This document shows positions 1-32,918 of a stretch of 32,918 nt of DNA, one piece after another (positions within the stretch are counted from its first letter, which is position 1; every line of letters begins with the position of its first letter). Both the position numbers and the translations under genes were made by a program. The DNA is from a virus. The stretch lies in the IMG/VR virus record IMGVR_UViG_3300029787_000192, positions 1 to 32,918 of that record, one strand, 5' to 3'. A model generated the notes under the pieces. The model was given only the letters and a program-made list of their open reading frames with translations, was not told where the DNA came from and searched no databases.

Positions 1-63
1 GAAACAATAGGTCTCTTCGCTCATGCTTTCGTAGTGCTTCACGTTTTTCAATTCAATGTTCAT
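1..63 (-). CDS. Partial small conserved phage protein (N-terminus only)
   Basis: The first 21 residues are visible, beginning MNIELKNVKHYESMSEE, and the gene runs off the left edge. The ATG at 63 is supported by AAGGAG six bases upstream (CATAAGGAGATAGC then ATG). From memory, short phage proteins starting MNI(E/T)LKN(V/I)K with a following SEET/CF block are common in tailed phages and have no known function. The gene is the second of a two-gene unit (with 144-404) that lies beyond the operon terminator at 626-651, so it is probably expressed apart from the late operon. Nothing can be said about its length or C-terminus. Confidence 0.7.
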   Translation of the reverse strand, partial: MNIELKNVKHYESMSEETYCF

Positions 64-94
64 GCTATCTCCTTATGTTACGGTGAATTCCGTA

Positions 95-110
95 GACGCC
101 TTTCGGCGTT
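95..110 (-). other. Small GAAA-loop RNA hairpin between two small genes
   Basis: Read on the minus strand, ACGCC-GAAA-GGCGT forms a perfect 5-bp stem (96-100 with 105-109) closed by a GNRA-type GAAA tetraloop, with a possible extra wobble pair outside. It lies between the stop of the 144-404 gene and the Shine-Dalgarno of the 1-63 gene. No U-tract follows, so it is not a canonical terminator. It could be an RNA-processing or stability element, or chance. Confidence 0.3.
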
Positions 111-143
111 TCGACTGGTATTCAATCAGTCTCATCAGTACGG

Positions 144-404
144 TTACGCTTCTTGAAAACAAAAGCCCCAATTCAAATAGTAAAGACCATCGGCGTTTGG
201 TTCGTCGTCAAGCGACGGAGGTTGATCTCCGAAATACTCCATAAAATCTTGATCATTGAGACTGGGTGCAACATGAGTTGCAAAAACCTGCTCGTAGACT
301 TCGCGAGTGACGTAGGGCTGTAACCAGCCATTCCAAGTGTTGTTTTCTTTGATAAAGCCGTCAAAAACGACACCGTCTTCTATTTGGAACTGAATGTTTT
401 TCAT
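144..404 (-). CDS. Small acidic protein of unknown function (86 aa)
   Basis: This encodes an 86-residue soluble protein beginning MKNIQFQIEDGVVFDGF. It is rich in acidic and aromatic residues, with a Trp pair (NTWNGWLQPYV) and a Pro/Asp-rich stretch near the C-terminus (GDQPPSLDDEPNADG). It has no membrane segment, signal peptide or recognised domain. The start is supported by CAAGGAG about eight bases upstream (CTCAAGGAGAAAAAAC then ATG). It is the first gene of a short minus-strand unit after the late-operon terminator and is preceded by a leader of about 220 bases holding AT-rich repeats and a hairpin. I do not recognise the family. Its reading frame and ribosome-binding site are what make it convincing. 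Confidence 0.72.
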   Translation of the reverse strand: MKNIQFQIEDGVVFDGFIKENNTWNGWLQPYVTREVYEQVFATHVAPSLNDQDFMEYFGDQPPSLDDEPNADGLYYLNWGFCFQEA

Positions 405-424
405 GTTTTTTCTCCTTGAGTTGA

Positions 425-456
425 CTTAGTGGTAAGCACTCAAATGAATGCTCACT
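425..456 (-). promoter_or_regulatory. Imperfect leader hairpin upstream of the 144-404 gene
   Basis: An imperfect dyad lies about 20 to 50 bases before the start codon. The inner arms are 435-441 and 446-452 (on the minus-strand RNA, AGCAUUC-AUUU-GAGUGCU with one G-U pair). The outer arms AGTG/CACT (428-431 with 453-456) are separated from the inner stem by a 3-base bulge. It sits in the untranslated leader and could influence translation or be an operator. No partner or mechanism is visible. Confidence 0.25.
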
Positions 457-580
457 AGTAAGTCGTGAATCCCTGAGCCTCTCGGTTGTCAGTGCTTTGC
501 CCGCTGGCTGTCGGTCTGTCTGATGCATCCCTCGCCGACAAGACAATATTACTAAAATCCCGTGTCGTTGTATACACTTT

Positions 581-610
581 TATGCAAATAAATGCAGATA
601 AATGCAAATA
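581..610. repeat. Three tandem 10-bp AT-rich repeats in the intergenic leader
   Basis: The plus strand reads TATGCAAATA, AATGCAGATA, AATGCAAATA: three contiguous decamers differing at one or two positions, followed by a degenerate fourth (AATATAAAAA). The 10-bp period places each copy on the same face of the helix. The array lies in the 405-625 spacer between the operon terminator and the start of the 144-404 gene, where a minus-strand promoter should be. A TATACA hexamer on the minus strand (569-574) could serve as a -10, but no convincing -35 is spaced from it, so I do not call an exact promoter. A phased protein-binding site (operator or activator) or bent promoter DNA are the simplest readings. 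The rest of 405-625 shows no gene. Confidence 0.5.
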
Positions 611-625
611 AATATAAAAAAGTGC

Positions 626-651
626 AAAAAAAAGGGCTCCAAAAGGAGCCC
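626..651 (-). terminator. Rho-independent terminator of the late operon
   Basis: On the minus strand a perfect 7-bp GC-rich stem, GGGCTCC-TTTT-GGAGCCC (arms 645-651 and 634-640), is followed directly by eight T residues (633-626). It lies about 29 bases beyond the stop codon of the cytosine methyltransferase gene at 680. It therefore ends the long right-to-left transcription unit and insulates the two small genes at 404-1. Confidence 0.93.
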
Positions 652-679
652 AAGTTGAGAGTGAGGAAGCGCAACACTC

Positions 680-1684
680 TCAAAACTCAGTGTTTGTCCG
701 CTCGTTTTCCAGAATTGCGTGGCCGATCAGTTCGGGTATGGGTGGCACAACTGCGTTGCCTAAGCATTTCAGTCTGTGTGCCCTATCGGGAACCCCATTA
801 ACCACTCTACCCACGTCGGGTTCAACTGACCAGTGGTCTGCTCTCTCCCGCCTTCTGAGTCGATTACTAAGGTGGTAAGTGATTTCTGCGTTCCTTTTTT
901 CCCCGTATCGCGGCGTTGATACCCCAAGCGACCCTCGTGAGCGCAGGGAGTGGGCCACATCCTTGCTGGCTGGTGCGAAAGACTGTCCTTCGCCGCTGCA
1001 CCGAGACTCCAACCGTGCGTCCCGTCCAAGTGGCTCAGTGCTACGCCTTCTCCCCCTGTCATTGCTGTTGGGGTCGGCCAAAATGGCCTCTTGTTGACCT
1101 GTACCCTGAGGCTGTCTTTTGTTCCCCCATGATTTGTAGTCATCTCCCACTCTGTTGGCGCCGCATGCTTGGCCTCTGAAGCCCGCGGGGTAGGCCACAA
1201 TCCAGACCCGATCTCTGTGATGGTGCGCGCCAAGTTCGGAAGCTGGTATACAGTGCCACTCCGCATCATACCCGAGCGCGGAAATGTCGCCGAGTACTCG
1301 CTTAAACCAATCTCCCCGTTGTCCAGAAAGCAAGTTTGTGACGTTTTCAAAGATAGCGTACCGGGGTCGAACCTCCCCAAGAAGACGGGCGCACTCTGAC
1401 CAGAGTCCGCTACGCTCGCCTTCAATACCTGCTTGATTCCCTGCAAGTGAGAGGTCTTGGCAGGGGAATCCCCCTGTAATGACATCAACTCTAATTCCAT
1501 CGGAAATAAGTCGGTCTGCTGTAATTTGTCGGACGTCGTCATAGATAGGCACTCCAGGCCAGTTTTTTTTGAGAACTTTCTGGGCGTAAGAATCAATCTC
1601 GCAAAAGGCCACGGTCGTAAAACCTGCCCTTTCTAAGCCCAAAGTAAAGCCACCGATCCCTGCGAACAAATCTAATACATTCAT
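680..1684 (-). CDS. dcm: C5-cytosine-specific DNA methyltransferase
   Basis: This is a SAM-dependent enzyme that methylates C5 of cytosine in duplex DNA, most likely protecting phage DNA from host restriction. All the key motifs are visible in its 334 residues: motif I DLFAGIGGF (5-13), motif IV GGFPCQ with catalytic Cys75 (71-76), motif VI ENV (113-115), motif VIII RDR (157-159), and motif X GNAVVP (309-314). Residues 165-290 are the variable target-recognition region and contain several diverged copies of an (I/L/V)A(Y/D/H)(P/S)-type segment. It is the last gene of the late operon, 12 bases after the oxygenase gene and just before the terminator. No cognate restriction enzyme is visible. 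A second open frame covers most of the gene in the +1 frame. The recognition sequence cannot be read from the protein. Confidence 0.95.
   Translation of the reverse strand: MNVLDLFAGIGGFTLGLERAGFTTVAFCEIDSYAQKVLKKNWPGVPIYDDVRQITADRLISDGIRVDVITGGFPCQDLSLAGNQAGIEGERSGLWSECARLLGEVRPRYAIFENVTNLLSGQRGDWFKRVLGDISALGYDAEWHCIPASELGAHHHRDRVWIVAYPAGFRGQACGANRVGDDYKSWGNKRQPQGTGQQEAILADPNSNDRGRRRSTEPLGRDARLESRCSGEGQSFAPASKDVAHSLRSRGSLGVSTPRYGEKRNAEITYHLSNRLRRRERADHWSVEPDVGRVVNGVPDRAHRLKCLGNAVVPPIPELIGHAILENERTNTEF
769..1596 (-). CDS. Possible overlapping +1-frame protein inside the methyltransferase gene
   Basis: This 275-codon open frame on the same strand as dcm is shifted +1 and lies entirely inside it. 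The first possible start is a TTG at 1596. An internal ATG (the MELELMSLQGDSPAK segment) is an alternative. It reads as a low-complexity, Trp/Pro-motif protein: SLKTSQTC, FPRSGMMRSG, three copies of (L/F/M)WPTP, and the C-terminus LNPTWVEWLMGFPIGHTD. From memory, predicted phage and metagenomic proteins with this block order are common, some labelled methyltransferase. Its blocks coincide with Dcm motif VI to VIII, the recognition-domain repeats and the region before motif X, so conservation may be imposed entirely by the Dcm frame. No clear ribosome-binding site was found. It may be a translated overlapping gene, a remnant of frame history, or a shadow. I treat it as unproven. Confidence 0.3.
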   Translation of the reverse strand: MILTPRKFSKKTGLECLSMTTSDKLQQTDLFPMELELMSLQGDSPAKTSHLQGIKQVLKASVADSGQSAPVFLGRFDPGTLSLKTSQTCFLDNGEIGLSEYSATFPRSGMMRSGTVYQLPNLARTITEIGSGLWPTPRASEAKHAAPTEWEMTTNHGGTKDSLRVQVNKRPFWPTPTAMTGGEGVALSHLDGTHGWSLGAAAKDSLSHQPARMWPTPCAHEGRLGYQRRDTGKKGTQKSLTTLVIDSEGGREQTTGQLNPTWVEWLMGFPIGHTD

Positions 1685-1696
1685 TAAAAAAACACC

Positions 1697-2431
1697 CTAT
1701 CGCAAGCCGTCATATCGTTCAATCAAGCGTTTTTTATCCATCAGCCAGAACACCAGCAAGTATCGATTACCTGAGTCTACCGCAAGCCCGCGATGCAGGT
1801 TAGTAAAAGACGGGAAGATCAAAGCGTGGCCGCTGGGCAGCGGGTTCAACACACCGTGGTTGTGAAACTCTGTGCCACCACCTTTATATCCATCTGTATT
1901 AAGCGGCACAACTACGCTGATATCGGCACTCTCGTCGTGATGCCAGGCGCCTTTCTGTTTGTCCCGCGGGTTGTAGTTTGCGAGCTGAATCGAATTGACA
2001 TCTTTGCAGTCTCGTTGATACAGCACGTTGAAAATGGGATTCAGCACGTTTTGCACCACAAACCACATGTTGCGATAGAGCTCTGGCACCTCTTGTTGCA
2101 ACACCACCTCAGGGATTTGTCTCAGCTCATCTTCATCGGGGTTAGGTGTAAATAAACCCTCGATCCTCATGTGATCGATCTCTTCAACCAGCATCTTACA
2201 GAACTGTCTACGGAACAATGGCACTCGATACACGTCGGGATAGATGCGCTTACAAAGTGCCGAGACAGGCGTCTTGGCTAGGCGGTCCACACCCTCTCGC
2301 GTTTTGTATTCCGCGATCATCGGCACAGTCTCTTGTACTGCTTTGTACAGCGGCTGGTTGATAAACCAGTGCGACTGCATGGACAGCATGTAGTTCTTCA
2401 TTTCATACATTTGTGTTATTTTATGCACCAT
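1697..2431 (-). CDS. 2OG-Fe(II) dioxygenase, PLOD/prolyl-4-hydroxylase-like
   Basis: This is a 2-oxoglutarate/Fe(II)-dependent oxygenase with a double-stranded beta-helix fold. The fold's signature sits in the C-terminal half: a WHHDES segment giving the HxD metal ligands (about H164 and D166 from the ATG used here), then SVVVPLN, the GGGTEF turn, PSGHALIFPS, the distal His in LHRG (about 213), and the 2OG-binding Arg in GNRYLLVFW (about 223). This order is that of lysyl (PLOD) and prolyl-4-hydroxylase domains. The N-terminal 120 residues are unassigned. I chose the ATG at 2431. A TTG at 2446 is also open, and neither has a strong Shine-Dalgarno. The substrate is unknown: protein side chains or modified nucleic acid are both possible. 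It precedes dcm by 12 bases, and its 5' end overlaps a candidate plus-strand promoter. Confidence 0.88.
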   Translation of the reverse strand: MVHKITQMYEMKNYMLSMQSHWFINQPLYKAVQETVPMIAEYKTREGVDRLAKTPVSALCKRIYPDVYRVPLFRRQFCKMLVEEIDHMRIEGLFTPNPDEDELRQIPEVVLQQEVPELYRNMWFVVQNVLNPIFNVLYQRDCKDVNSIQLANYNPRDKQKGAWHHDESADISVVVPLNTDGYKGGGTEFHNHGVLNPLPSGHALIFPSFTNLHRGLAVDSGNRYLLVFWLMDKKRLIERYDGLR

Positions 2432-2439
2432 TGTAGAAT
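2411..2439 (+). promoter_or_regulatory. Candidate sigma70-type promoter for the plus-strand operon
   Basis: TTGTGT (2411-2416) and TAGAAT (2434-2439) are separated by exactly 17 bases. The -10 matches the consensus at five of six positions and the -35 at three of six. The predicted start near 2446 gives a leader of about 19 bases before the ATG at 2465, with GAGG between them. It lies across the 5' end of the oxygenase gene, so the two divergent units could interfere. Confidence 0.5.
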
Positions 2440-2464
2440 CAATCAATCTTTTCGAGGATTGCAG

Positions 2465-2671
2465 ATGGTGAAACCAGTGTATGAAGAAGATACCGCGGAG
2501 GCGGATACGATTGAACGTGACGACCGTAAGCGCAAGTCGTTAGCGATTGATGACAAGACATATTGGAAGCTCAGAGAAATCTGTGCCAAAGAACGTCGCA
2601 CATTGATCATGCAGCTTCAGCTCTTGATTGAAGATCGATACGACGAGCTGTTCCCAGACGAGCGTTACTGA
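2465..2671 (+). CDS. Ribbon-helix-helix-like DNA-binding protein (68 aa)
   Basis: A 68-residue protein starts at the ATG at 2465, supported by GAGG about eight bases upstream. The frame is open upstream, but that part overlaps the divergent oxygenase and has no ribosome-binding site. After an acidic N-terminus, residues 24-63 read like a ribbon-helix-helix unit: a basic beta strand RKSLAIDD, helix A YWKLREICAKER, a turn RTLIMQ, and helix B LQLLIEDRYDEL. Such proteins bind DNA as dimers and usually repress, often their own promoter. It is one of only two genes on the plus strand, so a regulatory role is reasonable but inferred. Its stop codon overlaps the next start (TGATG arrangement), implying translational coupling. 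Confidence 0.72.
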   Translation: MVKPVYEEDTAEADTIERDDRKRKSLAIDDKTYWKLREICAKERRTLIMQLQLLIEDRYDELFPDERY

Positions 2672-2943
2672 TGAGTCTGTTCAAACGTAAAGCGGCGCGT
2701 TATGGCGTGCCACAATCTTATCGTCCCGTTGCCGATGCGGTTGAAGTCATTGATCTTTTCAGCCGTATGACCCTGCATCAACAGGCCGCACTGCTGCGTT
2801 TGTGTAGCCGCAACCTCATGATGGAGGTGGACGGGGAGCTACACATGGGTTACGACTTCGACTGGGACGTGAAGGGCGCCATGATTATCGCAACCCCTTC
2901 CGATGTGGATTTTTTACCCAGCGAGGGAGGCGATCCCGCCTAG
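2671..2943 (+). CDS. Small unknown protein co-transcribed with the RHH-like gene
   Basis: This encodes a 90-residue protein starting MSLFKRKAARYGVPQSY. A basic N-terminus is followed by a helical middle (EVIDLFSRMTLHQQAALLRLCSRNLMMEV) and an acidic, aromatic C-terminus (GYDFDWDVKG). It has no membrane segment or recognised domain. The start ATG overlaps the stop of the RHH-like gene by one base. The last 30 bases overlap, tail to tail, the 3' end of the 853-aa minus-strand gene. The two-gene layout resembles a DNA-binding protein plus partner, as in antitoxin-toxin or repressor-cofactor pairs, but no toxin motif is visible. I do not recognise the family. Confidence 0.7.
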   Translation: MSLFKRKAARYGVPQSYRPVADAVEVIDLFSRMTLHQQAALLRLCSRNLMMEVDGELHMGYDFDWDVKGAMIIATPSDVDFLPSEGGDPA

Positions 2944-5475
2944 CGGACCACGTAACCTACCCGCCAACTCTCTATCGTCTGCTCGAGGTAAAACAATCGC
3001 CGATTGCGATGGGTCAAAGCCCGCCGTCAATGGTGTGGTGTCAGTGCCTGGGAGTGGTTCGAACATAGTGTCTTGCACCACAGCCGATCGATTACCTGCG
3101 TCATTCATTTTTGCTAAAGCTTCGATTTGAGTTGGTAAAACTTTATCGGCGGTGCTTTTTGGCACGACCTGCCTAAAGTTCAGCTCATTATCGACGGCAG
3201 ACAACGGCGTCGAGGATTGAGTCGTTTCGTTCTGTAAAGGCTCAATGGTTTCTTGAGTCATGCCATGCAGAACTGCTTTGATCTCGTCTCGGATGTCTGG
3301 GTTTACCTCATAAATTTGATATAGTCGCCGCACATGCTGACCAAAAGACATCGGGTTGTATACGGACTTTTCTACACCCGTAGAGACCCATTTTACAAAA
3401 TCTGGATTGGTCATCAATTTGGCACCCGCATACGGTCCAATCAATCCGCCAAAACCGTATTCAAAACCATCAGACCCTAAAGCTCGACCAAATACAGTAT
3501 CGCCTCCAAGAACTCCAAACATGCCCATGGCAGCGACAGCTCTTGCCGTGCCAGAGGGGTTTGCCATGTCGCTGGCATTTTTCGCAACTCTTTCTATCGT
3601 AAACGTCAAATCGTCGAGAGCAGGGACCAGCTTTTCGTACTCTGTCCCGAAAAATAAAGCTTCTTTCGCTTCTTTTGACAGGTTATTCCAGTTTGTCAAA
3701 AACCTTTTAGGAGAGAACCCTTGAGAGGTTACATATTCTCTCCCTTCCATCATGGCAGCTTGTCCTAACTCTACCGCACTAGCCTGGCCTGGCGTAGGAG
3801 TCCCCATCTTGCCTAGCATATAACCAGAGATAACATTGAACTCCTCAGGTTTGAATTGTCTTCGCAACACCTCAATGCTATCACCGCTGTCTTTGGCACC
3901 CGATAAAACATATTGCAACGCTTGTGTCGCCCGCTCCTGCCCTCTACGGAGAGTCGCATCAACGAAGGCAATGTCTCCGCCCGCTTTTGAGTTTTCTTTA
4001 ACAAAGGCGTTTGCCTTTTTGAAACTATCCAAAAGTTTTTTCACGTCTGCGGCTCTACCAGTGACACTGCCTGTGGTAGAAGCTCCATAAGCGGCGCTCT
4101 GAACCAGATCATCCAAATCTTGTGTTATGTGGGGAATCAGCTCTTTTATTTTCCTTTCAGAGCTGTTCAAGGCCCCTTGCGATTCTGCTTTTCTGACCGT
4201 GTTCATAACACTGGAGCGGAAAGCTTGGAGGCGATTGAAATTCAATACACCATTATCTGCATCTTTCAACAGTTTTTCTGCCAAACGTAGGGCGGCATCA
4301 AGATCGTCTTTGCCCGTGGCGGTTTGAGAATCCGCGATATATTTTTCGACAAACTTGATGGTGTTTTTGCCTTCGGAGGATAAATTTTGAGGCATTAAAG
4401 CATCGACCTCTGCATACAACGCTTTAACTTGTGAATCGTAACGGTCCCGCGCGGCTTGTGCCGCATCCATGACGCGCCCAGCGGCTTCTGACGTGGTCCG
4501 CGCGCCGCCATACTGTTCAGTTAGTTTTTGTGCAGCCTCTTCGATTTGTTTGATTGTTTGTTGTGCGTTCGCTCTCATCACGTTCGTAGATGTGGGTAGG
4601 TTAGAAAGAACAGCATTTTCAAACAAATTAGCCAAAGGGCTTGATGTGACTTGTCCTACGGTAGGGTTTGTAACGCCTGTGCGAATTAGCCTTTCATACG
4701 CTTCTCGAGCTGGGACCGATAGCGAGTTGTTTACATATCTTATGGGACCACCCGCGACAAATTTTATACCGTCAAAAAGTTTGCTAGATATTGGTCCCAT
4801 CGCAGCATTCAAAGCGGCTGTCGTAGAAAAATCGGCAAACTTTTCAAGGCCCGTTCGTCTGTCTTCTGTTTCTCCAAAATGGTTCAAAATACTAATGTAC
4901 GTTTCCCGTGCAGTGGCGCTACCGATGCCCTCTCCAGCGATAAAAGCGGCAGTTGCTGCTGGCACTGCACCGGGACCAGTTGGCGACGTTGCAACTCCAG
5001 CTAAAAAAGCAGCACCCGCTCCTCCGCCTAAGCCTCCAGCCGTTTCTGCAATCTCTGGTCCAACGTCTGCAAAATCACCAAGCGTCGGTAGAGGCACTCC
5101 AAAAAGACGCACGTCTTCATCGAACAGAGTTAATGCGCCTGTTTCAGGATTCGTAAAAATATAATTGCCTCTGCCAAACTTTGAAGCACCATACTCAGGA
5201 TCGAACACTTCGATAGGGACTGCGTCGGGGTAAAACTTTTGCACCGTGGCTAAACGATCGTCGGGTGTTTGTGCAGCAGACACTTGAGCGCGCACACTTG
5301 CTGGGGCACCGCTTTGTGTGTCGATGCTGTTATTTATTTTTTGTTGTGCAATTTTCAATAAAAGATCGTCGTCGAAACCAGCAAAAGCAGTCACATCTAC
5401 AGGCGGCGGTTTCGGTGAATCGATGATATCTAACAACATATCGTCGCTGAGTGTTTGTAAGGCCGTTTGCGTCAT
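2914..5475 (-). CDS. Large internal virion/ejection-type protein (853 aa)
   Basis: This 853-residue protein occupies the place in the structural cluster where short-tailed phages encode internal or ejection proteins. The N-terminal 110 residues include a conserved-looking FDPEYGASKFGRGNYIF segment. At about 138-190 there is a long Gly/Ala-rich stretch (AGGLGGGAGAAFLAGVA then AAFIAGEGIGSATA) that could insert in a membrane. Residues 270-620 are mostly helical with coiled-coil potential, followed by a second Gly-rich region (AAMGMFGVLGGDTVFG). No lytic transglycosylase or protease motif was found. It overlaps the preceding gene by 4 bases (ATGA). The role in DNA delivery is inferred from position and composition, not homology. 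Confidence 0.72.
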   Translation of the reverse strand: MTQTALQTLSDDMLLDIIDSPKPPPVDVTAFAGFDDDLLLKIAQQKINNSIDTQSGAPASVRAQVSAAQTPDDRLATVQKFYPDAVPIEVFDPEYGASKFGRGNYIFTNPETGALTLFDEDVRLFGVPLPTLGDFADVGPEIAETAGGLGGGAGAAFLAGVATSPTGPGAVPAATAAFIAGEGIGSATARETYISILNHFGETEDRRTGLEKFADFSTTAALNAAMGPISSKLFDGIKFVAGGPIRYVNNSLSVPAREAYERLIRTGVTNPTVGQVTSSPLANLFENAVLSNLPTSTNVMRANAQQTIKQIEEAAQKLTEQYGGARTTSEAAGRVMDAAQAARDRYDSQVKALYAEVDALMPQNLSSEGKNTIKFVEKYIADSQTATGKDDLDAALRLAEKLLKDADNGVLNFNRLQAFRSSVMNTVRKAESQGALNSSERKIKELIPHITQDLDDLVQSAAYGASTTGSVTGRAADVKKLLDSFKKANAFVKENSKAGGDIAFVDATLRRGQERATQALQYVLSGAKDSGDSIEVLRRQFKPEEFNVISGYMLGKMGTPTPGQASAVELGQAAMMEGREYVTSQGFSPKRFLTNWNNLSKEAKEALFFGTEYEKLVPALDDLTFTIERVAKNASDMANPSGTARAVAAMGMFGVLGGDTVFGRALGSDGFEYGFGGLIGPYAGAKLMTNPDFVKWVSTGVEKSVYNPMSFGQHVRRLYQIYEVNPDIRDEIKAVLHGMTQETIEPLQNETTQSSTPLSAVDNELNFRQVVPKSTADKVLPTQIEALAKMNDAGNRSAVVQDTMFEPLPGTDTTPLTAGFDPSQSAIVLPRADDRELAGRLRGPLGGIASLAG

Positions 5476-6161
5476 TGCGGGATCAAACCTCTGTTTCTCA
5501 GTTTTTCTGCTAATTCTGGATCGTTTTTTGCGCGCTCTAATAATACTTCGAGGGCTTGATCTAGGGTAGGCCGTTGTCCGCTAGGTCCGCCTTGAATTTC
5601 TTCGTAAGCTCGATCAAAAGCTTTTCCAGCGGCGGCTTTCATAGCCGCCAAAGCTGATCTGCGAGCCTCTCTTTTTGCTTGGATGACCGCAGCTCCATCT
5701 CCCGGTTGAGGAATGTAAATTCTGAACGCGAGGGGAAATTCACCTGCGGAAATAGCGGCGCCTGATTCGTCTCTCAATTGCGCCATAATAAAATCAGTCA
5801 TGGCGCGTTGATACTGTTGATATTGAGACGACTTCAAATAATTTTCTGCGATCTCAGGCAAGAATGGTGCGTTTTCAATGAGCACAGAGTCTCTGATATT
5901 CACAGGATTGAAACCAGAATCTTCTAAAGCCTCCATTTGTTCCACGGCACGTTGCATTCTTGCCGCATAACCCGCCGTCTGTTTTTGAGACACCGCAAAA
6001 GGATCTTTTTGTTTTTCTATGCCTTCTATCGGTTGAGCAATGTATGTTGCTTCTTTTTCGGGTTCATCTCTCTTCAAAACTAAAGGAGCAATCTCCTCTG
6101 TTGTAGAGGATTCATAATCCGCTAATTCTTCTGCTGTAAGTGGGCGAAAATTTTGACTCAT
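5472..6161 (-). CDS. Virion-associated protein with RDESGA.IS..E motif (229 aa)
   Basis: This is a 229-residue helical protein. The segment MAQLRDESGAAISAGEF followed by FRIYIPQPGDGAAVIQAKR (about residues 138-175) matches, from memory, a block frequent in phage structural or ejection proteins, written approximately LR.ESGAAIS..EF....YFPQPGD...VI..K. The N-terminal third is acidic and likely disordered. The C-terminus is helical with an LEVLLERAKNDPELAEKLR segment. It overlaps the next gene by 4 bases and follows the 270-aa gene by 2 bases. It is likely a component of the internal core or ejectosome working with its neighbours. The precise role is unknown. Confidence 0.7.
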   Translation of the reverse strand: MSQNFRPLTAEELADYESSTTEEIAPLVLKRDEPEKEATYIAQPIEGIEKQKDPFAVSQKQTAGYAARMQRAVEQMEALEDSGFNPVNIRDSVLIENAPFLPEIAENYLKSSQYQQYQRAMTDFIMAQLRDESGAAISAGEFPLAFRIYIPQPGDGAAVIQAKREARRSALAAMKAAAGKAFDRAYEEIQGGPSGQRPTLDQALEVLLERAKNDPELAEKLRNRGLIPQ

Positions 6162-6163
6162 GA

Positions 6164-6976
6164 TTACTGTTCCACCACCACATCTCCGTTAGGCAATTTA
6201 AAAATCTTTTTGCCCTCCGCTGTCACCCTTCCCGTGTCTACGGGAGTTTGAGTAGGCACGGCAAAGTCCGTGGGTGACGGTAGTCCTGCATCTTTGAATA
6301 TTTGATCTACGTTTATTGCTTGCGTGGTGACAACAGAAGCGCCTTGATCTGTTTGCACGACTTGAGATCGAGGCTGTTCCACGATGGCTTTCGCAATGAC
6401 GTATTCTGGTCTGATATTGCCAAACTCATCGCGCACCATGCTAGGGTTTTTTGCCGCTTCGAGAATGTAGTTGAGAGCAGAGGCCAAATCACCTTTGCCT
6501 TTGAAAAGCCCTCCACCTGTTGATTTCAATTTCTCTAATTCCAGTTTGAAAGACGCTTCAAGCCCCTTCTCTTGCAACGCGATATCAGTAGCTTTTTCTT
6601 GTTGCACCTCTTTTCGCGCGAGCAACATAAGTTCGCGCCGCAAAGCATTTGCCTCCTCTCTGTTTTTGCGGGCTTGTTGGTTGAAAAGATCAAACCCTGC
6701 GCTTAGACCGTAGCCTAAAGACGTAGGTCGCCCGCTTTGAGCGCCCATCATTAAACCTCGACCCAGACTGCTTGCTAAATCAAAAATATTCGGAGGCCGT
6801 CTTGCAGGAAAAAGCTGATTAAGTTCTGCAAGTCTTGTACTAATCTCGTCTGCACTGGCTGGCAATCGATCAATGCTCTTCAAACCTGAGACGTATTGTT
6901 GCAGCAGATTCCCCTCATCGGCCTCATCAGCCAACGTGGAGATTTGTTCTTTCAATTGATCTGTTGCTACTGCCAT
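6164..6976 (-). CDS. Putative internal/ejection-type virion protein (270 aa)
   Basis: This encodes a 270-residue protein. The N-terminal half is helical (LKEQISTLADEADEGNLLQ). The middle Gly/Ser block LASSLGRGLMMGAQSGRP then LGYGLSAGFDLF (about 66-100) is followed by a charged coiled-coil-like stretch (REEANALRRELMLLARKEV), and a beta-like C-terminus ends in FKLPNGDVVVEQ. Gly-rich blocks of the SLGRGL...SLGYGLSAGF kind recur, from memory, in proteins encoded next to the RESGA protein in many tailed phages. A weak AGG lies before the ATG. Its place between two putative ejection proteins supports a structural role. No enzymatic motif is visible. Confidence 0.65.
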   Translation of the reverse strand: MAVATDQLKEQISTLADEADEGNLLQQYVSGLKSIDRLPASADEISTRLAELNQLFPARRPPNIFDLASSLGRGLMMGAQSGRPTSLGYGLSAGFDLFNQQARKNREEANALRRELMLLARKEVQQEKATDIALQEKGLEASFKLELEKLKSTGGGLFKGKGDLASALNYILEAAKNPSMVRDEFGNIRPEYVIAKAIVEQPRSQVVQTDQGASVVTTQAINVDQIFKDAGLPSPTDFAVPTQTPVDTGRVTAEGKKIFKLPNGDVVVEQ

Positions 6977-6983
6977 AAAAAAC

Positions 6984-8639
6984 CTATCGACCGAGTTGGT
7001 TTGTAGGATTTACGAAATTACCGAAAGCGCCGAAAGCTTGTAGCCCCGTTCCAAAACCCTCTTGCATTGGAGAGGGCGGCATTCCGAAATTGGTTGTAAA
7101 CTGGGTTGTGCCAGAGGGCACCATGCCAGCGAACGGCAGTAGAGCTTGATATTGCGCTAAAGGCGCCATGCGCGCCTGATCCAAATCTCTACGTGTGGCG
7201 TCTAGCTCACGCTGACGCAGACCTTGTTGCATACTGCCAATACCCATAAGACTTGCAACGTCGGCTGTGCCCGCTCTTTGCGCTTGGCCTCCTAATCCAG
7301 CTAATGTGCTGCCATACCCAGACTGCGCGGCGCCGAGTGTGGCACCACCTGCGGCTTGCTCGCGCCCTATCTGACCAAATTGACTCGCGAGAGTCCCAGC
7401 AACGTCCATGCCTGTAGATCCTGCCGTGCCTCGAGCGGCCGCCTCTGATAGACCCAAGTTGCTGAGTCTAGACCCAAGATCCGTCCCTGCACCAAAGCGA
7501 GATTGTGCAGAGCGAGAAAGCTGATCAGTGAGCCCTGTCTGAGCGCCTAGCTGTTCTCGAGCTGTTCCACGCACTAAATCACCAAACCCTGTGCCCGCAG
7601 CAAAATCTTGTCCGCGCAAACTGGCCAGCCCTGTGGCCGCGGCTCTTTTAGCCTGGCGGTCTCGTTCATCTTCACTGATCGCCGTCTGTTGAGCTCTTCT
7701 GAATCCTTCTGAGCGTAATCCGCCGACCTGCTTTGCGAGACCTCGACCTAAAGCTTCAGCTCTTTCAGCCGCACTGAGACGCGCGCGCGAACCGAAAGCT
7801 GATTCCCCGCCTGTCGCAACATCTCTGGCAAATTGCGCCATGTCTTGCTTCGCTAACCCCTCAGTCGCGTCTTGAATCATCTGCTGGACCACCTGGTCCT
7901 CGAACGGATCTTGAAGTCTTTGCGTTGCGCCAATGATGTCGAAGTCGCCCGTCGTGTCTTCTAAAAGCTGTCGCGACTCACCAAGACCTCGTCGTAAACG
8001 AGCGGTCTCTGCAAGACCAATGTCCCGTGCACGCCCCAGGTCCATTCCAAACCGTTGTGTATCGCGCACACCGCGCCTTTCAAGATCACTTAAATCGCCA
8101 CGTAATCTTTCCTCTGCGGCAATCGCACGACCTCTGCCCTCTTGGATACCGCTCATGGCATCCTGTAAGGCGAGATCACGTTGATCGAGAGCAAACCTAG
8201 AGCCCTCCCGAATAGCCTCAAGTCCTTGACCTGAAGCGAGGGCTTGATCTGCAAGCCCCTGACGAATCGACCCAATACCTTCGCGGCCTAACGCCATCGC
8301 TTCATCAATAAAGGGCTGTTGAATACCTATGTTTTGTCGAGCAAGGTTAAAAGCACGGATTTGGTCAGGTGAAAATCCTGCCGTTTCCGTAGGAATAATG
8401 ATTGGACGCCCTTCCTCGTCGAAGAAGGTGCGCTCGGCTGCACGGAAGGCGCCGGGCAAAAAGCCGCCTTGTCCATCCAGACCAAACAAAAATTGCATGG
8501 TGATGGGGTCTAAACGACTCTCTGTCTTTACGACATCACTGACAAAAGGTTGAGCTGTGTCGTCCACCCCAGGGTCATCGACTTCACCCCCCTCTTGCAT
8601 TCGCCGCACTCGGGCAAGTTGTCCTGGAGTCATAATCAT
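6984..8639 (-). CDS. Ala/Gly/Arg-rich internal virion protein (551 aa)
   Basis: This 551-residue, strongly helical protein is dominated by Ala, Gly, Arg and Gln, with heptad-like stretches such as EAIREGSRFALDQRDLALQD. Around 265-310 it contains QDPFEDQVVQQMIQDATEG and later GESAFGSRARLSAAERAEALG. Segments of this kind (a P-x-E-x-x-V-V block followed by a GSRARL-type block) are frequent, from memory, in marine phage structural proteins. The C-terminus is Gly/Phe/Pro-rich. Near the N-terminus it has RRMQEGGEVDD, an example of a GG-x-V tag seen in several neighbours. The start is supported by AGAGGT eight bases upstream and overlaps the upstream gene by 4 bases. It is a likely internal core or tail-interior protein. 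Confidence 0.65.
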   Translation of the reverse strand: MIMTPGQLARVRRMQEGGEVDDPGVDDTAQPFVSDVVKTESRLDPITMQFLFGLDGQGGFLPGAFRAAERTFFDEEGRPIIIPTETAGFSPDQIRAFNLARQNIGIQQPFIDEAMALGREGIGSIRQGLADQALASGQGLEAIREGSRFALDQRDLALQDAMSGIQEGRGRAIAAEERLRGDLSDLERRGVRDTQRFGMDLGRARDIGLAETARLRRGLGESRQLLEDTTGDFDIIGATQRLQDPFEDQVVQQMIQDATEGLAKQDMAQFARDVATGGESAFGSRARLSAAERAEALGRGLAKQVGGLRSEGFRRAQQTAISEDERDRQAKRAAATGLASLRGQDFAAGTGFGDLVRGTAREQLGAQTGLTDQLSRSAQSRFGAGTDLGSRLSNLGLSEAAARGTAGSTGMDVAGTLASQFGQIGREQAAGGATLGAAQSGYGSTLAGLGGQAQRAGTADVASLMGIGSMQQGLRQRELDATRRDLDQARMAPLAQYQALLPFAGMVPSGTTQFTTNFGMPPSPMQEGFGTGLQAFGAFGNFVNPTNQLGR

Positions 8640-10324
8640 GCGGCCGACCTCTTTTCTTTTGGCTTGTCCGCATATTCAGCGAACAAACCCATCATGTCGT
8701 ACATTAAGTTTGTGCCTTTCTCTCGGCTTTCAGCACCGTTAGGTGTCAGCGTTACAATCCCACCGTCACTCTTCTGCATATCAAAAGCGCCAGCGCCACG
8801 CACAGCACGGCCGGTCATCACAAACTCGCCATCCGATAGCATCGCAGGTATGTCATCGCTGATTTCAGTCCCTGGCCCCGCGATCTTGCCATCCATCCGT
8901 TGGAACTCAGCCATATCGACGTTGCCACCGTCCTTAAACGCCATCACTGGCCCCCCATAACGCAGGGTTTCCACGCCGGGGATCGGTTGAGGTGTCTCTG
9001 TCTCTACCGCCCGCTCAGGCGTTGCTCGACCGCCACTCAGGGTTGGTATGGTGCCTCTCGGAAGCAAACCGAACTCCACTGGGTTTGGAGCGGGCTTACC
9101 CATACGACGGGCTATCTCTGCCTCGATGTTGTACCGACCCGTTGCTCCTTCTTGCGTTAAAGGTGTAAGTGGCACGCCCCTACGATTTTTTGCATCTTCG
9201 TAGGCAAGCTTTCCAAGAGCACCGGCTGCGCCTAGTGCGCCCAAGGTGCCCAACGTGCCAAGCCCGCCAGCACCACTGCTTGCTAGACCAGCGAGGTTCG
9301 CAAATCGACCCAAAAGACCGGGATTTTCTTCTTCTGTTGCCTCCGCTATTTCAGCGTCTGTAGCGCCCGACGCTCTTGCTTGATCGACCGCTTCTTTTGC
9401 TTGTGGGCTTGTCGCTGCTAATTGATCTAACAAACGACGAAAATAATCTTGACTTCCCTCCATTCCTGAAACACCCCCGTAGGTAGAGCCTTGACCGCCC
9501 AAAACACCACCAGCTAAAGGGTTTGAAAGAGCGCCACCTATGGTGCTTAGTGCTGACCCCGTGCCGCCAGCAAGTGCTCCTTGTGCAGCGGGCGATAAGC
9601 CTGGTATACCCAAACTACCAATACCCTTGAGCGCAGTAGTCAATCCACCACCAACGGTGCTCACTACTCCACTCAAACCCGGCACGGCAGATAGCGCACT
9701 CCCTGCCAAACTGCCGATACCACCAAGCGCCGCGCCCAAAGCAGTTCCAACTCCAGGGATAAAGACCGCGAGAGGCGCTACTTTTTTGACGACTTTTTTT
9801 ATACTTTTGAAAGCTTTTTTGAAGAAACCAAATTCTTCTAAGCCAGTAATGGGATTGAGACTGGCAATGCCCGCTCCGACAATATAAGCCTCTGGATCTA
9901 AATCAAGCTCTTTGAATTTTGCACCGACCGTGGCTTCGAACTGTGCGTCGTCAAAAGCTTCTGGTGGCATGACGACCTCGCCGACACGCAAATGAGCAAG
10001 ACGAGTGTCTCCCCCTCTTCCTTGTTCAGCCAACATCATGGCTTGTTCAGCCATCGGTGCCGCGCTTTGAGTGGCAATGTTTTCAGTCGTGTTTTCTAAA
10101 ATTTGACGCTCTAACGGATCATCCGTTGCGTCCCGCTCTGCCATCAAAGCGTTTATGGCTTGTTCTAAATCGTTGGTTGGAGGCGCGGCCTCTATCATCA
10201 TCGACGGAATTGAATCCACCTCTCCACCGCGCTGAAAATTAGACACAGGACCCATGACAGGAGGAAGGCCGCTTTCTCGTTCTTTCGCGGCCAAAATGTT
10301 CATTAACGCATCGTTCAATTCCAT
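8636..10324 (-). CDS. Virion protein with SDDIPAMLSDGEFVM module (562 aa)
   Basis: This 562-residue protein is probably structural. In order it has an N-terminal FQRGGEVDS tag (30-38), an LRVGEVVMPPEAFDD segment (about 111-125), a basic strip (KKAFKSIKKVVKKVAPLAV) running into a Gly/Ala hydrophobic region (FIPGVGTALGAALGGIGSLAG), and further Gly-rich repeats (GTLGTLGALGAAGALG). The C-terminal module has KDGGNVDMAEF followed by GPGTEISDDIPAMLSDGEFV and TGRAVRGAGAF. From memory, the IPAMLSDGEFV...AVRGAG block is widespread in marine phage virion proteins of unknown function. The amphipathic basic plus hydrophobic region could interact with membranes during DNA delivery (inference). It shares one base with the 103-aa gene upstream (TAATG). 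Confidence 0.68.
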   Translation of the reverse strand: MELNDALMNILAAKERESGLPPVMGPVSNFQRGGEVDSIPSMMIEAAPPTNDLEQAINALMAERDATDDPLERQILENTTENIATQSAAPMAEQAMMLAEQGRGGDTRLAHLRVGEVVMPPEAFDDAQFEATVGAKFKELDLDPEAYIVGAGIASLNPITGLEEFGFFKKAFKSIKKVVKKVAPLAVFIPGVGTALGAALGGIGSLAGSALSAVPGLSGVVSTVGGGLTTALKGIGSLGIPGLSPAAQGALAGGTGSALSTIGGALSNPLAGGVLGGQGSTYGGVSGMEGSQDYFRRLLDQLAATSPQAKEAVDQARASGATDAEIAEATEEENPGLLGRFANLAGLASSGAGGLGTLGTLGALGAAGALGKLAYEDAKNRRGVPLTPLTQEGATGRYNIEAEIARRMGKPAPNPVEFGLLPRGTIPTLSGGRATPERAVETETPQPIPGVETLRYGGPVMAFKDGGNVDMAEFQRMDGKIAGPGTEISDDIPAMLSDGEFVMTGRAVRGAGAFDMQKSDGGIVTLTPNGAESREKGTNLMYDMMGLFAEYADKPKEKRSAA

Positions 10325-10635
10325 TACGGTGTGCTCACTGTTACGGCCCCTACACCAGCGGTGATCGCCAGCCCAGTTGGGTAGGTCTGATGGCTATACA
10401 AATCGCGAAACTGCGTGCCATCGAAAGCCTGGTGAATTTCATTCGTAGTATTGAAGATTATTGAGCCTGTTGCAAATTGTAACTCACTGATTTCGGTAGC
10501 TGAAAAATGCGGAGAAACGGTGAAATCCACACGCCCAAGGTTTAACTCCAGCACGCGCACCAATCGGTTAAACGTACCAGCATCAACCATTTCACCTAAC
10601 GCAGAAGGCAGTCGTGTTTCTAGCAAGCGACTCAT
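10324..10635 (-). CDS. Small structural protein with fibre-like C-terminal motif (103 aa)
   Basis: This encodes a 103-residue protein. The middle reads SELQFATGSIIFNTTNEIHQ then AFDGTQFRDLYSHQTYP, resembling the short repeated G-x-I-x-F-x-(S/N)-T-x-(N/E)...(Y/F)DG.(Q/W)..L block found in phage tail-fibre and tail-knob proteins. The C-terminus is a beta-rich AITAGVGAVTVSTP. The start overlaps the stop of the 630-aa gene. There is no obvious Shine-Dalgarno, so expression is probably coupled. It may be a small tail-tip or fibre-attachment protein. I have no stronger evidence than the motif and position. Confidence 0.62.
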   Translation of the reverse strand: MSRLLETRLPSALGEMVDAGTFNRLVRVLELNLGRVDFTVSPHFSATEISELQFATGSIIFNTTNEIHQAFDGTQFRDLYSHQTYPTGLAITAGVGAVTVSTP

Positions 10636-12527
10636 TATCGTCTGCCGCTAGGCTGTAAATCCAAACGTGTAGATCCCAGTCGCCATTTGTAGCCAAGCTG
10701 ATTGTCAGTGGTCTCATCGTCATCACTTTCAAAACGCAAGACGACTTGACGTGCGCGACTGCGGACGTTACTCAACGTGCTACTTTCGGTAACTTGAGAC
10801 GTCGAGTCTGTCGTCAAGCTCGCATTCGGGAAGTCACGACGCTTGACAACAATATTCATTGCAGGGGTGTTGGTAGCTCCAGATAATTTAACAAATGCCA
10901 CGTCGGGTATAATTCTTTTGACAAAAGCAAAATTTTCGCCCTCAGAAATGTCCAAATCAGCCGATTCAATGAAGACACCCGTCATCGGATCTTGGTAGTC
11001 ATCGAACCCGATTTCATGATTGAATAAACATTGTGTGTTACTTGTGGTAACACCTGCGATTGGCTGATCTTCTATACCAGCATCTAGCCATGAATAACGT
11101 ACTAGATTACCAATCGACCAGTGGTTTTCCTCGTAGTTGTATATGACGTAACGGCTAATCTCCCCTGTACCATCAGTGATGCTGGGGTAGAAAAACCACA
11201 TCTCACTGAATTCGCTGTTCAAGCCCATGAAACATTTGAAGGCTTGACTCAAGTCTAAATCGTCGAAAACGTATTCCTGCACACTGCATGGCAGTTTCTG
11301 CACGGAGCCGCTGTAAAAATAGAATCCTGTTTTGCTGGCAAAATAGACACCGTTTGGTGCGTTGACTGCCCCTTTAGGGCTGATGAGACCCGATCCTTCA
11401 TTGATCAGGTTGACCGCAAAAATCAAAGGCGGGCCGATGAAATTCATGCTGTATAGGCTAGTGTCGGTCCAAATCAAAATCTCTTGCCGAGACTTGAGTC
11501 CGCCTACAATGAACGATCCAGCGGAGAGCCTCACGTCACCCGCACTGTTTGTCGCTAACGGCTCAAATACCAAATCTTGTTCTGAGGAGCTGAAAGCCAC
11601 AAGCATCGGATCGACAACGCCTGTGCGAGAGCTGCCCGATATGGGGTCCGCGCCGAGTACAATGAGGTGACGATCTGTTTCAGAGGTCAAAACTTGCAAA
11701 CCTACTGTAGGCACTAGATTTGCGCCCGTGACTTCTGACAACTCGACCGCCCGAGTGCTAGTTCCATTATTCTCAACCCAACGGTAAATGCCGCCGCCAC
11801 GCACGTTGATGATCAGATTTTCACCAAAATTATCGTGAGTCCAGGTTCGCAATTGATTTAGCGCAGACACAGCACTAGCAGAACCCCATGTACCTGCGCC
11901 CCAAGTACCTACACCCCAGCCTGTGCCTTGGAGATAGGTGTCAAGTCCCACGTTGATTTGGTATACCCCATCAACGCCTGAGCCACCGTTGCCGGTATCA
12001 CTACTGTTAGCTGTGACCGTAGCGCCTAATGTATCTTTTGCTGTAATTTCATACGTGTCAGTGCCAGTGACCAGAGAGATTTGATACTCTTGATTGAGCA
12101 CGTCAGCCGTAATAAGCCCGCCCAAAGTCACCGCACCCGAGATTGTCACAAAGTCATTGTTTACCGCACCGTGCGATGAGTCCGTGACCGTTAGGGTTGA
12201 TGAGCCGTTGGTTGCTGCAAAGGTGATAGAATTGGTCGAAGTTTTGCGTATGGGTGTAACATCATAATAGTTATCACCCTCAGCCACATAGTATTTGAAA
12301 GTTGTACCGATACCGATGTAGCGCGTCGCACCCAAAGAAATCCAAGAATGTAACGCGCGGCCAATACCAAGAAACGTGTTAGTGCCACGCTTAAACCAAC
12401 CGCCGACCTTTTCGGCTCGCCCCTTTCGAAAACGAATCAGGTTGCCATCAACCCAGCCCCCGCTGTTGGCGTAATCCGTTTCTTCTTTATTGATTCCAGC
12501 CCGGAACTCGACTTTCGTAAGCGGCAT
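10635..12527 (-). CDS. Beta-rich tail hub / packaged-DNA-stabilisation-like protein (630 aa)
   Basis: This is a 630-residue, almost wholly beta-type protein. The N-terminus GGWVDGNLIRFRKGRAEKVGGW is, from memory, the hallmark of a structural family very common in marine short-tailed phages and sometimes annotated as tail protein or packaged-DNA stabilisation. Repeating aromatic strands (GWGVGTWGAGTWG, GGGIYRWVENNG, TDTSLYSMNF, VYFASKTGFYFYSG, YNYEENHWSIGN) suggest a beta-propeller as in P22 gp10-type hubs, but I cannot test the fold. Residues 115-185 look like an inserted beta domain (SSTLTVTDSSHG...TGTDTYEITA). It lies downstream of the neck genes and upstream of ejection-type proteins, where a tail plug or hub is expected. 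Confidence 0.68.
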   Translation of the reverse strand: MPLTKVEFRAGINKEETDYANSGGWVDGNLIRFRKGRAEKVGGWFKRGTNTFLGIGRALHSWISLGATRYIGIGTTFKYYVAEGDNYYDVTPIRKTSTNSITFAATNGSSTLTVTDSSHGAVNNDFVTISGAVTLGGLITADVLNQEYQISLVTGTDTYEITAKDTLGATVTANSSDTGNGGSGVDGVYQINVGLDTYLQGTGWGVGTWGAGTWGSASAVSALNQLRTWTHDNFGENLIINVRGGGIYRWVENNGTSTRAVELSEVTGANLVPTVGLQVLTSETDRHLIVLGADPISGSSRTGVVDPMLVAFSSSEQDLVFEPLATNSAGDVRLSAGSFIVGGLKSRQEILIWTDTSLYSMNFIGPPLIFAVNLINEGSGLISPKGAVNAPNGVYFASKTGFYFYSGSVQKLPCSVQEYVFDDLDLSQAFKCFMGLNSEFSEMWFFYPSITDGTGEISRYVIYNYEENHWSIGNLVRYSWLDAGIEDQPIAGVTTSNTQCLFNHEIGFDDYQDPMTGVFIESADLDISEGENFAFVKRIIPDVAFVKLSGATNTPAMNIVVKRRDFPNASLTTDSTSQVTESSTLSNVRSRARQVVLRFESDDDETTDNQLGYKWRLGSTRLDLQPSGRR

Positions 12528-12533
12528 AGCGCA

Positions 12534-12962
12534 TCAAGCCAGTCTGATGATTGCGCCCGTCGCGGTAGGACTCGGAAAGACCACAGTAAAATCACCCGCC
12601 GTGCTCGTCTTATCGCCACCAAAATCAATGATCGCACACGCTTTGTCTGACTGCGTGTCGTTGTAAATCATACAGCCCCTCGCCGTCACGGTGGCAGTGC
12701 CAAACGTGAGATCAGAGAAATCGCATACAGCGGTTGTTCCCGTAGTCGTGGGCGTCACAGAAGTGAGCGTGTTTCCGCCAGACGTGTAATTGGTGCCACT
12801 CACTTGGCCCGTTGTCGTAAAAGCAGTTGTTGACGCTCCTAAAGTCGCACTCGATGTATACAAAGCCAACTTAAATGAGTTGCCGCTCGTAGCTGTAAAA
12901 TTATGTGTGCCGACCAAGAGCTCTTGCTTGAAGCTGGTTGGTATTGCCGAGGTTATAGCCAT
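12534..12962 (-). CDS. Small beta-rich structural protein (142 aa)
   Basis: This encodes a 142-residue Thr/Ser/Gly-rich protein starting MAITSAIPTSFKQELLVG. I chose the ATG at 12962 because AAGGAG lies seven to eight bases upstream. A start 36 bases earlier would lack this and overlap the previous gene. It consists of short alternating strands (SFKLALYTSSATL, TTAVCDFSDLTFG, KACAIIDFGGDK) with no signal peptide or catalytic motif. From memory this FKLALY...DF...G pattern is a frequent virion-associated family in tailed marine phages, possibly a tail or decoration component. It sits between the hub-like protein and the neck cluster. Confidence 0.72.
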   Translation of the reverse strand: MAITSAIPTSFKQELLVGTHNFTATSGNSFKLALYTSSATLGASTTAFTTTGQVSGTNYTSGGNTLTSVTPTTTGTTAVCDFSDLTFGTATVTARGCMIYNDTQSDKACAIIDFGGDKTSTAGDFTVVFPSPTATGAIIRLA

Positions 12963-12963
12963 G

Positions 12964-13254
12964 TCAAAGCTCCTTGATGATTTTCGCCATGTCCTCATGC
13001 CCTTGAGCAGTGAGTTTACCTCGAATCGTCACGCGATCAGAGGCGATGGCATTCTTCATGCCTAACAAGATTAACGTATAAACCTGATCGCGGAAAGCCT
13101 CTGCTTGCAAGCGAATATGGGGGTCAGCCTCTTCACTAATCCCAACGATCTTATTGGTGGTTTGCGCTGCCCAAAACTCTACGTCATGACCTTTGTTGTG
13201 TGTCGTAGACACCATGACCTGGCCGAGTTGAAAGCCAATTTGATCGTTAATCAT
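12964..13254 (-). CDS. Small unknown protein in the neck cluster (96 aa)
   Basis: This encodes a 96-residue protein with an N-terminal strand region (QIGFQLGQVMVSTTHNKGHDVEFWA) followed by helices (IRLQAEAFRDQVYTLILLGMKNAI) and a charged C-terminus (GHEDMAKIIKEL). It overlaps the upstream Rossmann-like gene by 4 bases, and its stop codon is separated by one base from the next start, so it is tightly coupled. There is no catalytic motif or clear membrane segment. I do not recognise a function. Its position suggests a small structural or assembly protein. Confidence 0.7.
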   Translation of the reverse strand: MINDQIGFQLGQVMVSTTHNKGHDVEFWAAQTTNKIVGISEEADPHIRLQAEAFRDQVYTLILLGMKNAIASDRVTIRGKLTAQGHEDMAKIIKEL

Positions 13255-13973
13255 CCCTTGTAAGGCTCCGGGCTGGTGAGCGGCTCTACCGTCTCGATGT
13301 TGTGTTTTTGAATCATGCTGGCAAGCTCTGATCGGTCACAAACGACCCACTCACCCTCAGGGTTGGGCATGGCGATCTTGGGGTTGGGTAGCCGATGATA
13401 CCCATACAAACGCTCCTTAATATCGACGTTTTGATCCAACAATGAGGACCGGGGACTGACACCAACGGTGATACCCATCGCGATCAGTTTGCAGATCCAG
13501 AACTCCACGCACGCGCGCCCTGCTTCTGCAAAGTGCAAATTTTTGCGGTACGAAAAATCCATGCCAAATAAGTCAACGTGGCCGACCTCATGGTATGCGG
13601 CGAACGCCAGCGAATAGGCCACAGTCGTGTTGAGATAGGCACACCGCTGGTCTATTACGACTTGTTCTAACGGATATTCGACTAAGGAGGGCACTCGCTC
13701 ATCTAGCTCACATGTATAGATGGGCTTATCAAAAGTGGGTAACAATCGCCGCATGACGTCGGTTTGATTACCCGCATCATCCGTGTCCAAAAAACGGCTT
13801 GCGGGGTCGAGCATAAACACTCTGTCGCACTCAAACACCGACAAAGCTGAGTTGATCGTCCAGACCTCATCCCAAGTTTTGCTGTTTTCAACGCCGATAA
13901 CGTAGTCAATCTGAGATGCTCCCAGACCGATGATTGCGACTTTTTTACCTTTAAGCTCTGGCAGTTTCTCCAT
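13251..13973 (-). CDS. Rossmann-like/GT42- or DUF115-like protein (240 aa)
   Basis: This 240-residue protein does not look structural. It opens with a nucleotide-binding-type strand-loop-helix (GKKVAIIGLGASQIDYVIG, 9-27), then WTINSALSVFECDRVFMLDP, and later HVDLFGMDFSYRKN and FAEAGRACVEFWICKLIAMG, ending in SPRSSLLDQNVDIKERLYGY. The (G)xDFxY...H.AE.GR.C.EFW...(A/I)..G...........SSLLD order is, from memory, that of a phage and bacterial family related to DUF115/GT42-type glycosyltransferases. A sugar- or nucleotide-processing role is plausible but unproven. It is set between neck genes with a 4-base overlap downstream and a TAATG junction upstream, so it is expressed with virion proteins. The start has AGGTG upstream. 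Confidence 0.72.
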   Translation of the reverse strand: MEKLPELKGKKVAIIGLGASQIDYVIGVENSKTWDEVWTINSALSVFECDRVFMLDPASRFLDTDDAGNQTDVMRRLLPTFDKPIYTCELDERVPSLVEYPLEQVVIDQRCAYLNTTVAYSLAFAAYHEVGHVDLFGMDFSYRKNLHFAEAGRACVEFWICKLIAMGITVGVSPRSSLLDQNVDIKERLYGYHRLPNPKIAMPNPEGEWVVCDRSELASMIQKHNIETVEPLTSPEPYKG

Positions 13974-14623
13974 TAAGACACACCTGTACGCAATAGATCG
14001 TATCTGAACTCGTCGCGTGTATTACGACCCTCGCTCAGATTCTTCATTCTTCCCACGGCCTCTTTGAACCGTGCCTCGAAGTTGGCTATCACGTCAGGTG
14101 TCTCTTTGAGAAATACAGCGCCCTCCACCAATGTGCCGTAAAACAACGCATCAGGGTGGTCTGTAGATAGGATTGTTGTCCCTGTTGTTGCGCCCGCGGT
14201 AAGCGATGCTGGCTTGTGCAAATAATGCACCTCAACGGTAAAGTTGGCGTTGGGCACAGGTGACAACTCAAAAGCAGAATCATCAAACAAGCTGTAATAC
14301 TTTGGCGTCCCAGTAGTCGTCGATGTTGGACTGAACTCCTTCAAAAACGACGGGTGCTTGAAGTCCAAATAGATGTATTTGTTACTGCTGTTGATAATCG
14401 CCAGCGAAAACGGTGCAAAAAAATCAGACGGTGTCGCCAGGAACCTATTGCCTGACGACGCCGTGCCTTGCACATTTTTGCGCTGCTCAGGGAGTTGCAC
14501 CATCTTGAAAATCCTGCTCTCCGCCTCTTGAATAAAGGTATCGAGCTGGTTTGTAAACGTGGTCTCAGAGACTTGCAGGTAGTCCTGCACGGCCGTTTTC
14601 AATGTTGCTAAGGTAAAACTCAT
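13973..14623 (-). CDS. Putative head-tail adaptor / neck protein (216 aa)
   Basis: This encodes a 216-residue protein. The N-terminal helical part (LATLKTAVQDYLQVSETTFTNQLDTFIQEAE) is followed by RIFKMVQLPEQRKN, a beta section (FLATPSDFFAPFSLAI...YIYLDFKHPSFL), the FELSPVPNANFTVEVHYLHKP strand pair, and a C-terminal helix (FEARFKEAVGRMKN). This helix-beta-helix order with an L.PVP....EV.Y...P block is typical, from memory, of connector or tail-tubular-A-like adaptors in short-tailed phages. GGAGGT precedes the ATG by about seven bases. The neighbour at 14943-15638 shares the same general architecture, so the two may be paralogous ring components. Confidence 0.72.
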   Translation of the reverse strand: MSFTLATLKTAVQDYLQVSETTFTNQLDTFIQEAESRIFKMVQLPEQRKNVQGTASSGNRFLATPSDFFAPFSLAIINSSNKYIYLDFKHPSFLKEFSPTSTTTGTPKYYSLFDDSAFELSPVPNANFTVEVHYLHKPASLTAGATTGTTILSTDHPDALFYGTLVEGAVFLKETPDVIANFEARFKEAVGRMKNLSEGRNTRDEFRYDLLRTGVS

Positions 14624-14943
14624 GACGTGGTAACCTCCACACTGCCGACACTAGCAGTGATGGCAAAAGTTTGCAAAACTGTGCCTAATTTACCACTTCC
14701 TGTATTTGTGTACACAGTAAACACTGTGCTGTCATTTCCATCTGCCGCTTGATCGGGCCGGGTTACTTGCAAAGCTTGGGGATCAATCGGCGTCGGCTTG
14801 GGCATGAGCTGAGGGTGTTTTGGGGAATACTGATCTGGTCCGACTAGCAGTCCGTCCCACGTTTTTTTCATGTCTTTGAGGCGATAGCGAAACCCCGTGA
14901 TGTCACAGATCCCATACGCATTTTTGTTCGAAGCGTAAGCCAT
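14620..14943 (-). CDS. Small neck-cluster protein with ICDITGFRYRLKDM motif (107 aa)
   Basis: This encodes a 107-residue protein. The N-terminus YGICDITGFRYRLKDMKKTWDG and GPDQYSPKHPQLMP form a block I recognise from other marine phage genomes, always without a known function. The C-terminal half is beta-rich and Thr/Ser/Gly-rich (STVFTVYTNTGSGKLG then AITASVGSVEVTTS), resembling the C-terminus of the 103-aa protein at 10324-10635 (AITAGVGAVTVSTP). It overlaps the downstream gene by 4 bases and the upstream stop by one, with no Shine-Dalgarno of its own, so translation is probably coupled. It is a likely minor structural protein of the neck. Confidence 0.7.
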   Translation of the reverse strand: MAYASNKNAYGICDITGFRYRLKDMKKTWDGLLVGPDQYSPKHPQLMPKPTPIDPQALQVTRPDQAADGNDSTVFTVYTNTGSGKLGTVLQTFAITASVGSVEVTTS

Positions 14944-15638
14944 TACGCTATGGTATAGCCGCGTAAGTCTGGGGCCACTCGAAATGAAGCGCGGTCCTCA
15001 TCCTGACTCAAAGCTCGCTCAAACTCCTCTTCATAGAGTTGCTTGAGCATACCCACCTTTTCAGGCGCACGCTTGAGCGCCAAATAGTACGCGAGCCCAG
15101 CCGCCAAACACGGATAGAACCTGAATGGGATCTCCATTGTGTTCGCGCCTACGTCAGCGTCGTCTATGCGACTAAGTGCATTTAAATATAGCTCATATTT
15201 GCTATTTTGATCTGGCGCGGGCCAGACCGTAATGGTTGGGCTTATTTGTTTATCGATCAAATATTGGTTGGGCTTACCCGTCGTGCTTTTGGTAGAGATA
15301 TTGGCGTATTCTGAACGTGACATCCTAGTGATTGGCACGTCCGTCGATACCCCGCCTAGCGTCTCTCGAATGAAAACATCGAGTACGTCGATCGTGGCGG
15401 TGGGTGTGGTGGTATCAATAGTGTAGACGGTCGTGTCTTTGACCATCGTCAAAACTTTTTGATTAATAGTCCATTGGTTCAGACCACGGTTTGCCCACTC
15501 TGCCAGCATCAAGTTCATCGACCGGGTGGCGGTTTTGAGGTCATAGCCCGTGCGTAATTCTAAACCGCAACGCTCAAACGCCTCTTCGACGTAGTCTGCT
15601 ACGTCAAGCTCAAAATCTTTACTCCCGCTCACCGTCAT
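14943..15638 (-). CDS. Putative head-tail connector / tail-tubular-A-like protein (231 aa)
   Basis: The ATG at 15638 is preceded by GGAGA and gives a protein starting MTVSGSKDFELDVADYVEEA. The alternative start 45 bases upstream lies inside the previous gene. Residues 16-60 (AFERCGLELRTGYDLKTATR then NLMLAEWANRGLNQWTI) are a strongly recognisable neck-protein block in marine phages. A beta section (TMVKDTTVYTIDT, VFIRETLGG) and the helical PCLAAGLAYYLALKRAPEKV, LYEEEFERALSQDEDR follow. The family is treated as an adaptor that joins portal and tail. It overlaps the preceding gene by 20 bases and is followed by a second adaptor-like gene (13973-14623) two genes on. Confidence 0.78.
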   Translation of the reverse strand: MTVSGSKDFELDVADYVEEAFERCGLELRTGYDLKTATRSMNLMLAEWANRGLNQWTINQKVLTMVKDTTVYTIDTTTPTATIDVLDVFIRETLGGVSTDVPITRMSRSEYANISTKSTTGKPNQYLIDKQISPTITVWPAPDQNSKYELYLNALSRIDDADVGANTMEIPFRFYPCLAAGLAYYLALKRAPEKVGMLKQLYEEEFERALSQDEDRASFRVAPDLRGYTIA

Positions 15639-16317
15639 CGTCTGTCTCCGCGTACAGGTTGTCGAACACTTGGTTGACATCAAGAGTGTAGTCTAAATCG
15701 CTTTTGCTGTAATGGATATGCTGGGATGGGCGGAAGTCTGGCGCGCCTTCCCCAGTTTCAAACCAAGCGGGATGCGTGACGCGCACGCGGTTGTTGGGTA
15801 GTGCAACGATGTTGCCAGTCCACGGCCCTGCATCAAGTAGCTCAAGCACATGGCTTTGTTTGTGTTGTGCCGGGTCGTCTGCGATTTCGTTGTTGGTGTA
15901 ATCAACGGTGAAAAGATACTTAGCGGGATACATTTCACCATCGATTTTGGCCAACCACGGACACGGTGTGCAACGATCAAGCACATACACCGCATGATCT
16001 CGCGATGAGCAGTCCCAAGGTTGTGCAGCCCACACAGGCATTGGGTCAGGCCACTCCTCAAGCGGCGTGTCACCAACGAGCGCAGTAATCGGCATGCGAG
16101 CCCACATCGCACCACCATGCACGTTCGGTTCATTGTCATCGTCATAGGTCTCTGCACCCGTGAAGATAACTTGAAAGCTCAAGCACCGCGTCGGCATCGT
16201 GGTCACGGCGATGGCCATCGCATGAATAAACTCACCGTGATATTTGGCGTGATTGTGCGTGTACTCTTTACGAACCCAACATTTGAAATAGGGAATGTTG
16301 CTCTGTAGATACGCCAC
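15619..16317 (-). CDS. Conserved unknown protein (MAYLQSNIPYFKCWVR type, 232 aa)
   Basis: This 232-residue protein begins (GTG start) AYLQSNIPYFKCWVRKEYTH, a block I recognise from many uncultured marine phage genomes, where it has no assigned function. It is aromatic- and acid-rich (EWPDPMPVWAAQPWDCSS, CTPCPWLAKIDGEMYPAKY), with several Cys (CWVRK, CLSF, DCSS, CTPC) but no regular metal-binding spacing beyond one CxxC. The middle has beta strands (KYLFTVDYTN). It always seems to sit in the neck/adaptor cluster, so it may be structural or an assembly enzyme. It is followed by the connector-like gene with a 20-base overlap and begins 2 bases after the Lys/Gly-repeat gene. Confidence 0.75.
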   Translation of the reverse strand: MAYLQSNIPYFKCWVRKEYTHNHAKYHGEFIHAMAIAVTTMPTRCLSFQVIFTGAETYDDDNEPNVHGGAMWARMPITALVGDTPLEEWPDPMPVWAAQPWDCSSRDHAVYVLDRCTPCPWLAKIDGEMYPAKYLFTVDYTNNEIADDPAQHKQSHVLELLDAGPWTGNIVALPNNRVRVTHPAWFETGEGAPDFRPSQHIHYSKSDLDYTLDVNQVFDNLYAETDDDGERE

Positions 16318-16319
16318 GC

Positions 16320-16595
16320 TTAACGGCCATACAGTCCACTATTCTTGTTGGAGGGCTTTCTCATGCCACCTGCGGCGCCGCCTTTGGCATAGCTTTTTGT
16401 GGCCATCTTGCCACCTTTCGCCATACCCTTTGCTTTCATTTTGCCGCCCATCGCCATACCTTTGGCTTTCATTTTGCCGCCAGCCATCATCCCTTTTGCC
16501 TTCATTTTCCCACCAGCCATCATTCCTTTGGCCTTCATCTTGCCGCCAGCCATCATGCCTTTAGCTTTCATGCCTTTCTTTTTGTGTCCCGCCAT
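16320..16595 (-). CDS. Lys/Gly/Met tandem-repeat basic protein (91 aa)
   Basis: The ATG at 16595 follows GGAG by eight bases (CAGGAGTAAGTGAC then ATG). The 91-residue protein consists mainly of six 11-residue units, residues 7-72, with consensus GKMKAKGMMAG (variants end MAMG, MAKG, SYAKG), plus a short Gly/Arg/Ser tail ending SGLYGR. It is extremely basic, has no acidic residues in the repeat and is probably disordered, so DNA, RNA or membrane contact is plausible. From memory, similar K-G-G-rich short proteins are frequent in marine phages. It lies in a cluster of small basic proteins (to 17432) inside the virion genes. No function is established. Confidence 0.78.
   Translation of the reverse strand: MAGHKKKGMKAKGMMAGGKMKAKGMMAGGKMKAKGMMAGGKMKAKGMAMGGKMKAKGMAKGGKMATKSYAKGGAAGGMRKPSNKNSGLYGR
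16380..16577 (-). repeat. Six tandem 33-bp coding repeats
   Basis: Six contiguous 33-bp units encode residues 7-72 of the Lys/Gly/Met protein. Units two and three are nearly identical in DNA, while the outer units diverge, mainly at third codon positions and in the MMAG/MAMG/MAKG ending. This suggests expansion by unequal exchange or slippage followed by drift. On the plus strand the repeats show as recurring GCCTTCAT and TTTGCCGCC blocks. Confidence 0.85.
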
Positions 16596-16708
16596 GTCAC
16601 TTACTCCTGCTTTGAGATCGTTTTTTTCGTCCTGCACAGTGAGCTTTCTGAGAAAACCCCCGTGGATTAGAACAGTTTACCTTGCGCTTTCGCGCCGCGC
16701 TCCATTTT

Positions 16709-17068
16709 TTACCCACGCGGCACCCGCGTCATTTTTTGCTTGCTAGGCAAAATAGCACCACACCCACGCGCTTGTATCATAGTGACAGCACCGCCATCGC
16801 GTGCGTAAGTAGGTACGTTTGTCGGCCTACCACCCACACCTTGGGGCTTTGCTCGCTTTCTTCTGACCGCACTTTTTCTTTCGCCAGCGGTCATCTGTTT
16901 AGCTTCAGCACGCGGCACACATTTCGGATACTTACGCTTTGAGCCTTTGGTCTTTGCGCGACCGCACGCTTGAAACTTGCCGTCTTTTTTTGGTGCGCCT
17001 ATATCGACCCAGTCGCCACCTTTGCCTTTACCAAACCATTTTTTCAAACCACCTTGAGGTTTAGCCAC
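16709..17068 (-). CDS. Small basic protein with KYPKCVP block and C-terminal RGCGA module (119 aa)
   Basis: This encodes a 119-residue, very basic protein (GTG start) overlapping the preceding gene by 8 bases. Residues 8-72 contain LKKWFGKGKGGDWVDIGAPK, CGRAKTKGSKRKYPKCVP and MTAGERKSAVRRKRAK. From memory this is a compact family of unknown function common in marine phages, with two conserved Cys (35 and 50) that could bind metal or pair. Residues 92-119 are a separate module, GGAVTMIQARGCGA followed by a KMTRVPRG end, nearly identical to the C-terminus of the upstream gene product. The modular layout suggests the tail is a shared tag. A 113-base gap with no gene separates it from the next gene. 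Confidence 0.78.
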   Translation of the reverse strand: MAKPQGGLKKWFGKGKGGDWVDIGAPKKDGKFQACGRAKTKGSKRKYPKCVPRAEAKQMTAGERKSAVRRKRAKPQGVGGRPTNVPTYARDGGAVTMIQARGCGAILPSKQKMTRVPRG

Positions 17069-17432
17069 GGGGAACTCTCGTCATTTTCTTTTTGCCCGGC
17101 ATCATTGCACCACAACCACGGCTTTGCACCATAACAGTGCCGCCGTCCCGCATCCCTTTGGCTTGTTTTGCCATGCTCTTGGCGATAGCCGTGCCGCGCT
17201 TTTTTTCATATTTACTCAGCTTGCCATCTTTGTCCAAATCGCTTTTTGCTGGGTCAAGCGTCACCTCTCCACCGCTGGCGCCCTTATATTTTCCGCCCAT
17301 GCGCTTGTACTCTTGGACTAAGTAGCCTGAAGAATACGCAGACGGTGTTACGTCAAATTTGCGCTTCATCTTTGCTTTAGCTTTTTTGTAGATAGATGGA
17401 TTAGCTACGTTGTCAGGTATTTTACTTGCCAT
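17061..17432 (-). CDS. Small basic protein with EF-hand loop and C-terminal RGCGA module (123 aa)
   Basis: This 123-residue protein has three parts. Residues 1-50 hold SIYKKAKAKMKRKF, PSAYSSGYLVQEYKRMGGKY, a block familiar from marine phage small proteins. Residues 65-76, DLDKDGKLSKYE, are a canonical 12-residue EF-hand loop with Asp at 1, 3 and 5, Gly at 6 and Glu at 12, implying Ca2+ binding. Residues 97-123 are GGTVMVQSRGCGA and KMTRVPRG, the module shared with the next gene. The start is backed by GGGAG upstream. The protein is too small for a classical paired EF-hand, so Ca2+ might be structural or may bridge to another virion protein. Virion association is inferred only from position. 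Confidence 0.78.
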   Translation of the reverse strand: MASKIPDNVANPSIYKKAKAKMKRKFDVTPSAYSSGYLVQEYKRMGGKYKGASGGEVTLDPAKSDLDKDGKLSKYEKKRGTAIAKSMAKQAKGMRDGGTVMVQSRGCGAMMPGKKKMTRVPRG

Positions 17433-17434
17433 TT

Positions 17435-19348
17435 TTATCTCCCAAATCGTGGTCTTCGTAATACGGGACTGCGTAGTTTTCGCTTCGGTTGCGGCAAAAC
17501 GATTGGTAACGGTTTTACGGGCCGAGGTTCAATCTGCGGCAACTTGACGGGAAGCGGTTTGATACGCGGCGCTGGCTTTACTGCCTTCACAGGCGGCGGC
17601 ACTAACGGTGGCTGTCCGGGGTTCGCGATAATTGGCCCTGAGTTGCCTGGCGCTAAGAAAATAGGTGGCTCCTCTCGAGGCGGCATGATAATCGGCGGCT
17701 TTACTGGCATCGGTTTGACAGGCTGCGGTTTGATAGGTAGCGGTTTGACAGGCTGCGGCTTGACAGGTAGCGGTTTGACAGGCATGGCGGTGGGCGGAGC
17801 TGCTCTTGGTGTTTTTTCATTCGCAGGTTTACCAAACGCTAACTCAAAATCTATAGGATTTGCTTGCGTATCTGACAAAGTGATGATGCTGTCATCAGGA
17901 CGTCTTCCTACCGCGGGATTGATTCCTCGATTGCCTTCGTATTCAGGCGTGCCAAATCCCTCTGGCATTTGCACTTCTATAGTGGGCGGGACGGCCGTCT
18001 CAACTTCAGTCCCAGCCCCCTCATCGAAAAGGCCCAGCGCATCAGCTCTACCATCGGACATATTCAAACTTGCTGGAGCATTGAAGCCAAAAGAGTCTGG
18101 CGTCTCTGCAAACGATGGGCCTTGATAATCCATCAAATTACCTTCGCCTGAACCCACACTAGGCGTCGCCTCTGGCAGACTCGCTAAAATTTCATCTCTG
18201 AGCTGTTGCCGTAGCGCGTCAGTGTCAATTTGTTGCGGAATCTCAGCACGCAGACTTTCGATTTGTTGCTGAATAGGATCAATCGCGCCGCTGATTGCTT
18301 CTTGTCGCAGCGCCGCTATTGGATCAATAGCTGCGGCAATATCTGCTTGACGTTGGGCTGCTATAGGGTCAAGTGCGGCTGTGATATCGGCTTGTCGCTG
18401 ACCTGCAATGTTTTCTGAGAGCGTAGCTAAATCCGCTTGTGTCAAATCAGCGTCTCGCAACGCTGCGATCTGTGCCGCCAAGTCGCCGCGCTCAGCAGTG
18501 GCTGCATCAACGGCACTCTGGAACTGACTCGTTTGATCATTGACTGCGGCAAGTTGTGCTTGTATAGATTCGATCGGTAAAGCACCAAGATTATCAGCAA
18601 GACCTCCGATTTGTTGTTCAAGGCCCGATATCAAGTTTGCTGTTTCGTTGCGTATGGTTTCCGACTGTGCGGCATTGCCTGATTCCACATCGGCATACAA
18701 GCTTTCTAGCTGTTGATTCAGACCGTCTATCTCAGTCTGCGTGCTATCTGCGGATGCTTTTTGCGACTCAGTAAGTTGATCGTAATTCTCATCGATTGCT
18801 GAGTTGATACTTGCTAAATCATCAGATAGTGTAAAAAGTCGATCTTGCAGATTGCTGACAGACAGCTCCTGTGCCTCGCGGACAATTTTATCGCCCTCTT
18901 CAATCTGACGCGCTAAAGCTGCACGCTCATCTAGACCAGCCTGGCGCAAATCTAACGTCTCAGCGTCGATCCCCCGTCGCAACTCATCAATACGACCTTC
19001 AAGGGCTTTCGTCACGTCAGACCGTTCTGAACGCGCTGCATCTTCGGCTGACGACAGTTGCTCTCGCAAAGAGTCTCGCAATGCGTCTAGCTGTGCTTGT
19101 GTTTCAGCAGCCCCTGCTTCTTCTCTAGCCCGTTGCTCGTCAATAAGACGTTCGAATCGATTGGCTTGAAGCTGATCGGTGTCTGGCTCGAGCGCCTCAA
19201 GACGACGCAACTGTGGGAGACTGACCGCCTCCCGCGGACCACGGTCGAAGACGGGACGTTGCATCAAGTAGTCCTCCAACGCCGAGTACGACGTCGTCGG
19301 ATTGGAGTACTCTGCTATCGCTCGCGCTAAATCGCTGTCTTCATCCAT
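17435..19348 (-). CDS. Coiled-coil protein with proline-rich PVKP repeat tail (637 aa)
   Basis: Residues 50-400 of this 637-residue protein are heptad-rich and predicted to form long coiled coils (for example EQLSSAEDAARSERSDVTKA). Around 318-365 there are three or more imperfect 15-residue repeats of the QRQADI(T/A)AA(L/I)DPIAA type. Residues 400-500 are linker-like. From about 525 the chain becomes Pro/Lys-rich, with pentads such as MPVKPLPVKPQPVKPLPIKP and a basic end (KRKLRSPVLRRPRFGR). An elongated fibre or core protein is the simplest reading. No enzyme motif is visible. GGTGA lies about eight bases before the ATG. It lies between small basic proteins and head-fibre-like genes. The family is not recognised. 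Confidence 0.72.
   Translation of the reverse strand: MDEDSDLARAIAEYSNPTTSYSALEDYLMQRPVFDRGPREAVSLPQLRRLEALEPDTDQLQANRFERLIDEQRAREEAGAAETQAQLDALRDSLREQLSSAEDAARSERSDVTKALEGRIDELRRGIDAETLDLRQAGLDERAALARQIEEGDKIVREAQELSVSNLQDRLFTLSDDLASINSAIDENYDQLTESQKASADSTQTEIDGLNQQLESLYADVESGNAAQSETIRNETANLISGLEQQIGGLADNLGALPIESIQAQLAAVNDQTSQFQSAVDAATAERGDLAAQIAALRDADLTQADLATLSENIAGQRQADITAALDPIAAQRQADIAAAIDPIAALRQEAISGAIDPIQQQIESLRAEIPQQIDTDALRQQLRDEILASLPEATPSVGSGEGNLMDYQGPSFAETPDSFGFNAPASLNMSDGRADALGLFDEGAGTEVETAVPPTIEVQMPEGFGTPEYEGNRGINPAVGRRPDDSIITLSDTQANPIDFELAFGKPANEKTPRAAPPTAMPVKPLPVKPQPVKPLPIKPQPVKPMPVKPPIIMPPREEPPIFLAPGNSGPIIANPGQPPLVPPPVKAVKPAPRIKPLPVKLPQIEPRPVKPLPIVLPQPKRKLRSPVLRRPRFGR
17711..17783 (-). 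repeat. 30-bp tandem repeats encoding PVKP pentads
   Basis: The plus-strand sequence CGGTTTGACAGGC recurs at 17711, 17741 and 17771, an exact 30-bp period made of two 15-bp sub-units each encoding a five-residue P-(V/I)-K-P-(L/Q/M) step. Weaker copies flank it (17530-17585). The regular period and near-identical units point to recent repeat expansion inside the C-terminal tail of the 637-aa protein. Confidence 0.75.
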
Positions 19349-19353
19349 TTATG

Positions 19354-19647
19354 TCACCAATTTTTGCAAGACCAGTAGCTTGCGGCAAAGACGTCTTTCT
19401 TCTTCTCGACCGCATCACAACCGTGGCGAGCACGAAAGTTTTTGCGCCTTTCTGGGCTTGCCTTTTTGATTTTCATGTTGGGGTCGCCATATCGCACAAT
19501 CTTCACTTGATCGCCCTTTTTGGCCAGAACAGCAAACTTTTTGTTTTTGCCAGGCGTTCTTTTTTGCTTGTTATAACCAGGGAAAGACTCGCCACGATAG
19601 ACGAGTCTCCCTGATTTAGTGCGCTTGACGTCTGACGTATCAGCCAT
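19354..19647 (-). CDS. Small basic conserved phage protein (97 aa, RHGCD/YWSC type)
   Basis: This encodes a 97-residue basic protein. The core reads PGYNKQKRTPGKNKKFAVLA, VKIVRYGDPNMKIKKASPE, RRKNFRARHGCD and ends AASYWSCKNW. From memory this GDPNMKIKK...R..FRARH.C......YWSC block defines a domain of unknown function common in marine phages and viruses of other microbes. The His/Cys pattern (H-x-C and a late Cys) could bind zinc. It overlaps the upstream gene by 8 bases and has no clear Shine-Dalgarno. It belongs to the group of small basic proteins at 16320-19647, which may be virion-packaged or nucleic-acid-binding (inference). Confidence 0.78.
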   Translation of the reverse strand: MADTSDVKRTKSGRLVYRGESFPGYNKQKRTPGKNKKFAVLAKKGDQVKIVRYGDPNMKIKKASPERRKNFRARHGCDAVEKKKDVFAASYWSCKNW

Positions 19648-20044
19648 ACGATTTGATTAACTCGAGAACGATCATGTAAGTATCGCCGCTCGAATGGCCT
19701 ACCGTCGTAAAGTCAAGATCGCCCGTAATGCCAGACCCGGCGTTGTTAGGGATGCCACTGAAATCACTGTAATCGTGATAACCGTTGCTATCCTCACTCA
19801 ACCCTATCGCCAGCACGTTGCTGGTCGCATCGAACTCAATTTTGACTGACATCCCCGTACACTGCCACCAAATTTTATTTATGGTGACTTTAGTGCATGA
19901 CAACCCTGCTGAGTTTGACGTCAACGCGGATACATCGACTTTTTTTACAGCCGATTCACCCGTGCCATCACTGGCATTTGTAAACTTCAGGACGGCTTTG
20001 CGTTCACCATCCTGAATAGTTTGGCTTGTAACTGCATCAGCCAT
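19640..20044 (-). CDS. Beta-rich virion protein (134 aa)
   Basis: This encodes a 134-residue protein beginning MADAVTSQTIQDGERKAVLK. Alternating strands follow: FTNASDGTGESAVKKVDVSA, TKVTINKIWWQCTGMSVKIEFDA and YMIVLELIKSYG. From memory the (M)ADAVTSQT.QDG.R.A..K(F)TN.SDG..E blocks and the I.(K/R)IWW...GM.V...WDA strand are frequent in virion proteins of marine and other tailed phages, without a fixed function. GGGGAGGTGA upstream of the ATG is the strongest ribosome-binding site in this region, consistent with high production. It is probably a small decoration or head-fibre-associated protein. Confidence 0.78.
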   Translation of the reverse strand: MADAVTSQTIQDGERKAVLKFTNASDGTGESAVKKVDVSALTSNSAGLSCTKVTINKIWWQCTGMSVKIEFDATSNVLAIGLSEDSNGYHDYSDFSGIPNNAGSGITGDLDFTTVGHSSGDTYMIVLELIKSYG

Positions 20045-20057
20045 GTGTCACCTCCCC

Positions 20058-20768
20058 TTAGAGTTCAGTGGTGGCTGTTCGCTCTTTCATCGCGCTGATG
20101 TAGTCAACGGTCAAAACTTTTGCGGCTGCGGCGCCATTTTGAATGCCAAAGCTGACAGTCAGCTCCTCATCGTCGGGAGCGTTGGTACTGACCACTGTGC
20201 CGACTTCAGCGTTGTTTTGATAGACATGAAAGAGCTGATCTTTCGGATCGAATAGAAAGCCAACCGTCATGAAGGTGTCATCGGCCATTACTGTCGGCAA
20301 GTTCAGCGTGCTTTGCGTGCCATCTTTTTCAACAATGAATTGTAGCGTCGTTGAGCCATCGGTCAGCAAAAAGAAAATGCCGTCTGTCACATCGAGTGGC
20401 GACGTATCAGTGAGCTGGAGTCCCATGACCACGTCAGAGGCATCCGCATCGCTCGTCTTCATACGTGCTGAAAACGCAAGCTGCTTGGTTGACTCAAACT
20501 TGAAGCCTTCTTTTACGAGCTGGAGGAAGTCGTTGTCGTTGTCAGCGTCGTCATTTGTAATAACGAGCAGACCGCCATCTCCGTCACCCAAAGCTTCTGA
20601 CGCATTGCCCGATCCACCTTCAGTGGTCGTGATCGTCCAATCTGATGCCAAGTAGGTATCGAAGTCGTTGAAGTAAGTGTGATATTTCTGCGGCGCTGGC
20701 ATTTTGAGTTTGCCAGAAGTGCCTGATGCAGTGACGTTAGTAACGCCTGAAGTAAAATGAGTAGTCAT
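20058..20768 (-). CDS. Putative head-decoration or fibre protein, jelly-roll/LamG-like (236 aa)
   Basis: This 236-residue all-beta protein opens MTTHFTSGVTNVTASGTSGK. The rest resembles a lectin/laminin-G-like sandwich: YHTYFNDFDTYLASDWTIT at the first strand, FESTKQLAFSARMKTSD, VVMGLQLTDTSPLDVTDGIF, STTLQFIVEKDGT, FMTVGFLFDPKDQLFHVYQNN and LTVSFGIQNGAAAAKVLTVD. It starts 120 bases after the capsid gene, beyond the capsid terminator and a 7-bp dyad, with AGGAGAA before the ATG. Placement beside the major capsid gene suggests a capsid-surface protein. Carbohydrate binding is possible but is only a fold-based guess. Confidence 0.72.
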   Translation of the reverse strand: MTTHFTSGVTNVTASGTSGKLKMPAPQKYHTYFNDFDTYLASDWTITTTEGGSGNASEALGDGDGGLLVITNDDADNDNDFLQLVKEGFKFESTKQLAFSARMKTSDADASDVVMGLQLTDTSPLDVTDGIFFLLTDGSTTLQFIVEKDGTQSTLNLPTVMADDTFMTVGFLFDPKDQLFHVYQNNAEVGTVVSTNAPDDEELTVSFGIQNGAAAAKVLTVDYISAMKERTATTEL

Positions 20769-20790
20769 GAAAGTTCTCCTGTGAAAACCA

Positions 20791-20811
20791 GTGATCAGCC
20801 CATCTGATCAC
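20791..20811. promoter_or_regulatory. Perfect 7-bp inverted repeat in the leader after the capsid terminator
   Basis: GTGATCA (20791-20797) and TGATCAC (20805-20811) form a perfect inverted repeat around a 7-base centre. The right half is followed by a partial direct repeat (CATCTGATC, CATCTGACC). It lies between the capsid terminator and the Shine-Dalgarno of the 236-aa gene. It could be an RNA hairpin controlling processing or translation of the read-through message, or a protein operator. Each arm contains a GATC site. Confidence 0.45.
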
Positions 20812-20847
20812 CATCTGACCCTCTCAGTGTATGTGAACCTGTAAAAC

Positions 20848-20870
20848 AAAAAAAGGGGGCTGATGCCCCC
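20848..20870 (-). terminator. Intercistronic rho-independent terminator after the major capsid gene
   Basis: On the minus strand GGGGGC-ATCA-GCCCCC (arms 20865-20870 and 20855-20860) is followed at once by seven T residues. It begins 18 bases beyond the capsid stop codon. Because the next gene is on the same strand with no convincing promoter between, this likely acts as a partial terminator that gives extra capsid mRNA relative to downstream genes. Confidence 0.88.
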
Positions 20871-20887
20871 CATATATGTTTGCGATT

Positions 20888-21805
20888 TTACGCCCCTTGA
20901 GAGCCGTAAATCCCACGCCAGTCGGAGAAGCCGAACGAGTACCTCTCGCGCGCCTTATAGCGTATGTTGCCTGTTGTAAAGTCAGGCTCCATGCTGGTCT
21001 CCATCGGAGTACGCTGGAACATCTTCAAACCTTCACCCGCATCAGTGACGCTGGTCAAGATAAAGAAGGCATCGGGATCAGCCAAGTAGTGGTTGACCGT
21101 GTACCCACCTGGCAACACGCCCGTGTTACGGATCGCGTTGATATCGTTGTCAGCCGTTCCTGAACGCAGTGTTGAGTTCAAAATCCGATCGGCAACAAAT
21201 ACCAGTTGAGGCGGCACAACCAATTTGGTTGCTTGGACCGAAATGGTCAGACCTTTGTCATCGGTAAATGTACTGATGTCAATCAGCGCATCTTCCAACG
21301 AAGTTTCATTCAGGTCAGCCATCGAGGTCGCACGGTTTGCGGCAGTGCCACCACCCGCAAGCGGGTGAGCCGTGTTGATCAACGATACGCCATCACCACC
21401 CGTGAAGCTGGATGAGAACGCATTGTTCAAAACGTCCGCACCTTTCACTTCCTTGGTGTTCGCCATAGATCGGGCCAAAGCCTTCACATAGCGTTTACCT
21501 AACGAATCGTAAAGATTGTCCTCCACAGCTTCGTCGGTGAGGGCAAATGCTAAAGCCACCGTATCGTGCGTATACCTAGCAGTGAATGACTCACTTGCAT
21601 TGTCGAACGCGACACCTTGACCTTCCGTTTTGGTCGGCGCACCGCCAAATCCGGTGATGAGTACCTCTTCTTCGAATGCACGCTGAGAGTCTTCGATAGC
21701 GAATATTTCTTCATATTCGCGGTCATAGTCATTATAAGAAAGCCCGAACAAACTGTTCAATCCTGGTTCGAGTTCTTTAGCGAGCTGTGCTCTTGAAATA
21801 GCCAT
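20888..21805 (-). CDS. Major capsid protein
   Basis: This 305-residue protein is read as the main head shell subunit. N-terminal helix QLAKELEPGLNSLFGLSY is followed by FEEEVLITGFGGAP, FTARYTHDTVALAFALTDEAVEDNLYD, KRYVKALARSMANTKEVKGA, the INTAHPLAGGG segment, and a C-terminus YSFGFSDWRGIYGSQGA. The ARYTH.T.AL.FA.T.EA.EDNLY...RY..ALARSM..TK and W.GIYGSQGA blocks are those of phage major capsid proteins, likely HK97-fold. AAGGAG precedes the ATG by about eight bases. It is followed by a strong terminator and lies after the decoration-like and scaffold-like genes, the usual head-gene order. The function is assigned from pattern and context. Confidence 0.88.
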   Translation of the reverse strand: MAISRAQLAKELEPGLNSLFGLSYNDYDREYEEIFAIEDSQRAFEEEVLITGFGGAPTKTEGQGVAFDNASESFTARYTHDTVALAFALTDEAVEDNLYDSLGKRYVKALARSMANTKEVKGADVLNNAFSSSFTGGDGVSLINTAHPLAGGGTAANRATSMADLNETSLEDALIDISTFTDDKGLTISVQATKLVVPPQLVFVADRILNSTLRSGTADNDINAIRNTGVLPGGYTVNHYLADPDAFFILTSVTDAGEGLKMFQRTPMETSMEPDFTTGNIRYKARERYSFGFSDWRGIYGSQGA

Positions 21806-21816
21806 TGTTCAGCTCC

Positions 21817-22401
21817 TTATGCTAGGCCAGCGCCTTTGACGCCGTAGATTGAGTTTTGAATGACCACAAGCACGTTAGTGTTCGCCGATGCAACGTCGTC
21901 GTTGTTCGGATCTTGTGAAATGTCAATCGCCTTAATTGGGAGAGTGGTGTTTGTTGCTCCCGTTGTGACATCCAACTCAGCACCTGAAATGCCAGTGAGT
22001 GTGCTGCCCGAGCTGGTGTACACGATATCAAAGTTGCCAAATAGATCAGCGACTGGGAACGTGTCGTCCGCTTGGACCTCAAAAACGACATTTGGATCAT
22101 CGATAATGAATGCGATGATGTCGGATGCGTTTGTGCTTGCTGGATAGAAGTTGCTGAACACCTGCTCCCCACTTGTAGGATCAGTGAACTGACAACCGTT
22201 AAAAACACCTACAATGGGGACTGTCCCGCCGTCCGCATGAACTTCGACCGTACCACCTGTCACTTGAGCGACCATGTCGCCTTGAAAGATGGCTGTGCCG
22301 TAGTTTGCCGCGATACGATATCGACTTGTTCCGCCAGAGTAAGGTGCGCCGCCGATCATACGGACGGGCTTCATACCAAATGCAGCGTCTTTATTCGCCA
22401 T
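21817..22401 (-). CDS. Head decoration-like structural protein (194 aa)
   Basis: This encodes a 194-residue beta-rich protein. The N-terminus MANKDAAFGMKPVRMIGGAP then YSGGTSRYRIAANYGTAIFQGDMV is, from memory, a recurrent family encoded immediately before the major capsid gene in marine phages. A glycine-rich turn, GTVPIVGVFNGCQFTDP, and FEVQADDTFPVADLFGNFDI follow, ending NTNVLVVIQNSIYGVKG. No catalytic motif is seen. GAGGT lies before the ATG. The decoration or capsid-cement role is inferred from position and all-beta character. A head-completion role cannot be excluded. Confidence 0.75.
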   Translation of the reverse strand: MANKDAAFGMKPVRMIGGAPYSGGTSRYRIAANYGTAIFQGDMVAQVTGGTVEVHADGGTVPIVGVFNGCQFTDPTSGEQVFSNFYPASTNASDIIAFIIDDPNVVFEVQADDTFPVADLFGNFDIVYTSSGSTLTGISGAELDVTTGATNTTLPIKAIDISQDPNNDDVASANTNVLVVIQNSIYGVKGAGLA

Positions 22402-22415
22402 TTGAAATTACCTCG

Positions 22416-22889
22416 CTATCTGCGTCCAAAAGTAACATTGCTATCTCGCTGAGGATCATATTTGACGTAACGACTATCACCACGGGTTTCATTGAACATG
22501 GTGTTGTCCAAGGCATCCGTGGCTTGTTGAGATTTGTCCGCATAATACGCACGCCGCTCTTCGATCGTTTCGTTTGGGATTTTTGCAAGAAGCAACCCTT
22601 CGTTGTAAACCACGCCTTCATGTCGCCCATTGTCAAGGGTAGGCAAAGATCGCCATTCAGGTGGCAGTTCAGTGCCGCGCACTAACTCCCAGCCCTCACG
22701 CAAACGTCGTGATACGTTTGCACGGTCTTCTTGACCTAGCATCGACTCCCGAATCCATCGGTAGGTGTAACCTTCTGGGGGTGTCGGTGTTTCGAGTGAA
22801 CGAACAGGTTTCCAGGGTTTACGTCGCGTCTGATTATCGTGTGACTGCGAATCACGGGATGAACGTGCGCTTGCTTTTGTTTCTGCCAT
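22416..22889 (-). CDS. Conserved head-cluster protein (WELVR type, 157 aa)
   Basis: This encodes a 157-residue, charged protein. A disordered basic N-terminus (RSSRDSQSHDNQTRRKPWKP) is followed by PPEGYTYRWIRESMLGQED, ANVSRRLREGWELVRGTELP and the segment LDNGRHEGVVYNEGLLLAKIP, ETIEERRAYYADKSQ. The GY..RWIR......D..NV..R.REGWE.VR......H.GV....GL.L.K.P block is, from memory, a family always encoded next to scaffold and capsid genes in many tailed phages. Its function is not known to me. It may be an assembly factor or head-interior protein. AGAGG lies upstream of the start, and the scaffold-like stop is one base away. Confidence 0.75.
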   Translation of the reverse strand: MAETKASARSSRDSQSHDNQTRRKPWKPVRSLETPTPPEGYTYRWIRESMLGQEDRANVSRRLREGWELVRGTELPPEWRSLPTLDNGRHEGVVYNEGLLLAKIPNETIEERRAYYADKSQQATDALDNTMFNETRGDSRYVKYDPQRDSNVTFGRR

Positions 22890-22890
22890 T

Positions 22891-23853
22891 TTAACTTGCC
22901 TCTCTTTGTGCGATTTTTTGCTTCTCTTTGGCGACTCGCTGCAACCATGCCTCTTCTGACATATTGTGCGGCTTTAAGCCTCTGAGACGCTCGAGCTCTG
23001 ACTTCGAAAAGCTTACGCCATTCTTTTTGCCTTGTGTTTTCGACCGACCTCCTGTGGAGGTTGATGCAACTCTTTGCACAGCGGGTTGCGCTTCACTTCT
23101 AACGGTCTGACTCCTAGTTTCAGAAGTTCTGGTGTGAGGATAAACCGTACCTACACGGCTGTCCAACTCCTCATAATATTCGTCTGAGCCAACATCGTAG
23201 CCCTCGTTCGCGAGGTTGTAATGAACGTAGTACGCATATTGCGTTGCCTTCATATCCTCTTCGTCGTCTTTATTTGCATACCAAGGGTTGCGGTCATGCC
23301 AAGCCAAGGCGTCCTCGGTCGGCTGAATCTCTTGTTCTGCGGGCTGTTCTGGTTGTTGATAGACGGGCTGTTCATTGCCCTGTGATATATATTCTTGCTC
23401 CTGAGCCGCTGCTTGTTGTCTTGCTTTCGCAACCCGCAGTTTTTCTTTTTGGATCGAGATGTCACTTTGTAATTTTGACGCTTTAGTAATAAGTTCCGCG
23501 TCGCCGCTCTCAACAGCTTTACGATAAACATCATCAATTTGCGCTTCTTTGCTCGTAATTGCTTCTTCTTCTTTGGCTAAAACTTGATTCGACTGCTGTT
23601 GTGAGTACGTGCGATATTGTTGTAACTCCGCCTCTTTTTGCAGTGCAATTTGTTCGAGCTGTTGAGCGCGTTGTTCTGCCTCTCGCGTTTTGGCGTTGAG
23701 CTTGTTGATGCGCTTGGAGACCGACTTGGTATACGTTTCAAGCTCATCATCGCCGCCTGATCGCGACGGCGACTCCACGGGATCTTCAGTGACCTGAATC
23801 TCTAACTGCTCTTCAATAACCTCTTGTTGCTCTGCTGCTTGATTCTCAATCAT
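22891..23853 (-). CDS. Scaffold-like capsid assembly protein (320 aa)
   Basis: This encodes a 320-residue, highly charged, helical protein. An acidic N-terminus (EQQEVIEEQLEIQVTEDPVE) is followed by a long coiled coil (about 35-150, for example KRINKLNAKTREAEQRAQQL). A Gln/Pro linker (YQQPEQPAEQEIQPTED) leads to an aromatic block (ALAWHDRNPWYANKDDEEDM) and a C-terminus rich in Lys/Arg with LRGLKPHNMSEEAWLQRV. The acidic start, coiled coil and short basic C-terminal helix match scaffolding proteins that bind the coat via the C-terminus. It is preceded by the GroES-like gene (4-base overlap) and lies two genes before the coat. Function is by composition and position. Confidence 0.78.
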   Translation of the reverse strand: MIENQAAEQQEVIEEQLEIQVTEDPVESPSRSGGDDELETYTKSVSKRINKLNAKTREAEQRAQQLEQIALQKEAELQQYRTYSQQQSNQVLAKEEEAITSKEAQIDDVYRKAVESGDAELITKASKLQSDISIQKEKLRVAKARQQAAAQEQEYISQGNEQPVYQQPEQPAEQEIQPTEDALAWHDRNPWYANKDDEEDMKATQYAYYVHYNLANEGYDVGSDEYYEELDSRVGTVYPHTRTSETRSQTVRSEAQPAVQRVASTSTGGRSKTQGKKNGVSFSKSELERLRGLKPHNMSEEAWLQRVAKEKQKIAQREAS

Positions 23854-24269
23854 TTGAAACTCACTATGTCTGCGGGATGTAGAATGGTGCCGATGACCTC
23901 GTCATCATTGATAATACGGACCTCTTCGCCGTCCTCCAATTTAAAGCGCGCGCCAGCATAACGCCCGATGAGCACCCATTGGTTCTCCGACACCCAGGGC
24001 GTGTCTCCAAACTTTTCGGTGTCACCGTAGCAAAGCGGCCCCATTTTTAGGACTAGCGCGACGACGGTGGCAAGCGCCTCCCGATCGACGGTTTCTTTAA
24101 GTAGATGAATACCACCATCAGTAGTTGCTTTGCCTTTCCAAGGCATGACTAGCATCCGCCAGCCTGTGGGTTGAGGCAGACGCTCTAGTGCGCTTTTTTC
24201 GAGCAAATCGGGGTTGAGCACCATTTCACTGGCAGGAACGTAGGCGGAGGCAACGGTGGATTCAGTCAA
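23850..24269 (-). CDS. GroES/Cpn10-like co-chaperonin
   Basis: This is a GroES-fold protein that likely works with host GroEL to fold the capsid protein, as T4 gp31 does. The core of about 105 residues reads GWRMLVMPWKGKA, GIHLLKETVDREALATVVALVLKMG, YGDTEKFGDTPWV, NQWVLIGRYAGARFKLEDGEE, VRIINDDEVIGTILHPADI. The G.V...G....(D/G)..KF.......GD.V..GRYAG......GEE.RI.NDDE(I/V) pattern is Cpn10-like, with the mobile loop at GKATTDGGIHL. I chose the TTG at 24269 because AAGGA lies eight bases upstream and the preceding gene stops one base earlier (TAAATTG). An ATG at 24308 is possible but would overlap that gene by 38 bases. No GroEL is visible. Confidence 0.82.
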   Translation of the reverse strand: MTESTVASAYVPASEMVLNPDLLEKSALERLPQPTGWRMLVMPWKGKATTDGGIHLLKETVDREALATVVALVLKMGPLCYGDTEKFGDTPWVSENQWVLIGRYAGARFKLEDGEEVRIINDDEVIGTILHPADIVSFK

Positions 24270-24270
24270 T

Positions 24271-24453
24271 TTAGATGTCCTTGTAATACTCACGGATCGT
24301 GTCTTCAACCAAGTTTATAATAACCAGCTCTCCCTGCAAAGATTTATAGTGCTCTATATCTTTGAGCATACCGTCCATCAGCACTTCGCGTATTAGCTCT
24401 CGACGCTCAGATAAAATCCGTTTTAGGCGGGAGCCTAGATCAATGTCGTCCAC
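24271..24453 (-). CDS. Small helical protein (60 aa, DVLMDGMLKD type)
   Basis: This encodes a 60-residue, probably all-helical protein, starting with GTG: DDIDLGSRLKRILSERREL, IREVLMDGMLKDIEHYKSLQ, GELVIINLVEDTIREYYKDI. From memory, this (M)DDIDLGSRL..IL...R......LMDG.LKD.EHY..LQGEL family is conserved in many marine phages between portal and scaffold genes. The GTG shares one base with the stop of the previous gene (TAGTG) and its stop is one base from the GroES-like start, so the three genes are coupled. No function is known to me. A head-assembly adaptor is possible. Confidence 0.78.
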   Translation of the reverse strand: MDDIDLGSRLKRILSERRELIREVLMDGMLKDIEHYKSLQGELVIINLVEDTIREYYKDI

Positions 24454-24623
24454 TAATCGCGCTCATGAAAGTCGTAACCGCGTGTCGCTGCACCATAACC
24501 GCGCGCTTTGATCACACGATAAGTTCCGCCAACTGTGCGCCGTACCGGGTCAGGCATAGTGGGCGTGGTCTTCATCTTTTTTGTAGGCGTTTCTACTTTT
24601 TCAATTCGAGTCATATCTTTCAT
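24453..24623 (-). CDS. Very small basic protein with GG...RGYGA module (56 aa)
   Basis: This encodes a 56-residue protein: residues 1-20 MKDMTRIEKVETPTKKMKTT, then PTMPDPVRRTVGGTYRVIKA (21-40), RGYGAATRGYDFHERD (41-56). It is basic, low in hydrophobics and likely unstructured apart from a short beta hairpin around GGTYRVIKARGYGA. The GG-x(5)-[IV]-[KQ]-[AS]-R-G-[YC]-G-A segment is the same type as in the proteins at 16709-17068 and 17061-17432. A weak AAGGG lies upstream. It starts 3 bases after the stop of the H1-like gene. From memory, K.RG.GAA.RG..F tails are common on tiny proteins in marine phages. Function unknown. Confidence 0.75.
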   Translation of the reverse strand: MKDMTRIEKVETPTKKMKTTPTMPDPVRRTVGGTYRVIKARGYGAATRGYDFHERD

Positions 24624-24626
24624 GGT

Positions 24627-24998
24627 TTATCCCTTTTTGCGTGGTGATTTTTTCGGTGTGGCTTTTTTTGCCGTAGCTTTTTTTGCAGGGGCTTTTTTCG
24701 CTGGAGCTTTTTTTGGTGGCGGCTCTGAAGCGACCCTAGGCTCTACAGCGGGTGGGGCTGCAACTTCTACTGCGACCTCAGGGGTTGCAGATACAATAGG
24801 TGGTGGTGGTTCATGGCCGTGTATTTTTGCCATTTTTGTGGCAATACGATGCTCACTCATCATTTTTTTGTGTGCTGCGTCGGCCATTGATTGTTCAACA
24901 ATCTTGGCTTCTATTTCGCGGACCAATCGCTTTTCTTCTTTGAGCAAAGCTACTGTTTCACGCACTGTGGAATTAGATGAAATAAATTTTCCTGCCAT
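24627..24998 (-). CDS. Histone H1-like Lys/Ala/Pro-tailed protein (123 aa)
   Basis: This encodes a 123-residue protein. Residues 1-65 are a charged helical region (VRETVALLKEEKRLVREIEA, KMMSEHRIATKMAKIHGHEP). Residues 64-90 are Pro/Ala/Val-rich (PPPPIVSATPEVAVEVAAPP). The C-terminal 28 residues are KKAPAKKAPAKKATAKKATP and KKSPRKKG, the repeat of linker histone H1 tails and of bacterial H1-like proteins. Such tails bind DNA without sequence specificity. GGAGG lies before the ATG, a strong ribosome-binding site. It is the gene immediately after the portal, so a role in DNA packing or in stabilising the genome in the head, or as a portal/terminase accessory, is inferred. It is not recognisable as a small terminase. 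Confidence 0.75.
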   Translation of the reverse strand: MAGKFISSNSTVRETVALLKEEKRLVREIEAKIVEQSMADAAHKKMMSEHRIATKMAKIHGHEPPPPIVSATPEVAVEVAAPPAVEPRVASEPPPKKAPAKKAPAKKATAKKATPKKSPRKKG

Positions 24999-25000
24999 GC

Positions 25001-27496
25001 TTACCTCCTGCGGCTCTGCATATCAAGCAGTTTTAAGTCTGCTTGTTGTTCTAAACGTCGTAAAGCGACGTCTAATTTGTCGTCTGCGACCTCTTTTTGA
25101 GTGTCGATTCGCTGTTTCGATATCTCACTTTCCAGCAACTTTTCCCTTGCTCTAGCTTCTTGTTTTGCTTCGAATTGTTCATTGTCTACATCAATGGCTT
25201 TTTCACGCAACTCTAGCTCTTGCTGACGTATTTGCACCAAAGGATCTGTCTCATCACCTTGGCCGATCGACTCAAGCAGCTCTTGTGTCAACTGTGCCAG
25301 GATCGGTGCTGAGAATTGCTCTATCTGCATTTGAATCTGACCCATTTGCATCTGCATTTGATCTGGCGGTATCTGACCCGCTTGCCCAGCCTGTTGCAAT
25401 TGCTGCATTTGCTGACCAAGCTCTGGTGGTATCTGAGCTTGAGCCATTTGACCTGCCATGAACTGCAAGTGCTGCATCATGTGACCAATAATCATTCCTT
25501 GCAACGCAGGATTCTGTTTCACCACGTCGGTCAAAAACAGAGAGCGGTGAGCGTCGATATGGGCTTGATGGTTTTGTTGCTCAAAGGCCTGAGCGGGCTG
25601 ACCCATCAAAAAGCCGTTGTTTTCGATCCCTGCATCTATCGGTTGAGGCATCGGTGGCGGGGGTGGTGGCTGAATCAAGCTATCTACGTCGTCCACACCC
25701 AACGCCGAATACATGCGCCGATACGCTTCGTAAATACCCTGAGGACCGTGTATCTCTGGGTTAGATTGAACCATTTGCAACAGCTCTTGCGCCATCGTGA
25801 TCCGTTGAGACTGACTAAAAATGTTGGGGTCTGATACGGGTATGACGTCTACGCGACCATCGAAGTCTTGCGCCATGATTTCTTGTGGGCCGTTGCGCGC
25901 AACAAATGGGTAGCTTTGAGGTAAATACTCTGCAAAGACTTTTGCGAGGAGCTGAAACTCAAGCTTCTGACTGTAGTGCAACCGCTTGTGGATGGCTGAC
26001 ATGACTTTGGTGCCACGCTCAAGCAAAGCGACTGTGGTTCCCACAGGCATGGCTTGATTCATGTCGCCCACGTTCATATCAGCGATGCTTGCAAACCGCT
26101 TGCCTGACTCGACCAAAAGCCCGAGCAGACTCATCAATACGTTGCTGGGTTCTTTGATCGGCAGTGGTATCAAGTTTTCTCGTAGTGAGGCGCCCGTCGT
26201 GTCAATGTCACGGAACTCACCAGGTTGTAGCGGGTTGTCCTCGTCACGGATACGCATTCCTCGCGCTTTAAAACCCGCGGGCAAGTTCGCTAGCGTGCCC
26301 GCATCAATTAGCTGTCGCAGTATCGAAGTCGCTGATTTGCTAATCCCACCAATCATGTGGCTGAGGCCAAGCCCGTAAAAACCGAGCCCCGGCAAAAACT
26401 TGTACTGCACAAAATAGTTGATTTTCATTTTCTGCGGGTCTTGCTCGAGATAGTTGCGGCGTATAGACAAGACTTTTTGTGATTGCTCATCAAGGGTGAC
26501 GATGTAAGGTAACTTGAGACCTGTAGGCTCGCCGTCTGCTCCCATATCCTCAAAGCCAGGGATATCCAAAATGGTGTGTGTCTCAAAGACAACATAATCT
26601 CTGTTTTCTTGATAAGAGGGCTCCATCCCCTCAATCTCGTCAATCTCTTCTTCGACCTCGCTCCGCATGTAATTGATTGAGCCACCCTTCAGCTCAACGT
26701 CAGCATAGAAACCGTTCAGTTGTTGCTTCTTGATTTCGTTGCGGCTCATGTTCAGAACATGTGTGACACGCTCGGCCGTGAATAAGTCAGCGGCTTCATA
26801 CGGGACAATTAAGTCTTGCGGCTCGATAAATTTGCTCGCCGCTTTGTTCATAGAGGTGTCGTAGTAAACTTTTTTGAACGCAGATCCTGCAAGCGGCAAA
26901 TAAAAGAGCAGCATATCCAATTCTGGATCGTACTCTTGCATCACATTCATAATGTAGTAGTTCATGAATTCTTGAACGCGGACTGCTTGCATTTCGACTT
27001 CAGGCGTGCGGACGCCAACCACTTCTGTTTTTACCGGGCCTTTGGCGGGTAACAATTCTTTGTATGCTTGGGCCTGAAACTGCGTGACTGACTCCGCTAG
27101 TATAGGGTGAATGACCCCAGTCGATCCTTCGAAGGGTTGACTGCGAGATTCATCGAACTTCATGCCGAGATATTTGAGACCATCCGTATAAGTCTTTTCC
27201 CACTCGCTGCGACTCTCCTTATCTGACTTGATGGAAGACAGCACGTCATCGGCCAGCTTTGACAAGTCCGATGGTGAGATAAATTCAACGAGATTGGCGT
27301 TGAAATCTGTGGCGATCGGCTCGTCAACGGCGTCTATTTCATCATCGATGAGGATGCTTTCTTCTGATATTAGTATTTCTGCGGCACTGCGTATTTCATC
27401 AGCCCGCGTCATTTCAGGCTCAATTTCCATCGCGCTGCCCATTGGCATCACATCGGGGTCTGTCTCAGTGCCTAAACCTTTTTTTTCAATCGCCAT
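25001..27496 (-). CDS. Portal protein, P22-type
   Basis: This is an 831-residue portal, the dodecameric ring at the packaging vertex through which DNA enters and leaves. After an acidic N-terminal 90 residues come the segments SEWEKTYTDGLKYLGMKFDE, GVIHPILAESVTQFQAQAYKELLPAKGPVK, EFMNYYIMNVMQEYDPELDM, PLAGSAFKKVYYD and LPGLGFYGLGLSHMIGGISKSATSILRQLIDAG, all typical of P22-like portals. From about 600 the chain is Gln-, Pro- and Met-rich with repeats (QMQQLQQAGQAGQIPPDQMQ) and ends in a charged helical barrel-like region. At 831 residues it is longer than P22 gp1 (about 725). AGGTG precedes the ATG. It overlaps TerL by one base. Function assignment is strong. The C-terminal region may extend into the head as a barrel. 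Confidence 0.9.
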   Translation of the reverse strand: MAIEKKGLGTETDPDVMPMGSAMEIEPEMTRADEIRSAAEILISEESILIDDEIDAVDEPIATDFNANLVEFISPSDLSKLADDVLSSIKSDKESRSEWEKTYTDGLKYLGMKFDESRSQPFEGSTGVIHPILAESVTQFQAQAYKELLPAKGPVKTEVVGVRTPEVEMQAVRVQEFMNYYIMNVMQEYDPELDMLLFYLPLAGSAFKKVYYDTSMNKAASKFIEPQDLIVPYEAADLFTAERVTHVLNMSRNEIKKQQLNGFYADVELKGGSINYMRSEVEEEIDEIEGMEPSYQENRDYVVFETHTILDIPGFEDMGADGEPTGLKLPYIVTLDEQSQKVLSIRRNYLEQDPQKMKINYFVQYKFLPGLGFYGLGLSHMIGGISKSATSILRQLIDAGTLANLPAGFKARGMRIRDEDNPLQPGEFRDIDTTGASLRENLIPLPIKEPSNVLMSLLGLLVESGKRFASIADMNVGDMNQAMPVGTTVALLERGTKVMSAIHKRLHYSQKLEFQLLAKVFAEYLPQSYPFVARNGPQEIMAQDFDGRVDVIPVSDPNIFSQSQRITMAQELLQMVQSNPEIHGPQGIYEAYRRMYSALGVDDVDSLIQPPPPPPMPQPIDAGIENNGFLMGQPAQAFEQQNHQAHIDAHRSLFLTDVVKQNPALQGMIIGHMMQHLQFMAGQMAQAQIPPELGQQMQQLQQAGQAGQIPPDQMQMQMGQIQMQIEQFSAPILAQLTQELLESIGQGDETDPLVQIRQQELELREKAIDVDNEQFEAKQEARAREKLLESEISKQRIDTQKEVADDKLDVALRRLEQQADLKLLDMQSRRR

Positions 27497-28980
27497 TAGT
27501 AGTACACCTGTCTATTTGCGCGGAGCAGTTGGACCTCTTCAGGGTAATCGTCTTGCAAGGCCAAAAACCCACCTTGGCGAAACCGCATCAAAGCCATAGT
27601 AGCACTGTCGCAGTAATCGTCATTGTCGCCAAACGGGAAGCTTGCCATCTCTTCAATCACCTCATCGGCAAAACGATCATCAGGCGCCCATACCATGCCG
27701 CTTTCAAAGATCGGAGCAACAGAGTTCATTCTGGCGATCTTATCTTGCCCGCGCGAAGGTGTATAGCTTGTCACTGGAATACCCATGCGCCTCAGCTCTT
27801 GTGTCAAAGGCGTACCACTGGCTTTCGCTTCAATCAGGATACAATCGGGCTCCCAATACTTGTATTCATCGTAAGCCAATCGCTTCAGCTCTGGAAAATC
27901 CATTCGCACTCGTTTTGCGTCAAGCAAAATTATTGACTCAACGTCCTCGTCGGGCGAATAAAAAATAGCCCACGTCGTGATAGCGGAGTAGTCAGCGGTC
28001 TCTTTTTTGCTGAAAGCGGTGTCGTAACTCTGAATAACGTAGTCGTAGCTTGGTACATAATCAGGCTCCCAACGCCGCCACCACTCACGTTTGACGATAG
28101 ACCCCGCCTCAGCCGTAGGATTCTGCATCCACTGAGAGTTCCACTTGCTGACTGGGAGTGAAGCTTTTACTGAAAGCAACTCGTCTTTTTTCCAAAACTC
28201 AGGCCATAGTGGAGTGTCTGACTCAGGCATAATCGCGGGGAACTCAATGACCTCCCATTGGTCAGCATGATCGTCGCCTTGTTTTTTCAGCACTTTGCCG
28301 ACCAAGTCTTTTGTGCTCCAGCGCGTCATGACGATGATGATGATGCCACCAGGCTGCAAACGCTGGCGTGGTCCTGATGTGTACCACTCATACGCGGACT
28401 CCATCGCAGTCGGCGACAATGCGTCTTGCTCAGAGTGGGGATCGTCAATGATCAACAGGTCAGCACCTCGACCAGTAATCGCGCCACCCACACCTGCATA
28501 AAAACTTTCACCGTCTTGGTTTGTTGTCCATCGGCCCGCTGACTTGTTATCAGCCTCAAGTTTTAGCTCTGGGAACACTTGCGAGTAATCATCAGAGTCG
28601 ATGATATTCCTGACTTTACGTCCGAATCGCACTGCGAGCTCCGCCGTGTGCGTGGTTTGAATGATCTTCAGATCGCCTTTCAAACCCATCATCCAAGCAG
28701 GAAAATAGGTTGAAGCAAATTCAGATTTGGAGTGACGCGGCGGTAAGCAGACGATGAGTCGCTTGAGCTTGCCTTGGGCTATCTTATTGAACTTGTCGCC
28801 GATAATTTTGTGATGTCTACCGAGGATACACTCAGGCCACATGTGTTTGACAAACTCGATGAAGTCACCCTGGCACTTCTCTTGTTTCTCCATTTGATCG
28901 AAACGTGAGAGAAGGGCAAGCGCCTCGTTTTGATCCTGTTCACTGAGGATCTCAAAGTCTTTGAGCGATAGCTCAGACAT
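27496..28980 (-). CDS. Terminase large subunit
   Basis: This is the 494-residue packaging motor with an N-terminal ATPase and C-terminal RNase H-like nuclease. Seen: Walker A variant LPPRHSKSE (79-87), Walker B LLIIDDPHSE with D179-D180 (175-184), coupling motif IIVMTRWS (215-222), nuclease SYDTAFSKKETADYSA with Asp320, LIEAKASG (E384), and a late Asp/Cys patch DNDDYCDSATMAL. This order is that of the TerL family used by many short-tailed phages (the C-P-P-R-H-S-K-S-E variant Walker A is common there). A small terminase is not visible nearby. The ATG at 28980 lies immediately after GGGAGG and overlaps the lysozyme end by 8 bases. Its stop overlaps the portal start by one base. Confidence 0.93.
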   Translation of the reverse strand: MSELSLKDFEILSEQDQNEALALLSRFDQMEKQEKCQGDFIEFVKHMWPECILGRHHKIIGDKFNKIAQGKLKRLIVCLPPRHSKSEFASTYFPAWMMGLKGDLKIIQTTHTAELAVRFGRKVRNIIDSDDYSQVFPELKLEADNKSAGRWTTNQDGESFYAGVGGAITGRGADLLIIDDPHSEQDALSPTAMESAYEWYTSGPRQRLQPGGIIIIVMTRWSTKDLVGKVLKKQGDDHADQWEVIEFPAIMPESDTPLWPEFWKKDELLSVKASLPVSKWNSQWMQNPTAEAGSIVKREWWRRWEPDYVPSYDYVIQSYDTAFSKKETADYSAITTWAIFYSPDEDVESIILLDAKRVRMDFPELKRLAYDEYKYWEPDCILIEAKASGTPLTQELRRMGIPVTSYTPSRGQDKIARMNSVAPIFESGMVWAPDDRFADEVIEEMASFPFGDNDDYCDSATMALMRFRQGGFLALQDDYPEEVQLLRANRQVYY

Positions 28981-29419
28981 CCTCCCAAGGCTCTCCCTGG
29001 AACAATAAAGCCTCTGCTTCTCGACGGCGAGTCAGACCAGGTAATACCTCTCCGCCAGCGCGATTCCAGCGTTTGATTTGATAAGGCACATCTTCATAGT
29101 CACCGTCATTTAGTCTGCGTAACAAAGTGGACTCTTTCAAAGCGCCCGGGCCCAAGTTGTAGGTCCACGCGACTAAGGCATCGAACTCGTTTTGTGACAA
29201 GTCAGAAGTCACCAAATCATTCACGTAATTCTCAAACTCTTGGAGGTCTTCAGCCAACATAGTTTCAGCATCTGCCTCTGTGCATGTATCGCCCTCTGAC
29301 ACGCCAGCAGTATGTCCATAACCGAGCGTCCAAACATTTGCAGAGCACTGGTAAGCTTCAAGCTCACACCCTTCAAATTTCTTTATCAGTGCGATTCCCT
29401 CGCTGCTCGTCACTCTCAT
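28973..29419 (-). CDS. GH24-type phage lysozyme (endolysin), Glu-Cys-Thr triad variant
   Basis: This 148-residue endolysin cleaves the peptidoglycan beta-1,4-linkage during lysis. The GH24 N-terminus FEGCELEAYQCSANVWTLGYGHT gives Glu16, then Cys25 where T4 lysozyme has Asp20, and Thr31, with the E-8-X-5-T spacing exact. Many phage members of this family have Cys there. The rest fits: LSQNEFDALVAWTYNLGPGAL, LLRRLN, then WNRAGGEVLPGLTRRREAEALLF. It has no signal peptide or signal-anchor, so a holin must release it. GGAGA precedes the ATG. It overlaps the o-spanin gene by 47 bases and TerL by 8, which places lysis directly before packaging genes in one operon. Confidence 0.93.
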   Translation of the reverse strand: MRVTSSEGIALIKKFEGCELEAYQCSANVWTLGYGHTAGVSEGDTCTEADAETMLAEDLQEFENYVNDLVTSDLSQNEFDALVAWTYNLGPGALKESTLLRRLNDGDYEDVPYQIKRWNRAGGEVLPGLTRRREAEALLFQGEPWEDV

Positions 29420-29783
29420 CGTCGGTCTCCGAGTCTATATTTCTATAGTAGTCTATAATATTCAATACTTGACGGATATACCGTTTCACCTCGGCCATGT
29501 TGCTTGAAAGGTTTTCATAGCCTTTTGTAGATAGCCCGTAATAGGCATTTGTAGGCGCGTTGCCAGCCTCAAGATCATCCAAATATTCTTGCATAATTTC
29601 GGGTGTCAACACCTTCCATTCAACTGGGCTGGTCGTAATTGCATTTGGTAAAGCGGGGTGATAGATAGCCGCAGGTTCAGTGATCGTTACGATCTCGACG
29701 GGTTTTGTCTCAGGAATGTATGGTGTTCGCTCAAAAATACTACAACCACTAATTAGCAGGATCGGTAACAGTCTCCAAATCAC
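29373..29783 (-). CDS. Outer-membrane spanin-like lipoprotein (Rz1 role)
   Basis: The GTG at 29783 is preceded six bases away by AAGGAGG, a much better start than the upstream ATG at 29822. It gives 136 residues with an N-terminal lipoprotein signal IWRLLPILLISGC (lipobox ISGC, Cys14). The mature chain has a proline-rich first part (RTPYIPETKPVEIVTITEPA, AIYHPALPNAI), then SPVEWKVLTPEIMQEYLDDL and a helical YGLSTKGYENLSSNMAEVKR. It overlaps the Rz-like gene by 35 bases, the classic embedded Rz/Rz1 arrangement, and lies next to the lysozyme, so an o-spanin function is likely. It is longer than most Rz1 proteins. From memory this P.....IYHP.LP...T.SPVEWKVLTP family is common in marine phages. 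The acidic C-terminus overlaps the lysozyme start. Confidence 0.78.
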   Translation of the reverse strand: MIWRLLPILLISGCSIFERTPYIPETKPVEIVTITEPAAIYHPALPNAITTSPVEWKVLTPEIMQEYLDDLEAGNAPTNAYYGLSTKGYENLSSNMAEVKRYIRQVLNIIDYYRNIDSETDDESDEQRGNRTDKEI

Positions 29784-30147
29784 GTAAGACCTCCTTAGTT
29801 CCTCGGTTGATAATGTTTTCAATCAAGCCAGGCTTTCTCAAAGACAGGACGCTCATGTCGTGTTTGGCAAATTTAGACCTCACGCTTTCTACTTCTGCTT
29901 GTGCTTGAGCATTTTCAACCTGCAAATCGTTCACACGATCTAATATTTTTTCTAAGCGATTTTCGGCAGCGATAAGTTGAGAGTTCAGGTTTGTAATACT
30001 GCTTTCTAGCACCAGTTGATTGTCAGCAGATATCCGCAGCTCACTGCGTAGTTGTGATTTTTCGGCCTCGGCTTTATCAGCGTAAAGTTTGAAGGCGCCG
30101 CCTGTCACGATCAAAGCCACGCTCAATAAACCTGAAATTTGCCACAT
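29749..30147 (-). CDS. Inner-membrane spanin-like protein (Rz role)
   Basis: The ATG at 30147 (MWQISGLLSVALIVTGGAF) gives a 132-residue protein with one N-terminal membrane segment (about 3-19). A periplasmic coiled coil follows (DKAEAEKSQLRSELRISADN, QLIAAENRLEKILDRVNDLQVENAQAQAEV, to about residue 100) and a C-terminal region ends in EVLRDLETVTDPAN. This is the layout of Rz-type i-spanins, which bridge the envelope with a lipoprotein partner. A start 69 bases upstream is open but would add residues overlapping the EF-hand gene. The preceding gene's TGA is separated from this ATG by one base. The partner gene overlaps its 3' end. Function is inferred from architecture and context. Confidence 0.78.
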   Translation of the reverse strand: MWQISGLLSVALIVTGGAFKLYADKAEAEKSQLRSELRISADNQLVLESSITNLNSQLIAAENRLEKILDRVNDLQVENAQAQAEVESVRSKFAKHDMSVLSLRKPGLIENIINRGTKEVLRDLETVTDPAN

Positions 30148-30148
30148 A

Positions 30149-30484
30149 TCATTTCCCGTTAGACCGATTGGACCACGCCTGGGCGCCAAAGAAGGCCGCC
30201 AGTATCCCTGCAACACTCACGAAGTATACACTGGCCATCGCCCCCAAAATCGCGGCCGCCTGAGTCAATCCGAAAAACTCACTCGCCACGACCAGAGAGG
30301 GATACAAAAGCATACCCCAAAGCGCAAACCAACTCATCGCTCTTTGAGCATCAGCCCTCTCATGTCTGAGCTTCAACTCTTGCAACTCTTTGCTGGTCTC
30401 CAGCTCTTGATCTGTAACAATCCCGTCGCCATCAGAGTCATACTCTGCGTAATCACTGTTTTCTTCCAATCGTTTCGCGGCCAT
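30149..30484 (-). CDS. EF-hand membrane protein (111 aa), lysis-region candidate
   Basis: This encodes a 111-residue protein. Residues 16-27, DSDGDGIVTDQE, are a canonical 12-residue EF-hand loop (D at 1, 3, 5; G at 6; E at 12), followed by a charged helix (TSKELQELKLRHERADAQRA) and two membrane segments, about 50-68 (SWFALWGMLLYPSLVVASEF) and 75-103 (AAAILGAMASVYFVSVAGIL). The short C-terminus is basic. Topology places the EF-hand in the cytoplasm or periplasm depending on insertion. I cannot tell which. Families of this kind recur, from memory, in marine phages. Being in the run of small membrane proteins before the spanins, it is a holin or holin-partner candidate. GAGGA lies before the ATG. 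Confidence 0.78.
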   Translation of the reverse strand: MAAKRLEENSDYAEYDSDGDGIVTDQELETSKELQELKLRHERADAQRAMSWFALWGMLLYPSLVVASEFFGLTQAAAILGAMASVYFVSVAGILAAFFGAQAWSNRSNGK

Positions 30485-30516
30485 AACAAGTCCTCAAATT
30501 AGTGTTGCGCGCTGAT

Positions 30517-30969
30517 TCAAAAAATAAGCCACAACGTCATAAAAAGTACACCGCCGCCCAAAGCGACCACAAGGCTGATAATCAAAGTAGCTTCAATAAA
30601 CTCTTCGCGCTCTTTTCGTTTTTTTCTAAGCATTTCGAAATGCGCTTTACGGTCGCGTTCTTGTTGCGCTTTCGCCTCCTGAAACTGCTGAAGAAGCTCT
30701 GGATCGACCATAGCCAGCAAGTCATGCACGGATTTCCAGTGGCGTTCATATTGACGCTTGAGCATTTGTAGCTTCAATAGCTCATCATTTGATAGAGGCT
30801 TGAATGTAGACTCTCTGCGCTTTGATTCAAATTCATTCAGACCTTCTCCAAAGTCTGAAATCAAGCCCATTACATTTTGTATGCCTTGGCCAGTTTCATT
30901 GGCTGTCGCAACCATCTGGTTGATTTGATTCAAAATAGCAGAGGCGGCGACGATCGACTCGATTACCAT
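30517..30969 (-). CDS. C-terminal single-TM protein with coiled coil (150 aa)
   Basis: This encodes a 150-residue protein. Residues 1-60 are helical (SAILNQINQMVATANETGQG, LISDFGEGLNEFES). 60-120 form a charged coiled coil (DELLKLQMLKRQYERHWKSV, QQERDRKAHFEMLRKKRKER). The C-terminal 24 residues form a membrane segment (LIISLVVALGGGVLFMTLWLIF). It resembles, from memory, a family of tail-anchored proteins in marine phages with an N-terminal IQ/NQ-rich helix and basic coiled coil. AGGGGG lies before the ATG. Tail-anchored topology fits a holin partner or virion-attached membrane protein, but its function is unknown. Confidence 0.72.
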   Translation of the reverse strand: MVIESIVAASAILNQINQMVATANETGQGIQNVMGLISDFGEGLNEFESKRRESTFKPLSNDELLKLQMLKRQYERHWKSVHDLLAMVDPELLQQFQEAKAQQERDRKAHFEMLRKKRKEREEFIEATLIISLVVALGGGVLFMTLWLIF

Positions 30970-30984
30970 GTGGCCCCCTGCTAC

Positions 30985-31167
30985 TTACAAAAATTGCGGC
31001 AATGCGACAGCGATGATCACAGTCACATAAACACCCCAGATCATCGCCTCTAAACGATCAAATCTTTTTGAGCCACGCTCAAGTTGGTAGTTAATTTGCT
31101 GATATCGTAAATCACACTCACGCGCATGTGTGTGAATTTCTTGCAAAGCTTTTTCGCTGGTATCCAT
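30985..31167 (-). CDS. XhlA-like small membrane protein (60 aa)
   Basis: This encodes a 60-residue protein (ATG at 31167; a GTG one codon earlier is also open). Residues 1-40 are a charged helix (ALQEIHTHARECDLRYQQIN, YQLERGSKRFDRLEAMIWG) and 42-58 a membrane segment (VYVTVIIAVALPQF). The E..(R/K)...(I/V)..RL.RG.KRFD.LE.MIWG..V pattern is that of hemolysin XhlA-like phage proteins, which can cooperate with holins. No Shine-Dalgarno was noted. It is part of a run of four small membrane genes that precede the spanins and lysozyme, so a lysis function is plausible but unproven. Confidence 0.7.
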   Translation of the reverse strand: MDTSEKALQEIHTHARECDLRYQQINYQLERGSKRFDRLEAMIWGVYVTVIIAVALPQFL

Positions 31168-31179
31168 CACGACATCACA

Positions 31180-31344
31180 TTATTTGTCTTTTGCGCGGCC
31201 AATATTCAAAGCCAAAAGATCCAAATATCCGTAAAGCTTTTTGATCCAACCATCGTCAATCGGCGTTGGCGTGCTTGCGGCTATCAAACTTGCGACAGTC
31301 ACGATTGATGTGACCGTGATTAAAGCGTTAGCTAATGTTTCCAT
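31180..31344 (-). CDS. Very small membrane protein (54 aa)
   Basis: This encodes 54 residues. Residues 1-24 are a hydrophobic helix (TLANALITVTSIVTVASLIA), then a PTPIDDGW turn, and LYGYLDLLALNIGRAKDK at the end. GAGGAG lies about eight bases before the ATG, one of the clearer ribosome-binding sites here. From memory, small proteins of this N-terminal membrane helix-TPTP(I/K)DD.W..K.Y.....LALNIG.AKDK type are frequent in marine phages in the lysis region. It overlaps the 3' end of the second oxygenase gene by 17 bases and precedes the XhlA-like gene by 12 bases. It is a holin candidate, but too small and unproven for a firm call. Confidence 0.78.
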   Translation of the reverse strand: METLANALITVTSIVTVASLIAASTPTPIDDGWIKKLYGYLDLLALNIGRAKDK

Positions 31345-32044
31345 TGTCACTCTCCTCTTTTTTTACAGGCCAGCAATTTATATTAGCGGCCACCGTTCGT
31401 CGTTCGCCCTCACCCCGAAACGGATACACCATGTGCTGCATCCAGCTCGGGAACATATACAGTCTGCCTACTTGTGGCCTAACAACCACGTTTTGTGTTG
31501 GCTTGAGTCTTTCTTTATCCCAAGTGCTGCTTTGTCCAAAATTAAAGCAAAGACAACCATCACTTTCGCCGCTTGCATTGTACAGCCCGTATTCTTGCGA
31601 ACCCGGTCTTGGCCCTTCCAAAATTTGGCTAGGCACTTTGGTCCATGTGGTACAACTAATTCCCATCACTGTTTTTGTGCCATGATCATGAATCGGATTG
31701 TAGTCGCCATCATAACTGTGAACCGACCACAGTTCATCCATTTCTATATGACGATTTCCGTCAAGCACTTGGCCGCTCTGTTCCATAAATTGGTTAATGT
31801 AAACGACTGCCATTTCTTGTAGAAAATGACAAAAAGGCGCAAGACTAGTGTCCGTGTGATCCATAAGCAATTGCTCACCACTTTTAATTTGGCCAACAAG
31901 AGTGCTTGCTGCGCTTATTTTGTTTTCTTGTTTGACCAGCTCATCGAGATAATTATTGCAGTCATCTACAAAAGCCACTGGTATGTCGAGTTCCATCAAA
32001 TAAACGGATGGTAAGGCGTGCATTTGAAAATTTATCTCAGGCAT
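31328..32044 (-). CDS. 2OG-Fe(II) oxygenase, Oxy_5-like (238 aa)
   Basis: This is a probable 2-oxoglutarate/Fe(II) oxygenase of the putative Oxy_5 type, different in family from the PLOD/P4H-like one at 1697-2431. Seen in 238 residues: an N-terminal (MHALPSVYLMELDIP) segment typical of this family, DYNPIHDHG with H119 and H121 (an HxH pattern in place of HxD, as often in this family), CFNFGQSS, then RPQVGRLYMFPSWMQHMVYPF with distal H204, and GERRTVAANINCW with the 2OG-binding Arg near 215. The substrate is unknown. Proteins, nucleic acid or small molecules are all possible. It sits at the head of the lysis genes rather than in a metabolic operon, and its stop overlaps the 54-aa gene. Confidence 0.82.
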   Translation of the reverse strand: MPEINFQMHALPSVYLMELDIPVAFVDDCNNYLDELVKQENKISAASTLVGQIKSGEQLLMDHTDTSLAPFCHFLQEMAVVYINQFMEQSGQVLDGNRHIEMDELWSVHSYDGDYNPIHDHGTKTVMGISCTTWTKVPSQILEGPRPGSQEYGLYNASGESDGCLCFNFGQSSTWDKERLKPTQNVVVRPQVGRLYMFPSWMQHMVYPFRGEGERRTVAANINCWPVKKEESDNGNIS

Positions 32045-32219
32045 TTTTTTTGAGTCTTAACCACTTGGGGCAGCGATAAAGTGCAGACGGGATGTAGTAG
32101 GTGTGTTTTTTTCCCGTGCCCGACTCTTTGTAGATGCAAACGGTGTGTGGCACCACGCGATAACCCACATAAGCCACGGTGCTACCTTCGAGTATCAAAA
32201 TGAGAAGAACTGTTTCCAT
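32037..32219 (-). CDS. Small membrane-anchored protein (60 aa)
   Basis: The ATG at 32219 gives 60 residues: an N-terminal membrane helix (METVLLILILEGSTVAYVGY) and a basic Cys-containing remainder (RVVPHTVCIYKESGTGKKHT, YYIPSALYRCPKWLRLKKNA). A TTG three codons upstream is also open. No strong Shine-Dalgarno is seen. The tail overlaps the oxygenase start by 8 bases. A single-anchor protein with a basic outside or cytoplasmic domain and two Cys could be a small envelope protein. I do not recognise a family. Confidence 0.6.
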   Translation of the reverse strand: METVLLILILEGSTVAYVGYRVVPHTVCIYKESGTGKKHTYYIPSALYRCPKWLRLKKNA

Positions 32220-32233
32220 GTAGCCCAACCAGG

Positions 32234-32404
32234 CTACTCAGACTCATCTTCTTCCGCTGGCTTTACTTCTTCGCTTTCTGTCTGAGCTTCTGCTTGTGCT
32301 TTGATTTTCATCATTAGCGGCCACGCATTACTTTTGCTGGGTAGGTCGCCTAACACAGTCAAAATCGCATTTATTTCATGCGGTTCTAGATCAAGTTGCA
32401 TCAT
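32234..32404 (-). CDS. Very small acidic protein (56 aa, LP...K(I/L).AQA type)
   Basis: This encodes 56 residues: MMQLDLEPHEINAILTVLGD, then LPSKSNAWPLMMKIKAQAEA, ending with QTESEEVKPAEEDESE. The N-terminal half is a short helix pair. The L.....E.N.IL..LG.LP......L..KI..QA pattern is, from memory, a widespread tiny phage protein of unknown function. The acidic tail is probably disordered. AAGGA precedes the first of two tandem ATG codons, with better spacing to the second (32401). It lies in a string of small genes behind the tail-fibre gene. Confidence 0.75.
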   Translation of the reverse strand: MMQLDLEPHEINAILTVLGDLPSKSNAWPLMMKIKAQAEAQTESEEVKPAEEDESE

Positions 32405-32410
32405 TTGTCC

Positions 32411-32662
32411 TTACGGTGTGTACGCTTTTGCGGCGGAAATAGCAGAATCAATCGTTGTAAAATCCTCACTACCCCAGTCCGTTAACGCTTTGCCGTGCTC
32501 AAGATAGCCACAGCTACGCAGAACACGTTCCTGCTTTTCTGCGTTTGTCAGGTCGTTACCAAACTCGTTATCAGCATCTAGAACGCTAGTAATCACATTG
32601 ACGCTACCTAGCATAGCTGAGTACATTTGCGCTTTTTCTTCATCGGTTCTTGCTTCAGACAT
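32411..32662 (-). CDS. Small helical protein behind the tail-fibre gene (83 aa)
   Basis: This encodes an 83-residue acidic, helical protein: MSEARTDEEKAQMYSAMLGS, VNVITSVLDADNEFGNDLTN, AEKQERVLRSCGYLEHGKAL, then TDWGSEDFTTIDSAISAAKA. GGAGGAC lies before the ATG, a strong ribosome-binding site. It resembles small proteins found next to tail-fibre genes in marine phages (from memory, a (T)DEEKA.(M)YSAML.S.N.I...L block). Possible roles are fibre assembly or an accessory subunit, but nothing in the sequence decides this. It is separated from the S74-type gene by 9 bases. Confidence 0.75.
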   Translation of the reverse strand: MSEARTDEEKAQMYSAMLGSVNVITSVLDADNEFGNDLTNAEKQERVLRSCGYLEHGKALTDWGSEDFTTIDSAISAAKAYTP

Positions 32663-32671
32663 TTTGTCCTC

Positions 32672-32918
32672 CTATGATTCGAGCGCGGCAATACGCGCCG
32701 TCAGAGATGCAATAATAGCATCTTGTTCTTGGATCGCTTTCACAAGAATCGGTACGAACTTTTCGTACTTCAAACCGTATTGATTGCCATCACTGGACAA
32801 CGAAACTGTTAGATTGTTCTTGTCACCAACACTATATCCAGCGGCTTCCTCAAGCGCCTGTACAGACTGCGCCTTAAACCCAACGTCCATCCAATCTTCT
32901 TTGTGCGTACCATCGGGT
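32672..32918 (-). CDS. C-terminus of a tail fibre/spike with S74-type chaperone domain (partial)
   Basis: The last 81 or so residues are visible and the gene continues beyond the right edge with no stop in frame. The segment VGFKAQSVQALEEAAGYS, then NQYGLKYEKFVPILVKAIQE, followed by a heptad helix QDAIIASLTARIAALES is the C-terminal part of the peptidase S74 / intramolecular chaperone domain found at the ends of phage tail fibres and spikes (compare the GF.AQ.VQ......Y.....L.P.LVKAIQEQ pattern). In such proteins this domain trimerises the fibre and then cuts itself off at an upstream Ser, which is not in view here. It is the receptor-binding or fibre gene of the phage, and the start of the operon lies outside the window. 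Confidence 0.85.
   Translation of the reverse strand, partial: PDGTHKEDWMDVGFKAQSVQALEEAAGYSVGDKNNLTVSLSSDGNQYGLKYEKFVPILVKAIQEQDAIIASLTARIAALES

Follow-up and report, generated by a model that had tools for sequence, protein, structure and literature searches.

The late operon and its genes

The window analysed here is a whole IMG/VR virus record of 32.9 kb, and its minus strand carries the late operon of a podovirus. The operon starts with terminase and portal genes, which are followed by genes for a lysine-rich protein of 123 aa, a tagged protein of 56 aa, a GroES-like protein, a scaffold-like protein and the major capsid protein (MCP). Then come decoration-like proteins, two tagged proteins, a KAKGM-repeat protein, an adaptor and further adaptors, followed by a P22-gp10-like protein and ejection-like proteins (Table 1). 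Several of these roles are assigned from gene position. Relatives of the phrog_12985 adaptor are annotated as 'tail adaptor' or 'Pam1 adaptor protein'. The window's MCP shares 57-64% identity with its counterparts in DSL-LC04, 023Pt_psg01, HTVC023P, HTVC027P and CRP-901/902. Most of the named relatives within this capsid lineage have an annotated GroES-like co-chaperonin as well.

Table 1. Positions of the tagged proteins, their tags and neighbouring late genes in the window
Feature	Position	Strand	Remarks
562-aa protein	8636-10324		DGEFVMTGRAVRGAG about 60 residues from the C-terminus
Head-tail adaptor	14943..15683	-	phrog_12985, gp4-like; neighbour of A/N tags; candidate partner
105-aa KAKGM-repeat protein	16320..16637	-	class C ending KPSNKNSGLYGR
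119-aa protein	16709..17068	-	phrog_23735 body (residues 6-89) and class A C-terminal tag; GTG start
Class A tag of the 119-aa protein	16709..16795	-	GGAVTMIQARGCGAILPSKQKMTRVPRG, stop codon included; profile match 16721-16804, E 4.7e-15
123-aa protein	17061..17432	-	DUF5872 body (residues 11-53), EF-hand-like linker KSDLDKDGKLSKYE and class A C-terminal tag; ATG start
Class A tag of the 123-aa protein	17061..17144	-	GGTVMVQSRGCGAMMPGKKKMTRVPRG, stop included; profile match 17073-17153, E 1.6e-15
Major capsid protein	20888..21805	-	phrog_371; candidate partner
Scaffold-like protein	22891..23853	-	phrog_28737, from position and charge; candidate partner in prohead assembly
GroES-like co-chaperonin	23850-24308		phrog_3188, within the head gene cluster
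56-aa protein	24453..24623	-	class B C-terminal tag KARGYGAATRGYDFHERD; second gene after the portal gene; profile match 24456-24524, E 7.5e-12
Lysine-rich 123-aa protein	24627-24998		beside portal; histone-H1-like lysine/alanine/proline repeat ending (KKAPAKKAPAKKATAKKA..)
Portal protein	25001..27496	-	phrog_1216; candidate partner

Two adjacent proteins with one ending

The genes of the 119-aa protein and its 123-aa neighbour overlap by 8 bases on the minus strand, and the last codons of the upstream gene's tag overlap the start of the downstream gene. A first-pass annotation of this DNA had noticed that the two proteins have unrelated N-terminal parts and nearly the same ending. Profile comparison (hhalign) agrees: the bodies align with a probability of 0.15%, which is no match, and the tails with a probability of 99.2% (E 8e-20). 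We used direct profile comparison in place of automatic single-linkage clustering of the carriers, which fused the two body families. The shared ending is about 28 residues long, with the core RGCGA and the terminus KMTRVPRG, and 20 residues are identical between the two tails. We call it class A; its consensus, read by inspection, is GG-V--QARGCGA-M--KRK-TRVPR.

The 123-aa protein falls in DUF5872 (PF19197; 31.3 bits against a Pfam gathering cut-off of 27.5, in the residues given in Table 1 only) and the 119-aa protein in phrog_23735 (PHROG profile E 3.9e-23). Neither match extends over the tail. Both bodies also exist without the tag (DSL-LC04) or with other tails, and an algal virus, too, has a listed DUF5872 protein (PMC12085832). 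Of the 21 codons, stop included, that encode the same residue in both tails, 10 differ between the two genes, meaning that the tail is not the product of a recent copy event. Within the tail pN/pS is about 0.16-0.23 (three sets), so that the tail is conserved by purifying selection on the protein.

Across the aligned DUF5872 proteins, the middle part alternates between the EF-hand-like segment and a KGLPKLPxxVRNKMGFM linker. A linker like the latter also stands ahead of a class B tail in locus L403. Bodies, linkers and tails of these proteins all appear, as far as the alignments tell, to have been shuffled.

The 56-aa protein ends in GGTYRVIKARGYGAATRGYDFHERD and had been listed as having the same core. 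A related ending is indeed there, but it belongs to a separate class B, whose core is RGxGAATKG. We do not claim that A and B tags are homologous: when ORFs not selected for their tail were ranked with an HMM of the A tails, B and N tags (for the latter, see below) came after the true A tails at E of about 0.3-9. A further ending, class C, has the form NMGLFGR on phrog_23735 bodies.

Nothing in Pfam, PHROGs, NCBIfam or PADLOC covers the tags, so they are unnamed in these known families, as the first-pass annotation had supposed. The tails alone have no match in PHROGs and the A and N tag profiles none in the PDB, while PADLOC, searched for known anti-phage defence proteins, gave 0 matching families. 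With tagged queries of 30-59 aa, tblastn found none in named phage genomes, a weak test for such short sequences. No description of the tag was found in the open-access literature. AlphaFold2 gave both tails a pLDDT mostly near or below 50 from shallow alignments, and fold searches with the two low-confidence models (119 aa and 123 aa) yielded nothing usable. Low pLDDT counts for little when alignments are this shallow; it is compatible with a tail that would be disordered until bound. The tag is real and general, and apparently undescribed so far. The segment of the 562-aa protein shown in Table 1 has a superficial likeness to the tag core; around it, the protein matches tape-measure protein families in their later portion.

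Position of the tag and exchange of carriers

We scanned public viral contigs three times with DNA patterns of the tag core only, ignoring position; the counts in this paragraph are among the matches listed. Of 98 distinct ORFs with the class A pattern RGCGA[IVM]M.., 97 have it at a distance of 17-21 residues from the stop codon. For the class B pattern RGxGAAT[KR]G the distance is 15-17 residues in 115 of 118 ORFs, and in the other 3 the motif is at the N-terminus. A third motif, SRGMG[AD]IxPSKxP, was first noticed in the neighbours of class B loci; it starts at residue 4-5 in all 120 ORFs, and we call it the N tag. PHROG matches of N-tagged bodies begin at about residue 34, outside the tag, and fall in three different families.

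The class A tag is carried by DUF5872 and phrog_23735 proteins, by MQGEE(G/D)M proteins of 85-90 aa, and by MSTRQ.. (70 aa), MSKSRQ.. (87 aa), MKIDEKK.. (60 aa), MARRKFAP.. (about 200 aa) and other proteins. Searching phage collections with the motif and listing what it is fused to, as had been proposed, thus returns several unrelated bodies and both termini. Descent of the motif within a single family, which would have told against a detachable tag, is not what is seen: the carriers are not one family. Their median pI is about 10-11, but the N-terminal part of MQGEE.. carriers is acidic, so not every body is basic.

One body can also take different tails. Those of phrog_23735 end in class A, in class C or in a lysine-rich sequence. 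At the 6 loci where phrog_23735 has class C and the preceding gene is covered, class A is kept on the neighbouring DUF5872-type protein. Within the sequence fragments of 8 loci, from a sub-lineage with a lysine-rich phrog_23735 ending, no A, B or N tag was found, which suggests that plain positive charge may substitute. At L211 (2086-2596) and L197 (3329-3836), phrog_23735 ends in GGLARRRRHG and an overlapping new gene ends in GGLARRKRSIARGCGA..; it looks like an acidic segment was put between body and tail, splitting one gene in two.

What the proteins share is a terminal module that can be transferred, and it is more general than first noticed. The earlier description of it as a detachable tag on small basic proteins is well supported: carriers are unrelated, the terminal position is near-fixed, selection is purifying, a single body can exchange its tail, and the same gene slot holds an N-terminal counterpart elsewhere (next section). 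Not all of the bodies are basic.

The adaptor neighbourhood and a probable change of end

Among the matches listed, 99% (A), 100% (B) and 99% (N) of the loci found by pattern carry one or more markers of the window's lineage, and the adaptor lies within about 8 kb at 82-87% of them. Where it is present, again among the matches listed, the tags always share its strand and are never more than 3 kb away; all A tags (89/89) and all N tags (108/108) are upstream of it and B tags downstream in 98 of 102. The first-pass annotation had allowed for a motif that never co-occurs with a conserved partner; instead, the tag accompanies a conserved set of structural genes. We also fetched 43 loci, near relatives of the window, by the adaptor protein alone. 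Reading upstream from the adaptor, an A tag is met in 42 and a C ending in 34 of the 43. The tag persists at these loci while its carriers vary.

Scans of whole records with the tail profiles found A in 12 window-like records (1-2 each) and B in 8. Among 16 records chosen by B or N, all 16 have B, 13 have N and none has A. Since these sets were partly picked by tag, the informative part is that A and N are mutually exclusive among the genomes scanned whole. Furthermore, a profile made from N tags only has as its sole matches below 1e-3 in window-like genomes the A tails of 5 genomes (E 4e-4 to 1e-3). From the common gene slot and this sequence similarity, A and N seem to be one tag that was swapped between ends and kept its place, though the motif is too short to prove ancestry.

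Adaptors of the N-tag phages at L352, L363, L341 and L386 have an insertion of about 70 residues that is absent from A-tag phages and from the other phages aligned. Possibly this insertion is linked to the tag's change of end. We do not claim co-evolution of the two tails of a genome: their agreement looked significant with duplicates included (20 of 5000 shuffles), an effect that was gone once duplicates were removed (2639 of 5000). Without duplicates, tails within a genome are no more alike than tails between genomes, hence nothing points to co-evolution with a partner that changes fast.

Whole-record scans of nine named relatives gave no match to the A, B or N profile in seven. The other two are 023Pt_psg01, with an A tag, and HTVC023P, an isolated Pelagibacter phage whose B tails are on its DUF5872 protein (gp51) and on gp32 (245 aa). 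CRP-901, Pag-Yong1, QDWS535, RW, MW202785 and HTVC027P show no tag despite a related capsid and adaptor, so these structures do not need it. DSL-LC04, a metagenome-assembled genome counted among the seven, has N-terminal RGMG forms on two proteins, missed by the profiles; one of the two is encoded directly upstream of its adaptor. The A pattern also matched one GTDB contig, in an alphaproteobacterial MAG. Among the matches listed, the tag is restricted, with nearly no exception, to one widespread podovirus lineage of aquatic bacteria.

Comparison with known targeting systems

The capsid targeting sequence (CTS) of phage T4 is N-terminal. Diverse small internal proteins of T4 have nothing but this short conserved stretch in common, and it directs them into the core of the prohead (PMC3012670). 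The likeness is that of a short common sequence on diverse small proteins; the tags of the window differ in being C-terminal, with the N-terminal counterpart in other genomes only. Encapsulin cargos have short conserved terminal peptides, usually C-terminal and sometimes N-terminal, that are read by an HK97-fold shell (PMC8346489). Here, too, a conserved short peptide stands at the ends of unrelated proteins. However, by inspection the Family 1 consensus SDGSLGIGSLKRS is absent from the tags, and the setting is a phage and not a nanocompartment. In T7, residues 2-15 of gp6.7 dock on the portal barrel and gp7.3 is at the adaptor-nozzle junction (PMC11784390). These are small virion proteins of a podophage, as the tagged proteins may be. 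By inspection, neither gp7.3 nor the inspected part of gp6.7 has an RGxGA core, and T7 is of another lineage. In design the tags resemble the CTS (compared by description), the encapsulin peptides and gp6.7/gp7.3; by sequence they are apparently members of none of these groups.

What the tag may do

What can be said about a potential function? We see roughly even chances that the tag is a docking or targeting peptide that brings small, mostly basic proteins to a common partner in the head, portal or adaptor. Behind this reading stand the shared tail on unrelated bodies, its near-fixed terminal position, its conservation at the protein level, the exchange of tails, the N-terminal counterpart in the same slot and the confinement to a single lineage. 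The lineage would attach a short terminal peptide to a number of unrelated proteins of the late head and neck operon, most of them small and basic. Free, the tag would probably have little structure. It might be read by a conserved component of the virion or of its assembly, most likely in the region of portal, adaptor and inner head, and the attached body, of whatever kind, would be carried to the prohead or neck. On arrival the bodies could neutralise DNA charge, help to assemble the neck or core, or be co-ejected. The steps that we infer are the binding to a common partner, the presence in the virion and the role of the bodies. A shared destination such as the capsid interior, which the first-pass annotation had suggested, is plausible.

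The strongest rival supposes that the tail is a basic RG extension that binds and condenses DNA with no dedicated protein partner. The high median pI of the carriers, the RG and several K/R in the tails, the lysine-rich ends of some relatives' phrog_23735 with no A, B or N tag in the stretch examined, and the histone-H1-like protein encoded beside the portal would all fit. Nevertheless we find it unlikely: charge alone needs neither an RGxGA core nor a near-fixed spacing to the terminus, the A (or N) tag and the B tag are distinct and each keeps to its own gene slot, and class B tails such as that of the 56-aa protein have little net charge. Docking might also take a narrower form with a defined role, that of an element for assembling or folding the neck: the tagged proteins would serve the portal-adaptor-nozzle complex as chaperones or plugs, and the tag would simply be the surface with which they bind the adaptor. 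The small T7 proteins gp6.7 and gp7.3 act so (PMC11784390), and among the matches listed all 89 A and 108 N genes are within 3 kb of the adaptor, on its strand. Gene neighbourhood is not binding, however; the B tag follows the portal gene in window-like phages and untagged relatives have a related adaptor, which leaves this form distinctly improbable in our judgement.

Another possibility is a functionless relic of local recombination, in which duplication or unequal crossing-over passed the tail from gene to neighbouring gene. In its favour, the two window genes lie side by side, and the overlapping genes of the L211 type look as if something had been inserted into an older gene that had a tail. 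The selection data already weaken this reading (about half of the codons in common are different, and pN/pS is about 0.2), and it would also have to accommodate a spacing to the terminus that is kept across unrelated carriers and a tag that persists while they change; it is very unlikely. Hardly any credence goes to a signal for proteolysis or host interaction, such as a degron or processing site, in place of assembly. A short terminal motif on many small proteins would be the form of a degron as well, but this tag is found at either terminus and is confined to a single phage lineage, where it keeps to the structural operon, and an unsystematic look saw no protease gene tracking it.

If the tags dock, they would be a fresh variant of known terminal targeting peptides. 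Sequence alone would then predict which uncharacterised small proteins of aquatic phages enter the particle, and a podovirus would offer a short handle for cargo loading. Only tentatively do we extend docking to a hitherto undescribed, virus-encoded address system, in which two short peptides, A (or the end-swapped N) and B, at either end, load a changing set of small cargo proteins into the head or neck of an abundant aquatic podovirus lineage. If true, phages would have their own equivalent of the encapsulin cargo peptides, one whose cargo can be exchanged. The swap of ends at a constant place among the genes is a natural experiment of unusual clarity, in which the function of the motif is separated from that of its carrier.

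Variant endings

Proteins of 216-311 aa in loci L139, L151, L152 and L155 end in GGKVRGYGKALRGY or GVGAALKGFGAVR, perhaps a divergent class B tag. L139 and L151 also have lysine-rich phrog_23735 endings.
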